Assembly (NCBI GenBank): GCA_001798075.1
Contig: MGRG01000014.1
Location: 62,001 to 126,000, forward strand
Length of the DNA stretch: 64,000 nucleotides
Direction: 5' to 3'
DNA from: Deltaproteobacteria bacterium RIFCSPHIGHO2_01_FULL_43_49
GTDB taxonomy: Bacteria; UBA10199; SPLOWO2-01-44-7
The notes under the pieces are model-generated. The model was not told the DNA's origin, ran no database searches, and worked only from the letters and a program-made list of their open reading frames with translations. Shown piece after piece: positions 1 to 64,000 of this stretch (position 1 is the first letter of the stretch; each line of letters starts with the position of its first letter). The translations under genes and the position numbers were made by a program.

Positions 1-7
1 CCAAGCC

Positions 8-1810
8 ATGAATTGGCTGAATGAAAGAAAATCGCTCGTGGAAGTGGGTTCGGCATATGATGCCCTCTTTGATGGAGTAGAAAAAGTCAATGAACATTCT
101 TTTGATGCTTTCGCAAAATCGGTCGGCTTGCCCAATACCTTCTGGTTAGCAACAACATCAACTTATGCCCATTCAGCAGGAAGAAATTTGTTGGGTGTTG
201 CAGGAGGAAAATTGGCGGATCCTTTCAGTAAGGTTGGGAATTGGCAAGCAGTTAAGGGAGCTGGCAGGGCCCTTACCGTAGATGCCTGGGGTAAGAGCAC
301 ATATTTTCAATTAGCTGCTTCCGCGCATTTAATGTTTGCAGGTGTTTTTAGAGGCCCCGATGAAATGATCGACAAATTTGGTGGCAAGCAATTGACAGGC
401 GGTAACAGAAAAGCAGCCTATTGGGGTTTGGCGGGTGCTGAAGTGGCAGGTGCCTTTTGGTTTTTAGACCAAGGATATTCTACGATGCTGACTGGGGAGA
501 AACTAGCATCAGGAGCACCCGTCAGAATTTCGCGTCTTTCACGTTTAAAATGGGCTGGATTGTGGTCAGTGTATAGCGCTTATTTTTATGCTCACGTAGA
601 TCAAAGAGAAAATTTGCGGCGACAAGGAAAGGACCCTGGGGTAGCCGATAATCCTTTGAATTGGTCTTGGGATGCGTATAATCCAAACCGTTTTGTCTCG
701 GATTGGTCTGCTAATGAATTGGGTGCTGCTCCATTTTGGGCGTTAGGTCCTAAAATGGCGCGTAGTCTAACAGACAAGGTTTTTGTCAAGTTGGGTTATT
801 TTAAAGAAACTGAATATACTAATGCCGATGGGAAAAAACTGGCAGTTAAGGAGGCTAACTTTTATCAAGAGCGCCTCCCATTCTCAACAGCCGAAAAGGC
901 AGCTCTCTTGACTCCGCAGGAAGGAACATTTTTAGCCGCGAGAACCTTAAGACAAGACATTTTTGGCATTAAGTTAACAAGACTTTTGGAAAGGTTTTGG
1001 ATCCGTTCCAAGTTTGTAGGTAGAGTTGGTTTTACCTCCATTAAAACTCCTTCGAGATGGTTTTATGTTCTCTTGCAGACGGCGTTAAATGTCCTTATTT
1101 CTTCGATGCCTCTCTCGCGTATTAATCAGATGGCACGGTCTATCACAGAAGATGACAAGTCTCGTAAGCCTGTGACATCGACCGATGCTTGTGAAGTTGC
1201 CAGTAGTTCAACAATTCGGGGTGTCAGTAATAGAGCGCTTATCAGTAATCTCTTGAATAATTTGGTTCTTGGGCCGGCTCGTTGGATGGGAGCTAATGTA
1301 TCCATTTATGGTTTTTATGCCCCCGGCATGGCGTTGAATGTCTATCCTTATAATAGTTGTAACGAGATCCCCAGTTCCTTCCATCAACTTGCCCTGCTGC
1401 ATTTGGAGCGCTATCGTGAGGCTACAAGTGAAGAGACTAAAATAAGAGAGAAGACCCTTTTTAAAATGTTTTTTGGATTGACCAACCCTGAAGATCAGAA
1501 AAAAGACATCGCCAAGTACACTCATCAGAGTTATCCTGAGGATGTGAGAACTTTGTTTGCACTGAAATCTGCCGGCTTGATGCCTAGTAATGACTTGCCA
1601 ACTGAACAAGAAGTTGCACAGGCAATCCAGGAAATAGGGATTCCGCAGTTGGCGACTATGTCCAAGGAAGAAATTGTGGGTACTATCTTATCTTTGAGCG
1701 ATGAGGAATTGGCTGAAGGGGCTATGCTCTCTCAACAGCCAGCCGGAAAAAGTCCTTTATTCGACGCAAGGAGTGATGATCCTTGGTTAGCCGACCCGTC
1801 CAAAGGCTAA
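8..1810 (+). CDS. Hypothetical protein, possibly continuing upstream of the window
   Basis: 600-aa open frame; the frame is open to the window edge, so the true start is uncertain; no family recognised. Confidence 0.7.
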   Translation: MNWLNERKSLVEVGSAYDALFDGVEKVNEHSFDAFAKSVGLPNTFWLATTSTYAHSAGRNLLGVAGGKLADPFSKVGNWQAVKGAGRALTVDAWGKSTYFQLAASAHLMFAGVFRGPDEMIDKFGGKQLTGGNRKAAYWGLAGAEVAGAFWFLDQGYSTMLTGEKLASGAPVRISRLSRLKWAGLWSVYSAYFYAHVDQRENLRRQGKDPGVADNPLNWSWDAYNPNRFVSDWSANELGAAPFWALGPKMARSLTDKVFVKLGYFKETEYTNADGKKLAVKEANFYQERLPFSTAEKAALLTPQEGTFLAARTLRQDIFGIKLTRLLERFWIRSKFVGRVGFTSIKTPSRWFYVLLQTALNVLISSMPLSRINQMARSITEDDKSRKPVTSTDACEVASSSTIRGVSNRALISNLLNNLVLGPARWMGANVSIYGFYAPGMALNVYPYNSCNEIPSSFHQLALLHLERYREATSEETKIREKTLFKMFFGLTNPEDQKKDIAKYTHQSYPEDVRTLFALKSAGLMPSNDLPTEQEVAQAIQEIGIPQLATMSKEEIVGTILSLSDEELAEGAMLSQQPAGKSPLFDARSDDPWLADPSKG

Positions 1811-2361
1811 TTTCCGTTATTTTGCTGCTGTCCTTGAAGAAATTGGTTCATTCCCTCTTGGGTGACCACACTCAAATTAATCAGCGTTCCATGCTGTTCG
1901 TCATCTTTCACGAAAGTAAGAGAGCCGATTAGATTTCCCTTGTTGGCTTGGATTGAACCGAGATTCGCCATTGAGTTGTCAAACACAGTGACCTGCCAAC
2001 CATTTCCAGGCAATGCCTGCTGATACCAGGCAACGGTTGTTTGCACATCATCTTTGGAAAAGAGAGAAACCATTGGAGGGTTTGTTGCAAACATGGTGAC
2101 TTTCGCGTTTTTGTAGATCGGGAGATCTTTTGGAAAGGAATCCGGAATTTTCAAATCCTCACCGGCAACGACCTGTTCCCCCGTTTTTTGATCGGTCATG
2201 GTTACTGTTTGTTGGTCGGCGCTTTGCTTGTATTCAACCCCATCTTGAATAACCGTTTTTCCAAATAATCTATCTTTGACTTTAGTGACGTAAGAACAGC
2301 TGGTTATCAGCGCGATACCGCCAACCAAGCTTAAAGCAAAACCGACGAGTCGTTTTTTCAT
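1807..2361 (-). CDS. Putative lipoprotein of unknown function
   Basis: N-terminus MKKRLVGFALSLVGGIALITSC resembles a signal peptide II/lipobox. Confidence 0.8.
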   Translation of the reverse strand: MKKRLVGFALSLVGGIALITSCSYVTKVKDRLFGKTVIQDGVEYKQSADQQTVTMTDQKTGEQVVAGEDLKIPDSFPKDLPIYKNAKVTMFATNPPMVSLFSKDDVQTTVAWYQQALPGNGWQVTVFDNSMANLGSIQANKGNLIGSLTFVKDDEQHGTLINLSVVTQEGMNQFLQGQQQNNGN

Positions 2362-2373
2362 ATGTTTCTCCTT

Positions 2374-3945
2374 TTATTTTAGGGATACCACATCCCTTAG
2401 TGGATGGGCATCAATCAAGTTAGGATAGTAACCTTTGACATAGGGTTGGATAAGATACGTTTTTGACTTCACAAGGACTGGAATCACCGGCGCCTCTTCT
2501 AAAAGGATTGCTTCAGCTTGTTTAAAGAGGTCGGCACGTTTTGTCAAATCAAGCGTTGCCTGTGCTTCTTTCACCAAAGCATCGTAGGTTTTGTTGGCCC
2601 AGCCGGTGTAGTTTTGCCGATTGTCGGATGTGAAGAGTTCCAAAAAAGTATTGGGATCCAAATAATCTCCGGTCCATCCCCCCCAAGAGATTTCAAAATT
2701 TTTTGATTTTCTCCTTTTCAAATAGATATCCCACTCTTCACCCACCAGGTGGCCTTCAATTCCCAAATTTTGTTGCCACATAATCTTTGCCGCTTGAGCA
2801 ACCAGCAGTCGATCGGAGGCATTGTTATAGTGAATATGCAGAGTAGGAAAGTGTCTCTCTTCACCAAAGCCCGCCTCTGCAAAAAGCCTTTTTGCCTTCT
2901 CCGGATCAAACGTTTGTCCCGGGGATGGGTTTTGATAATGAGGCATAATATTGGGAGGAACAAAAAATCCATAGGGAAGGTCACCGCGTTGCAATGCTTT
3001 TTCTGTAATCTCTTGACGGTTTAAAGAAAGGGCCAGGGCTTGTCGCAACTCTTTTTTGTCCAGGCCCGGTCTTTTACAATTAATGATAAAATATTCGGTG
3101 CGCAAAACCGGGGCTGCATGAAAATCGCTCCTAAATTTTAAAAGGGGGACTTGCGGAGGCGGCACCTCCACTAAGATATCAATGCCGGTTGCATCATAGT
3201 ATTTGAGGGCCGTTGCAAAGTTTTCGAAGGGACGCCACTGGACGCCGGCAAGTTTGACCTCTTTTCTTCCCCAATAATATTCGTTAGGGAGGAGGAGAAT
3301 TCCTTCCTTGGGATCTTTCGATTGAAATTTAAAGGGACCATTGCTGACCAGATGAGGTTCCTCATTATCAAGTCGGATAGGGACCAATGCCGAAAAGGCG
3401 GTCAAGTTGAGGAAATAAGGGACAGGTCTTTCGAGGGTTACTTCAAAAGTGTAGGGATCAACAACCCGCATCCCTATTTGGTTTGGGTCTTTTAATTCTC
3501 CTTTTGCATAACTTTCTGCCCCTTTCAGATAAAATAATTGAAAAGCATATAAAGAATTAGTCTTTGGGTTTAAAAGACGTTCCCAACCATTCCAAAAATC
3601 TTGGGCGGTGACCGGTTTTCCATCACTCCATTTCGCATCCTGTCTCAAATAAAAAACATAGTGTGTTCCGTCGGAAGAGACCTGCCATCTTTGCGCACCA
3701 CCGGGGAGAGACTCAAGTGTTTGGTGGTTATAGCGTGTCAGTCCTTCAAAGATCGATTGCAAAATTTGGAATTCGCGCCCCCCTGTGAAGTGGGCAGGGT
3801 CAAGGGTTGTCGGTTCACTTTCAATGTGCATGCGCAGGATAGATTGTTTTGGAGTTCCCTTATAGAAAAAGACGAAGAGGGTGACACCCAGTGCGGAAAC
3901 GAAGAGTACAACCCAAAACCATTTTAGGCGTAAAAGAGTTTCCAT
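2374..3945 (-). CDS. Peptide/oligopeptide ABC transporter substrate-binding protein (SBP_bac_5, OppA-like)
   Basis: N-terminal hydrophobic segment then typical SBP family 5 motifs (EPTTLDPAHFTGGREFQILQSIFEGLTRYN, VTAQDFWNGWERLLNP, WGGWTGDYLDPNTFLELFTS). Confidence 0.93.
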   Translation of the reverse strand: METLLRLKWFWVVLFVSALGVTLFVFFYKGTPKQSILRMHIESEPTTLDPAHFTGGREFQILQSIFEGLTRYNHQTLESLPGGAQRWQVSSDGTHYVFYLRQDAKWSDGKPVTAQDFWNGWERLLNPKTNSLYAFQLFYLKGAESYAKGELKDPNQIGMRVVDPYTFEVTLERPVPYFLNLTAFSALVPIRLDNEEPHLVSNGPFKFQSKDPKEGILLLPNEYYWGRKEVKLAGVQWRPFENFATALKYYDATGIDILVEVPPPQVPLLKFRSDFHAAPVLRTEYFIINCKRPGLDKKELRQALALSLNRQEITEKALQRGDLPYGFFVPPNIMPHYQNPSPGQTFDPEKAKRLFAEAGFGEERHFPTLHIHYNNASDRLLVAQAAKIMWQQNLGIEGHLVGEEWDIYLKRRKSKNFEISWGGWTGDYLDPNTFLELFTSDNRQNYTGWANKTYDALVKEAQATLDLTKRADLFKQAEAILLEEAPVIPVLVKSKTYLIQPYVKGYYPNLIDAHPLRDVVSLK

Positions 3946-4028
3946 TTGTTATCCGGTTTGGTGACCAAGGCAATGAAGGCTAACAGAAGGAGCGATAAAA
4001 ATAAAGGGGATAGAATAATAAATAACAT

Positions 4029-4070
4029 AGGGGCTGGTGAAAAAGTCGCGCGACTTTTTCACCAGCCCCT
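4029..4070. terminator. Perfect 42-bp palindrome, likely terminator or extruding hairpin downstream of the 4082..5950 gene
   Basis: aggggctggtgaaaaagtcgcgcgactttttcaccagcccct is fully self-complementary. Confidence 0.6.
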
Positions 4071-4081
4071 TTAGTGAAAAA

Positions 4082-5950
4082 CTAGCTTTGATTTCCAAAA
4101 TCAACTTGGTAATCAAACAACGTTGAGGGTACTTTGGACAACGTGTCACGCACTTTATCCAAGTGCAGATGCTTGAGCCCTTCGCCCGATGTATATTTCA
4201 TGAAGAAAGCCTCCACTGCTTTGGGGTTTGCCTCGAGGTAGATCTTTCCGACATCGGCGTATAATGCTTTGAGAGCCTCTGGCATTTTGTCATAATTGAT
4301 ACGAAACTTATCCTCTCGATACGCCAAGGCTCCTCTCTCTGTTAAATATCCAACGGTAATAGCAGCCAGTTGAACATAAGCGCTTTTGCTTTCATAAAAT
4401 TTCTCGCCTTTGGGAGCGGCACGTCTAATATGGCCAAAACACCACATGAGCAGGCCCGCATAGACATCATTTCTCTTGTTTGGATCGGCGAGACCCAGTC
4501 TTTCCAGTTCTGGCTGCAGCGCAACCGCTCCGATCTCTGCCTTCAATTCTTCAAGTTTAAAAAGGACACTCCCTAGTTTGTCTTGATAATCTTTCATTTG
4601 GGGGCTCAAATTGTGGGCGATTTCGTGATAGACCATTGTGTCAGCAATAGCATCGGTGTTGAGATGAGCCATTAGATTGCGTGAAAAAATTTCTCCAAAT
4701 TTATCTCGTAAATTTTTATTGTACCCCAGTTTTGTCTTATTCATGTAGGCCATGGCTCGTGTTTTACATTCCGCCTTGCCATCTTCGCCACACCAGTTGG
4801 GTAGTGTCTGAGCGGCAGCGGTTCCGGTGACGGATCCTTTGGCATCTCCTGAATCCATAACCACATTCATAAATTCAGGTGTTTCAATCTGCACCTTTCT
4901 TGTCTTGTAGCCTTCAATGAGGCTTCCCAGATAATTTTCTAATGCCTGTTTTTGGTTCATGACACCCACCATTGCCTTTTCAGCCTCTAGGTCTTTGATC
5001 CCTAAAACCATGTGAAAGAGGGCTTTCATGTGGCAGGTATTTTCTCTAGAGGGTTCATCAGGCCCAATCCTCAAGAAAAATTTAGATTTTTTGGCGGCAA
5101 TCCAGCGTTGATCCGATTTGGAATAAGGAAACGGTTTTTTGCTAAGGAGTGCCTCAGCGACCGCTTTCATATAATTCGCTAAATCCTTTTCATTAGCTGC
5201 AACGGCAAGCATTGCGGCATTGTTCAGTTGTGCTGCGGCCTTTGAAAGGAGTTGTTTGAATTCGGGCACATCGGCAAAGGGAAGTGCTTTGAGTTTTCCT
5301 CTATTATCGCGGATAACGGCACTGAATGGATTGGTGAGGGCTCCTTTGATATCTTCATCACAGTTGACCCCTGACGGGTAAAGGGGGGTTGCATAAACTG
5401 GGAGCGTGGCCGCTGGTGTGCAGAAAGGGTTTTCGTTGTCTTCGCACCAAACCGAATGATAGCGGCGATAAAATTCCTTATCTTCTTCGGTTCCTCTTTG
5501 TTCAATCTCGTTTTGATGGCGCGTTGAGCCCATTTGCGCTTGAAAAAGTTCATCCATGATTGCACCCGCCTTCAATATGGCTCTGACCATATCTTTTTGT
5601 GCTGGAGTTAAATGATAATCATCGAGATTGGTTTTAATAGTGACCATTGTTGTTCTAGCAAGTTCCCTTTTAACCGCTTCTTGTCTTTTTAGTTCTATTT
5701 TGTCTTTGATTTGATCTATTTTTGTTTGGAGCTCTGGCGAGATTTTCCAAAGACTATTTCCTTGTCGATCTTCCCGTTTGATTCCATATTTTAAGAGGTT
5801 CTCTTCAGAAATTCTCAACTCAACTGGATCAATCACGTTGGGATTTGTTGCATCTTGAACCCACTCAAAGCCTTCTCCATCAGCCTTTGCTAATGCATTG
5901 AATTGTTCTCGATAGTGGGTTAAACTGGTTGGCGATTTTGATTCAGCCAT
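4082..5950 (-). CDS. Putative zinc metallopeptidase-like protein (HExxH)
   Basis: Motif MVYHEIAHNLSP; start set at MAESKSP (5950) because AGGAGGTCACC-ATG gives a good Shine-Dalgarno; the longer ORF to 5995 would overlap the divergent gene. Confidence 0.7.
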   Translation of the reverse strand: MAESKSPTSLTHYREQFNALAKADGEGFEWVQDATNPNVIDPVELRISEENLLKYGIKREDRQGNSLWKISPELQTKIDQIKDKIELKRQEAVKRELARTTMVTIKTNLDDYHLTPAQKDMVRAILKAGAIMDELFQAQMGSTRHQNEIEQRGTEEDKEFYRRYHSVWCEDNENPFCTPAATLPVYATPLYPSGVNCDEDIKGALTNPFSAVIRDNRGKLKALPFADVPEFKQLLSKAAAQLNNAAMLAVAANEKDLANYMKAVAEALLSKKPFPYSKSDQRWIAAKKSKFFLRIGPDEPSRENTCHMKALFHMVLGIKDLEAEKAMVGVMNQKQALENYLGSLIEGYKTRKVQIETPEFMNVVMDSGDAKGSVTGTAAAQTLPNWCGEDGKAECKTRAMAYMNKTKLGYNKNLRDKFGEIFSRNLMAHLNTDAIADTMVYHEIAHNLSPQMKDYQDKLGSVLFKLEELKAEIGAVALQPELERLGLADPNKRNDVYAGLLMWCFGHIRRAAPKGEKFYESKSAYVQLAAITVGYLTERGALAYREDKFRINYDKMPEALKALYADVGKIYLEANPKAVEAFFMKYTSGEGLKHLHLDKVRDTLSKVPSTLFDYQVDFGNQS

Positions 5951-5980
5951 GGTGACCTCCTGAAATAAAAGGGTGAGTAA

Positions 5981-6644
5981 GATGAAAAAAAACATTCCAT
6001 TTGTTGTGAATCACTCGGACGGTACATACTGTTTTCAAGCCGCTTTGGCAATGATTCTTCAATTTTTCACCGATAAAAAATACTCGTTTGAAGAATTGAA
6101 CAAACTGTCTCAAAAGCTGACAGGCAAATGGACGTGGCCAACCGCTTCACTCCTTTGGCTTTTGGATCATGGCTATGAAATCAAACTGATCGAGACTTTT
6201 AGTTACGAAGAGTTTGGCAAAAAAGGGAAAGATTACCTGATCAAGGCCTATGGTTTGGAAGTAGCCAATGCGCAGGAGGCCAATAGCGATTTGCCAAGAG
6301 AACAAAAATTGGCATTGGAGTTTTCGAAAAAGGGGTGTGTGGAAAACAGAATTCCAGATTGGAATGATTTAAAGGAATTATTTAATGAAGGTTATCTAAT
6401 CATTTGTAATATAAATGCTTGTAGTCTTTATAGAAAGGAAGGTTATTCCGGTCATTTTGTCGTTCCCACTTCGATTGCAGAGGATGACATTATCATTCAC
6501 GACCCAGGCCTTCCACCCCATCCTTCATTTAAGGTCAAAAGAGAGGTTTTTGAAAAGGGGTGGGGCTATCCCAATGACAGAGCTAAAAATATCCTAGCCA
6601 TCCGCAAAAAGGGGACGTTCCCCTCGGAGGGGAACGTCCCCTAA
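5981..6644 (+). CDS. C39-like (papain-fold) peptidase family protein
   Basis: VNHSDGTYCFQAALAMILQFF ... GHFVVPTSIAEDDIIIHDPG resembles Cys/His/Asp of the peptidase C39-like family; ORF 3' end is a palindromic element. Confidence 0.65.
6611..6641. repeat. GGGGACGTTCCCC hairpin element, short-loop copy 1
   Basis: ggggacgttcccc-tcgga-ggggaacgtcccc, 13-bp perfect arms. Confidence 0.9.
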
Positions 6645-6665
6645 GTGATTGAAAAAATTTAAGTC

Positions 6666-6694
6666 TTGACTCTCTAACCTTTGGGCGCTAAATT
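6666..6694 (+). promoter_or_regulatory. Candidate sigma70-type promoter upstream of HU gene
   Basis: TTGACT - 17 nt - TAAATT. Confidence 0.45.
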
Positions 6695-6756
6695 TACTAA
6701 TAAATTCAGTGATTTGCTTGGCCTAATCCACAAGGGTTTTAAAGGGGGGTTTCAAT

Positions 6757-7053
6757 ATGAATAAATCGGAGCTAGTCGAGAAAGTATCGCAAAAGGTTAA
6801 TTTAACAAAGAAAAAGGCAGAGGATGTCGTTAATTTGATTTTTGATGCGATGGTTCAGGCAATGGTCAGGGGAGATCGTGTGGAAATTCGAGGACTTGGA
6901 AGTTTTGTGGTCAAAACTTATGGGGCTTATCGAGGCAGAAACCCTAGAACAGGTCAATCCATTCAAGTGAAACCGAAAAAACTTCCCTTTTTCAAGGTAG
7001 GTAAAGAGTTAAAAAAGCGTGTCGATCAGGGAGACAATAATCCCTCTTCCTAA
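6757..7053 (+). CDS. HU/IHF family DNA-binding protein
   Basis: MNKSELVEKVSQKVNLTKKKAEDVVNLIFDAM...GRNPRTGQSIQVKPKKLPFFKVGKELK is the canonical HU/IHF fold. Confidence 0.96.
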   Translation: MNKSELVEKVSQKVNLTKKKAEDVVNLIFDAMVQAMVRGDRVEIRGLGSFVVKTYGAYRGRNPRTGQSIQVKPKKLPFFKVGKELKKRVDQGDNNPSS

Positions 7054-7066
7054 ATTCTTTTTGTCT

Positions 7067-7726
7067 ATGAATTTCTCCAAATCAGGCCATCAATTGATTC
7101 GACGCAGTAGTGCCGAGTACCCTCCGATTTTAAAAGAAATTTATGATCCTCCAGCCCTTTTGTTTGTCAAAGGAAATTGGCGTCCTTGGGAGGAAAGGCC
7201 GTGGGTGGCTGTGGTGGGGGCAAGAAAAGCGACAGAGTTTGGTAAAAAAATCACAAAGGAGATTGTTACCGAGCTGTGCAAAAGAGGGGTGGGCATTGTG
7301 AGTGGACTGGCCTATGGGATTGATGCCTCTGCTCACAAGGCTGCCGTAGAAGCCGGTGGCGTCACGTGGGGTGTTTTGGGGAGCGGGATTGATGTTGTTT
7401 ATCCCAAACGCCATTCCCAGTTGGCTGAAGAGATGACAATCAATGGGGGTACTCTTTCTGAATTTCCTCTCGGTACTTCTCCTGAACCATGGCATTTTCC
7501 CCAACGCAATCGGATCATCAGTGGGCTTTCACAAGCGGTGATTATCGTGCAAGCCAATTTTAAAAGTGGTTCATTAATTACGGCACATTTTGCATTGGAG
7601 CAGGGAAGAGACGTTTTTGTGGTACCACCTCCTGATGATCATGTGGCGTATGAGGGAAACAAAAAACTTTTGGAAGAAGGGGCAACACCTTTGGAGAGTG
7701 GAGAACAGATATGCCAAAGTCTTTAG
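7067..7726 (+). CDS. dprA: DNA-processing protein DprA (Rossmann core only)
   Basis: VAVVGARKATEFG, GIVSGLAYGIDASAHKAA, GVLGSGIDVVYPKRH, FPQRNRIISGLSQAVIIVQANFKSGSLITA. Confidence 0.93.
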   Translation: MNFSKSGHQLIRRSSAEYPPILKEIYDPPALLFVKGNWRPWEERPWVAVVGARKATEFGKKITKEIVTELCKRGVGIVSGLAYGIDASAHKAAVEAGGVTWGVLGSGIDVVYPKRHSQLAEEMTINGGTLSEFPLGTSPEPWHFPQRNRIISGLSQAVIIVQANFKSGSLITAHFALEQGRDVFVVPPPDDHVAYEGNKKLLEEGATPLESGEQICQSL

Positions 7727-10005
7727 TCATTGTAGAATCCCCAGCGAAGGCTCGCACACTCAAGAAATACCTTGGGCGCAATTATCAAATCATGGCTTCC
7801 ATAGGCCATATCAAAGATCTTCCCAAAAGTAATTTAGGAGTCGATCTGGAAGATGATTTCAAACCGACCTATGAAATTATTCGTGGCAAATCAAAAGTGG
7901 TCAAAGAGATTGTGGAGGCGGCAAAGAAGGCAGATATTGTTTATTTAGCCCCCGACCCGGATAGAGAAGGGGAGGCCATCGCATGGCACATCTCTGAAGA
8001 AATAAAAAATAAAAAATCAAAAATAAAAAATAAAAACAGCACTCCGAAAATTTATCGGGCGATGTTCAATGAAATTACGGAACGGGCGGTAAAAGAGGCC
8101 ATCGCCAATCCCGTGGAGCTCAACTTAAATCTTTATGAAGCCCAACAAGCCCGTCGCATTTTGGATCGGCTGGTCGGCTATCAAATTAGCCCTTTATTGT
8201 GGAACAAGGTGCGCCGCGGTCTTTCGGCGGGAAGAGTTCAATCCGTTGCCGTTCGTGTTATTTGTGAAAGAGAAGCCGAAATTGATGCCTTCAAGTCTGC
8301 TGAATATTGGTCTCTGATTGCAAAATTGGAAGGGGGAACTCCCCCGCCTTTTAGTGCGAAACTTATCGGCACCGTTAAGGATGGCCCCTGGCAGAATGAT
8401 CCTAAAGGCGGAAAGATTCCTCTACCCAATCAAAAAATTGTTGATGAGATCGTTAAAAAAGTTCGAAATGGAAAATTTGCTTTAACAAAGGTTACCAAAA
8501 AAGAGCGCAAACGAAATCCTTTGCCACCCTTTATTACCAGCCAATTGCAGCAAGATGCCTCCAGAAAATTAGGCTTTACCGCCAAAAAAACGATGATGTT
8601 AGCCCAAAGACTCTATGAAGGAATCGATGTCGGACAAGAAGGGCCGGTCGGTTTGATTACCTACATGCGTACCGACTCAACACGAGTTGCCTCTCAGGCG
8701 TTGGACGCGGTGCGTGGTTATATTGTTCAGCAGTATGGGAAAGAACATCTCCCAGACCAAGCCAATTTTTACAAAAGCAAAAAAGGGGCGCAAGATGCCC
8801 ATGAGGCCATTCGTCCAACCATGCTCGATCATCCACCAGAAAAGATTGCCAGTTTCGTCGAGCCAGACATGCTTAAACTTTATGATTTGATTTGGAAGCG
8901 TTTTGTCGCGTCTCAAATGAAACCGGCGGAATATGATCAAACGACTTTTGATATTGAAGGGGGTAGTTATCTTTTCCGTGCCACCGGTTCGGTTTTGAAA
9001 TTTTCGGGTTACATGGCGGTCTATTTGGAATCCGAAGACGAAGAGACCAAACAAGAAGAAGATGGAGAGACACTTCCTGATTTGAAAGAAGGGGAGAGTT
9101 TAAAACTTCTCGATCTTGCACCAAAGCAACATTTTACAGAACCCCCGCCGCGCTACGGTGAAGCCTCTCTTGTGAAGGCCTTGGAAGAATTAGGGATTGG
9201 AAGACCCTCCACCTACGCCCAGATTTTAACCAACATCCAAGAAAAAGATTATGTGGTCAAAACGGAAGGGCGTTTTCAACCGACCTCTTTGGGGGTTTTG
9301 GTTAATGAATTGTTGGTGAAACATTTTCCAGGCATTTTGAATGTCCGCTTCACCGCGATGATGGAACAAGAATTGGATGAAGTCGAAGAGGGAAGTCGTA
9401 AATGGGTGGAAGCCTTGAGAGATTTTTACACTCCTTTTAAAGAAACCTTGGCTAAAGCCGAAGTGGAAATGAAAGACATCAAACGGATGCAAATTGAAAC
9501 GCATTTGAAATGTCGCGCTTGTGGGAATCTCCTGGTGATTCGTTGGGGACGACACGGAGAATTTTTGTCCTGTTCCACTTATCCGGAATGCAAGACAACG
9601 CATGAATTTATTCGTGATGATAAAGGGACTATTGTCATTCAAGAACAAGAAATAAAAGGGGAATGCGAAAAATGCAACGCCCCGTTGTTAGTCAAACGTG
9701 GTCGTTTCGGTCCGTTTTTAGCTTGTTCCCGATATCCTGAATGTAAATTTACGAAGGCAATTCCTGTTGGCGTGAATTGTCCAAAATGCAGTTCCGATCT
9801 GGTGCAACGCAGATCAAGACGCGGAAAAGTTTTCTACGGCTGTTCAAAATATCCCAATTGTGATTACGCAAGTTGGTATCGACCACTCCCCGAAGAGTGC
9901 CCTCAGTGTCATCATCCCTTTTTGATTGAAAAATATTCAAAAACGATCGGCGCTTTTATTGCCTGCCCGCAGAAGGAATGCGGTTACACACACGAACCGG
10001 AATAA
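7711..10005 (+). CDS. topA: DNA topoisomerase I (type IA) with C-terminal zinc ribbons
   Basis: KSLVIVESPAKARTLKKYLG, LAPDPDREGEAIAWH, SAGRVQSVAVR, GLITYMRTDSTR, several CxxC zinc fingers. Confidence 0.97.
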   Translation: MPKSLVIVESPAKARTLKKYLGRNYQIMASIGHIKDLPKSNLGVDLEDDFKPTYEIIRGKSKVVKEIVEAAKKADIVYLAPDPDREGEAIAWHISEEIKNKKSKIKNKNSTPKIYRAMFNEITERAVKEAIANPVELNLNLYEAQQARRILDRLVGYQISPLLWNKVRRGLSAGRVQSVAVRVICEREAEIDAFKSAEYWSLIAKLEGGTPPPFSAKLIGTVKDGPWQNDPKGGKIPLPNQKIVDEIVKKVRNGKFALTKVTKKERKRNPLPPFITSQLQQDASRKLGFTAKKTMMLAQRLYEGIDVGQEGPVGLITYMRTDSTRVASQALDAVRGYIVQQYGKEHLPDQANFYKSKKGAQDAHEAIRPTMLDHPPEKIASFVEPDMLKLYDLIWKRFVASQMKPAEYDQTTFDIEGGSYLFRATGSVLKFSGYMAVYLESEDEETKQEEDGETLPDLKEGESLKLLDLAPKQHFTEPPPRYGEASLVKALEELGIGRPSTYAQILTNIQEKDYVVKTEGRFQPTSLGVLVNELLVKHFPGILNVRFTAMMEQELDEVEEGSRKWVEALRDFYTPFKETLAKAEVEMKDIKRMQIETHLKCRACGNLLVIRWGRHGEFLSCSTYPECKTTHEFIRDDKGTIVIQEQEIKGECEKCNAPLLVKRGRFGPFLACSRYPECKFTKAIPVGVNCPKCSSDLVQRRSRRGKVFYGCSKYPNCDYASWYRPLPEECPQCHHPFLIEKYSKTIGAFIACPQKECGYTHEPE
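7999..8038 (+). repeat. 7-bp-period A-rich repeat inside topA
   Basis: aaataaaaaataaaaaatcaaaaataaaaaataaaaa encodes EEIKNKKSKIKNKN between conserved TopA blocks. Confidence 0.7.
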
Positions 10006-10014
10006 AAGGTGACT

Positions 10015-10046
10015 GAAAAAGTGGTGGGTGGCCCGCTATTTTTTCT
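10015..10046. repeat. Element X, shortest copy (X1)
   Basis: Reverse complement gaaaaaatagcGGGCCACCCaccactttttc matches X2 at 32874 lacking tcctgtcccag. Confidence 0.65.
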
Positions 10047-10584
10047 ACAACTTGATTTTGACTTGCCAATTTTTATCAACGACGAGTGTTAAATTGGCGG
10101 GGTATTGATTATCGGTTACTTTGAATTGTATTTTGGGATCTTTTGGTTTGGGTGGATTTTTAGTGGCGTCCTTATTGTTTGTCCAATAGAGTGTATAACT
10201 TCCATCTTTATTTTTTGTGAGCCAATAGTACCATTCCATTTTTTTGGAGTATTTGTCATCCTCTTTGGCTACGCTCACTTCAGTGGTTTGAGATCGCCAT
10301 TCATCCAGATGGGTAAAACGGACACCAATTGCAGCGAGTGGTTGTTCCCAAGCAATATCTCCTTTGATCGGTTTTGTTTCTTGTTTTCCTTCAACCAGTT
10401 TTTGAAGTCCTTCCATCGCACATTTTCTTATGTAGCCACATTGGCCAAACAAACCGGTCCTACCCAACAGTAGTTTTCTCAAATCTTGTTCAGAAAGATT
10501 TTGATCCCTCCTGATTTGGTCAATGTAACCGGAGCAGGTCTCGAGTTGGTCTTTAGGGCATATTTTGGATGCTATTGATGCCAT
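10045..10584 (-). CDS. Hypothetical protein
   Basis: 179-aa ORF, no family recognised. Confidence 0.6.
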   Translation of the reverse strand: MASIASKICPKDQLETCSGYIDQIRRDQNLSEQDLRKLLLGRTGLFGQCGYIRKCAMEGLQKLVEGKQETKPIKGDIAWEQPLAAIGVRFTHLDEWRSQTTEVSVAKEDDKYSKKMEWYYWLTKNKDGSYTLYWTNNKDATKNPPKPKDPKIQFKVTDNQYPANLTLVVDKNWQVKIKL

Positions 10585-10619
10585 CTACTATCCTTGTCCT
10601 TTTCGCGCTATTGTACTCC

Positions 10620-10711
10620 GCAAATTCTTCGAATTTGCTTCGCGGGTTGGCAAAGCCAACCCTTGACTCGCGCTCCAAGGACTTCCTCGGTCACCCCGCC
10701 TTTGGCGGGGT
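10620..10711. repeat. Array of three 8-3-8 hairpins
   Basis: GCAAATTC-ttc-GAATTTGC (10620-10638), GGGTTGGC-aaa-GCCAACCC (10644-10662), ACCCCGCC-ttt-GGCGGGGT (10693-10711). Confidence 0.8.
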
Positions 10712-10774
10712 TCCCGACCTCGGTCGTCGCCTCTATTGTTGTTATCGGTAAGTTCTTAAAAAAGTTGCTTACGG
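10664..10774 (+). repeat. Dispersed repeat R, copy A
   Basis: ggacttcctcggtcACCCCGCC..GGCGGGGTtcccgacctcggtcgtcg...gttatcggtaag...aaaaaagttgctta, reverse-complement homologue at 20430-20549. Confidence 0.85.
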
Positions 10775-10777
10775 TTA

Positions 10778-10833
10778 GGGGACGTTCCCCCGGATTTTTG
10801 ACACCACCGTCAAAATTTTGGGGGAACGTCCCC
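10778..10833. repeat. GGGGACGTTCCCC hairpin element, long-arm copy 2
   Basis: ggggacgttccccc ggatttttgac accacc gtcaaaatttt gggggaacgtcccc. Confidence 0.9.
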
Positions 10834-10898
10834 TCTGGTTGGCGGGGTGCGTCATGACGGACGCAACTAATTTGCGGTAGAGCCGAATAAGAGGCTAG

Positions 10899-12914
10899 AT
10901 GAAGAAGTGGCTCCTATTTATCTTATTGGGTGTTGGTTTAACAGCCAGGGCCGAGATTTGTACTGTCACACTTCCACAAGAATTTTCCAAACAGCTGGAA
11001 GCCCTCAATCGAGGCGAATGCCAAAACGAAGAAAAGACAAATGTTTTGCGTTTCGAGCATTCTATGGATGTCTACTTGGATAAACCTGTTTTATTGGATG
11101 CACAACAAATTCCTCATCATATTTTTGCCAAAGAAGGCCTAACCGTTCAATTTTTGGGCTCCCCTTCTTTCGGCAAACAGAGTGCCTGGGCCATCAAGGG
11201 TTCCAATGTGATTTTAGAAAATGTTATCTTCAGAGATTTTCCAGGAAGTGCATTGCTCGTTGAGGCTAACGACGTCATTTTAAAAAATTTAAAAGTTTTT
11301 AACAACGGTTTCAATGGCATTGTCATCACGGATGCCAATTGGCCCGATTCTTGTAGCGCAACGTTTCCCAGTGGGCATGCTAAAAATGTCATTTTGGAAA
11401 ATAACGAAATTCATCATAACGGAAGTGCCGAGTGGGTTTCGTATCTTTGTTCCGACGTTCCGAGTGGCCTTCCAGAATCTTTCTTGTGTAAGGCTCATGA
11501 CAAATCTTTAAGTGAAGAGCCGTTAGCCTATGCCGGCTACGGTGTTGTGGTCGATGGTTATCAAGTCGTTATTGAAAAAGGCTCTATTCATCACAATGCC
11601 AACGAAGGGATTTTACTCAATAGCACTTCGGCACCGTATCTTTGCAGAAAAAATGAAACCACGATGAATCCTGTTGAAATGTTGCACACCGTTTTGGTCT
11701 CCGAGACATCCATTTATGAAAATGCCATTTCACAGTCAAAAAAGGGAATTCGAGTTTTTGGGCCGGCCTTTCCAAGGCCAGAAAAATTAGTTGCAACGAT
11801 TGATGAATTTGGCGACTTGACTGTTTCGGGTTCTGTGCCGCTTTCCAATGATGGGCCTTGGAGCCTTGGTTGGGTTAGCCCTACACATCTTCAAATAGAG
11901 GTTTTTTCGGCAAAAAAATCAGAGGAAGAACAAAAGAAATCAGACGAAGAACAAGGAAAGGTTTTTTTAGGCAAAGCCGCCAAAGTCGAGAAAAATGGTT
12001 TCTTCAAAATAGGGTTCAAAAAAGAGAATTTGCCAAAGGAAGTAGAGGCTGTGACGGCAATCGCATCTGACAAGGTTTTAGGAATTTCTTCCAGTTTTTC
12101 AGAAGTTGCAGTGGTCGGAGGGGCGATTGATGGAGGCGAAGATACTCCCACTAAAGAAGAAGAGCCAAAAAAAGAAGAAGAACCCCACGTCCCGACAGAT
12201 CCCAATGTTGATTCCGATAATGATGGGCTCTCCGACAGCTTAGAAGTGGCTTGCAAAACCGATCCGACTCGCAGCAATTTTAAAAAGGTAAAAGTTTTAG
12301 ATCCCACCAACCCCGATTCCGATGACGATGGACTAAAAGATGGCGAGGAGGATGCCAATCACAACGGCTGGCTCGATTTTAATGAGACCGATCCAACGAT
12401 TGGCGACACCGATAAAGATAGCCTGTCCGATAGTCTTGAAGGAAATTTGGACAACGACGAAGATGGTTTTGTCGATTTTGATTTATCGCGATTGAACAAC
12501 GGCGAAAATTGCTCGCCTCCTGTAGATAAAAATGATTTGGATTGCGATGAACTAAAAAATGCTCGTGACGATGATTCTGACAATGATAGTTGTCTAGATA
12601 ATGAAGAGGGCCTTAAAGATACCAACGAAGATGAAATTTTAGATGCGTGGCAAGCCTCTATTAAATCTTGTATGGTTTCTAAAGCACCTTCAACAACTCC
12701 TTCGGTTGGTGGAACACCTTCATCCGGAACTCCCAGCGAATCTCCGGAGGTAACCTCAACTTCTGCAGAAGTCCTACCGACAAGGGGTGGCGGGTTTTGT
12801 CAGCTAACAAAGCAGGCTGTTCACACTAGAACCCACGAGGGCATGGGTTGGATGCTGCTTTTAATAGTATTTTATTGGACGTTGATTCGGTCTGTTGTGA
12901 CTTCTTCTAAATAA
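10899..12914 (+). CDS. Secreted right-handed beta-helix / TSP3-repeat surface protein with C-terminal sorting-like tail
   Basis: Signal peptide MKKWLLFILLGVGLTARA; beta-helix-like repeats (NVILENVIFRDFPGSALLVEANDVILKN); DSDNDGLSDSLE Ca-binding repeats; C-term RGGGFCQL..WMLLLIVFYWTLIR. Confidence 0.8.
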   Translation: MKKWLLFILLGVGLTARAEICTVTLPQEFSKQLEALNRGECQNEEKTNVLRFEHSMDVYLDKPVLLDAQQIPHHIFAKEGLTVQFLGSPSFGKQSAWAIKGSNVILENVIFRDFPGSALLVEANDVILKNLKVFNNGFNGIVITDANWPDSCSATFPSGHAKNVILENNEIHHNGSAEWVSYLCSDVPSGLPESFLCKAHDKSLSEEPLAYAGYGVVVDGYQVVIEKGSIHHNANEGILLNSTSAPYLCRKNETTMNPVEMLHTVLVSETSIYENAISQSKKGIRVFGPAFPRPEKLVATIDEFGDLTVSGSVPLSNDGPWSLGWVSPTHLQIEVFSAKKSEEEQKKSDEEQGKVFLGKAAKVEKNGFFKIGFKKENLPKEVEAVTAIASDKVLGISSSFSEVAVVGGAIDGGEDTPTKEEEPKKEEEPHVPTDPNVDSDNDGLSDSLEVACKTDPTRSNFKKVKVLDPTNPDSDDDGLKDGEEDANHNGWLDFNETDPTIGDTDKDSLSDSLEGNLDNDEDGFVDFDLSRLNNGENCSPPVDKNDLDCDELKNARDDDSDNDSCLDNEEGLKDTNEDEILDAWQASIKSCMVSKAPSTTPSVGGTPSSGTPSESPEVTSTSAEVLPTRGGGFCQLTKQAVHTRTHEGMGWMLLLIVFYWTLIRSVVTSSK

Positions 12915-15900
12915 GCGCCGACTGAAATTCCAAAATATCCAAGATTTTTCTCCAGCTCACCCGTGGGTACCTTTTCAATAGTGGTAATCGAAGTGAAATT
13001 AAGGCAGCCTTGCCACAAGCCTTTGCTGACACAAGCTTCCACTCTGGGAAGACCAAAGTTAGCATGCAATTGTGTACCAGGATTGTAGCCGGCATTAACC
13101 AAAGAGGCCTGGAGTGATGCATCCCACGAAGAATTCAAAAGTAGAAGATGCTTTAAACTAATACCCAGACCCGCTTCAACTTCAGCCAATGGCCCAGAGG
13201 TAAACCCAAGGTTGGCACCACCGAAGAGAAACAAGCCGTTGGCAGTTGGGCCCCAGCCTGCAAGCGGATACCATTGTGCAGAGGCATTTAGCTGTCCACC
13301 CCAACCATCTGCTGTTTCCAATTTGCGCTCACTTTTTTTGCCCGCCTCTGCATGGAAGACAGTTGCCTCTGACGAAGAACGCCCACCCAATGGCGGGGGT
13401 GTCAGACTGTAATGATTCCAGGGTGTCGCACTAATGCCAAATTTCGCACCCCATCTTCTGTGATGATATTGATCGGCAACACGTTGGTTGTACTGGATTT
13501 GTAATATTTCATCTCGCTCTGGGGCAGTATCGAATGTCAATGCTTTGCGTTTTCCTGGCTCGTCAATAATCATTACATTACCCTCTTTGATTTCTCTCTC
13601 ACCGGTTGGTACCGTCAAAGAGCGCCATGGAGATACACCATAGATAACATCCTTATTGATTGGAGTGATTTCTACATCCCGTTCAAATTCTGCAAAGGCT
13701 TCGGAACCATCAGGAAGCGTTCCCTTGCTTTGAAATGTTTGCTTGCTCCCCTTGCGAATGATATCGGTTTGTACCGAGAGCATGGGCTTATATGTTTTTC
13801 CATCCACTGTTTGATACCATTTCAGTTCAGGGGCCCCCTCAAAAACTCCTGCAGCACTCATTTTGTCAAAAAGGTCGTCATCTGTTTTGAAAATATAGAT
13901 TTCTTTGTCACGTCTGGTAAAACCTACTTGATTGCCTGTCTCTGCAGGAATGTCTGTAACTGGTTCACCAGAAGAAGTTTCGATAGGCACTCTCCATATC
14001 CATTTTTCACCAGTCCAATATTTAATGGCTCCGGCTGAAACTTTTGCAGACTCCATGAGTGCCATGAGTCGGCTATCCCCTTCTTCGGGATTATTTTTGT
14101 CACAGGCTAAAAATTCTCCTTTCCCTGCCGGGAGGTTAAAAGGAGTCCCTGTAGCATCACAGGGGATTCTTGAGGCTTTCCTTTTGCCGTTACGAGCAAT
14201 AACCGAAAGGTCTGTTTTGGTCGGTTTCGGCTTTTTTGGAACCAAAAGTTCCCCTATTTTTGTTTTAACCAATTCTAAAAGCTTTGGATTGACATCTTTG
14301 TCACTGACTTCTGCATCGATAGGAACGGCATCCCAGAATTTTCCTGTCCAATAAACGATGAGACCTACGTCATTCTCAGAACGGAAAGATTTTTTAGCTG
14401 AGGGCTGACTGACTTTCCCTCTGTCGGCAAGTTGCCAACTCCAATCCCAACTGTTTGCTGCTGCGTTCGCTTTTGCTTCAAAAAGAATTTTGGCGGCGAG
14501 CTTGCCTTGAGCATTATTACAGACATAGGTGACTTTATAGCTGTCGGCTTCTTTGCGAAGCGTGTTTTGGACAACATCTCCCCTTGTGACAACTATTTCT
14601 TTGTTATCTTTGCTGGGGATCAAAACAAAGACTTGTGGGGAGTGAGGATCGGACAAAAGAAATGTTTTATCAGGCTCTATTTTTTTTGCTGCTGCGGGTG
14701 CGGCGGCTTTGGGTGGTTCTGCTTTTGCAACCCAGGTTCTTCTTTCCTTTTTCACAATGATATCTAAACCGGGTTCCAAGCTTTTATAAGCCCCCGTACC
14801 AATTTTGAATTTCCAACGAGTCCATGTCTCTGTGGCATTTTCATAATCGGAGGCAATGACAACTCTTGTTGCAGCGGTAGTATCACAACTAAACGAAGCA
14901 TTGCGGTTTGTTTCATTGATGTCATCTCTGATTGTGGGGCAGGCCACACGACTGCCGTCTGATTTTTGCAAGTAAACTTTTGGAAGTTCTGGTGGTTGAG
15001 GAATGCTCTTTGGAGGAGTACTAGTTTTAACTGCCTCAACGATAGCTGCTCCCAGGGAACCGGTTCCTGCATCGGTTTTTGCTGTTGCAGGTTCTTCGCT
15101 AGCTGTTGCAGCTTCTCTGGGTCCGAGGCCTGGCCCAGGGACTTCCGGACCACCATCAGGTTGGGCGGTCACTACTGGAGTTCCCGCATCAGGGCTGGAG
15201 GTAGAACTTGTAGGCTCATCAAGTGGCAGGTCGTCTAAATCCCAATCTAGAGGTTCTATTGGACCCGCATCAGGAGCGGACTCGGGCGTTGCTGACGCCA
15301 CTGTGGTTGGGGTCGATGATGTCGGGGCAGCTCCAGCATCTGCTGTTGGCCCTTCGATTGTAGCTGGTTTTGCATCTGGAGTTGTGACTGCAACCGGTTC
15401 TGGTGTTGGTTCAGCAACTGGCTTTGGCTCTTCTTCCTTCCCCGGTTCTTCAGCGGGTTTCAACATTGCAGCCAATTCGGCAGCATCCTTCTTTCTTTCT
15501 TCAGCTTTTGCCAGCGCTTCTGCTTCGGCCGCCTTTTTCTCTTCAGCGATACGCTTTTGCTCTTCTTCCGCTTTACGTTTTTCCTCTGCCTCAGCTGCTT
15601 TAGCTTCTTCACGCAATCTTTTTTCTTCTTCTTTGGCCAACCTTTTTGCCTCGGCTCTGGCTTTTTGAATTCCTTCCAAAGAAATTTGCGCTTCTTTGCT
15701 CTCCGCACTGTTTGCTCCTGAAATTTTCTGAACTGCTTGTGCTGCTTCTTCCCTTAAGCGTTGGTTTTTACTTTCATCTTTATGAAGAGCACTCAAAACT
15801 TCCAGAGCACTTTTGGCTTTCCTATTGCCGAGAGCATTCACCGTTGCTTCTAAAATGATAGGCACAAATTTTGTTTCCTTTATGATTTGAATAAGAGCTT

Positions 15901-17452
15901 GATTTGCCTCTTCACCCGGAATCGCTCCCAACCCATTCTGGATTAATTTTGATGCAACGGGTAGATCTTTAAGTTCCTCAGGGTTTAGTGAAGCAATTTT
16001 TGCAACGATCGGTTTGACGGAAAGCGCTCCGAGTTTAACAAGTGTTTTCTCGGCCTCTTTGGATTTTTTGGCGTCTTCACCGGTAAGGTCTGCGATCAAG
16101 CCATCAAAATCGGGCTTGGGAATGAGATCGAATTTTCTTCCCCCCTTTTCAATAAAGAGGAGCCCTTTTTCGGCATTGGCTAACGAGAGCGTTTTTGCAT
16201 TAAATGTATCAATTTTTATTTGCCAATCTGGCCACTTGTTTGTTTTTTGGTCGCGAGTTGTTTCCAATATAACGGTAATCGCCGGTTTTTCAACCCCTTC
16301 AAGCGGGGGGAGTCCTAGATCGATTTGTTTTTCAGGACAATTGAAAATTTTATAGCGTTCATCATCATTTGTAACGGTTGGCTTTGACTGGGGTCTTGGA
16401 CCTTCACAGGCTTCAAAGGTTCCATCGTCTTTCATGACAACAATTTCTGGAAACTTAGGCCCAGGGGCAGGGGGAGGGGGTGGCGGAGCTTGCTTAAACC
16501 AATTTTGCAAAACTCCTTTCGCCTTTGAAGCGAAAGCCTGTGCATTTTCTTCATCTTTATTTGCTTGGAATTTAATTGTTTTGCCGGCAGGGCTTTCTAA
16601 AAATTTTGTTTTAGCCTTTTCTGGATCCCTTTCCTGCATGATCAGCACCAAGCGTGGCAAAATTATTTCTTCTTCAGGGCTTTCCCCGCTTGGATCTAAA
16701 GCCATCATAACTGCTACTACGTTGCGATAACTTTCATAAAGATTTTTGCTGACTGTTGCAATTCGGTCATTAAGCAGGCGTTTGCCTTTTGGATCAATGA
16801 CTAATGGCGTTGATTTTATATCGGGTACAATCTTTTTTTCTCCATCTATTGCAACCAGTCGTTGCAGCCAATTAATTTCCTTATGGGCCGTTTTATTTTC
16901 TTCTACAAAGTCTTGAACCGCTTTCAAGACATTTTTTGGGTTATTCGAAGGTTTTTGAATTACTGGGTATTGAAAAGCTTTCTCAAAGGCGGAAATAATC
17001 ATTCGGACTTGTTCTTCAGTTAACTTTTCCGAGGTAAAAAAGGTTTCTTCTAAAGGTGCTTCCGTGTTTTCTCCAGTCGGAAGGTTTAATGTAAATCTCA
17101 ATGTGCTTTCATCGAGAAATTTCTTAATAACCCCCGGAGCACTGAAAACCTGACCCTGAGTACGATCGATGACTGCTTCTGGAATTTTTTCAGAGCGACT
17201 TCTTCCTATGAAATCTTTTTCTTCTAACGGTTGCCAGGGCTTTAACGGTTCTTCAGTTTTTTTCCCCTTTGTAGTAGGGCTTCCGGATCTTGTTGGAGCT
17301 TGAGGTGCAAGAGCCAATAAAATGGGTTTTTTTGACACTTCAACGTATTCATCTTTCGCAAAAGGTTGCTGTTGTGCAGGCGTATCATAAGTAGGTCGTT
17401 CAGCCTGACAGTTTGAGCCCGGTTTGTTTGGATCGCACGGTCTAATAGCCAT
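12872..17452 (-). CDS. Large multidomain protein: HEAT-like repeats, charged coiled coil, PDAG-rich linker, candidate C-terminal beta-barrel
   Basis: ALxxLxKDES..RLREEAAQAVQKI HEAT-like; KRLREEAKAAEAEEKRKAEEEQKR coiled coil; start set at MAIRPCDPNKPGSNC (17452). Confidence 0.7.
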   Translation of the reverse strand: MAIRPCDPNKPGSNCQAERPTYDTPAQQQPFAKDEYVEVSKKPILLALAPQAPTRSGSPTTKGKKTEEPLKPWQPLEEKDFIGRSRSEKIPEAVIDRTQGQVFSAPGVIKKFLDESTLRFTLNLPTGENTEAPLEETFFTSEKLTEEQVRMIISAFEKAFQYPVIQKPSNNPKNVLKAVQDFVEENKTAHKEINWLQRLVAIDGEKKIVPDIKSTPLVIDPKGKRLLNDRIATVSKNLYESYRNVVAVMMALDPSGESPEEEIILPRLVLIMQERDPEKAKTKFLESPAGKTIKFQANKDEENAQAFASKAKGVLQNWFKQAPPPPPPAPGPKFPEIVVMKDDGTFEACEGPRPQSKPTVTNDDERYKIFNCPEKQIDLGLPPLEGVEKPAITVILETTRDQKTNKWPDWQIKIDTFNAKTLSLANAEKGLLFIEKGGRKFDLIPKPDFDGLIADLTGEDAKKSKEAEKTLVKLGALSVKPIVAKIASLNPEELKDLPVASKLIQNGLGAIPGEEANQALIQIIKETKFVPIILEATVNALGNRKAKSALEVLSALHKDESKNQRLREEAAQAVQKISGANSAESKEAQISLEGIQKARAEAKRLAKEEEKRLREEAKAAEAEEKRKAEEEQKRIAEEKKAAEAEALAKAEERKKDAAELAAMLKPAEEPGKEEEPKPVAEPTPEPVAVTTPDAKPATIEGPTADAGAAPTSSTPTTVASATPESAPDAGPIEPLDWDLDDLPLDEPTSSTSSPDAGTPVVTAQPDGGPEVPGPGLGPREAATASEEPATAKTDAGTGSLGAAIVEAVKTSTPPKSIPQPPELPKVYLQKSDGSRVACPTIRDDINETNRNASFSCDTTAATRVVIASDYENATETWTRWKFKIGTGAYKSLEPGLDIIVKKERRTWVAKAEPPKAAAPAAAKKIEPDKTFLLSDPHSPQVFVLIPSKDNKEIVVTRGDVVQNTLRKEADSYKVTYVCNNAQGKLAAKILFEAKANAAANSWDWSWQLADRGKVSQPSAKKSFRSENDVGLIVYWTGKFWDAVPIDAEVSDKDVNPKLLELVKTKIGELLVPKKPKPTKTDLSVIARNGKRKASRIPCDATGTPFNLPAGKGEFLACDKNNPEEGDSRLMALMESAKVSAGAIKYWTGEKWIWRVPIETSSGEPVTDIPAETGNQVGFTRRDKEIYIFKTDDDLFDKMSAAGVFEGAPELKWYQTVDGKTYKPMLSVQTDIIRKGSKQTFQSKGTLPDGSEAFAEFERDVEITPINKDVIYGVSPWRSLTVPTGEREIKEGNVMIIDEPGKRKALTFDTAPERDEILQIQYNQRVADQYHHRRWGAKFGISATPWNHYSLTPPPLGGRSSSEATVFHAEAGKKSERKLETADGWGGQLNASAQWYPLAGWGPTANGLFLFGGANLGFTSGPLAEVEAGLGISLKHLLLLNSSWDASLQASLVNAGYNPGTQLHANFGLPRVEACVSKGLWQGCLNFTSITTIEKVPTGELEKNLGYFGISVGAYLEEVTTDRINVQ

Positions 17453-17467
17453 AAAAAATAGTATGCT

Positions 17468-17510
17468 CCCTCTATAGTTATTATCGGGTTTCGTCAAAAA
17501 AAGTTGCTTG
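17468..17510 (+). repeat. Dispersed repeat R, partial copy C
   Basis: cctctatagttattatcgg...aaaaaaagttgctt resembles the distal part of copy A. Confidence 0.5.
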
Positions 17511-17597
17511 CCCGCCACAAATATTTTGGCGGGTAAGCCCGCCATGTAGTAATGGAGGGCTTAAAAAAGACGGTTTTAATTAAACTGTCGAATAGAC

Positions 17598-17626
17598 TCG
17601 ACACTTTTTGATTTTAGTTCTAATAT
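17598..17626 (+). promoter_or_regulatory. Candidate sigma70 promoter directly abutting the start codon of the DUF4143 ATPase
   Basis: TCGACA - 17 nt - TAATAT, 6 nt before ATG at 17633. Confidence 0.5.
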
Positions 17627-17632
17627 ACTGAT

Positions 17633-18805
17633 ATGGTTGATGAAAATGAAGTACAAGCAGTGCTCAACGACTGGAATTATTGGGAAAAACCACCCCCCTT
17701 GAGCATTCCCAGAAATATCCTCAACAAGCCTTTCCACATGGAACCAGACTTGGTGTTAGTGGTTCAGGGGGTACGCCGCTGCGGCAAATCGACCCTGCTG
17801 GCCCAGATCATGCAGGGGCTCCATCTTGATCCCAATGACTGCACCTTCGTCAATTTTGAAGATCCCCGCTTGAGCAATCACCTGGACCATATGTTGTTGG
17901 ATGCCATTGTTACCCTTTCAGAAAAAAGAAGACCGAAAAAACCAATCCACTTCTTTTTCGATGAAATCCAAAATGTAAAGAATTGGCAAAAATGGATTCA
18001 CAGCCGTATCGAACGTCCTGGGCCGCACTGTTTTGCCGTCACCGGCTCGAATGCCTCTCTTCTTTCTGGCGATCTCTCCACAGCTTTGACAGGCCGACAT
18101 ATTACCCTGGAGCTTTTCCCTTTTGATTTTTTTGAATATCAAAAAGCAAAACCGAATCATTCCATTTCAAATTATCTGAATGACGGGGGCTTTCCGCGCA
18201 CGCTTGTCTATTCCGAACCAGAAGCTCTGCTTCGCGAATATTTCACTGATATTATTGAGCGTGACGTACGTCGTCATGTGGCAGTCCGCTCCGTTCTTGT
18301 TCTTACCCAATTGGTGAAAGCGGTGTTTGAAAGTGCTGGCTCGGAAATCAGCCAGAGAAATTTGTCAAAAATGTTGGGTGTGACGGCAGACACAGTCAAA
18401 ACCTATCTGGACGCCTGTGAATCGGCCTATATCCTGCTATCGTGTCCCTATTTCACTTTTTCTGAACGCCAGCGATCGGCAAGAAACAGAAAATATTATC
18501 CAATTGATCTTGGAATGAGAAAGGCAATCATCACCCGTGGTGGAAGCGATAGTGGCAAAGAATTGGAAACGGTGGTATTTCATCATTTGAGAAAAAAATA
18601 CGGGCAGGTTTTCTACTGGCGACAAAAAGGGGAAATCGATTTTGTGGCACAGGATGGCGGGAAAATTCTTCCATTTCAGGTCAGTTGGGATGGAGAAAAA
18701 GAGAGACACCAGAGAGCTCGAGAGGAGTTTCGACAGACTTTCCCTCAGGCTGGTGAGATTGTTTTCATTACAGCAGACAATATCACCGATTTTTTAAAAT
18801 CCTAA
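17633..18805 (+). CDS. ATP-binding protein, AAA_14 / DUF4143 family
   Basis: VVQGVRRCGKSTLLAQ Walker A; HFFFDEIQNV Walker B; HCFAVTGSNASLLSGDLSTALTGRHITLELFPFDFFEY; C-terminal KYGQVFYWRQKGEIDFVAQ. Confidence 0.93.
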   Translation: MVDENEVQAVLNDWNYWEKPPPLSIPRNILNKPFHMEPDLVLVVQGVRRCGKSTLLAQIMQGLHLDPNDCTFVNFEDPRLSNHLDHMLLDAIVTLSEKRRPKKPIHFFFDEIQNVKNWQKWIHSRIERPGPHCFAVTGSNASLLSGDLSTALTGRHITLELFPFDFFEYQKAKPNHSISNYLNDGGFPRTLVYSEPEALLREYFTDIIERDVRRHVAVRSVLVLTQLVKAVFESAGSEISQRNLSKMLGVTADTVKTYLDACESAYILLSCPYFTFSERQRSARNRKYYPIDLGMRKAIITRGGSDSGKELETVVFHHLRKKYGQVFYWRQKGEIDFVAQDGGKILPFQVSWDGEKERHQRAREEFRQTFPQAGEIVFITADNITDFLKS

Positions 18806-19024
18806 ATCAGTGACAGTATCTATGACCATTAGCATTTCTGTTTTGTCCAACGAGGCATGAATATTTAGAGGGGTTTTAAAAAAGGACGGTTTTGAAGCAG
18901 TCACTGACGGAAATTGGGCGGCTTTCAAATTGAGCGTTTCTAAAAACTCTTTTAATATCAAATACTTATAAAATTTTGGCCTTGGCCCTCCTTTTGCAAA
19001 GCATCAAAGCAAGAGGAGGGCCAT

Positions 19025-20371
19025 ATGAGCTCTGGTACAAAAGTTCAGGAATGCAATAAAAAAGCGACGGGTGGCCCGGAGTGTTTGTCGTGGGGTTTAG
19101 TTAGGGGCCCCCACGAAAACACGGAGGGGCAGGCCCCGTCGCTTTCTGACCCATCATTTTCTGACCCGTCACTTTTTTCTCCAGTCGATGAAATGGACAG
19201 TTTTGGTGCAAAGGCCATTCTCACAACACTCATTATTTTAGACAAAGCATCATTCATCAGTCCTTTTCGCTGGTTTTTACCGACAGCCAGTCTCGACGGG
19301 AGGCATTTGGAAAGTGGGGCATTAATGGGATGCACCGATGATCATTTAAGAAAACTTCCGGAACAAATACCGGATGCTTCAAGCGTTCAAGAAAATCCTC
19401 CACAAATCGGTTGCACAAAAGATGTTGATTGCAGAGAGCCTCGAATTTGTGAAGGAGGAGAGTGCGTCGATCCGTCGCCGTTGCCACCCGATCCTGTTGT
19501 AGATGCGGGTCCTTCCGGTTGCACAAAAGATATCGATTGTAGAGAGCCAAGAATTTGTGAAGGAGGGGAGTGTGTTTTTCCACCAGAACCAACACCAGAG
19601 CCAACACCCGATGCCGGTAGTCCACCTGAATTAGACGCTGGTCAACCAACCCTTCCTCCAGAATGTGAAGAAAATGAAATTCGAATTTGCGGCCCTTGCA
19701 ATGTTGGAAGACAACAATGTGGCCAAGATGGCATTTGGGAATCTTCGTGTCACTATTTAGAAAATCAACTCCAGCGCGCTTGTTATAATGGGCCGCCTGC
19801 TACTGAAGGCATTGCGCAATGTCGCGCGGGCACTCAACAGTGTGTTGATGGTCTCTGGGGCCCTTGCGAAAATCAAACTCTCCCGCAACCAGAAAGTTGT
19901 GATGGTCAAGACAACGACTGTGATGGTTGGGTCGATGCAGCCAGCTGCTTTAGAAAAATTGGCGATCCTTGTTACCCAAACGCTCGTAATAACACCTCTC
20001 CCCCTTTATTGAGTGATGATTGTGACAGTGGAAAATGTATCAGCCCTACACTCTATTCAGGAGGTTATTGTACCACAGACATCTTTTATTATTTTGAAAG
20101 TCCCGGTCTACCTCATTCCGAAGAAGAATGTCTTCCTGGACACAATTTCAGAAAGGCGGTTTGCGTGAACAGTAGCCAATTGGGTGTCGATACAAATTAT
20201 TATGATTGGTGGCACAGTAGTCGTTTTTTTTGTGTTGTGACTTGTGAAACCAATCTGGATTGCAGAACGAACGAAGGCTATCTTTGCAAAGCAATCATCG
20301 GTTCCGCTTTCAAAGCATGCCTCCCCCAATATGAAGAGGTGACGATTGGTGAAGGCCCATGCGCCCATTAG
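19025..20371 (+). CDS. Cys-rich protein with duplicated GCTKDxDCREPRICEGGECV unit and MopE-like metal-binding motif
   Basis: SCDGQDNDCDGWVDAASC; strong SD gaggagg before ATG 19025; N-terminal segment is encoded by palindromic element X3. Confidence 0.7.
   Translation: MSSGTKVQECNKKATGGPECLSWGLVRGPHENTEGQAPSLSDPSFSDPSLFSPVDEMDSFGAKAILTTLIILDKASFISPFRWFLPTASLDGRHLESGALMGCTDDHLRKLPEQIPDASSVQENPPQIGCTKDVDCREPRICEGGECVDPSPLPPDPVVDAGPSGCTKDIDCREPRICEGGECVFPPEPTPEPTPDAGSPPELDAGQPTLPPECEENEIRICGPCNVGRQQCGQDGIWESSCHYLENQLQRACYNGPPATEGIAQCRAGTQQCVDGLWGPCENQTLPQPESCDGQDNDCDGWVDAASCFRKIGDPCYPNARNNTSPPLLSDDCDSGKCISPTLYSGGYCTTDIFYYFESPGLPHSEEECLPGHNFRKAVCVNSSQLGVDTNYYDWWHSSRFFCVVTCETNLDCRTNEGYLCKAIIGSAFKACLPQYEEVTIGEGPCAH
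19059..19146. repeat. Element X, long copy (X3)
   Basis: aaagcgacgggtggcccggagtgtttgtcgtgggg-tttagttagggg-cccccacgaaaacacggaggggcaggccccgtcgcttt; homologous to X4. Confidence 0.9.
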
Positions 20372-20429
20372 ACATAATAATCTCAAGTGATTTCAATGAG
20401 ATACACCACTTTTTAAAAAAATAGCGGAT

Positions 20430-20549
20430 GTTAAGCAACCTTTTTGAAAAATTACCGATAACTATAGTGTGGACGACGACCGAGGTCAGGAACCCCGCAC
20501 TTTCAGGAAAGTGCGGGGTGGCCGAGGAAGTCCTTGAAGGCGTGAGCCG
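20430..20549 (-). repeat. Dispersed repeat R, copy B (inverted relative to copy A)
   Basis: ttaagcaacctttttgaaaaattaccgataac...gacgaccgaggtcaggaACCCCGCACTTTC..GAAAGTGCGGGGTggccgaggaagtcctt. Confidence 0.85.
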
Positions 20550-20583
20550 GAAAGGATAACTCTAATAGAGTTATGGAGGTCTT

Positions 20584-23500
20584 GTGACTCGCTTTAAATT
20601 GGGCCTAATTTGTTTGTTTCTTTTTGCTGCTTCCTTTTTTGCCTATCGTTTGCAAGCAGACCATGTGCAGGGTCATTGTGTGGTAACAAATTCTAGTGGG
20701 GGCAGGGAGGAAGGGACTTTAATAGCCCTTTTAGACGATGCCTATAGTCAAAATTGTTCTTTTATCACTTTCGCGGTTAATTCCATTGAGCCTTTGAAGT
20801 CACTTGTTGAAGTAGCAGGGGGTGTAACTCTTGAAGGGAAACCGGGTATCGAACTTCGTTATGATTTAGCCCACAGTTGGCCCAACCAAAGTTTCAAAGA
20901 TTGTTTGCTAAGAATTTTGCCATTGCCTCCGGCAAATGACACAGCCGGTGCAACCATTTCCAATTTGATGATTCATAATCCCGACGGTGCAGGTATTTGC
21001 TTTAAAACAGATGCGGCCGCGAAGACAGTGAATAATAGTAGGATTACAGATGTAGTCGTGCGAGCAGGGACGGTCGGTGTTGATATTGGGACTAGCACTG
21101 GAAATACTTTTGAGAACATCACTGTCGAAGGAGTGGTTATTCCCAATAAACCAACGGGTGATGGTATTACAATAGCAGGGCAAGGAAACACAATCCGAAA
21201 CAGCACGATTAGAGGATTTGCAAACGGTATTGCTGTCAGTGGTTCTGGAGCGAATAATCAAATCAGCAAAGTCAATATGTTTGGCATTCGTGGAAGAGCG
21301 ATTGTTTATGCCGCGAGCGTTGATGCCCCGAATTTAGGGGATTACTGTAGTGCAAGGCATCTTGCCCCCTGTAAAATTCAAGCCGCTTTTGTCACCTCTC
21401 TACAATTTACGATCACGGGTGTCGTAGACAAAGAGACCACACAGTTGGAAATCTATAAAGTGAGTGTTGTGAATAATGCTAAGAACTATGAACATAGAGT
21501 TACGCTAGGACGTGATCGCATTTTGCCCCGCGATTCGGGCCCTTCGTTGTTGCCGCAAACCAAGCTTCGCTTTGTCCGCACCATCGACACGGCTCGTGAT
21601 CAAATGACAAGGAATGACGGCATCGCAGTGTTGGCAACCAGAAAAGTTGGCAGTGCCTTTGATATCACCGAACTTGGAGAGGGGTATTCCACTCCCGATA
21701 TTGCGGGTGCTTATTCTTGTGCCGATGCCCAATGGTTTTGGTTTTCTTATGATCGTACTATGAAGCCAGGTGGAACGGTGCGCGGTTGGCATGTCGATTT
21801 TGATGACGATAGCTACTCAAACGGCTTTTGCGCAACATGTGGTCATCTCTCCAATGCTGGTGAAGATCTCAATCAAGATTGTCGTGTTCAAATAACCGAA
21901 AGTGATCCGCAAAATTGGAAAAGCCAATTTGATTTTGATTGTGATGCTATTCCCGACCATCGTGTCGGCAACGTGAAGGATAATTGTGCGAACGCCTTGA
22001 AACCGAATAACACTCAATACACACAGCCAGAAAGAGCTTTAATTAGTTGTGCTGCACCTGGCCAACCGCTCGATCAATTGTTTAAATCTTATAACCCTCG
22101 GCAGGAAGATGCCGATAGCGACGGAATTGGAAATGTTTGCGAAACGGATGCTGACAATGATGGGCGCATAGATGGTCTCGACAATTGTCCCACCGTTGTC
22201 AATCAAGACCAACGCGATTCCGATGGGGATGAACAAAATTTGGTAACACCACCTTCTCCTTTGCCAGCCGGTGATGCTTGCGAACAACTACCCATTGGAG
22301 ACTCAAGACGCCCCGCGGATCCCAGAGATGACGATGCCGATGGGGATGGTGTCAAAACACTTCGCGACAATTGTCCCTTCGACCCGAACACCAATCAGTT
22401 AGACACAGATCAAGACAGTGTTGGTGATGTTTGCGATCCCGACAAAGACAATGACGGCTTGAGCGATATGTACAGTGAAGAGGAGCAACAAGCGGGGACC
22501 AACCCTTTGCATCCAGACAGCGATGGCGATCGCGTTTGCGATGGACCTGGTTTTGGGCCGACCAACAATTTTTGTTTTGCCGCAAGAGATAACTGTCCTT
22601 TGAAATCGAATCCCGAGCAGACAGACCAAGATGAAGATGGGATCGGCGATGCCTGCGATGCCGCTCCAGAGATTTACCTAGGGAGTTTCGATTCGGACGG
22701 AGACGGCTGGTGTGACGGAGGAGTCGTTTCGGTTCCTGGAGTCTGTTTCGTTTTTGGCGGTGTTGCTGACAATTGCCCTGCTGTTAAAAATCCTTTGCAA
22801 TCGGATTTTCCCGATAACGACGGCGCGGGAAATGCCTGTGATCCCGATGACGATAACGACGGCTTGGATGATGTGACGGAAAGTGGTCTGTTTAATCCTT
22901 TCCGAAGAACCGATCCAAACAGCCATTTACAATTTAGAGACGATAATGACGGGGATACAATTGTTGATGGTATCGATATTTGCATGGGTTTTAGAAACTT
23001 TAATGAAAATATCGATTATCGTGCCGATCCTACAGATCTTCCTAATTCCAATTGTGGTAATTACAGCCCTGTTGATCTCGATGGCGACTTGATTCGCAAT
23101 GAAGTTGATAATTGCCAGTTTATCTCCAACAAAACTCAAAGAGATTTAGATCGTGACGGTCAAGGCGATGCTTGCGATCTGGATGATGATAGCGATGATA
23201 GTGATCAGGAATCGTGTAGAAATTATCTCTTTGGCTTCAGAGGCGTAGGTGGTCAAACTCCCATTCCTAGGAGTAACCGGACCTGTGATTTTGATGAAAG
23301 TGCTAATGTGAGACTTGCCCCTTGGAACCCCAATAGTGATCTGGAGCGTGGAGAGATTTTTAGAAAAGCCGATGACCATTGCGATGGCGCAGGACAAGGT
23401 TTTGGTTCTCCTGGTGATCCAACCCGCTGTCTGTCTGGAGATATTTGCCCCACATTCTTTAATCCTGGAAACGCTATTGGGCCTGACGGTTGCCGTTCTG

Positions 23501-23904
23501 GTTTTAGACCCAATCCCGGTGAATCGGTTCCCGACGCTGATAATGATGGTGTTGCAGACTCCACAGATAATTGCCCGACAGTAGCCAACAGCGATCAGTC
23601 CGACATCGATGCGGATGGACAAGGGGACTCTTGCGACGCCGATATCGACAATGACGGCGTTCCCAACGCCTCTGATAATTGCCCCCTTGCAGGAAATGCA
23701 AACCAGCTCGATTCTGATGGCGATAACCTGGGGGATGTCTGCGATCCCAACCCCTCCGTTTCGGATATTGCCCAGCTTCGAGGGGGTGGAAGCAAAGGTT
23801 GCAGTCTCGTCAGCCAAACTAAGGTTGATCCTGTTTCTATGATTCTGTTGGCCTTAAGCCTAGGTTTCTTGCTCTTTTCCAGACGACGACAAAATTTCTC
23901 GTAA
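20584..23904 (+). CDS. Secreted beta-helix / multiple TSP3-repeat protein with C-terminal sorting-like tail
   Basis: GTG start; signal peptide; GNTIRNSTIRGFANGIAVSG beta-helix; many DxDxDGxxDxxDNCP repeats; C-term RGGGSKGCSL..TM..SRRR. Confidence 0.85.
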   Translation: MTRFKLGLICLFLFAASFFAYRLQADHVQGHCVVTNSSGGREEGTLIALLDDAYSQNCSFITFAVNSIEPLKSLVEVAGGVTLEGKPGIELRYDLAHSWPNQSFKDCLLRILPLPPANDTAGATISNLMIHNPDGAGICFKTDAAAKTVNNSRITDVVVRAGTVGVDIGTSTGNTFENITVEGVVIPNKPTGDGITIAGQGNTIRNSTIRGFANGIAVSGSGANNQISKVNMFGIRGRAIVYAASVDAPNLGDYCSARHLAPCKIQAAFVTSLQFTITGVVDKETTQLEIYKVSVVNNAKNYEHRVTLGRDRILPRDSGPSLLPQTKLRFVRTIDTARDQMTRNDGIAVLATRKVGSAFDITELGEGYSTPDIAGAYSCADAQWFWFSYDRTMKPGGTVRGWHVDFDDDSYSNGFCATCGHLSNAGEDLNQDCRVQITESDPQNWKSQFDFDCDAIPDHRVGNVKDNCANALKPNNTQYTQPERALISCAAPGQPLDQLFKSYNPRQEDADSDGIGNVCETDADNDGRIDGLDNCPTVVNQDQRDSDGDEQNLVTPPSPLPAGDACEQLPIGDSRRPADPRDDDADGDGVKTLRDNCPFDPNTNQLDTDQDSVGDVCDPDKDNDGLSDMYSEEEQQAGTNPLHPDSDGDRVCDGPGFGPTNNFCFAARDNCPLKSNPEQTDQDEDGIGDACDAAPEIYLGSFDSDGDGWCDGGVVSVPGVCFVFGGVADNCPAVKNPLQSDFPDNDGAGNACDPDDDNDGLDDVTESGLFNPFRRTDPNSHLQFRDDNDGDTIVDGIDICMGFRNFNENIDYRADPTDLPNSNCGNYSPVDLDGDLIRNEVDNCQFISNKTQRDLDRDGQGDACDLDDDSDDSDQESCRNYLFGFRGVGGQTPIPRSNRTCDFDESANVRLAPWNPNSDLERGEIFRKADDHCDGAGQGFGSPGDPTRCLSGDICPTFFNPGNAIGPDGCRSGFRPNPGESVPDADNDGVADSTDNCPTVANSDQSDIDADGQGDSCDADIDNDGVPNASDNCPLAGNANQLDSDGDNLGDVCDPNPSVSDIAQLRGGGSKGCSLVSQTKVDPVSMILLALSLGFLLFSRRRQNFS

Positions 23905-23943
23905 GTTATTGATACCCCTCCTCAAAAATGGTATTATGACAAG

Positions 23944-24849
23944 ATGCAGCAGGCAATTGAGCAGTTTAGCCGCTACCTGAAAGTAGAAAGAAACGCTTCC
24001 CCGCACACCCTCAAAAACTATTTAGGCGATTTAAGACAGTTTTTTGCCTTTCTCAAAAACCATTTCCAACAGATTAATCAAGAGAGCCTGGAGGGACTTA
24101 AAGGGATCGAAACAAATACCTTGAGAGCCTTTTTGAGTGAGATGTTTAAGGGTCATGGCGCCACTTCTGTTGCGCGCAAACTCTCCACCTTGAGAACATT
24201 TTTTGAATATGGCTTGCGCCAGAAATGGGTTGATACCAATCCTGCTAAAACGATCAACTCTCCGAAAATTCCAAAACGGGTTCCTAGATTTTTAACGGTG
24301 GATGAGGTCTTTGCTTTGTTAGCCGCTCCGAAAGGGGCAACGGTTTTGGAACTACGCGACAAAGCAATTTTGGAATTATTTTATGCATCGGGCTTGCGTC
24401 TTAGCGAACTGGTGGGCCTCAACATCGATCAGGTTAATTTGGACGATGGCTGGGTGCGGGTCATGGGCAAAGGGGGCAAGGAAAGAGTCGTGCCGATGGG
24501 AAAGCAGGCCATTGTCAGTATTAAAACCTTTTTAGGAAAACGCGGAGATATTTTAAATGGTGGCAAGGACACCAATGCTATTTTCTTAAATAAATTAGGT
24601 TCTAGAATCTCAGCCAGAGCCGTTGAACGCTTGATTGAGAAATATTTAAAACTAACAGGGATTCAAAAGAAAGTCACACCACACGTATTGCGTCATACCT
24701 TCGCGACGCATCTTCTCAATTCAGGTGCCGACATGAGGGGAATTCAAGAATTGCTCGGCCACGCCAGTCTTTCGACCACGCAACGTTACACCCACGTTGA
24801 GCTGGACAAATTAATGGAAGTATACGATAAGACCCACCCCAAGGCCTGA
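23944..24849 (+). CDS. xerC: Tyrosine site-specific recombinase XerC/XerD
   Basis: YASGLRLSELVGL, HVLRHTFATHLLNSGADMRGIQELLGHASLSTTQRYTHV; located in front of hslVU. Confidence 0.93.
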   Translation: MQQAIEQFSRYLKVERNASPHTLKNYLGDLRQFFAFLKNHFQQINQESLEGLKGIETNTLRAFLSEMFKGHGATSVARKLSTLRTFFEYGLRQKWVDTNPAKTINSPKIPKRVPRFLTVDEVFALLAAPKGATVLELRDKAILELFYASGLRLSELVGLNIDQVNLDDGWVRVMGKGGKERVVPMGKQAIVSIKTFLGKRGDILNGGKDTNAIFLNKLGSRISARAVERLIEKYLKLTGIQKKVTPHVLRHTFATHLLNSGADMRGIQELLGHASLSTTQRYTHVELDKLMEVYDKTHPKA

Positions 24850-24852
24850 CGG

Positions 24853-24994
24853 CCTCAAATTCGAAATACTAAATACTAAATACTAAACAAAAAAGTTTGG
24901 GGCATTGGAATTTAGAATTTGGAATTTGTTTTGGATTTGGAGAATTAGGGTTTTGGATTTGTTTAGGATTTAGATATTAGAATTTAGAGTTTTG
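24853..24994. repeat. AT-rich 7-bp-period repeat region (intergenic fold-back)
   Basis: actaaatactaaatactaaac ... gatttgtttaggatttagatattagaatttagag. Confidence 0.75.
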
Positions 24995-25002
24995 TTTTTA
25001 TT

Positions 25003-25536
25003 ATGTTTCACGGAACAACAATAATCTGTGTTCGCCGCGACAATAAGGTTGCCCTTGGTGGTGACGGCCAGGTCAGTTTTGGCAACATGGTCATGAAAAA
25101 GAAGGCCAACAAAATCCGCCAGCTCAGCGACGGCAAAGTCATCGCCGGTTTTGCGGGCTCCACAGCCGATGCCTTTACACTTTTTGAAAAATTTGAGGCT
25201 AAGTTGGAAGAGTTTCGAGGTAATTTGATGCGCGCGGCAGTGGAACTGGCCAAAGACTGGCGAACCGATCGGGTTTTAAGAAGGCTTGAAGCCCTTTTGA
25301 TTGTAGCAGACCAAACCAAAACGCTGACCATTTCAGGGAACGGTGATGTGATAGAGCCCGATGACGAGGTGGCGGCTGTCGGTTCCGGTGGCCCTTATGC
25401 CTTGGCGGCCGCCAGAGCCTTGCTTGTCCATTCCAAGCTGGGTGCCAAGGAGGTTGTGGAACAGTCTTTGAGGATTGCAGCTGAAATTTGTATTTACACC
25501 AATGATTCGATTGTGGTTGAAGAATTGAAAGGATAG
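25003..25536 (+). CDS. hslV: ATP-dependent protease subunit HslV (ClpQ)
   Basis: [28 protein letters not shown]. Confidence 0.97.
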
Positions 25537-25546
25537 ACATGAAAGA

Positions 25547-25686
25547 AAACCCTAAGCACTAAATCCTAAATTCTAAACAAATCCTAATGTTCCAAATTCA
25601 AATGATCCAAACAATTTCGTTTGGAATTTTGGTCATTAGAATTTGTTTAGGATTTAGATATTAGAATTTAGATATTAGATAGAATT
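25547..25686. repeat. AT-rich 7-bp-period repeat region (intergenic fold-back)
   Basis: ctaaatcctaaattctaaacaaatcctaatg ... cattagaatttgtttaggatttagatattagaatttag. Confidence 0.8.
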
Positions 25687-25688
25687 TT

Positions 25689-27044
25689 ATGGAAACGACA
25701 TTTACTCCCAGAGAGATTGTTTCAGAGTTAGATCGCTATATCGTCGGTCAAAATGACGCCAAAAGGGCGGTGGCTATTGCGCTGCGTAATCGTTGGCGCA
25801 GACAACAAGTTCCAGGCGAACTGCGCGATGAAATCATGCCCAAGAATATTATTTTGATTGGCCCAACCGGTGTCGGCAAAACAGAAATTGCAAGAAGGTT
25901 GGCAAAACTTGCCAAAGCGCCTTTCATCAAAGTGGAAGCGACCAAATACACAGAAGTGGGCTATGTCGGTAAAGATGTTGATTCGATGATCAGAGAGTTA
26001 ACCGATATTTCGGTCAAAATGGTCAGAGAAGAGGCAAAGCAGCGTGTGCAAGTGAGGGCTCAAGAGCAAGCTGAAGAAAAGATTTTGGATTTATTGGTTC
26101 CCAAAACCACACCCCCACAAAAAAGTGGGAATGGAGAAACAGAAAAACCAGATGAGACGCGCGAAAAAATGCGCCAACTTTTCAGACAGGGAAAACTAAA
26201 AGATAGATCCATTGAACTAAAAAGTGATGGACCCAAAAGTCCTTTTCCAATGATCGAGGTGGTGGCCTCCGGTTCCGTTGAAGAGATGGGAATGAATTTG
26301 AAAGATATGCTGGGTCAGTTCATGCCCTCTGGGAAAGATCGCAAGCGTAAACTCAAAGTTCCGGAAGCCTATGAGTTGCTCGTTCAAGAAGAAGCGCAAA
26401 AACTGATCGACATGGATGATGTCTTGAAAGAGGCGATCCAGCGTGTGGAGCAAAACGGAATCGTCTTTTTAGACGAGATCGACAAGATTGCCGCCGGCAG
26501 AGAAGGTGGGCGCTATGGCCCCGATGTTTCAAGAGAAGGGGTACAGCGCGATATTTTACCCATCATTGAAGGCTCCACGGTGACGACCAAACATGGTTTG
26601 GTTAAAACCGACCATATTTTGTTTATTGCAGCCGGCGCTTTTCATTCCTCGAAACCATCCGATTTGATTCCGGAACTTCAAGGTCGTTTTCCTATTCGCG
26701 TGGAGTTAAAGCCGCTCGTCAAAGATGATTTTTTTAAGATTCTGACACAGCCCCAAAATTCTCTCACCAAGCAATACACAGCGATGTTGGCGGCAGAAAA
26801 AATCAAGCTGGAGTTTAACGAAGAGGCCCTCTGGGAGATTTGCAATTTGGCAGTGACGGTCAACGAACAGATGGAAGATATTGGTGCCAGACGTTTGCAT
26901 ACGGTTATGGAGAAGCTCTTAGAAGAGATTTTATTTGATGCTCCCGAAAAATCGGGGAAGGGGCTCAAGATTGATAAAACCTACGTTGCGAGTCGCCTCG
27001 CAAGCATCGTCAAAAACCGCGACCTTAGCCGCTATATTCTATGA
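25689..27044 (+). CDS. hslU: HslU ATPase (HslVU protease)
   Basis: [63 protein letters not shown]. Confidence 0.98.
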
Positions 27045-27062
27045 AATTTTGCGATATATATG

Positions 27063-27269
27063 AATCGTTTTTAGGTAGGAGGTGGGTGTTCAAAACGGTG
27101 CTCCACTTCGGGCTATCTCGTCAAAAAAATAATTTCGTTTCAAAAGATGCAGATAGTATCTTACCTGCCGTCAGCTCTATCTGCAGAAACGAATATTATT
27201 TTGTTTGACTCAATACGCCCTCGTTCCCGCACAATGTTTTTCACACCCCACTCCTACCTAAAAACGATT
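27063..27269. repeat. Giant fold-back element G, copy 1 (candidate structured RNA or MITE)
   Basis: Terminal arms aatcgtttttaggtaggaggtgggtgt / cacaccccactcctacctaaaaacgatt; interior also pairs (cagatag/ctatctg, cgtttc/gaaacg, aataat/attatt). Confidence 0.8.
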
Positions 27270-27339
27270 GACATACAGACACTTCGAAATAATGTGGCAG
27301 TTCGGAGTGCATGTTTGCAATCGCGTAAGCGAGGTGATT

Positions 27340-27425
27340 GGAGCGAAGGGGTGGCCCGGAGTGTTTGTTGTGGGGTTTAGTTAGGGGCCCCCACAAAAAC
27401 ACGGAGGGACAGGACCCCGAAGCTC
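27340..27425. repeat. Element X, long copy (X4)
   Basis: ggggtggcccggagtgtttgttgtgggg-tttagttagggg-cccccacaaaaacacggagggacaggaccccg. Confidence 0.9.
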
Positions 27426-27472
27426 TAATTCACCGAGAGGAAGCGATTGCCAAGTATGCCGGAGAAGAATTT

Positions 27473-29673
<2,201 letters not shown>

Positions 29674-29683
29674 GGGGGAAGTT

Positions 29684-30331
29684 ATGGGTATCACAGAACG
29701 AAAAGAGAGGGAAAAAAAGCAGCGCAAAGAACAGATTTTGGAGGCGGCCAGAAGGTTGTTTCAAGAGCGCGGCTTTTTGAATGTCACGATCAGTGACATT
29801 GCGGAGGCTGTAGAACTTTCCATCGGCTCTCTTTACCTATATTTCAAAAACAAAGAAGATCTTTATGCGGGGCTTGCTTGTTTAGGTTCTCAAAAGTTTG
29901 ACACCCTTCTTGATGAGGCCCTTTACAAAAAGAAGAAACTGACCCAGAAGGAATTGGTCGCTTTTATTGAAAAGTTTATGCGCATTTATGCCGATTATGG
30001 TTGTTACTTTGACGTCTTGATGTTCAATTTTAAGGGTAAAGGGAGTATTAATTTGTCGGATGGTTACGCCAACACCCTGCGTGAAATTACACAATCTTCT
30101 TTGACAAAATCGGTTAAATATTTTTTGACTCGTGTTTCTCCAGAAAGACAAGACAAAATTGAAGCGGCTCGTGCAACAACCTTTGTTATTTGGGCTCTGC
30201 TTTTGGGCCTGACTCAAGTTTTGAATGTTGGCCGAACAGAAATTTTTAGTGAAGAAGATGTTCAAAGGGTGATCAAAAAAGCAGCCCTCCTCTTGGCTAA
30301 CGTACCCCCTGAATTGTCTATCAATTCCTGA
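29684..30331 (+). CDS. TetR/AcrR family transcriptional regulator
   Basis: [48 protein letters not shown]. Confidence 0.95.
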
Positions 30332-30342
30332 ACGTCGTTCAG
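30328..30342. promoter_or_regulatory. TetR-type operator-like palindrome
   Basis: CTGAACG-t-CGTTCAG, between tetR and the SPT-like gene. Confidence 0.4.
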
Positions 30343-30377
30343 AAAAAAAATCAAATTCATCAAGCATTTCAACTTGA

Positions 30378-30465
30378 TGGCAAAAGTGTAGGAGTGTAGA
30401 AGTATAGCAGTGTAGGAATCAAAAGGACTTAAACACTCAAACACTTCTACACTTAAACACTAACA
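30378..30465. repeat. 8-bp-period fold-back repeat
   Basis: agtgtaggagtgtagaagtatagcagtgtagg ... acttaaacactcaaacacttctacacttaaacac. Confidence 0.8.
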
Positions 30466-31734
30466 ATGGTCGATATTTTTAAGAAGTGTTTCGACTTTCC
30501 AGATGCCAAGTTCGTCAAGGCCTCCGGTCTTTATCCTTTTTTTAAGGCCATGGAAGCCTCCTTTGGCACCACAGTCTATTATGAGGGTAAGCCCGTAGTC
30601 ATGATCGGCTCCAACAATTACTTGGGGCTGACATCCCACCCAAAGGTCATACAAAGGGCGAAAGAGGCTATTGACCAACTAGGGACAGGCTGTACCGGTT
30701 CTCGCTGCCTAAATGGAAATACGGTTCTCCATGATCGCTTGGAAGAAAAATTAGCGGCACTCGTTGGCAAAGAAGAGGCCCTGGTTTTTGCCACCGGCTT
30801 TCTCACCAATCTTGGAACGATTGGTTGTTTAGCCGACCCCGAAAGTGATGTAATTTTATCGGATGCCGAAAATCATGCCTCCATTATTGAAGGTTGCCGT
30901 TTGAGCAAGGCGCAAGTGGTGACCTATCGTCATAACGATATGTTGGATCTCCAAAACAAATTAAAAGAGATTCCTTCAGAAAAAGGATGTTTGATCGTTA
31001 CCGACGGAGTTTTTTCTATGACAGGTGATATTCTCAATTTGCCCGAACTTGTCGCAGTCAAAAAGACATTTCCCGAAGCGCGACTCTTTTTGGATGATGC
31101 CCATGGGTTAGGTGTTTTGGGTGCAAAGGGAGAGGGGACAGCAGGGCACTTTGGTTTAACTAAAGAGGTTGATTTGATAATGGGAACTTTTTCAAAATCG
31201 TTTGCTTCCATTGGTGGGTTCGTGGCGGGCGAATCCGATGTGATCGATTACATTCGGCATAAGGCGCGCGCCTTTATGTTTTCGGCTGCAATGCCACCGG
31301 CCTCTGTTGCTACCGTTTTGGGGTGTTTGGAAGTGTTGGAGGAAGAGCCATGGCGTCTGGAAAACTTAAGGAAAAATATTCGCATTATTAAAAATGGTTT
31401 TGAGAAAATGGGTTTGGCTTATCTTCCCTCCGACACGCCAATCATTTCGGTTTTTGTTGGTGATGAAGGAAAAGCTTTCACACTTGTAAAAGACCTTTTT
31501 GAACATGGTATTTTTGTAACCCCGGTTTGTTATCCTGCTGTTCCGTTTGGCCAGGCGCTGTTGCGCACTTCATACATGGCCACCCATACGGAAAAAGAAT
31601 TGGATAAGGCCTTAGAAGTTTTTGCCAAACTGGCCCCACAGTATGGCATTTTGAGAAACCAAGTCGAGATTCCAAAAGAGTTGACTCACCGCACGCAAAC
31701 CTATAGTTTCGATGCGCTCCTACAGGGAGCATAA
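30466..31734 (+). CDS. spt: PLP-dependent alpha-oxoamine synthase, serine palmitoyltransferase-like
   Basis: NNYLGLTSHPKVIQRAKEAIDQLGTGCTGSRCLNGN, LFLDDAHGLGVLG, IMGTFSKSFASIGGF (PLP Lys); gene neighbourhood. Confidence 0.8.
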   Translation: MVDIFKKCFDFPDAKFVKASGLYPFFKAMEASFGTTVYYEGKPVVMIGSNNYLGLTSHPKVIQRAKEAIDQLGTGCTGSRCLNGNTVLHDRLEEKLAALVGKEEALVFATGFLTNLGTIGCLADPESDVILSDAENHASIIEGCRLSKAQVVTYRHNDMLDLQNKLKEIPSEKGCLIVTDGVFSMTGDILNLPELVAVKKTFPEARLFLDDAHGLGVLGAKGEGTAGHFGLTKEVDLIMGTFSKSFASIGGFVAGESDVIDYIRHKARAFMFSAAMPPASVATVLGCLEVLEEEPWRLENLRKNIRIIKNGFEKMGLAYLPSDTPIISVFVGDEGKAFTLVKDLFEHGIFVTPVCYPAVPFGQALLRTSYMATHTEKELDKALEVFAKLAPQYGILRNQVEIPKELTHRTQTYSFDALLQGA

Positions 31735-31738
31735 TCTC

Positions 31739-32863
31739 ATGCCATTAGACATTGTTCGAGTAGAAGATTCTAAAAATTTGAGTGAGTTCATTCGCTTTCC
31801 ACATGCCCTTTATACAAAGGATCCCCATTGGGTCCCTCCCTTGGAATTTGAACGGCGTAAATTTTTCAATCCCAAAACCAATCCCTTTTATAAAATGGGC
31901 CAGGCACAACTTTTTTTGGCCAAAAATAATGGGAAAACGGTTGGCCGCATTTCAACTCAAGTTCACAAAAGGCATCTGGAGGTTCATCAAGATGAAGCCG
32001 GTTTCTTCGGTTTTTTTGAGTCGATTGAAGAGTGTGAAGTGGCTCAAAAATTGTTAGAAGCCGCCCAAGAGTGGTTGCACCAAAAAGGAATGAAAAAGAT
32101 ACGGGGTCCTTTTAACTTCACCATCAACGACGAAATGGGGATTTTGGTCGATGGTTTTGATACACCCCCTGTTATTTTAATGACACACAACCCTCCTTAT
32201 TATGCTTCTCTGTTGGAACATGCAGGGTTTAAAAAAGCAAAGGATGTCTATGCCTATCATTACGATATCGGAAAGTTACCGGAGCAAGCCGTCCAATTAG
32301 CAGAGGCCGCTAGAAGCCATCCAGGTCTGACGATACGTTCCATCAATATGAATGAATTTGAAAAAGAAATTAGAATCATGATGCAAATTTTTAATGAGGC
32401 CTGGGCTCAAAATTGGGGTTTTATACCTTTAAGTGAAGAAGAAATTACTCACGTAGCAAAAGATTTAAAACCGATTGTCGATTCTGAAATGATTTTCTTC
32501 GCTTTTGTGGATGGAGAACCTGCGGCTTTTAGCATTTGTCTTCCCAATATCAATGAAGCGATTCACGATTTGAAAGGCAAGTTGTTCCCTTTCGGTTGGG
32601 CAAAGTTGTTGTGGAGATTAAAGAGAGGACTAAAATCAATCAGACTTTGTCTTATGGGAATTCGCAAACCGTATAGAGGAGGGGTGTTGGGTGCTTTAAG
32701 CGTTTTATTGAACGTTGAGATGCATCGCCGCGGCGCACCGCGAGGTTATAAAACGGCAGAGCTTGGCTGGACTCTCGAAGACAATGATCGAATCAACAGA
32801 GGAATCGAGTTTATGGGTGGCAAGCGATACAAAACATATCGGATATATGAGAAAGAGTTATGA
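31739..32863 (+). CDS. GNAT-fold acyltransferase, candidate bacterial ceramide synthase (bCerS-like)
   Basis: HALYTKDPHWVPPLEFERRKFFNPKTNPFY, GRISTQVHKRHLEVH, GFFGFFESIEE, FTINDEMGILVDGFDTPPVILMTHNPPYY; placed between SPT-like and epimerase genes. Confidence 0.65.
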   Translation: MPLDIVRVEDSKNLSEFIRFPHALYTKDPHWVPPLEFERRKFFNPKTNPFYKMGQAQLFLAKNNGKTVGRISTQVHKRHLEVHQDEAGFFGFFESIEECEVAQKLLEAAQEWLHQKGMKKIRGPFNFTINDEMGILVDGFDTPPVILMTHNPPYYASLLEHAGFKKAKDVYAYHYDIGKLPEQAVQLAEAARSHPGLTIRSINMNEFEKEIRIMMQIFNEAWAQNWGFIPLSEEEITHVAKDLKPIVDSEMIFFAFVDGEPAAFSICLPNINEAIHDLKGKLFPFGWAKLLWRLKRGLKSIRLCLMGIRKPYRGGVLGALSVLLNVEMHRRGAPRGYKTAELGWTLEDNDRINRGIEFMGGKRYKTYRIYEKEL

Positions 32864-32873
32864 AAGAAGGAGC

Positions 32874-32916
32874 GAAAAAATAGCGGGTCCTGTCCCAGGC
32901 CACCCACAATTTTTTA
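32874..32916. repeat. Element X, intermediate copy (X2)
   Basis: gaaaaaatagcGGGTCCTGTCCCaGGCCACCCacaatttttt. Confidence 0.75.
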
Positions 32917-32926
32917 GTCATATTTT

Positions 32927-33907
32927 ATGAAAGCGTTTGTAACAGGTGGTACTGGATTTTTAGGATCGCATCTTGTCGACCTTCTTTTACAGCAGGGGCA
33001 TGAGGTTGTTTGCCTGGTGCGGCCCACCAGCAATTTGCGATGGCTAAAAGATAAGAGGGTCAAGTTGGTTCAAGGTGACCTGTTGCCCGACAATGCCGGA
33101 CTCAAAGAAGGGCTCAAAAATGCCGACTGGTGTTTTCATGCAGCCGGTTTGATTAGTTCTACCAATCCCCAAGAATATTTTACAGTGAATGCAGGGGCCA
33201 CAAGGCATTGCTTGGATGCCTGTTTGAAAGGTGCCCCCAATCTCAAACGATTTGTTTTGATTTCTTCATTGGCAGCGTGTGGTCCTGCTTTAAATGGAAA
33301 ACCACTTGATGAAGAAACAACACCTCATCCGATCAGTATTTATGGTCAGAGTAAATTGGAGGGGGAAAAGATTGCATTGAGTTACAAAAACCGAGTGCCG
33401 GTGACTGTCCTGCGGCCTCCTGCTATTTACGGCCCTCGAGACAAAATGATTTTCCCTGTTTTGAAGATGGCAAAACGAGGAATGTTTTGCGTGCCGGCAG
33501 GCAAGCCTCGTTATGTCAGCATGGTGTATGTGGAAGATGTTGTGCGTGCCTGTTTGTGGGGGGCACAAAGTGAAAGGGCCGTCGGAGAGGTTTTTTTTAT
33601 TGCCGATGGCGATTTATATAGCTGGCAAGATATTGGGGATACTTTGGGAGCCCTTTTTTATCGCAAAGTGTTCAAGCTTCCGATACCAAAATCTCTTTTA
33701 TGGAGTGTAGCTGTTTTGGAAGAATTGCGCTGCAAGTTATTAGGAAAATCTCCGCGAGTTCATCGTGATCATGTTCGCCAATTTTTTAGCTCCTCTTGGG
33801 GTATCAATATCGGCAAACTCAAAAGTGCCGGTTTTTCACCAAAATTCAATTTGGAAGAGGGCATGAAAGCCACCGTCGCCGGCTACCGCCAACTCGGCTG
33901 GCTTTAA
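32927..33907 (+). CDS. NAD-dependent epimerase/dehydratase (extended SDR), candidate ceramide reductase (CerR-like)
   Basis: MKAFVTGGTGFLGSHLVDLLLQQGHEV Rossmann; YGQSKLEGEK YxxxK; operon context. Confidence 0.75.
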   Translation: MKAFVTGGTGFLGSHLVDLLLQQGHEVVCLVRPTSNLRWLKDKRVKLVQGDLLPDNAGLKEGLKNADWCFHAAGLISSTNPQEYFTVNAGATRHCLDACLKGAPNLKRFVLISSLAACGPALNGKPLDEETTPHPISIYGQSKLEGEKIALSYKNRVPVTVLRPPAIYGPRDKMIFPVLKMAKRGMFCVPAGKPRYVSMVYVEDVVRACLWGAQSERAVGEVFFIADGDLYSWQDIGDTLGALFYRKVFKLPIPKSLLWSVAVLEELRCKLLGKSPRVHRDHVRQFFSSSWGINIGKLKSAGFSPKFNLEEGMKATVAGYRQLGWL

Positions 33908-33920
33908 TTTATTTTTAAAT

Positions 33921-34170
33921 GAAAATCGCTTTCGGGCAGGAGCGGGGTGTTCAAAACTGACAGATGGAAATCGCTTCCGCTCGTGGGGTTCGAAAGGACG
34001 TGGGTTGTTTTGGGGAGTCTCCCCAAAACACCCACTCGACTCTCACCCCGCCAAATTATTGTAACCCCCAAAAGGTTTGGCGGGGTTCCGAGACGCCTTC
34101 CGAACCCCACTCGCTCGCGCAATTTCCATCTGTTTTTCCCATCCCCACTCCTGCCCGAAAGCGATTTTTA
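33921..34170. repeat. Giant fold-back element G, copy 2 (branched; candidate structured RNA or MITE)
   Basis: Arms aaaatcgctttcgggcaggagcggggtgttcaaaactgacagatggaaat / atttccatctgtttttcccatccccactcctgcccgaaagcgattttt; internal hairpins at 34007-34029 and 34045-34086. Confidence 0.85.
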
Positions 34171-34989
34171 TTTTTCAGCCGGTAAATTCGGATCGTTGGA
34201 CCAATCACTCCAGGAACCTTCATAGAGTTTGGCGTCGAGTCCAAGGAGTTTGAGAACAAAGATGTTATGGCAAGCAGTAACTCCGGAGCCACAATAAGAA
34301 ATAATTTCTTTGGCTTGCTTCACACCAAGGGTTTCAAACTGTTTTTTTAATTCTTCGACGTTTTTGAACTCTTTCGTTGTTGGGTCGACATTATTTGCAA
34401 AGGGTGCATTTTTGGCGCCGGGAATGTGGCCAGCTTTTTTGTCAATTGGTTCCACTTCACCGCGATAACGCTCCGGTGAGCGGGCATCGATCAAAAGGCA
34501 ATTTTCACATGGGATCATTTTTTTAACTTGTTCTTTATTCACAACCCAATCTGGATGCGGGCTCGCCTTAAAGGAACGAGCCTTGATTTTCGGAACTTCC
34601 TTGGTGACGGGGCGACCTTCAGTCGCCCATTTCGTCCACCCCCCATTCAACAAAGCGACCTTTTCGTGACCAAAGTAGCGTAGTAACCACCAGAGTCTTG
34701 CAGCATAGGCACCACCCACATCGTCATAGGCAACCACGGTGATTGTTTGGTCGATACCCGCATTCGACATCGTGATAGAAAAATCGGTTGTTCTTGGAAT
34801 CGGGTGTCTGCCAGGCCCTTCTCTTGCAGCGAGATCTTGGTCAATATCCAGATGAATCGCTCCTGGAATATGGCTTTCCAAATAAGCCTTTTTTCCATCA
34901 CTCGGTTTGCTCAAAACATACCGGCAATCGACAATCCTCAAATTTGGATCATTAAGATGGTTAGACAGCCATTGTGTATCAGCAAGCAT
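34168..34989 (-). CDS. Sulfurtransferase (thiosulfate/3-mercaptopyruvate, tandem rhodanese)
   Basis: IVDCRYVL.., HIPGAIHLDID, active-site CGSGVTACHN. Confidence 0.93.
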   Translation of the reverse strand: MLADTQWLSNHLNDPNLRIVDCRYVLSKPSDGKKAYLESHIPGAIHLDIDQDLAAREGPGRHPIPRTTDFSITMSNAGIDQTITVVAYDDVGGAYAARLWWLLRYFGHEKVALLNGGWTKWATEGRPVTKEVPKIKARSFKASPHPDWVVNKEQVKKMIPCENCLLIDARSPERYRGEVEPIDKKAGHIPGAKNAPFANNVDPTTKEFKNVEELKKQFETLGVKQAKEIISYCGSGVTACHNIFVLKLLGLDAKLYEGSWSDWSNDPNLPAEK

Positions 34990-35032
34990 AATGAGGTTGG
35001 AATTTGGTTATTGATAATTTATAATGGTGTCA

Positions 35033-35638
35033 ATGGCTTATGTAGAAGTCTTAAATGGTCCTGAGGTTGGCAAGAAGGCCTCCATTACCCAAGAGACCTT
35101 CTTTTTGGGGCGCGATGCCAACAATCATCTAGTCCTTTCTGATCGGACCGTTTCCAGAAAACATGCCGTCATTAATAAAGTAGAAGGCAATTTTATGGTG
35201 AGTGACTTAAAAAGCCTGAAAGGTCTTTTAGTCAACGGCAGCAAAATGGATGAAGCCCTTCTAGAAGATGGCGATGAAATTGCCGTTGGCGCGGTTCGTG
35301 TCCGTTTTCATTTGAGAGAAGATCAATCGGTTTCGTTCGCAAGAAAAAAAAGTAAGACTAAACAGTTCATCGCATCTATTTCCCTGTTGGGAGTTTTGTT
35401 GGTTGGGGGAGGCTTGTATCATTATCGAGGAGGGATAAAGGGTTGGTTGTTTTCGCCAACCGTTGATGTTTCAGAAATCAGACGTCAGTATGAGCAAGGT
35501 GTAGAGTCTTTTAATACCCGACAAGATACAGATGCAGCACAAAAAGCTTGGCTTAAAGTCTTGGAGCTAGACCCCAATAAAACGACTGTTTTTGCTAAAA
35601 AAGCCGCCAAATTGCTGGAAAGTGTGGGGGAGAAGTAA
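35033..35638 (+). CDS. FHA domain protein with one TM helix and TPR-like tail
   Basis: FLGRDANNHLVLSDRTVSRKHAVINKVEGNFMVSDLKSLKGLLVNG; TM FIASISLLGVLLVGGGLYHY. Confidence 0.88.
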   Translation: MAYVEVLNGPEVGKKASITQETFFLGRDANNHLVLSDRTVSRKHAVINKVEGNFMVSDLKSLKGLLVNGSKMDEALLEDGDEIAVGAVRVRFHLREDQSVSFARKKSKTKQFIASISLLGVLLVGGGLYHYRGGIKGWLFSPTVDVSEIRRQYEQGVESFNTRQDTDAAQKAWLKVLELDPNKTTVFAKKAAKLLESVGEK

Positions 35639-35670
35639 CTTTGGGGTGGTGCACAACCGATAATATAGGA

Positions 35671-35702
35671 GGGGACGTTCCCCTTCCGAGGGGAACGTCC
35701 CC
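35671..35702. repeat. GGGGACGTTCCCC hairpin element, short-loop copy 3
   Basis: ggggacgttcccc-ttccga-ggggaacgtcccc. Confidence 0.9.
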
Positions 35703-35710
35703 GTCGAACT

Positions 35711-36781
35711 ATGGCTGAAGAATCGACATCGCAAGAAAAAACAGAAGATGCGACACCCAAACGCTTAAGAGAGGCGCGCAAGAAAGGCCAAGTTGCCAAG
35801 TCGCGCGATCTCAATACCGTTGTCATTTTAGTTGCTGCTTTTGCTCTGCTAGCCTACATGGTCAGTTTTTTCTATCAAGAATTTCGCGAACTTTTTTTGC
35901 AAAGCATTACATTCACCTCCTATACAACCATCGAACAGGGAAGCATTTCTCAATTCTTAAGAACGACATTTTGGACTTATGTTAAAATCACTTTTCCTTA
36001 TATGCTTGTTTTATCCATGATTGCTTTGGCGGTTGGTTTTTTTCAAGTAGGCCCCATTTTTTCCCCCGAACCGGTGAAACCTCAGACAAAACGCCTCAAC
36101 ATTGTTGAAAATGTTAAAAATATGTTCAAGGTCACCACGCTTGTTGAGCTCGCCAAAAACATTTTAAAAATCTCTCTAATTTTTTATTTCGCCTATGTTG
36201 TTATTCAATCCCATCTGTCACAAATTCTGCTCACGGTGACTTCCGATTTGCCTCAATCGACTCGTGTTGCCGGCGAGGTTCTGACCTCTTTTTTGATGAA
36301 GGTCTTTGTGGTTTTCACCCTCATTGCCATTTTGGACATCATGGTTCAGCGTTGGCAGTACAAAAAACAACTGCGAATGACAAAAGAAGAGGTCAAAAGA
36401 GAATACAAACAAGATGAGGGAGACCCCATCATTAAAAGTGTTCGCAAACAGTTGCACCAAGAGCTGGCGATGTCGGATACGAAAAAACAGGTTGCTGCCT
36501 CCGATGTGGTGGTGACCAACCCCACAGAACTAGCCATTGCGATCAAATATGATGAAAAAGAGATGATGGCCCCTCAGATTATGGCCAAAGGCCAGCGCTG
36601 GTTTGCTGAAAAAATCAGGGAGTTTGCCGATGAAGGAAAAGTTCCAATCGTTCGCAATGTCCCCTTGGCCTGGTCTTTGATTGAACTCGAAATCGGACAA
36701 GAAATTCCCGAGGAACTCTATCAAGCCTTGGCGGAAATTTTGGTGATTGTATACCGGATGAGGGAGCAGAGATCTCCTTGA
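35711..36781 (+). CDS. FlhB/YscU (SctU) family type III export switch protein
   Basis: EKTEDATPKRLREARKKGQVAKSRDL; four hydrophobic helices; VVVTNPTELAIAIKY cleavage region. Confidence 0.93.
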   Translation: MAEESTSQEKTEDATPKRLREARKKGQVAKSRDLNTVVILVAAFALLAYMVSFFYQEFRELFLQSITFTSYTTIEQGSISQFLRTTFWTYVKITFPYMLVLSMIALAVGFFQVGPIFSPEPVKPQTKRLNIVENVKNMFKVTTLVELAKNILKISLIFYFAYVVIQSHLSQILLTVTSDLPQSTRVAGEVLTSFLMKVFVVFTLIAILDIMVQRWQYKKQLRMTKEEVKREYKQDEGDPIIKSVRKQLHQELAMSDTKKQVAASDVVVTNPTELAIAIKYDEKEMMAPQIMAKGQRWFAEKIREFADEGKVPIVRNVPLAWSLIELEIGQEIPEELYQALAEILVIVYRMREQRSP

Positions 36782-36889
36782 GTGGGTGTCATTTTTTTGA
36801 CAACTGGGTGAACAATCACACATTCCTTCCATTTTAACGTTTTCCCCCTTTTTGGTAACCCCCGGTACCTTGTCATGATTTTTTGGTGA

Positions 36890-36907
36890 ATATGATGCAA
36901 ATCATAT
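36890..36907. promoter_or_regulatory. Operator-like palindrome upstream of RCC1 lipoprotein
   Basis: ATATGAT-gcaa-ATCATAT. Confidence 0.3.
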
Positions 36908-36978
36908 CACAGTATCTGGCACGGCGTATGCACCTCTATGCACGGGGGTGTATTTTTAAAGGGGTGGGTGTGAGAGAT

Positions 36979-39900
36979 ATGCGTGCAAAAATCACATATT
37001 TGTTGCCAGTGCTCCTCCTTGCAGGCTTCTTAAGCGGGGTGTTGCAAGGGGGTTGCGGGAGCTTTGAAAGTGTTTCTACTGCAGGAAGAGCCGAAGGAGG
37101 TGGATCGAGTGGTTCTGGGGTTGCTATCAGTGGGACTGTAGAAGCCCCTGTGACTACAAGTACCAGCATCAGTATTGGGGCATCGGCTTCAAAAAGTGTT
37201 GGAAAAGGGTCTGCTGACAGTGGTGAAAAAATCATTGTCTATAAAGCCGTCACGGATCTTCCTGTCTCTGGAGGAACGGTCACTGCCAAAACAACTGGTG
37301 GGACGACATTGGATACAGGAGAGATCTCCTCTTCGGGTGCCATCACAGGGATTACCATTGACCCTGCGGCCCTGGATTCCACCAACCAGGTTCTACTGGA
37401 ATGCGATGTTAATGGGAAGAAGTTTGCAAGCTTGGTCGATTTAACAGGTCAATCAGCGGGAACAACTGTAAGTGCGGGGACGGTGAATACGGATACAACC
37501 CTGGCAACCCAACAGGTTTATTATCAGGGGGATCCTTCGTGTACACCGGATAATCCTTCTGCTTGCGCGGCCAAATTTCTTTCTGGGGAAGTGAGGCCTT
37601 TGGCATTGTTTAAGACTTTCAAGAATGCTTTTGACGTGACTTCTACGGCTGGCTCCAGTGATGCTGCCGGTGCCTTTGAAGCCATGAGCAAAGCATTCAA
37701 AGCGGCGATGGCTAGTGGGCAAAAACCATCATTTAGTGACATCAATGCTGCTTTGGCGGGTGGAGATATTTTGAACACTTGGAAGGCCTTTGACTCTTCT
37801 TTAGCAAGTATCGATATGTCTACGGCCATCGGACACGTTCAAAATTATATTCCGGCCGTTGCCAAGACCTTTCAAGATCTCACAACGTTCACGCAATATT
37901 TTAATGCAGGGCCTACCGGATGGACTGCTGCTGCCCAGTACTTTGGAAGACAAACGGGATCAGAACTTCTCAATGGGTTTAATAAACCGGAGATCTTTCA
38001 GGGGTATCTGCAGCAAAATGCCACCGCCTTTAACGCCGGAAACACAGCGGCCTTTGATGGCATGAAGAATGTGGGTCCCGTGATGGGGCAATTGGCAGGG
38101 AAATGTGCTGCGAGCGACTTTACTTCTGCAAAATACGAGGCCTTGAAGGCATTGATTGACAGCAAGGGTTCCAGCTTTAGCTCTTTGACCTCGACTCAGG
38201 TTGCCGACATGGGAGAAGCCTTCTGTAATCAGATGAAGGCCGCCAACTCGACAACGGAAATTGACGCCCTCAAGAATAATCCGGCTACCTTTGCTGGCAA
38301 GATATTCGATAACCCTGATGCTTATACAGGCTCTGCGGGTCAGACAGCCTTTGACAACCAGTTTATCAGTTTCGTTCAGAATCCCACGGCCTTCTCAAGT
38401 GGGAGTGGATGTTCAGCCAACGCGGATTGCCCATCGGGGCAGGTTTGTACCCCTGGGAGATATTGTATTGCGGAGTGCAGCTCTAGTTGCGGATTTTATG
38501 CCCCATGCACATCAAACAATCAATGTGGGACGGGATATTGTTCCGATGGATTTTGTCAGTTTAATTCCAGTTTCTTTACGAATCCTCTTGCAGGTGTTTG
38601 CAAGGTAACGAGTGAGAGTTGTTCTGCCAACACGGAATGTTGTTCGGGAAGTTGCAGCAGTGGGCGTTGCGTGTGGCAGGGAAATAGTGGAAGCGGCGCA
38701 ACAGGTATTTCTTTGTCGGCCGGCGATGCACAAATTGTCTTGAATTGGACAAAACTCAGTGGGGCGACCGGGTACAAGATTTATCGAAGCACCACGTCGC
38801 CGGTCACCACAAGTTCTACTTTGGTCGACACGGTTGGGGATGTGGCAACTTATACAGACAGTGGATTGACCAATAGCACCACCTATTATTACAGAATTGT
38901 TGGAATTCTTTCTGGAGGGGACTCCGGATTATCCAGTGAGGTCAGTGGAACGCCATCTTTATCCTTGGTTGCTCCGACGGGTGTGGCGGCTCAAGCAGGG
39001 AATGCTCAGATGACTCTCACTTGGTCCAAAGCGGCTCAGGCGACAGGGTATAAAATTTATCGAAGTACCACGTCACCGGTTACTACAAGTTCTACTTTGG
39101 TCGAAACAGTTGGGGATGTGGCAACTTATACCAACACCGGTCTCACCAATGGAACCACATATTATTATGCAATCGCCTCCACAGCCTCCGGCACAGACAG
39201 TGGTCTCTCCAGCGAGGTGAGTGGGGCACCGACGGCAGGAATTAAATTGGGGCAGGGAAATACGTCGACTCGACACTCCATTATTGCTAAAGGGGATGAA
39301 ACTGTCTGGGCATGGGGAGCAAATGACGGTGGACAGATTGGCGATAATTCAACCACACAAAGAAATAGTCCTGTCCAGGTTCATGGTGCGGGCAATGTCG
39401 GTTTTCTCACAGATGTTACGGCTGTTGCCATAGGGAACTACCAAACTCTTGCCCTCAAAAGCGATGGCACGCTCTGGGCTTGGGGTTGGAATGCCTATGG
39501 CGAAGTTGGGGATAATTCCACAACACAAAGAAATACTCCTGTCCAAGTCCATGGTCCAAGTGATGTCGGTTTCCTCACGGGCATTACGGCGATTGCTGCG
39601 GGGACCAGCCATAGTCTCGCCCTCAAGAGTGATGGAACCGTCTGGGCGTGGGGGGATAACGCCTCTGGCCAGCTTGGCGATAATAATGCCCCGACAGACA
39701 AATTGACGCCCAACCAAGTCCACGGTCCAGATGATGTGGGATTTCTCACGGGCATTACGGCGATCGCTGCGGGGACCAGCCATAGTCTCGCTCTCAAGAG
39801 TGATGGAACCGTCTGGGCGTGGGGAAACAATGGACAGTTAAATAATGTTGGTCAACTTGGAGACAATTCAACAACGCAAAGAAATACGCCCGTCCAAGTC

Positions 39901-40422
39901 CATGGCCCAGATAATGTCGGTTTCCTCACGGGTGTTAGCGCTATCACGGCGAGTTCCGAAAGGAGTCTTGCCCTCAAGAGTGACGGGACGGTTTGGGGTT
40001 GGGGATATAACGTCTACGGTGAGCTTGGAGACAATTCCACAACAAATAGAAAGACCCCTGTCCAAGTCCATGGTTCGGGTAATGTTGGTTTCCTCACGGG
40101 TATCACGGCGATTGCTGCGGGAAGCTACCATACTCTTGCCCTCAAGAGTGATGGAACTCTTTGGGGATGGGGGCGAAATGCCTTCGGTGCTGTTGGCGAT
40201 AATTCAACGACGCAAAGAAACACCCCTGTCCAGGTAGTCGGAGTCGGTGGGTCTGGTAATTTAACGGATGTCACTGCGATTGCTGCATCTGACTACAATA
40301 GCATGGCTTTAAAAAGTGATGGAACCGTCTGGGGATGGGGACGAAATAACTATGGGCAACTGGGTCAAGGAACCAGTGAGGACGGTAACCACCCAACTCC
40401 GCTCCAGATCTCCGGCTTCTAA
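36979..40422 (+). CDS. Lipoprotein with Cys-rich segment, two FN3 domains and RCC1/beta-propeller repeats
   Basis: MRAKITYLLPVLLLAGFLSGVLQGGC lipobox; ATGYKIYRSTTSPVTTSSTLV repeated; repeated TAIAAGxxHxLALKSDGTVWAWGxNxxGQLGDNSTTQRNTPVQVHG. Confidence 0.88.
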   Translation: MRAKITYLLPVLLLAGFLSGVLQGGCGSFESVSTAGRAEGGGSSGSGVAISGTVEAPVTTSTSISIGASASKSVGKGSADSGEKIIVYKAVTDLPVSGGTVTAKTTGGTTLDTGEISSSGAITGITIDPAALDSTNQVLLECDVNGKKFASLVDLTGQSAGTTVSAGTVNTDTTLATQQVYYQGDPSCTPDNPSACAAKFLSGEVRPLALFKTFKNAFDVTSTAGSSDAAGAFEAMSKAFKAAMASGQKPSFSDINAALAGGDILNTWKAFDSSLASIDMSTAIGHVQNYIPAVAKTFQDLTTFTQYFNAGPTGWTAAAQYFGRQTGSELLNGFNKPEIFQGYLQQNATAFNAGNTAAFDGMKNVGPVMGQLAGKCAASDFTSAKYEALKALIDSKGSSFSSLTSTQVADMGEAFCNQMKAANSTTEIDALKNNPATFAGKIFDNPDAYTGSAGQTAFDNQFISFVQNPTAFSSGSGCSANADCPSGQVCTPGRYCIAECSSSCGFYAPCTSNNQCGTGYCSDGFCQFNSSFFTNPLAGVCKVTSESCSANTECCSGSCSSGRCVWQGNSGSGATGISLSAGDAQIVLNWTKLSGATGYKIYRSTTSPVTTSSTLVDTVGDVATYTDSGLTNSTTYYYRIVGILSGGDSGLSSEVSGTPSLSLVAPTGVAAQAGNAQMTLTWSKAAQATGYKIYRSTTSPVTTSSTLVETVGDVATYTNTGLTNGTTYYYAIASTASGTDSGLSSEVSGAPTAGIKLGQGNTSTRHSIIAKGDETVWAWGANDGGQIGDNSTTQRNSPVQVHGAGNVGFLTDVTAVAIGNYQTLALKSDGTLWAWGWNAYGEVGDNSTTQRNTPVQVHGPSDVGFLTGITAIAAGTSHSLALKSDGTVWAWGDNASGQLGDNNAPTDKLTPNQVHGPDDVGFLTGITAIAAGTSHSLALKSDGTVWAWGNNGQLNNVGQLGDNSTTQRNTPVQVHGPDNVGFLTGVSAITASSERSLALKSDGTVWGWGYNVYGELGDNSTTNRKTPVQVHGSGNVGFLTGITAIAAGSYHTLALKSDGTLWGWGRNAFGAVGDNSTTQRNTPVQVVGVGGSGNLTDVTAIAASDYNSMALKSDGTVWGWGRNNYGQLGQGTSEDGNHPTPLQISGF

Positions 40423-40487
40423 TCCGTTATTGAATACCATTGCACCTTTTTGGGGCCTATATTAGTCTCCCGCCGTTTTAGAATTCT

Positions 40488-41423
40488 ATGCAACTTCCAT
40501 CGGTTATAACACAACCCAAGCCTTCCTGGCTCAAAGTCAAAGTGCCTGGAGGAGAGAACTATACCCGCATCAAGGAGACCTTAAAGAGCAGGCGGCTTTA
40601 TACCGTTTGTGAAGAGGCTCATTGTCCCAATATCGGGGAGTGTTGGAATGGTGGGACCGCTACCTTCATGATCATGGGCGATTTGTGCACGAGAGGTTGT
40701 CGATTTTGTGCCGTGAAGACTGCCAAGAGTGGGATTCCCCTTGATCCAGACGAGCCGAAAAAGGTCTCTGAATCCATTGCGATCATGAATTTGGATTATG
40801 TTGTGATTACCTCGGTGAATCGAGATGATTTACCAGATGGTGGTGCCGCGCATTTTGCTAAAGTCATTGAACAAGTCAAAAACGATCACTCCAATTTGGT
40901 TGTCGAAGTCTTGACCCCCGATTTTCAGGGTCATTTCGATCAAATTGATATTGTGGCTCAAGCAACTCCCCATGTTTTTGCGCATAATTTGGAAACAGTA
41001 CGCCGTTTGACTCAGAAAGTACGTGATCCCAGAGCTACTTACGATCAGTCCTTGAAGGTTTTGAAATATGTGAAAGAAAATTTTCCGCACATTTATACAA
41101 AATCGTCACTAATGTTGGGTGTTGGTGAATTAGACGATGAAGTTTTAGAGGCGATGCAAGATTTGCGAAAAGTCGGTGTTTCGTTTTTGACATTGGGCCA
41201 ATATTTGCGACCTTCACGTAAACATCTAGCGGTTGAAGAATATATTTCCCCCGAAAAATTTGATTATTTCAAACAGTGGGGCGAAACGTTTGGATTTGAA
41301 TATGTTGCTGCGGGTCCATTAGTTAGAAGCTCCTACAAAGCGGGAGAGTTCTATATAAAATCAAAAATTAAAGACCAAAAATTAAAAACACATATCAAAA
41401 ATCAAAAATATTTAGGTTTTTAA
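40488..41423 (+). CDS. lipA: Lipoyl synthase (radical SAM)
   Basis: CEEAHCPNIGECWNGGTATFMIMGDLCTRGCRFCAV; GPLVRSSYKAGEF. Confidence 0.97.
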   Translation: MQLPSVITQPKPSWLKVKVPGGENYTRIKETLKSRRLYTVCEEAHCPNIGECWNGGTATFMIMGDLCTRGCRFCAVKTAKSGIPLDPDEPKKVSESIAIMNLDYVVITSVNRDDLPDGGAAHFAKVIEQVKNDHSNLVVEVLTPDFQGHFDQIDIVAQATPHVFAHNLETVRRLTQKVRDPRATYDQSLKVLKYVKENFPHIYTKSSLMLGVGELDDEVLEAMQDLRKVGVSFLTLGQYLRPSRKHLAVEEYISPEKFDYFKQWGETFGFEYVAAGPLVRSSYKAGEFYIKSKIKDQKLKTHIKNQKYLGF

Positions 41424-41451
41424 CTTTTAATTTTTAACTTTTGATATTAGC
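41363..41451. repeat. 7-bp-period A/T repeat covering lipA 3' end and intergenic region
   Basis: atcaaaaattaaagaccaaaaattaaaaac...ttaacttttaatttttaacttttgat; encodes IKSKIKDQKLKTHIKNQKYLGF. Confidence 0.7.
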
Positions 41452-41462
41452 CGGAGGCGAAG

Positions 41463-42644
41463 ATGGATTGGAAAATGCCAGACCTAGGTGAAGGGGTTCA
41501 GGAAGGCGAAATTATTAAATGGTTGGTCAAAGAGGGTGACAAAGTCCATTTTGATCAACATTTAGTCGAAATCATGACCGACAAAGCCACGATGGAAATT
41601 CCGTCTCCTATCGATGGGGTTGTTCAAAAAATTGTGATGAAAGAAGGATCAATTGCAAAAATTGGGCAGACGTTGGCGGTGATTGGGGGAGAGGGAGCCC
41701 CGAAGGAAAAACGTGAAGAGTCGTTCGTGAAACGTGAAGCGCCTACTAAACAAATTTCACGAGATACTCTTCACGAGATACGAACGACGAAGGTTCCCTT
41801 GGCTTCTCCTGCAATCCGCCAACTTGCGCGTGAATTGAATGTCGATCTTGAGAAAATTGTTGGGACGGGCCCCGGTGGAAGAATTATGAAAGAGGATGTG
41901 GAAAAAGTTCGAAGTTCGAAGTTCGAAGTTCGAAGGATGAAGGATGAAGAACGTATCCCCTTGCGGGGACTGCGCCGCAAAATTGCGGAGCACATGGTTT
42001 TGTCTCGAAAAACGGCTGCTCACTTTACCCATGTTGATGAAGTTGATTTGACCGAATTGGTTGCTCTTAGAAATCGAGATAAAAAGGGAGCAGAGTCCAA
42101 AGGGGTCAAGCTAACCTATTTACCCTACATCATGAAGGCGGTCATCGAAGGGCTCAAAAAACATCCTTATGTCAATGCTTCGCTCGATGAAGCAACGCAC
42201 GAAATTATTTTGAAAAAATATTATAACATCGGCGTGGCGGTAGCGACTGAAGAGGGGCTCATTGTTCCGGTCGTCAAAAAAGCCGACTCTCTTTCTCTAA
42301 TTGAGCTTGCCAAAGCGGTGAGTCTTTTAAGCGAACAAGCTCGCTCTCACAAAATTGCTTTGGAAGATTTGAAAGGCGGAACTTTTACACTAACCAACAT
42401 TGGCTCGGTAGGTGGCATTGTTTCGGCACCCATCATTAACTATCCGGAAGTGGCCATCATGGGGTTGCACAAAATCAAACCGACCCCTGTTGTTAAAGAT
42501 GGCAAAGTGGTTGTGCGAGACGTTATGTGGATTTCTGTTTCGGCGGACCATCGGGTGGTCGATGGAGCTTATCTGGCGACATTTTTGAATGAGGTCATCA
42601 AAATTCTAGAAAATCCTAAGGAATTCTTTCATGAAAAAATATGA
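41463..42644 (+). CDS. Dihydrolipoamide acyltransferase E2 (PDH or BCKDH type)
   Basis: Lipoyl domain MTDKATMEIPSPIDG; PSBD LASPAIRQLARELNVDLEKIVGTGPGGRIMKEDV; catalytic ISVSADHRVVDGA. Confidence 0.96.
   Translation: MDWKMPDLGEGVQEGEIIKWLVKEGDKVHFDQHLVEIMTDKATMEIPSPIDGVVQKIVMKEGSIAKIGQTLAVIGGEGAPKEKREESFVKREAPTKQISRDTLHEIRTTKVPLASPAIRQLARELNVDLEKIVGTGPGGRIMKEDVEKVRSSKFEVRRMKDEERIPLRGLRRKIAEHMVLSRKTAAHFTHVDEVDLTELVALRNRDKKGAESKGVKLTYLPYIMKAVIEGLKKHPYVNASLDEATHEIILKKYYNIGVAVATEEGLIVPVVKKADSLSLIELAKAVSLLSEQARSHKIALEDLKGGTFTLTNIGSVGGIVSAPIINYPEVAIMGLHKIKPTPVVKDGKVVVRDVMWISVSADHRVVDGAYLATFLNEVIKILENPKEFFHEKI
41711..41793. repeat. CGTGAA-type fold-back repeat in E2 linker 1
   Basis: cgtgaagagtcgttcgtgaaacgtgaag ... 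tttcacgagatactcttcacgagatacgaacgacg. Confidence 0.65.
41908..41949. repeat. TTCGAAG 7-bp tandem repeat in E2 linker 2
   Basis: ttcgaagttcgaagttcgaagttcgaaggatgaaggatgaag. Confidence 0.85.
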
Positions 42645-44028
42645 TGTCGCTGTGATTGGCGCAGGGCCAGGAGGTTATGTCGCTGCGATCCGGTTGGGAA
42701 AGCTTGGCAAAAAAGTAGTCGTGATAGAAAAAGAAAGGGTGGGGGGTGTTTGCCTGAATGTTGGGTGTATCCCATCAAAAGCTTTAATCCACGCCTCCGA
42801 ATTATACCGCCATATTGTTCATGCCAGTGAGTTTGGTTTTAATGTGAAGGGAGTCGATGTCGAAGTTAACAAGTTGCAAAGTTGGAAAGATGGGGTGGTG
42901 CAAAAATTAACGCAAGGGGTTGCCGGTCTTTTGAAAGCAAACAGGGTTGATGTTATTAAGGGAGAAGCAAAATTCAAAACGAATCGTGAACTTGTTGTGA
43001 AAGGTGGTTCTCAAGAAGAAGTCGTTGGGTTTGATTCTGCCATTGTTGCAACCGGCTCGCTCCCGGCGACACTCCCAGGCTTTGAGCCCGATGGAAAATA
43101 TATCGGAACTTCCACAGAGGCGTTGAGTTACAAAGAAATTCCAAAAAACCTTTGTGTGATTGGTGGGGGTTATATCGGTTTAGAAATTGGATCATTGTAC
43201 GCAGCGTTGGGTTCCTCAGTAACAGTTGTTGAAGCAACGCCTAGTCTTCTGCCAGGCACGGATCCAGAAGCAACTCAAGTTGTCGCGAAAGAATTAAAGA
43301 AGAGAGGTATAAAAGTTCTGTTGCGGACAAAGGCCCTTAGTTGGCAAGAGGCGAAGGGGAATGCCGAGTTGGTGGTTGATAAAAATGGAGAAAAAGATGT
43401 TTTGGTTTTCAATAAAATTTTGGTCTCCGTTGGAAGAGTTCCGAATTCAAAAAATTTAGGCTTGGAAAATATCGGTGTTCAGCTCGATCCAAAAGGATTT
43501 ATTAAAGTTGATGAGCAACGCCAAACAAATGTTCAGGGAATTTACGCAATCGGTGATTGTGCGGGTCAGCCAATGTTGGCTCACAAAGCAAGCAAAGAAG
43601 GTTTGATTGCAGCCTCTGTGATTGCCGGTGGGAGTGATGTCTATGATGTGCGGGCAATGCCGGCCGTGATCTTTACCACACCGGAGATTGCCAGTGTCGG
43701 TTTGATGGAAGAAGAGGCAAAAAAGGCGGGATACGAAATTAAAGTCGGTAAATTTCCTTTTGCGGCGTCAGGGAAGGCGTTGGCAGTGGGAAAGACCGAT
43801 GGTTTTACAAAAATTATTTCGGACGCGAAATCGGATATTGTACTAGGCGTTTTGATTGTGGGTGAGGAGGCTTCAAACCTTATTGGAGAGGCTAGCCTTG
43901 CCATAGAAATGGGGGCGACAACAGAAGACATTGCGAGAACCGTCCATCCACACCCCACCTTAACCGAAACCTTAATGGAAGCAGCGGAGGCAGTTCATGG
44001 AAGAGCTATCCATATCATCCAGAGATAA
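42631..44028 (+). CDS. lpdA: Dihydrolipoamide dehydrogenase E3
   Basis: GGVCLNVGCIPSKALIH; YAIGDCAGQPMLAHKASKEG; HPHPTLTETLMEAA. Confidence 0.97.
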   Translation: MKKYDVAVIGAGPGGYVAAIRLGKLGKKVVVIEKERVGGVCLNVGCIPSKALIHASELYRHIVHASEFGFNVKGVDVEVNKLQSWKDGVVQKLTQGVAGLLKANRVDVIKGEAKFKTNRELVVKGGSQEEVVGFDSAIVATGSLPATLPGFEPDGKYIGTSTEALSYKEIPKNLCVIGGGYIGLEIGSLYAALGSSVTVVEATPSLLPGTDPEATQVVAKELKKRGIKVLLRTKALSWQEAKGNAELVVDKNGEKDVLVFNKILVSVGRVPNSKNLGLENIGVQLDPKGFIKVDEQRQTNVQGIYAIGDCAGQPMLAHKASKEGLIAASVIAGGSDVYDVRAMPAVIFTTPEIASVGLMEEEAKKAGYEIKVGKFPFAASGKALAVGKTDGFTKIISDAKSDIVLGVLIVGEEASNLIGEASLAIEMGATTEDIARTVHPHPTLTETLMEAAEAVHGRAIHIIQR

Positions 44029-44686
44029 AAGGGGACGTTCCCCCAAAATTTTGACACCACCGTCAAAAATCCGAGGGAACGTCCCCATCGTCAATTTGGG
44101 GCTGACAGACTACCAAGAAACTCACAAACTCCAGTTGGAACTACATTCAAGTATTACTTTAAATAATTCAAGAGAAGTAATTATAATTACAGAGCATTAT
44201 CCTGTCTATACATGTGGAAGAACCACCAAGCCTCATGATCGACCTTTGAAGAGTCCCATCCCAATGGTGGATGTCGAAAGGGGTGGGGAATTGACCTATC
44301 ATGGACCAGGGCAAATTGTTGGTTACCCCATTTTAAATCTTTCAAAAAGAAGGCTTAGTATCCCGCAGTATTTAAGAACCTTAGAAAACGCGTTGGCAAA
44401 GGCTTTGCTGGCTTTTGATATAGAGTCTCACTATCGCGAAGAACACAGGGCGGGGCTTTGGGTGGGTCATCAAAAGATTGTTTCGATAGGGATTGCAGTC
44501 AGGCGTTGGGTCACCTTTCACGGCTTCGCCATCAATGTTGATTGTGACCTGGAACCCTTCAAAAATGCAAGGCCTTGCGGGCTTTCCGGAAACAGCGTGA
44601 CGTCTCTAAAAGAGTTGGGTTATAATGTCCCGAAAGGTCATTTGCGCGAAGCGGTCAAACAAGAGCTCCTTCGCGCCTTTTTTTGA
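43997..44686 (+). CDS. lipB: Octanoyltransferase LipB (start codon uncertain)
   Basis: LGLTDYQETHKLQLELH, ELTYHGPGQIVGYPILNL, GKIVSIGIAVRRWVTFHGFAINV-like; 5' end runs through a palindromic element. Confidence 0.9.
   Translation: MEELSISSRDKRGRSPKILTPPSKIRGNVPIVNLGLTDYQETHKLQLELHSSITLNNSREVIIITEHYPVYTCGRTTKPHDRPLKSPIPMVDVERGGELTYHGPGQIVGYPILNLSKRRLSIPQYLRTLENALAKALLAFDIESHYREEHRAGLWVGHQKIVSIGIAVRRWVTFHGFAINVDCDLEPFKNARPCGLSGNSVTSLKELGYNVPKGHLREAVKQELLRAFF
44031..44086. repeat. GGGGACGTTCCCC hairpin element, long-arm copy 4
   Basis: ggggacgttccccc aaaattttgac accacc gtcaaaaatcc gagggaacgtcccc. Confidence 0.9.
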
Positions 44687-44687
44687 T

Positions 44688-45746
44688 ATGACTACTCGCA
44701 ACGCAAAAGTTGTTTCCCTAAAAGGGCCGCAAAAGGCGACACAGGAATTACCGGCTCCCCTTCAGATAAAAATCTACGACCTGATGGTCAAAGGAAGGGT
44801 TTTAGAAGAGCGTCTCATTCGTATGGGCAAATCGGGTCTCGGATTTTTCTGGATAGGGGGCCCGGGTGAGGAGGCTTTCAATGTTCCTTTGGGTTTGCTC
44901 ATCAAAAAAGGGGAAGGGCTCGATTATGATTATCTCCATTCTCATTACCGTCAATCGGGAACTCTTCTTGCCATGGGTGTTCCCATCATCGATGTCTTAA
45001 GACAAATGCACAGCACGGCGACCGACCCGTACACGGGGGGACGCAATTTTGTAAATCATTACTCCATCAAAAAATGGAATGTGGTGAACACAACAACACC
45101 GATTGAAGTTCAATATAGTGTTTGTATCGGTACAGGAGTGGCTCAAAAAAGACACGGCGGAGAGGGTATTACAATTGTGACCGGAGGAGACGCCGGCACT
45201 GCAGAAGGCGATTTTGGAACTTGTCTTACCTGGTCCTCTAGAAAAGGGAACGAATTACCCATTTTGATTATTGTGACGAACAATCAGTGGGGGATCAGTA
45301 CCACTTATGAAGAAGTTCATTGTGAAAAACCGATTGCGGCAAGAGGAGAAGCCTTCGGTATCCGATCGGAGATTATCAATGGGAATGATCCTATTGTTTC
45401 TTATGCCGCAATTGAAGAGGCAATGAGCACTGTTCGCAAAGAGCGCAAACCCTTTTTGCTGGAGGCTCGTGTTTCCAGACTCTATGGCCATTCTTCTGCC
45501 TCTGGCGCCAACTGGGTCTCCGGCGAGGTGGATTGCATTCCGGAGTTTGAAAAACAACTCAAACAAAAGGGGATTTTGCAAGACGAAGATTTCAAAAAAA
45601 TCAAAGAAAAATATGAACAAGAATCGCTCGACAGTTTGAAACAAGTTCTCAAAGAACCAAAACCAGATCCAGAAAGTATCTTTGATCACGTTTTTGTCGA
45701 CGGAAAGGATGCACAAATTCCATGGCCACGATGGCTCAAGCGATAA
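44688..45746 (+). CDS. Thiamine-dependent dehydrogenase E1 alpha subunit
   Basis: GGPGEEAFNVPLGLLIKKGEGLDYDYLHSHYRQSG; ITIVTGGDAGTAEGDFGTCLTWSSRKGNELPILIIVTNNQWGIST. Confidence 0.94.
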   Translation: MTTRNAKVVSLKGPQKATQELPAPLQIKIYDLMVKGRVLEERLIRMGKSGLGFFWIGGPGEEAFNVPLGLLIKKGEGLDYDYLHSHYRQSGTLLAMGVPIIDVLRQMHSTATDPYTGGRNFVNHYSIKKWNVVNTTTPIEVQYSVCIGTGVAQKRHGGEGITIVTGGDAGTAEGDFGTCLTWSSRKGNELPILIIVTNNQWGISTTYEEVHCEKPIAARGEAFGIRSEIINGNDPIVSYAAIEEAMSTVRKERKPFLLEARVSRLYGHSSASGANWVSGEVDCIPEFEKQLKQKGILQDEDFKKIKEKYEQESLDSLKQVLKEPKPDPESIFDHVFVDGKDAQIPWPRWLKR

Positions 45747-46774
45747 GATTAGCCCTTCACTATGGTGAGGAGTATTTAGGGGTGAAGGATGTTTTTGGGG
45801 AGGATGTTGGCCCGCCCTTGGGGGGTGTGTTTACTTGCACCCAGGGAATCAAGACTGCTTGGAATTCACCGTTGGACGAAAGGGGAATCATTGGCTGTGC
45901 TTTGGGTTTGGCATTGGTGGGCCAAAAACCGGTCGCTGAGATTCAATTTTGTGATTACATTTTTAACACCATTGATCTTTTGAAATACGCAGGAAGCACC
46001 CTTTGGCGTTCCAACGGTCAGTGGCCTGTCGCGATGGTGATTATGACCCCAGTCGGCTCAGGGATTCACGGAGCGGTTTATCACTCGCATTCGTTCGAAT
46101 CGGTCATGAGCCACATTCAGGGTTGGAAGATTGTCATGCCTTCCAACGCTTACGATGCTTATGGTTTGATGTTGGCTGCCATCAAAGATCCCAATCCGGT
46201 GATGGTTCTGATGCCGAAAGCGCTCTTGCGCTCTCAAGGAGAGGAAAAAATTCCGGGAGAACCGGCCGATGCAAAAGAGTTATCAAAGATGATTGATGCC
46301 CCTTTGGGCGATAGAAGTCAGTGGAGGCCGAAATGGCCCAATCTTAAAGATCCAAATCTAGAAATAGGCAAAGCAAAGCTTTGTTTGGAAGGGGAACATC
46401 TTTCTGTAATCAGTTATGGACGAACACTTCCTTTATGTTTGCAAGCCGCGCAAGAATTAAGCAGTGATGGCATTTCTTGTGAGGTGATCGATTTGCGAAC
46501 CATCTATCCCTACGATCAAGAAATGATTTTTGCCTCCGTTCAAAAAACAGGACGTGTTATTGTTGTGAATGAAGATACGGAGGTGACCAATTTTGGCGAG
46601 CACATTTTAAGAAGAATCACCGAAGATTGTTTTTATCATTTGCAAGCCCCGCCGACACTACTTGCCGGAGCAAACATTCCCGGAGTCGGACTCGCAGAAA
46701 ATCTGGAACAGGCTAGCATTCCACAATTAGAAACCATCATCGAAACCCTAAAGGCCGTTGCCCGGACCAGCTGA
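45722..46774 (+). CDS. Thiamine-dependent dehydrogenase E1 beta subunit
   Basis: VFGEDVGPPLGGVFTCTQGIKTAW; PVAEIQFCDYIFNTIDLL; EVIDLRTIYPYDQEMI. Confidence 0.95.
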   Translation: MATMAQAIRLALHYGEEYLGVKDVFGEDVGPPLGGVFTCTQGIKTAWNSPLDERGIIGCALGLALVGQKPVAEIQFCDYIFNTIDLLKYAGSTLWRSNGQWPVAMVIMTPVGSGIHGAVYHSHSFESVMSHIQGWKIVMPSNAYDAYGLMLAAIKDPNPVMVLMPKALLRSQGEEKIPGEPADAKELSKMIDAPLGDRSQWRPKWPNLKDPNLEIGKAKLCLEGEHLSVISYGRTLPLCLQAAQELSSDGISCEVIDLRTIYPYDQEMIFASVQKTGRVIVVNEDTEVTNFGEHILRRITEDCFYHLQAPPTLLAGANIPGVGLAENLEQASIPQLETIIETLKAVARTS

Positions 46775-46869
46775 TTCTAAAGCGTTTCCAGGACACATCT
46801 CCCTTCAGGAAATCCCTTGACCCCCCTTCTATTTCCGACTAGCGTTCAAGCTTTCTAGGGGCATTATTG

Positions 46870-49800
46870 ATGCGTTTTAGCCTCCCTCGTCGTTGGTGGT
46901 TTTTTCTCTCGGTAGTACTCCTTGTTTCTACCTTCCCTACAAAAGTATTCGCCGATGCCGATGATGTTCAAAGTGGGGCGACAACCTTTAATCTCAATGC
47001 CAGTTATGCCGGCTCCATCAGCACGAATGACACGGTCGACTGGTGGAAAATTCTGGTTTCTGCGTTAGGCGATCTTCAAGTCAATCTGGATGTTCCTTGC
47101 AATGCCGATTTTGATCTGGAACTTTATCAGGGGTCGACCTTCGTCAAGGGATCCTATGGGCCCGTCTGCGGTGATGAAACCGTCCGTGTGACGATGAATT
47201 ATTCCGGATGGTATTATGTCAAAGTTTATCGCTATTCGGGGGCAGGCAGTTATGGATTGAGTGCCACGGTCATCCCGCCTCCAACCGTTGACAAGGCTGC
47301 TTTTGTCAGCGAGACAATTTCAGACGGAACCGATTTTTATCCCAACACCTCTTTTACAAAAACCTGGACGATTCGCAATAGCGGGACCTCAACATGGAAT
47401 AGTAATTACTACCTAGAGTATGTTGGAACAAATTTTTCAGGAACACTTTCTACAAGCCAATCGATTCGCCGTGTCGGTGTGACCGTGTCACCTGGATATC
47501 AATATACCTTTAGCATTCCCATGCAGTCTCCTGGTTCAACCGGGACCGGGTTTCGAGAGGATTGGCGGCTTAGAGGTCCCAATGGAGTCATCAATGTTGA
47601 TTCTTCGCCAACCGTCTGGGCGTTGATTGATGTGGTTTCTCCCCCCAACAACCCGCCCAATGATTGCACCCTTGTTTCACCTTCCAATGGGGAAAGCAAC
47701 CAGCCCCTCACTACTTTGCTGGATTGGGCATGCACGGACCCCGATGCCGGTGACAACATTGTCGATTACTATTTGCAACTCGATGACAATATCGATTTTT
47801 CTTCTCCCTTAAAGAATGGCACTATTGGAAGTGCAACCAGTTCCTGGCGTCCTTCAAATAATGGGATTTCGCTCGCCAATGGAACAACTTATTATTGGCG
47901 AGTGTATGGGAAGGACAGCCAAGGGGCGATTAGTCAGCTCTGGACTCGTTGGAGTTTTACAACAGTTTCCCCACCGATCGACTTGGCTCCATATACTCCT
48001 TCCGGCTGGTCTGCTCCGATTGTCGCCTCTGGAGTAACAGGAACCAATCAGGATGGGACACTCTATGCTTGTCTGCCGGCCTATCTCGATTTCGCATTCC
48101 AAAATTCAGGGAATGGTTCAACATCCAACACCTTCTATAATTATATCCTGATTGATGGGAGCAACGTCTATCAGTGGGTGAAAAGCGGCATCGCGTCGAA
48201 CGGCTCTGCGACTTTAGTTGATTACAACGTCTCAAATATTTCAGCCGGCTGGCATACGGTTACGTTGAGTGCGGATGCAACAGGTCTCATTCAAGAATCG
48301 AGCGACAGTAATAATAGTTTTTCAAAATCCTTTTATTGGAATGCTTGTAATTCGCCGGTCGCAGCGATCACCAATCCTTCCAATGGAAGTGCTACGACGT
48401 CATCTCCCATTTCCGTCACTGGGACTTGCAGCGACACCGATGGCAATTTGGCTTCTGTCACGCTGAAAAACGAGACGACAGGAGGGTCTGGTGCAACAAA
48501 CATATCTGGTTCTCAAGCCACTTTTTCAACTTCCATGGGACTTAACCCCGGACTAAACACGCTTTCGGCAACCTGTCTGGACAGTTTCGGCGCCAGTTCT
48601 CGTGCGAGCGTTTCCGTTGACTATGCCATTTGTTCCGACGGATCGTCGCGAGACGGTATCGGTGATCCTTGTAATCATAACGAGGATGGAGATGGGCGTC
48701 TTGATTCCATCGACACTTGTCCCTTTGACCCCGATGATTCGATCAACGATCCTTGCAACCATGATGAAGATGGAGATGGCATTCCGGATGTTGTGGATGC
48801 GTGTCCTTTCTATCCCAACGATACGATTGGCGATGCCTGCAATCCCAATGACAATGGCAACCTCGTTTTTTCAGGAGATCCTGTTCGAAAAACCCTCACT
48901 GAGGGAAGTGTTGATCAGACCCAGCAATTTCGTGTCACCAATACGGGGACAGGACCTCTTGTCTATTCTTTAAGCAAGAGTGTGCCGACTCCGCCGGTCA
49001 CACTTGTCAAAAACGGGGGTGAAACGGATGCCTTCACAAAATCGCAACATGTTTTGAATCCGGGGGCAACCGACATTTTCACCTTCCTGGTGGATGCCAC
49101 CAGTTTTCAGGTCGGAAATTCCACAATCATGACGGATATCCGCCTCACCAGCAATGATGTCTCGGAAGGGTCGGCGACAATTCCGGTGGATGTCAATGTG
49201 GAAAAGGCGCCTTATTGTCCGGCGATTTTGTCCTGCCAAGTGCCGCCTGCCAGCACACTGGGGAATCAAACGCCGACGGTTCAAAATGTGAGTGATCCCA
49301 TTAATACAGCAACAGGAAATTATGCCTATCATCATACCGATCTTGCCCTCGTCGGAAGAGGTTTAAGTCTCAACTTTTCCAGAACCTATAACAGTCAAGA
49401 TCACTATCTTGGCCCGCTGGGTTTTGGTTGGACACACACCTTCAATATTTTCCTGGTGGAGTCCGAATCAGGGGACATCCAGATTAAATGGGGGGATGGT
49501 CACTATGAAGGCCATACTAAAAACACGGATGGAACTTTTACACCACCCTTGGGTCTCTTTTCAACTCTCACAAAAAACCAAGATGCCTCCTTTGATTTGG
49601 TTACAAAAGACAAAATTCTCTTCCGTTTTTCCGCTGGCGGTCAGCTAACAAAAATCTTGGATCGCAATGGCAACGAGCTTGCTTTTTCCTATGACACTCA
49701 AAAGCGTTTGAAAGAAGTTTCCGACCTGACAGGAAAAAAACTGATCTTTGCCTATTTGGATTCCGATCCTTTTAAAATTGCCTCCGTGAGTGATCACAAG

Positions 49801-52800
49801 GGGAGAGTTGTTCAATTTGTCTATTCTTCAGATGACATGACTCGTTTCACGGATGTTGGGGGTGCCATTTATCAATACAACTATGATACCAATCATCAGT
49901 TGGCGAGCGTCATCGATCCCCGTGGCAATACTTTGGTTACCAACAAGTACGATGATTTTGGACGTGTGATTGAGCAGAAAGATGCCAAAAATAATGTGAC
50001 TGGGCTCGCTTTTGAAACGCCGGAAGCGGGCAAAGTAACCGTTACAGATCCACTGGGTCAAACGACCAAGCAGGTTTATGATAGCCATCTTCGAGTCATT
50101 GAAAATCAGGATCCCTCGGGACGTGCCATTGTCTATGAATACAATCCCCAAAATCTTAGGACCAAAGTCACCGATCGCAATAACCACCCACTGACAGCGG
50201 CCTATGACAGCAAAGGCAATTTGGTCAGCCTTACGGATCCGTCGGGTGTCGTGACACGGTTTGAATATGATTCGGCCACAAATGATCTTGTCAAAGTCCT
50301 TTCACCCAACGGCCATGAAAGGAATTTTGAATATGACGGTGAAGGGAATCGAACGCGCGTTTGGGAGATGATCGGTTCCACGTTGATTGAAACCCTCTAC
50401 ACCTACAACGAGTGGGGCCAGGTCACTAAAATTGTCGATCCTTTAGGCAATGCAACTTCTTTCAGCTATGATGCCACAGGAAATTTAACATCCATCACGG
50501 ACGCAGAGGGGGGAATCGCGCGGTTTACCCATGATGATTTGGGGAGAGTTCTGTCGGTTAGCGACCCCCAAAATAGAAAAACTCAATATACTTACGACGC
50601 GAAAGACCGGTTCACCCAAACTGCAGACCCCAAAGGGCAGACCATCCAGTTGGAGTATGATGCCAATGGGAGTCTCAAGAAATTCACAAACAAAAGTGGA
50701 ATATCAACGGAATTTCAATATAATACAAATGATTTCCTCGAAAGAACTTTAAATTCTTTGGGCCATGAGACAACGGTGGCCTATGATGCGCTGAATCGGC
50801 AAAAAAGCATCACTGACCCCGAAGGAAGAACGGTTCAATTCACCTATGATGCCAATGGAAACGTGGAGACGGTGACGGACCCCTCGGGGAGGGTGACGCG
50901 CTATCAATATGATGTTGAAGGAAACCGGACATCCCTGACCGATACAGCGGGGCAGTCCTGGTCTTATTCTTATGATGCCTTGGGAAGACTTGCTGAGGGA
51001 AAAGATCCGCTTGGAAATGTCACAACCTATCAATACGATCCAAAGCTGGGAACGCCGACTCAGATACAAAATGCCGCCGGGAAAATCACCCAATTCCTTT
51101 ATGATGAGATTGGCCGTCCTACCACGGTTGTAGATACTTTGGGAGGGAGGACTTCCTATTCCTATGACCAGGCCGGTCGTTTAAAAAGTGTCACGAATCC
51201 TGCGGGAAAGACAACCGCTTTCAACTACGACAAAGCGGGAAGATTAAAAGAAGAAAAAAATGCGCTGAATGAAAACACCCAGTATGTTTATTATTCCGAT
51301 GGCCTGCCGCAAAAATTCATCGATGGCAAGGGTCAGGTTGCACAATATACCTATGATGAATTGGCAAGACTCTCCGACATTCAGTTGGCTGATGGAACAA
51401 GCCAATCCTTCACTTATGATGCGAATGGAAATCGTTTGACGCGGGTCGATTCGCTGGGGACTGCCCAATACACCTATGACGTTTTGAATCGTTTGGCAGC
51501 CGTCAAGGATGCGAGGGGTTTCGAAATTGGCTATCAATATGACGCGACCGGCCTGTTAAAGAAATTGACATATCCCGGCGGCAAAGTTGTTGATTATGTC
51601 TATAACCCGTCACGTCAACTCACGACGGTCACCGATTGGCTGGGAAATGTGACGCGATATAACTATGACACAGCCGGCCGCCTTTCCAAAACTGTTTTGC
51701 CCAATCAATTTGAGACGACATACGCCTATGATTTGGACTCCAGACTCATTCAACTGATCAACAAAAAACCGGACGGAACAACGCTATCCCGTTACGATTT
51801 CGCTTTAGGCCCAACTGGAAATAGAACCAAAGTGGTTAAGGAAGAACCGCTTACACCTTGGATAGTCGGCGTCAATGAGACGGCAACATACAATGACGAA
51901 AATGCAATCTTAAATCTTGGGTCTTTGGATTTTGAATACGATGCCAATGGCAACCTGACATTGACCATTGATGGTAGCCAACAGAGTGAGCATCAATGGG
52001 ATGCCTTAGATCGACTCTCTCAAATCACAACTCCAAACGGCGTAACCAATTTTAGTTATGATGGAGATGGAAACCGCGTTGCCGTCGTTGCCGCCGGTCA
52101 GACAAAACAATTCATTGTCGATCCCAATCGTTCTCTCCCCGATGTCATTGCAGAGACAGACGCGGCGGGATCCATTCAAAATTACTATGTCTATGGGTTG
52201 GGGCTGATCGGGCAGGCAAGCGCGGATGGTTCCCAGATTCGTTATCACCATTATGACCCGACCGGTTCGACGATTGCCCTTTCCGATGATTCCGGGTCCA
52301 TCACGGACCAATATGTTTATGACGAGTTTGGTGGGCTCAATCGCAAAACAGGCAACACCGCAAATCCATTTCAGTTTGTGGGCCAGTTTGGAGTGCAAAG
52401 CGATTCCACAGGGCTCTATTATATGCGTGCCCGTTACTATGATCCAAAAGCGGGGCGCTTTGTTTCCAGAGATCCGATTGGGTTTGCAGGGGGGATGAAT
52501 CTTTATGAATATGTTGGAAATAATCCAGTCTCGAATGTTGACCCATCGGGCAACATCATCGAAACTCCGTGGGATGTAGCCAATGTCGGTCTGGGGGCCG
52601 TATCGCTGGGGTATAACATAGCGGAGGGAAGCTGGGGTTGGGCTGCACTCGATGTGTTAGGCTTGATCTATGATGTCACCGCTACAGCCGTACCGTTCTT
52701 GCCCGCAGGGGCAGGCGCCGGTATCAAAGTACTTCGCACCGGAGCAAAAGTCGTTGACGCGGTGGATGTCGGCATGGATGTGGCGCGTGTTGCTGATAAA

Positions 52801-53187
52801 GCCCATGATGCAGCTCGCACAGCCGATATCACGACCAATGCTTTGCAAGAAGGGACAAAAATCCATCGTCAAGTCGGTAACGTCTTGGAAAGTTCCGGCA
52901 GTTTGAGCAGCTCCGCACGAAATGCTTTCTCTGGATCCAATGGAGCCAGAGGTCTTGCTCCCGATCTGACCTGGGGAAACACACCCCGCATTTGGGCTGA
53001 TCTGACCACACCCAATGCCTGGTCTTCTCATGTCATCAAATACGGTGACGAGTTTGGCGAAGGGATACCGCTGATTTATGAAAGGGGCAAAGGGCTCGTG
53101 AACACACCGCGCCTCTATCCGGGGGCGGGGACTGCACTGACGGTAACTCAATCCCTTTCAGGCGGAGTTGAGAGGAGTGATAAATGA
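46870..53187 (+). CDS. RHS/YD-repeat protein with N-terminal PPC, NBR1-type Ig, CARDB-like and TSP3 segments and C-terminal candidate toxin
   Basis: More than 25 YD repeats; RHS core DSTGLYYMRARYYDPKAGRFVSRDPIGFAGGMNLYEYVGNNPVSNVDPSGN followed by a unique approx. 200-aa tail. Confidence 0.93.
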   Translation: MRFSLPRRWWFFLSVVLLVSTFPTKVFADADDVQSGATTFNLNASYAGSISTNDTVDWWKILVSALGDLQVNLDVPCNADFDLELYQGSTFVKGSYGPVCGDETVRVTMNYSGWYYVKVYRYSGAGSYGLSATVIPPPTVDKAAFVSETISDGTDFYPNTSFTKTWTIRNSGTSTWNSNYYLEYVGTNFSGTLSTSQSIRRVGVTVSPGYQYTFSIPMQSPGSTGTGFREDWRLRGPNGVINVDSSPTVWALIDVVSPPNNPPNDCTLVSPSNGESNQPLTTLLDWACTDPDAGDNIVDYYLQLDDNIDFSSPLKNGTIGSATSSWRPSNNGISLANGTTYYWRVYGKDSQGAISQLWTRWSFTTVSPPIDLAPYTPSGWSAPIVASGVTGTNQDGTLYACLPAYLDFAFQNSGNGSTSNTFYNYILIDGSNVYQWVKSGIASNGSATLVDYNVSNISAGWHTVTLSADATGLIQESSDSNNSFSKSFYWNACNSPVAAITNPSNGSATTSSPISVTGTCSDTDGNLASVTLKNETTGGSGATNISGSQATFSTSMGLNPGLNTLSATCLDSFGASSRASVSVDYAICSDGSSRDGIGDPCNHNEDGDGRLDSIDTCPFDPDDSINDPCNHDEDGDGIPDVVDACPFYPNDTIGDACNPNDNGNLVFSGDPVRKTLTEGSVDQTQQFRVTNTGTGPLVYSLSKSVPTPPVTLVKNGGETDAFTKSQHVLNPGATDIFTFLVDATSFQVGNSTIMTDIRLTSNDVSEGSATIPVDVNVEKAPYCPAILSCQVPPASTLGNQTPTVQNVSDPINTATGNYAYHHTDLALVGRGLSLNFSRTYNSQDHYLGPLGFGWTHTFNIFLVESESGDIQIKWGDGHYEGHTKNTDGTFTPPLGLFSTLTKNQDASFDLVTKDKILFRFSAGGQLTKILDRNGNELAFSYDTQKRLKEVSDLTGKKLIFAYLDSDPFKIASVSDHKGRVVQFVYSSDDMTRFTDVGGAIYQYNYDTNHQLASVIDPRGNTLVTNKYDDFGRVIEQKDAKNNVTGLAFETPEAGKVTVTDPLGQTTKQVYDSHLRVIENQDPSGRAIVYEYNPQNLRTKVTDRNNHPLTAAYDSKGNLVSLTDPSGVVTRFEYDSATNDLVKVLSPNGHERNFEYDGEGNRTRVWEMIGSTLIETLYTYNEWGQVTKIVDPLGNATSFSYDATGNLTSITDAEGGIARFTHDDLGRVLSVSDPQNRKTQYTYDAKDRFTQTADPKGQTIQLEYDANGSLKKFTNKSGISTEFQYNTNDFLERTLNSLGHETTVAYDALNRQKSITDPEGRTVQFTYDANGNVETVTDPSGRVTRYQYDVEGNRTSLTDTAGQSWSYSYDALGRLAEGKDPLGNVTTYQYDPKLGTPTQIQNAAGKITQFLYDEIGRPTTVVDTLGGRTSYSYDQAGRLKSVTNPAGKTTAFNYDKAGRLKEEKNALNENTQYVYYSDGLPQKFIDGKGQVAQYTYDELARLSDIQLADGTSQSFTYDANGNRLTRVDSLGTAQYTYDVLNRLAAVKDARGFEIGYQYDATGLLKKLTYPGGKVVDYVYNPSRQLTTVTDWLGNVTRYNYDTAGRLSKTVLPNQFETTYAYDLDSRLIQLINKKPDGTTLSRYDFALGPTGNRTKVVKEEPLTPWIVGVNETATYNDENAILNLGSLDFEYDANGNLTLTIDGSQQSEHQWDALDRLSQITTPNGVTNFSYDGDGNRVAVVAAGQTKQFIVDPNRSLPDVIAETDAAGSIQNYYVYGLGLIGQASADGSQIRYHHYDPTGSTIALSDDSGSITDQYVYDEFGGLNRKTGNTANPFQFVGQFGVQSDSTGLYYMRARYYDPKAGRFVSRDPIGFAGGMNLYEYVGNNPVSNVDPSGNIIETPWDVANVGLGAVSLGYNIAEGSWGWAALDVLGLIYDVTATAVPFLPAGAGAGIKVLRTGAKVVDAVDVGMDVARVADKAHDAARTADITTNALQEGTKIHRQVGNVLESSGSLSSSARNAFSGSNGARGLAPDLTWGNTPRIWADLTTPNAWSSHVIKYGDEFGEGIPLIYERGKGLVNTPRLYPGAGTALTVTQSLSGGVERSDK

Positions 53188-53645
53188 GCTATCACGTCAC
53201 AATTCTTCGCACCCAAGGTGGGGACTTAAAACCGATCTTGTCGGCTGAGATTAAAGCGACAGTTGTTTCAATACCTCGCCTTGGGATCAGAGAGACGCTC
53301 AATGGATGTCTGGAAATATCACTTCTGGAAAATGGTCACCAAAAAGCTTTGCTGATCTGGAAGAATGGCGAGATTTGGACGAAAAATCCTGACCGTGAAA
53401 CCCTTCAGGTCATGCTTGATTTGGCTGAAAGGTTAAAGGCGAGGGTTCGAGGCGATGAACTGGAGACATATCGCACTCCTGAAGAAATTTATAAACATCC
53501 CGATGATCGTGTCCTGATCGAAGCTTCACGGAAAAATGTGAAGCAACTCATTCGCAAGCCAAAATACAAAATGTGGCTTTTGAATGGCGCGATACTGGGA
53601 GGATTTATTCTTCTTGGATTGCTGGCAAGTTATCTTTCGAGGTGA
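53184..53645 (+). CDS. Candidate immunity protein, C-terminal TM helix
   Basis: ATGA overlap with the RHS stop; 153 aa; C-term WLLNGAILGGFILLGLLASYLS. Confidence 0.65.
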   Translation: MSYHVTILRTQGGDLKPILSAEIKATVVSIPRLGIRETLNGCLEISLLENGHQKALLIWKNGEIWTKNPDRETLQVMLDLAERLKARVRGDELETYRTPEEIYKHPDDRVLIEASRKNVKQLIRKPKYKMWLLNGAILGGFILLGLLASYLSR

Positions 53646-53653
53646 ATGAAAGT

Positions 53654-55732
53654 ATGATGCAATACGGTATTCGAAATTTGGCAATTGTATTTTGGATTTT
53701 GGTGAGTCTACTTTTGTCAACACACAGTTATGCTGGAACATTGACCTACACCTACGATGAGTTGGGTCGGTTGACCAAGGCGACCTATGATAATGGCATC
53801 GCCGTTACTTATTCTTACGATGCCATGGGGAACCGGACGAACAAGGTGATCACGATTCCACCGGGGCTCGATACCGATGGGGATGGCGTCCAGGACAACG
53901 AGGATGCCTGTCCCTTTGATGTCAATGATCCGGTCCGCGATCCCTGCAATCACGATGAAGACAAAGATGGGATCATGGATGTTCACGATGTTTGTCCCCT
54001 AGATGCTAATCACGATTCCGTTGGTGATCCATGCAATCACAACGACTGCGCCGATGGTTCGGCGCACGATGGTGTTGGCGATCCTTGTGTTCATAATGAT
54101 TGCGCCGATGGTTCCCTTGAAGATTCTGTTGGTAATGTCTGTAACCACAATGACTGCATCGATGGTACGCTTCAGGATAATGTGGGGGATAGTTGCAATC
54201 ACTTCGATTGTTCGGATGGATCGCTTCAGGATAATATCAACGATCCCTGTGTTCACAATGATTGTTCGGATGGATCTTTAGAAGATCTTGTTGGAGCTGC
54301 TTGTGATCATAATGATTGTGCCGATGGTTCTGCACAGGATGGAATTGGAGATGTTTGCAATCATCTCGATTGTGCGGATGGCTCCCTGCAAGATATTATT
54401 GGTGATCCTTGCATCCACAACGATTGCGCGGATGGTTCTCTGGAAGATGGCATTGGCGATTCTTGCAATCATCTGGATTGTGCAGACGGTTCTCTCCAAG
54501 ATGGCATTGGCGATTCTTGCAATCATCTGGATTGTGCAGACGGTTCTCTCCAGGATTCAGTCGGCGATGCCTGCAAACACAATGACTGTTCGGATGGATC
54601 GCTTCAAGATTCTGTCGGCAAGGCCTGTATTCATAATGACTGTGAAGACGGTTCTTTTTGGGACTCCGTGGGTGATGCGTGTAACCACGATGAGGATGGT
54701 GATGGTGTCCTGGATCGTTTCGATGCCTGTCCTTTAGATCCCAATGATGCCACAGGAGATCCTTGCAACCATGACGAAGATGGCGATGGCATTTCGGACG
54801 GTGCGGATGCCTGCCCTTTCATTCCCAACGATTTGATCGGCAATCCCTGCGATCCGAATGACTGCATTGATTTGTCGCCCAAAGATTCCATTGGCGATGC
54901 CTGCATTCACGACGACTGCCCCGATTTTTCATTTGGAGATTTAACCGGAGATCCTTGCAATCATCAGGATTGTCCCGATCGGTCGCCTCAAGATGCCTTG
55001 GGTGATCCTTGTGCTCACAACGACTGCCCGGATGGCTCCACTTCAGACACGATCGGAGAGGCTTGTGTTCATAACGATTGTTCCGATGGGACACTCGAAG
55101 ATTCCATTGGGGATCCTTGTGTTCACAATGATTGTCCTGATCAAACACCGGAAGACGAAATCGGAGAGCCTTGTCAACATGAAGACTGTGCCGACAAAAC
55201 ACTCAAAGACAATCTGGGCGATGCGTGTATCCATAATGATTGCGGGGATGGTTCGCTTGAAGATGGTGTAGGAGACTTCTGTGATCATCAAGATTGCCTA
55301 GACAAATCCAAGCAGGATTTGATTGGAGACTCTTGCATCCACAACGATTGTCCCGATTGGTCTGGTGAAGATTCAGAAGGCGCGCCTTGTAACCATCTTG
55401 ATTGTCCCGATGGGTCTTTGCAAGACAATGTAGAAGATCCCTGCAATCATGAGGACGGACAGGTTCAAGAGCCAAGTCAGTCAGAGGAGCCCACTGCGCC
55501 ACCGGCAGAAGAAAAAAAGGAAGAGCAGAAGGACGAAAATAAAGCGGAAGAAACTGTTTCCTCCGATTCCAATGTGAGTCCCGAAAACCTGACTTTTGCA
55601 GGGGGTGGCGGCGGTGGATGTGCCGCCTCCATAAATCCTGTGTCCTCCAAGATGGAAAGTGGGAAGTGGTTTGCCTTTGCGTGGCTTTTGCTCTTTGTGA
55701 TACGGTTTAAAAAGAAGGGGATCGGCACTTGA
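53654..55732 (+). CDS. Secreted protein: two RHS-like repeats, TSP3 units, many 18-aa CxHxDCxD repeats, C-terminal sorting-like tail
   Basis: Signal peptide; TYTYDELGRLTKATYDNG; GDPCNHNDCADGSLQDSV-type tandem units; GGGGGGCAAS..TM..FKKK. Confidence 0.85.
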   Translation: MMQYGIRNLAIVFWILVSLLLSTHSYAGTLTYTYDELGRLTKATYDNGIAVTYSYDAMGNRTNKVITIPPGLDTDGDGVQDNEDACPFDVNDPVRDPCNHDEDKDGIMDVHDVCPLDANHDSVGDPCNHNDCADGSAHDGVGDPCVHNDCADGSLEDSVGNVCNHNDCIDGTLQDNVGDSCNHFDCSDGSLQDNINDPCVHNDCSDGSLEDLVGAACDHNDCADGSAQDGIGDVCNHLDCADGSLQDIIGDPCIHNDCADGSLEDGIGDSCNHLDCADGSLQDGIGDSCNHLDCADGSLQDSVGDACKHNDCSDGSLQDSVGKACIHNDCEDGSFWDSVGDACNHDEDGDGVLDRFDACPLDPNDATGDPCNHDEDGDGISDGADACPFIPNDLIGNPCDPNDCIDLSPKDSIGDACIHDDCPDFSFGDLTGDPCNHQDCPDRSPQDALGDPCAHNDCPDGSTSDTIGEACVHNDCSDGTLEDSIGDPCVHNDCPDQTPEDEIGEPCQHEDCADKTLKDNLGDACIHNDCGDGSLEDGVGDFCDHQDCLDKSKQDLIGDSCIHNDCPDWSGEDSEGAPCNHLDCPDGSLQDNVEDPCNHEDGQVQEPSQSEEPTAPPAEEKKEEQKDENKAEETVSSDSNVSPENLTFAGGGGGGCAASINPVSSKMESGKWFAFAWLLLFVIRFKKKGIGT
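54446..54552 (+). repeat. Near-perfect 54-bp tandem duplication inside the CxHxDCxD array
   Basis: gatggcattggcgattcttgcaatcatctggattgtgcagacggttctctcca repeated at 54446 and 54500. Confidence 0.9.
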
Positions 55733-56640
55733 GAGCTCTTTTTTTACTGATTTCCCTTTTTTGTTCCCAAGGGGCCTATGCGTCAGACACAGGTCTTTCC
55801 GGTTTCAATATCCAACATTTTCATCTTGCCGGTGATGGGTCCGGCGTTTTCTCAATAGAGGGGTCTCAACTTTTAAAACATCACCATAATTTTTTACGTC
55901 TCCATTCCGATGTGAGTGGGAGTCTGATCACGTCGGGCAATCCGGCGACTAATCGTTTAGTCGATTTGATCGACACTCTTTGGAGCTCGGAAATTTCTTT
56001 TAGTTTGGGATTATTTGATATAGCCAATGTGGGTCTTCAGGTCCCTTTTTATTTTTATGTCGGGGGCAACAACGAAAGCCAAAGGAATTTTCAAACGACA
56101 AGTCTAGGCGATGTCGGTTTTGATGGAAAAATCCGGCTTCTGGAAGAATCTTCCAAAACACCGGGGGTGGCTTTTAAGGCAAGGCTCACCGCGCCGACAG
56201 GGGAGAACTCAAAATTCACAGGGGAAGGAAGTCCCACTTTTTCTCTCAAGGTGATTTTAGACAGGCATTGGGATGACCTCTATGTTGCCACCAATCTGGG
56301 TTATCAATTCATTGACCGTCATTTCATTCAAAGCGGTCGAACGGGGGCTTTCTGGAATGTGAAAAATGATGATCGTCTCCTTTTTGGGATGGGGACCAGT
56401 TACAAACTGCCATGGCAAAATAAATCCTGGAGTGTTTTGGGGCAGCTCATTGGAGAAACGGTCATCAGTCATGGAAGTGAAGTGACAACACCGATTGAGT
56501 TTCACCTTGGATGCTCAAAAAAATTCGATCACGGTCTGAATCTGGAAGCAGGGGCGGGTCGAGGGTTGACAAACGCGATTGGTTCTCCTGCCTATCGCGT
56601 TTTTTTGGGATTGAGTTACGATTTCTCCACGCTTCAGTAG
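55729..56640 (+). CDS. Putative outer-membrane beta-barrel protein
   Basis: Signal peptide MRALFLLISLFCSQGAYA; alternating amphipathic strands; ATGA-type overlap with the preceding gene. Confidence 0.7.
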   Translation: MRALFLLISLFCSQGAYASDTGLSGFNIQHFHLAGDGSGVFSIEGSQLLKHHHNFLRLHSDVSGSLITSGNPATNRLVDLIDTLWSSEISFSLGLFDIANVGLQVPFYFYVGGNNESQRNFQTTSLGDVGFDGKIRLLEESSKTPGVAFKARLTAPTGENSKFTGEGSPTFSLKVILDRHWDDLYVATNLGYQFIDRHFIQSGRTGAFWNVKNDDRLLFGMGTSYKLPWQNKSWSVLGQLIGETVISHGSEVTTPIEFHLGCSKKFDHGLNLEAGAGRGLTNAIGSPAYRVFLGLSYDFSTLQ

Positions 56641-56688
56641 CTTCTTAGTCGTTGACTTCGCTAAAAAAAACTTTATTATCTGAACCTA

Positions 56689-58050
56689 ATGAAGCTAGTC
56701 CGTTGCCTTCCTCCTTTCATTTTTCTTTCGTTTTTGACTTTTGGTTTTTTATTTTTGATTTCGCCCGTCGAAGCCCGTTATCCAAGTAACAGTGCCCTTT
56801 ATGTAAGGCCTTCTCTAGACGGAGGTCGTTTTCTTGTCACCGAACAGTCTCAGGGGCTCTATCAATGGGGCTATAATATCGGTTTAAACGCTAATTATGG
56901 GTATCAACCTGCCGAGGTAGTTCCTTCCAGTGGTACGTCTACCAGAATTGCGGGCGTTATTGACGATCTGTTCGTCAGTCACCTCACGGGGGCTTTGGGA
57001 GTGCTGGATTGGCTCAACGTCGGTATCGACGTCCCGGTTGTTTTATATGAAAGTTTTTTCAACTTCATTAATCCAGATGCTTCACAATGTAATTTGACAA
57101 CCCCGTGTCCCAAACAAAAGAAGAGTTTCAAAATAGGCGACATTCTATTTGCCACTAAGGTGAGAATCCTAGATTCGGATCGTCTCCCCGTTGGTTTGAG
57201 CGTGCAGCCTTTTGTGATGTTTCCTACCGGGAGTGGCTACTATACAACCGGTTATGGACAAACTTCTGGTGGTGCGAAAATTATTTTTGATGCGAATATC
57301 AAAGATCGTGTTTATTTGGGTTTAAACGTCGGCTATCAGATTTTGAAAGAGAGACGCTACGCTCCAGATACTGCCAATGCAAAAGTGAATGATAAATTGT
57401 TATTTGCTGCGGGGGCCCAAGTTCCTTTTGGGAAAAATTTTGCTGCGATGGCTGATATTTTTGGTGAAACTCTCGTTGAGAGTCCTTTCAAACATAAAGT
57501 CCAGACACCTATGGAGTTTATGGGGGGAGTTCGTTATTCTCCAGGCCATATCAAACGGTGGAGTTTCACGGCCGCTGGTGGTTCTGGTTTCACAAAGGGT
57601 TATGGTTCGCCGGCTTGGCGCGGGATGGTGCAGGTTAATTATCGAAAAAGTAAAGTGGTGGGTCTAGAAGACGAAACGCCTGTTTCTGTGGAGGCCCCAT
57701 TCGAAGAAAAAATTATCATCACACAAAAAATCCATTTCGAATTTAACAGATGGAATATCAGGCCCATCTCATTTCCCATTTTGGATGATGTGGTTGAGGT
57801 GTTGAAACGCAATCCTCAAATCAAGAAAGTTCGTATTGAGGGACACACCGATTGGATCGGTTCGGATGCTTATAACATCAGACTTTCTGATCGCCGCGCA
57901 GAGTCGGTTAGAACCTATCTCATTCAAAAGGGTGTTGAATCCGATCGCTTAATTTCAGAAGGTTTTGGCGAGTCGCGCCCTGTGGCTGATAATAATACCA
58001 CAGAGGGAAGAGCCAAAAACCGCCGCACGGAATTCACTGTCGTAGAGTAA
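56689..58050 (+). CDS. OmpA family outer-membrane protein (N-terminal barrel-like plus OmpA C domain)
   Basis: IHFEFNRWNIRPISFPILDDVVEVLKRNPQIKKVRIEGHTDWIGSDAYNIRLSDRRAESVRTYLIQKGV. Confidence 0.93.
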   Translation: MKLVRCLPPFIFLSFLTFGFLFLISPVEARYPSNSALYVRPSLDGGRFLVTEQSQGLYQWGYNIGLNANYGYQPAEVVPSSGTSTRIAGVIDDLFVSHLTGALGVLDWLNVGIDVPVVLYESFFNFINPDASQCNLTTPCPKQKKSFKIGDILFATKVRILDSDRLPVGLSVQPFVMFPTGSGYYTTGYGQTSGGAKIIFDANIKDRVYLGLNVGYQILKERRYAPDTANAKVNDKLLFAAGAQVPFGKNFAAMADIFGETLVESPFKHKVQTPMEFMGGVRYSPGHIKRWSFTAAGGSGFTKGYGSPAWRGMVQVNYRKSKVVGLEDETPVSVEAPFEEKIIITQKIHFEFNRWNIRPISFPILDDVVEVLKRNPQIKKVRIEGHTDWIGSDAYNIRLSDRRAESVRTYLIQKGVESDRLISEGFGESRPVADNNTTEGRAKNRRTEFTVVE

Positions 58051-58199
58051 CTACAAATCCTAAATCCTAATATCTAAATCCTAAACAAATTCTAAATTCT
58101 AATGACCAAAACCAAGATATTTAGAATTTAGGATTTCGGATTTAGAATTTGTAGTTGATGGAATTTGTTTAGGATTTAGGATTTAGTGCTTAGGATTTT
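58051..58199. repeat. AT-rich 7-bp-period repeat region (intergenic fold-back)
   Basis: caaatcctaaatcctaatatctaaatcctaaacaaattctaaattctaatgacc ... ggaatttgtttaggatttaggatttagtgcttagg. Confidence 0.85.
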
Positions 58200-58238
58200 T
58201 CTTGCAGAAGAAAGTCTACACCTATATAGCCCTTTCCA

Positions 58239-60365
58239 GTGTACAAAACCCCACCCAAGACCGATACACCCCTGGCAACGCCTGTGCAATTTGTCAAAGG
58301 AGTGGGGCCAGCCCTTGCCAAAAAATTAGCCAGGCTCAATGTCTTTACCGTTGAAGATTTGTTTTCTTTAATTCCCCTTCGTTATGTTGATCGGCGCCGC
58401 ATTTACTCTGTTGCCGAAGTTCCGGTGGGCAAAGAAATGACGGTTATTGGTCAGGTGATGTCGTCGGGTATTTATCTTTTGGGAAGGAGTGGGAAACAAG
58501 TCTTTCAAATTGTGGTGGGAGACAAGACAGGAAAAATTTCGGCCAAATGGTTTCATTTTCGCGTGAGTTACATGAAGGGACTTTTTCAGATCGGCACGAA
58601 AGTTTTGTTGGCAGGAGAGGTGACTCAATTTAAAAATACACGCCAGTTCATCCATCCCGAAATCGAGATTCTAGATCAGGAATCGGAAAGTTTAGAGGCT
58701 GGTGGAAAAATTTTGCCGGTTTATCCATTGACAGAAGGGCTCTATCAAAAAACGATGCGCCGGATTGTGCGGAATAGCTGGGAGGGTTTTGGGAAGTATT
58801 TAAGGCCGGCTTTGCCCCTCGATTTTTTGGAGCGCTATAATCTAGCCGACCCTTGGGAATCGATTGCGCTGCTTCATTTTCCAGCCTCTGACATCGATGT
58901 CGATGTTTTGAATAGCAGACGTTCTCAAGCCCATCGAACCCTTATTTTTGATGAATTTTTCTTTTTGGAATTAGGGCTGGCTCTCAAAAAAGCAAAAATG
59001 GTGAGACAAGAGGGAATTGCATTTCCTTATAACGAAGAGGTCGTTACACGTTTTGCAAAAATTCTTCCCTTTGAGCTAACCGCCGCACAAAAAAGAGTTT
59101 TGCAAGAAATACAACACGATATGGAAAAACCGTATCCGATGAATCGATTGCTTCAAGGAGATGTGGGGAGCGGCAAAACAGTGGTCGCTTTGTCTTGCTG
59201 TTTACAAGCCATTGCCAGTGGTTATCAAACAGCGATCATGGCCCCAACTGAAATTTTGGCAGAACAGCATTATCAAACGATGCAAGCCTTTTTGAAACCA
59301 TTCGGCATTCCTTGTGGGTTGATCACGAGCGGTATCAAAGGAGAGGAAAGAGAAAAACTGTATCGCTCCTGTCGCAGCGGGGAGATGCCGCTGACCATCG
59401 GAACGCACGCTCTCATTCAAGATGAATTGGAATTTGCCAAACTGGGCTTCGTGGTGATTGATGAGCAGCATCGTTTTGGTGTTTTGCAACGACAAGCCCT
59501 CCATAAAAAAGGCAAAAGCCCTGATATTTTAGTGATGACCGCAACGCCGATCCCGCGAACCTTAGCTCTGACGGCTTACGGCGACTTAGATATTTCCGTG
59601 ATCGATGAATTGCCCAAAGGTAGGAAACCCATCACGACTAGACTTTATAGTGAAAAGCAGCGTGAGAGACTCTATGAAGGAATGTCGCAAGAATTGAAAA
59701 AAAACCATCAAGTTTTTGTTGTCTATCCGCTCATTGAAGAAAGTGAAAAATTGGATTTGAAAAACGCAACCGAGATGTCTGAAGAACTAAAAAGGATTTT
59801 TGGGTCACAGTTCAAAGTTGCCCTGTTGCATGGGCGATTGCCTGTCCCTCAAAAAGAATCAATTATGCATGATTTTAAAAATCAAAAAGTTCAAATTTTA
59901 ACAGCGACGTCGGTGGTTGAAGTCGGAGTCGATTGCCCAAATGCAACTGTGATGGTGGTTGAACATGCGGAGCGTTTTGGTTTGTCACAGTTGCATCAAC
60001 TCAGGGGAAGGGTGGGCCGCAGTCATTTTCAATCATACTGTATTTTGATGGCCGATTATCGCCGCTCCGAAGATGCCAAACGTCGTCTCAAAATCATGTC
60101 GGAGACCAATGACGGCTTTCGCATTGCCGAAGAAGATTTAGCCATTCGAGGACCTGGAGAATTTTTGGGGACAAGGCAAGCCGGCATGCCTGAATTTCGT
60201 GTGGCCGATCTTGCGAAGGATATGGATATTTTAAATCTGGCTCGCAAAGCGGCCTTTGAATTAATCGAAAAAGACCCTGATTTAAAATTATTAGAACATC
60301 AAGCCTTCCGACAAATTCTGCGCTCCCGTTGGAAAGGGAAATTAGAGCTTGTACAGGTGTCATAA
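58239..60365 (+). CDS. recG: ATP-dependent DNA helicase RecG
   Basis: LLQGDVGSGKTVVALSCCLQAI, VIDEQHRFGVLQRQAL, VMTATPIPRTLALTAYGDLDISVIDELPKGRKPI. Confidence 0.97.
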   Translation: MYKTPPKTDTPLATPVQFVKGVGPALAKKLARLNVFTVEDLFSLIPLRYVDRRRIYSVAEVPVGKEMTVIGQVMSSGIYLLGRSGKQVFQIVVGDKTGKISAKWFHFRVSYMKGLFQIGTKVLLAGEVTQFKNTRQFIHPEIEILDQESESLEAGGKILPVYPLTEGLYQKTMRRIVRNSWEGFGKYLRPALPLDFLERYNLADPWESIALLHFPASDIDVDVLNSRRSQAHRTLIFDEFFFLELGLALKKAKMVRQEGIAFPYNEEVVTRFAKILPFELTAAQKRVLQEIQHDMEKPYPMNRLLQGDVGSGKTVVALSCCLQAIASGYQTAIMAPTEILAEQHYQTMQAFLKPFGIPCGLITSGIKGEEREKLYRSCRSGEMPLTIGTHALIQDELEFAKLGFVVIDEQHRFGVLQRQALHKKGKSPDILVMTATPIPRTLALTAYGDLDISVIDELPKGRKPITTRLYSEKQRERLYEGMSQELKKNHQVFVVYPLIEESEKLDLKNATEMSEELKRIFGSQFKVALLHGRLPVPQKESIMHDFKNQKVQILTATSVVEVGVDCPNATVMVVEHAERFGLSQLHQLRGRVGRSHFQSYCILMADYRRSEDAKRRLKIMSETNDGFRIAEEDLAIRGPGEFLGTRQAGMPEFRVADLAKDMDILNLARKAAFELIEKDPDLKLLEHQAFRQILRSRWKGKLELVQVS

Positions 60366-60406
60366 ACTTTTTGACTTTTTGAGTTCATCTTGATACTCAA
60401 AGGGCC

Positions 60407-61363
60407 ATGGATCGGAACTTAGCTCTGGAATGTGTTCGCGTGACGGAGGCGGCGGCTCTCTCGGCTGCCAAGTGGGTTGGCAAGGGAAATGATGAAGAGG
60501 CGGACCGTGCGGCGGTCAATGCCATGCGCCTTTCGCTGGCCGACTTGCGCATTCGTGGCCGGGTTGTGATTGGAGAAGGGGAGCGGGATGAAGCCCCGAT
60601 GCTTTTTATCGGTGAAGAAGTGGGGAATGGCTATGGGCCCGAAGTCGATATTGCGGTTGATCCCCTGGAAGGAACAACGATCACCGCCCAAGGTCGTTAC
60701 AACGCACTTGCTGTGATTGCTATTGCCAACAAAGGTGAATTTTTGAATGCCCCCGATACCTACATGGAAAAGCTTGCCGTCGGTCCTCAAGCCAAAGGGG
60801 CGATTGATCTGACTAAAACTCCCACAGAAAATTTAAAAAATATTGCCAAAGCAAAAAGGGTGAGCGTTCAAGATTTGACCGTCATCATTTTGGAAAGAGA
60901 TCGTCACAATGATTTAATCAAAGAAGTTCGTGAAGCCGGTGCTAGGATCCGACTCATTCAAGATGGTGACATTTCTGCGGCATTGGCTACCTGTTGGCCA
61001 GACCGAGGTGTTGATGTCCTCATGGGGACCGGTGGGGCGCCGGAGGGGGTGTTGGCAGCAGCAGCTCTTCGCTGTATTGGTGGCGATATGCAGGGTCGCC
61101 TGGTCTTCAGAAAAGAAGAAGAAAAAGAGAGGGCCAAGGCGATGGGTATTCGCGAATTGCAAAAAATTTACAGGATTCATGAACTAGCCGGCGGTGATGT
61201 GATGTTTGCAGCAACCGGCGTGACCAACGGTGATTTTCTAAAAGGAGTTCGTTTCTTTCCGGGCGGGGCTGAGACTCATTCCGTTGTCATGCGTTCTACA
61301 ACGGGTACCATTCGCTATTTGGAAGCAACACATAATTTTAACGTCAAGCCACCCACTTTTTAA
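60407..61363 (+). CDS. glpX: Class II fructose-1,6-bisphosphatase
   Basis: MDRNLALECVRVTEAAALSAAKWVGKGNDEEADRAAVNAMR, IGEGERDEAPMLFIGEEVG, DPLEGTT. Confidence 0.97.
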   Translation: MDRNLALECVRVTEAAALSAAKWVGKGNDEEADRAAVNAMRLSLADLRIRGRVVIGEGERDEAPMLFIGEEVGNGYGPEVDIAVDPLEGTTITAQGRYNALAVIAIANKGEFLNAPDTYMEKLAVGPQAKGAIDLTKTPTENLKNIAKAKRVSVQDLTVIILERDRHNDLIKEVREAGARIRLIQDGDISAALATCWPDRGVDVLMGTGGAPEGVLAAAALRCIGGDMQGRLVFRKEEEKERAKAMGIRELQKIYRIHELAGGDVMFAATGVTNGDFLKGVRFFPGGAETHSVVMRSTTGTIRYLEATHNFNVKPPTF

Positions 61364-61795
61364 ATGGTCAGTCAGTCCATACTGATTAAAACCCCCATCC
61401 AAACGATCTATCATTGCGTGGTTGATTTTGAAGCCTACCCAAAATTTTTATCAGAAATAAAATCGGTGCGCATTGAATGGTGCGATGACAAAGAGATGGA
61501 GGTTACTTTTAAAATTCAGCTCATCAAAGAAATCACCTACACTCTTCATGTGGAGCTTGATCCATCGCGCGCTGTTTATTGGAAATTAAAACAGGGTGAG
61601 TTGATGAAGAAGAATACAGGGAGTTGGAAATTCAAAATGAAAGATGATAATTTGACCGAAGCGACTTATTCCATCGATGTTGAGTTTGGTCTTTGGGTGC
61701 CGAAGGCGATTACCCAGACCTTGATTGAAAAAAGTCTTCCACAGACCTTACAACGTTTTAAAAAACGTTCCGAAAAATTGCTTAAGTCGAAATAG
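61364..61795 (+). CDS. SRPBCC family protein (polyketide cyclase / COQ10-like / RatA-like)
   Basis: IYHCVVDFEAYPKFLSEIKSVRI ... YSIDVEFGLWVPKAITQTLIEKSLPQTLQRFKKR. Confidence 0.8.
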   Translation: MVSQSILIKTPIQTIYHCVVDFEAYPKFLSEIKSVRIEWCDDKEMEVTFKIQLIKEITYTLHVELDPSRAVYWKLKQGELMKKNTGSWKFKMKDDNLTEATYSIDVEFGLWVPKAITQTLIEKSLPQTLQRFKKRSEKLLKSK

Positions 61796-63728
61796 CTTGC
61801 TGATATCTAGCCAATGCTAAGAGCGGGAAATAATAACGATAACCGTGGTAACGGATGTAAAAATGACCTGGGAATCCCGTTCCAGTGAAGTAGGGCTCTT
61901 CCCAAGTTCCTTCTCTAAATTGATCGAGTAGAAATTGAATGCCGTGTTGGACCGAAGAGGTGTGGCTCCGGCCGGCTGCGATTAAACCCATAACTGCCCA
62001 CGCTGTTTGGGAAGGGACACTTTGAGAGTAAGCAACAAAACGTTTCTTGGCATAACTCTCCGGTGATTCAGAAAATCCCCCATCTGAATGTTGAATCGAT
62101 TCCAACCAGTGAACCGCTTTTAGCGCATTTTTTTGTAATGAGTTTTCATGACCGAGGCCTTGGATGCCGGTCAAGACACACCAAGTTCCATAGATATAAT
62201 TGACTCCCCAACGACCATACCAACCCCCAAACTTCTCTTGAGATTTTTTCAAATAGTTGAGGGCTTTTTGTATGACTTTGCTGTGTGAATTCATTCCTAA
62301 TTTCAACAGAAGTTCCAGAGCTCTTCCGGTTATGTCTGGTGTTGATGGATCTAAGCAGGCTCCATGATCCGAGAAGGGTATTTTGTTGACGAGTTGTAAA
62401 TCATTGTTTTTGTCGAAAGCACCCCAACCCCCATCATCGTTTTGCATGGAGATCAGCCAGCTTAAGCCTCGATCAAAAGCCTCTCGTTTTTCTTTCTCTG
62501 GTAATTCCAAAGAATGTAATGCAGCAAGTACTTCGATTGTATCATCCACGTCTGGAAAATATTCATTTTTGAATTCAAAAGACCAGCCGCCGGGCTTTCC
62601 TTCCGGATTTTTGAATCGCCAATCTCCTTGAGGGTTTTTGACCTCCTTGGATAACAACCAACGTCCGGCCTTCAGAAGCCTTGGGTCATTGGCAAGGGCT
62701 CTCTCTGATTCAGCAAGCGCTACGATGCTCCATGGTGTATCCCAAACGGGCGAGATGCAACATTGTTGGTGAATTTCTTCACCTTGTTTTTGCTGAAAAT
62801 TTTTCAAAGCGCGCAAGGCTGTTTGAATTTGAGGGGATTCATTTTTATAACCAAATGCCTTGAAGGCCATGGCCCCATAAGCGAGTGCTGGGTAGATATC
62901 TTCTGTTTTTTGGATGTGCTCCCAGACCCACTCGATAGCCTTTTCCACAGCAAATTTTCGCCAAAATTTGAAGGGGACCTTTTCTACATATTTTAAACCT
63001 TTGTCCATTAATACAAAAAGCCTTTCAATGGATAAGGGACTTGTTTTATGGCTGATTTTCCATTTTCTCTCTTTCGGTTTTTCCAAAAACAATTCATCGA
63101 GATTAATTTTTAAGGAAACAACAGGGCGTTTGTTGAAAACAACGAGCAGGGGGACAATCGAAGCCCTGGCCCAACTCGAAAAATTGTAAATGTTCATCGG
63201 GGCCCAGGGAGGGAGTAACATCATCTCCGGTGGCATGCTCGGGCAAGCCTCCCATGGTACTAGACCAAATAAAGCCAGGTGAATTCGGGTAAAAACCCTG
63301 GCATGGGTGAGCCCCCCTTTTGAAAGGATAAATTGCCTGGCTTTGAGAAGGGGGGCATCATTTGGTGAAAATCCGGCTAGTCTCAAGCTAAAGTAACACT
63401 CGATGGTTGTGCTGAGATCTCCAGGCGCTGAAAAGTAAAGTCCCCAACTCCCATCTTCACGTTGTTCTTGAAGGATTCGTGCTACTAACCCTTTTTGAAT
63501 TTCTTCATCCACGCTCCCTAGGAAATTCATGAGCTGGATAAAACCAGCTCCAATGGCTTCGTTGGCCTCTAAAGTAAACCACCAATAACCCTCAGGGTAT
63601 TGGAGCTCCAATAAGGCGTCCGACGCCTTTTTGGTAACCTCTTGTAATTGCAAGGGTTCGATAAGCCCTGGATATGTTGGAGCTATTTTTGGCGGATAAG
63701 GTATCTTATGTAAAATGTCGTTTTTCAT
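61782..63728 (-). CDS. shc: Squalene-hopene cyclase family terpene cyclase
   Basis: DxDD-type motif FPDVDDTIEVL; QW motifs (QEQREDGSWGLYFS, QNDDGGWGAFD, HSDGGFSESPESY). Confidence 0.93.
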   Translation of the reverse strand: MKNDILHKIPYPPKIAPTYPGLIEPLQLQEVTKKASDALLELQYPEGYWWFTLEANEAIGAGFIQLMNFLGSVDEEIQKGLVARILQEQREDGSWGLYFSAPGDLSTTIECYFSLRLAGFSPNDAPLLKARQFILSKGGLTHARVFTRIHLALFGLVPWEACPSMPPEMMLLPPWAPMNIYNFSSWARASIVPLLVVFNKRPVVSLKINLDELFLEKPKERKWKISHKTSPLSIERLFVLMDKGLKYVEKVPFKFWRKFAVEKAIEWVWEHIQKTEDIYPALAYGAMAFKAFGYKNESPQIQTALRALKNFQQKQGEEIHQQCCISPVWDTPWSIVALAESERALANDPRLLKAGRWLLSKEVKNPQGDWRFKNPEGKPGGWSFEFKNEYFPDVDDTIEVLAALHSLELPEKEKREAFDRGLSWLISMQNDDGGWGAFDKNNDLQLVNKIPFSDHGACLDPSTPDITGRALELLLKLGMNSHSKVIQKALNYLKKSQEKFGGWYGRWGVNYIYGTWCVLTGIQGLGHENSLQKNALKAVHWLESIQHSDGGFSESPESYAKKRFVAYSQSVPSQTAWAVMGLIAAGRSHTSSVQHGIQFLLDQFREGTWEEPYFTGTGFPGHFYIRYHGYRYYFPLLALARYQQAIST

Positions 63729-64000
63729 TGTTCTTTGTGGAGCATCTCCGCTTTAATGCCCTTCTTTTTAAAGAAGTCTTTAAGTCGATTTAAGATCCTT
63801 TCTTCAATCTGTCTTACCCTTTCTTTTGAAATGCCATAATCATCTGCAATTTCTTGCAATGTGATGGGTAAATCGGCCATGAGCCTTTGTTGAAAGATCT
63901 TTAGCTCTCTTTCATTCAGGTTTGTCGTAAACTCATCGAGACCCTTCTGCAAGATATCCTGAGTCTCTTTGGCCGCGATCAGTTCATCGGCCGGTTTTTG
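63725..64000 (-). CDS. rpoH: RNA polymerase sigma-32-type factor, C-terminal part (gene continues beyond window)
   Basis: ERELKIFQQRLMADLPITLQEIADDYGISKERVRQIEERILNRLKDFF (sigma70 region 4); frame open to the window edge. Confidence 0.85.
   Translation of the reverse strand, partial: QKPADELIAAKETQDILQKGLDEFTTNLNERELKIFQQRLMADLPITLQEIADDYGISKERVRQIEERILNRLKDFFKKKGIKAEMLHKEQ

Follow-up and report, generated by a model that had tools for sequence, protein, structure and literature searches.

Does a short gene cluster in an uncultured bacterium of the UBA10199 lineage, running from a TetR-family regulator through a PLP enzyme and a GNAT-fold protein to an extended SDR, encode the synthesis of a ceramide backbone? 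The cluster lies in the window, by which we mean the whole 64,000-nucleotide stretch of DNA that was analysed. We put a probability of roughly 85% on its being a compact ceramide-backbone operon, with a predicted serine palmitoyltransferase (SPT), N-acyltransferase and SDR downstream of a putative TetR repressor. This reading is supported by the protein families, by active-site motifs that are intact, by a gene order and a palindrome that are conserved, and by the co-occurrence of the genes; none of the assigned proteins reaches a curated NCBIfam cut-off. The features discussed below are as follows.

29684-30331, + strand: TetR-family regulator (Pfam TetR_N, 1e-17; ORF list)
30329-30341, no strand: candidate TetR operator TGAACGTCGTTCA, a perfect palindrome kept in place in the family
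30466-31734, + strand: spt-like gene for an alpha-oxoamine synthase, the PLP enzyme (ORF, NCBIfam, PDB, trees, residues)
31739-32863, + strand: bcerS-like gene for a tandem-GNAT N-acyltransferase of the YghO family (YghO homology, AF2 model)
32927-33907, + strand: cerR-like gene for an extended SDR (Pfam Epimerase, 8e-35; motifs; tree)
34168-34989, - strand: rhodanese gene, convergent, bounding the 3' side of the unit

The three enzyme genes had been described in a sequence-only reading as co-directional with short gaps, and all three ORFs are indeed on the + strand, with 4 nt between spt and the GNAT gene and 63 nt between the GNAT and SDR genes. Upstream, purA and tetR are separated by 10 nt and tetR and spt by 134 nt. 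The GNAT ORF has an alternative, longer ATG at 31712; the start at 31739, already used in the sequence-only reading, is preferred because AGGGAG stands 9 nt ahead of it, homologues align from it, and it leaves the 4-nt gap after spt. The order tetR-spt-GNAT-SDR recurs in four more genomes from the organism's family (64-83% identity), the purA-tetR adjacency is common to these four relatives, and the SDR gene sits immediately 3' of the GNAT gene throughout the family; locus L023 is on the same contig as that of genome G037. Given this family-wide order and an spt-GNAT adjacency that recurs across phyla, the arrangement is not due to chance. Scans for promoters and terminators returned matches at chance level only. 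The relatives in the family are labelled Deltaproteobacteria in NCBI.

The PLP enzyme, proposed from the sequence as an SPT-like alpha-oxoamine synthase, scores best among NCBIfam models against SerpalmtaseCFB, the Bacteroidota-type SPT (491.8 bits, under the 640-bit cut-off). That cut-off is likewise missed by one cluster enzyme from Zixibacteria (580) and one from Pyxidicoccus (521); the model therefore looks Bacteroidota-specific, and its threshold does not define SPT in general. The closest solved structure is the Sphingobacterium multivorum SPT 3a2b (2e-118, 399 bits). Maximum-likelihood trees contain a 100/100 branch that separates the PLP enzyme, E. coli B Spt, the Sphingobacterium SPT and the proteobacterial SPT of structure 2x8u from E. 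coli BioF, E. coli Kbl, two HemA proteins and the genome's own KBL. The window branch lies outside the group of characterised SPTs or is left unresolved against it (87/71, 89/49). Were the enzyme instead BioF or KBL, its neighbours would serve a biotin, threonine or unrelated pathway. Against the bioF model the enzyme scores 397.5 bits, not much under the 426-bit cut-off, and against the KBL model 365 bits (cut-off 460). Against this identity stand the 100/100 clade split, the motif GTFSKS, an alanine at position 274, and a separate KBL gene (L116) elsewhere in the genome that scores 663 bits against the 460-bit KBL cut-off. BioF/KBL identity is rejected by the trees together with that second KBL, and we regard it as scarcely credible; the grouping check set by the sequence-only reading thus leaves the window enzyme apart from both.

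The PLP lysine K244 (in GTFSKS), the stacking histidine H137, the PLP aspartate D211, the carboxylate arginine R367 and the asparagine N50 are all present in the window enzyme. Position 274 is alanine in all 52 SPT-clade rows and threonine or asparagine in BioF, KBL and HemA rows. The equivalent site in the sulfonolipid enzyme SulA is Lys281 (PMC9304779), which makes cysteate an unlikely substrate here. A SulA-type cysteate acyltransferase feeding sulfonolipid (capnine) synthesis would share the fold and superfamily, and the PDB matches include the Bacteroidota-type AOS 7u7h (254 bits) and the cysteate-C-fatty acyltransferase 28eh (251 bits), against 399 bits for SPT. Sulfonolipid synthesis is very improbable: it is nearly refuted already by Ala274, which the window enzyme has in common with Spt, and we reject it on that residue and the score. 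A ceramide-like lipid built by the same chemistry from another amino acid, such as 1-deoxyceramide from alanine or glycine, is harder to set aside, since the Sphingobacterium SPT also accepts alanine and glycine, albeit poorly (PMC10196870), and 1-deoxyceramides in the Black Sea have been attributed to Desulfobacterota/Bacteroidota (PMC11334938). The window enzyme, however, keeps the equivalents of all five SmSPT residues around the PLP-serine moiety (Asn52, Ser81, His138, Ser243 and Lys244), and we consider this alternative unlikely. The clade, GTFSKS and Ala274 bear out the original assignment, and the product of 30466-31734 is a predicted serine palmitoyltransferase.

For the GNAT protein, searches of Pfam, NCBIfam and PDB sequences gave no usable match, only weak ones at chance level. 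It does, on the other hand, align along its entire length with YghO of E. coli B (40.5% identity, 380 aa, 3e-102), which is named as the orthologue of Caulobacter CC_1154 (bCerS); YghO and CC_1154 are listed together as the N-acyltransferase required for dihydroceramide (PMC9386255). The window protein and YghO fall in one tree with proteobacterial members. An AF2 model (pLDDT 90.4) adopts a tandem GNAT fold whose best PDB matches are tandem-GNAT N-acetyltransferases (top 5kf1, 2e-14), with a histidine acetyltransferase bearing bound N-myristoyl histidine and an N-myristoyltransferase among the lower ones. The homology, the tree and the modelled fold agree with the earlier proposal of a bCerS-type GNAT acyltransferase, and the product of 31739-32863 is a predicted ceramide synthase of the YghO/bCerS family.

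The extended SDR, which had been grouped with CerR, retains the NAD(P)-binding glycine motif (TGGTGFLG at 6) and YxxxK (YGQSK at 139). It begins directly at the Rossmann motif; CerR has been shown to be periplasmic in Caulobacter (PMC11087976). A tree of SDRs adjoining bcerS genes, other SDRs of the genome and RfaD, with a small outgroup sample, puts the window SDR together with Epi, the CerR orthologue of E. coli B, and with SDRs from other ceramide clusters; this clade has 47 rows and 99/99 support, so that the proposed grouping stands. Within it, the window SDR is on a branch of its own with the Zixibacteria and KSB1 cluster SDRs, apart from proteobacterial CerR. Nine of the ten other SDRs tested from the genome fall outside this clade; the exception is the long-branch L104. 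It is conceivable that spt and bcerS are correctly assigned while the SDR of the operon serves a different lipid, for instance in a head-group or hopanoid step, and a different enzyme reduces the ketone. Identity to the CerR orthologue is only 25%, the best NCBIfam model is HpnA at 119 bits (far under its 368-bit cut-off), L104 matches the CerR orthologue as well as the window SDR does (2.5e-21 against 3.1e-21), and several loci in the phylum show no SDR in the fetched flanks. The shared clade, which leaves out nine of the ten, and the position directly 3' of the GNAT gene in the whole family speak against such a role, and we judge it improbable. A CerR-type 3-oxo-ceramide/3-oxo-sphinganine reductase is the predicted product of 32927-33907, the weakest of the three assignments because L104 fits CerR equally well.

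How closely does the locus follow the Caulobacter system to which it had been likened? In Caulobacter crescentus, spt, acpR, cerR, aasR and bcerS are CC_1162, 1163, 1164, 1165 and 1154. No Caulobacter locus is among the best 80 matches listed, and the comparison was made through E. coli B orthologues as stand-ins. The two systems have in common the three enzyme families: SPT, YghO/GNAT acyltransferase and epimerase-type SDR. Unlike in Caulobacter, bcerS directly follows spt in the window, and no acpR or aasR adjoins them; the best AasR match in the genome reaches 26% (9e-14). The window SPT does not belong to the proteobacterial type; both it and the SDR lie on branches other than the Caulobacter type. 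The likeness thus extends to the enzyme families and not to the gene arrangement, which is a myxobacterial/Bacteroidota-like version lacking AcpR and AasR. The bacterial cerS gene has been said always to occupy a different operon from spt (PMC11324152), a generalisation that fails at this locus.

Other known loci resemble the window to different degrees. The E. coli B locus yghO-aasR-epi-acpR-spt (NC_012971.2, L103), with identities of 36.6% for SPT, 40.5% for YghO and 25% for Epi, differs in being of the five-gene alpha/beta/gamma-proteobacterial type with a divergent yghO. Clusters in Myxococcus and Pyxidicoccus (L065, L067, L084) share the co-directional SPT, GNAT, SDR order, with identities of 49-50%, 43-44% and 33-34%, respectively, but have an spt-GNAT gap of ~440 bp and no TetR homologue in the fetched flanks. 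The Sphingobacterium/Bacteroidota SPT (3a2b, SerpalmtaseCFB) is the closest solved one, with identical active-site residues, whereas in Bacteroidota the three genes do not lie near one another (PMC11334938). Three-gene clustering and Spt-like genes in ~40 phyla have already been published (PMC11334938). The locus is therefore a new example of a known pathway: a known ceramide pathway in an uncultured lineage, and not a new kind of system, is the well-supported reading.

Within the phylum, an SPT-clade enzyme occurs in 23 of 46 genomes and the GNAT protein in 22: both are found in 22 genomes (including G016, whose SPT is cut by a contig end), SPT alone in one (G040) and neither in 23. The co-occurrence is strong (Fisher p 6e-12, shared ancestry ignored). 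Weaker SPT candidates in G005 and G007 fall on the KBL side of the tree. Among the 19 pairs fetched from the phylum, 18 have spt and the GNAT gene co-directional with a gap of <200 nt; a recognisable SDR is absent from the fetched flanks at 9 of 20 loci, some flanks being cut short by the end of a contig. Beyond the phylum, the trio occurs in Myxococcota, Zixibacteria, KSB1, Binatota and one Chloroflexota locus. A single clade of phylum SPTs is rejected (AU p 1e-7). The SPT of the window family groups with those of three further genomes, in which the GNATs are very divergent, and the family's SDR joins G030. These discordant placements suggest that the operon was assembled from parts of different histories, and its descent seems to be mosaic. 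A literature search for UBA10199 and sphingolipids found no report.

Regulation by TetR had been proposed from gene order only; it gains plausibility from a conserved palindrome. The tetR gene stands 5' of spt in four other family genomes (78-83% identity), and the window protein reaches no NCBIfam equivalog cut-off. Just 3' of tetR, TGAACRHCRTTCA is found in all five family genomes, the window version being the perfect 13-bp palindrome TGAACGTCGTTCA, followed by a second conserved block, AAATTCATyAA-ATTTCAaCTTGaTg. The first three bases of the palindrome are the tetR stop codon, so its conservation may partly be coding. The exact site occurs once in the genome's own 2.2 Mb; since ~0.8 sites are expected by chance from letter frequencies, it is the positional conservation, and not this uniqueness, that counts as evidence. 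The TetR protein probably represses spt-bcerS-cerR through this candidate operator.

We infer the substrates, reaction order, product, repression and ligand of the ceramide-backbone pathway as follows. The SPT (30466-31734) would form 3-oxo-sphinganine from L-serine and a long-chain acyl thioester, the tandem-GNAT protein (31739-32863) would N-acylate this intermediate, and the SDR (32927-33907) would reduce the 3-keto group to give dihydroceramide, acylation being placed before reduction after the Caulobacter model. The TetR protein would repress the three genes by binding the palindrome that overlaps the tetR stop codon, until released by a ligand, perhaps an acyl-CoA or a long-chain base. 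A squalene-hopene cyclase noted earlier in the window is confirmed at 61782-63728 on the - strand, 28 kb from the operon, by Pfam SQHop_cyclase N and C matches (E 1e-104 and 1e-130). A wider reading, in which TetR is a dedicated single-target on/off switch and the mosaic operon makes an unusual ceramide (e.g. 1-deoxy) alongside outer-membrane hopanoids, appears doubtful.

These findings firmly assign the ceramide pathway to an uncultivated lineage; about half of its sampled species carry the pathway, and spt and bcerS are gained or lost together there. They show that spt and bcerS can share an operon, against the published generalisation. The three-gene set is small enough to be expressed whole and could be used to test the disputed reaction order, and the candidate repressor site offers an entry to the regulation of bacterial sphingolipids.

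The intergenic region between tetR and spt, the serine palmitoyltransferase (SPT) gene, and the sequence following the gene for the predicted CerR-type reductase (SDR) carry the following features:

30385-30461: inserted stretch between tetR and spt, built of tandem 8-bp units, AGTGTAG(N)
33921-34172: near-palindromic element of 252 bp, directly 3' of the SDR gene

The AGTGTAG(N) units comprise three forward and two inverted copies (5 matches versus 0.08 expected), and the insertion is confined to the window genome among the five family genomes. There it separates the spt start codon, which no obvious Shine-Dalgarno sequence precedes, from the conserved promoter-side block. The 252-bp element has 59 matches in its own genome, many of them partial, at 66-100% identity in a genome-wide comparison, and is a member of a MITE- or REP-like repeat family.

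In three genomes of the same class (L134, L135 and L136), an SPT close to that of the window (53-60%) is paired with a very divergent GNAT (33-38%), and the flanks that were fetched contain no recognisable SDR; these loci may represent a variant form of the pathway. Two myxobacterial loci, L059 and L100 (10001-13387), show the order spt, GNAT, SDR, followed by a second GNAT copy.

Elsewhere in the window, 36883-40422 encodes a large, secreted-looking protein (1179 aa) in which, as seen by eye, fibronectin-like and RCC1-like stretches recur; the long ORFs at 4082-5995 (637 aa) and 8-1810 (600 aa) matched no Pfam family. Pfam confirmed the squalene-hopene cyclase proposed in the sequence-only reading:

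61782-63728, minus strand: squalene-hopene cyclase

Hopanoids and sphingolipids may coexist in this organism.
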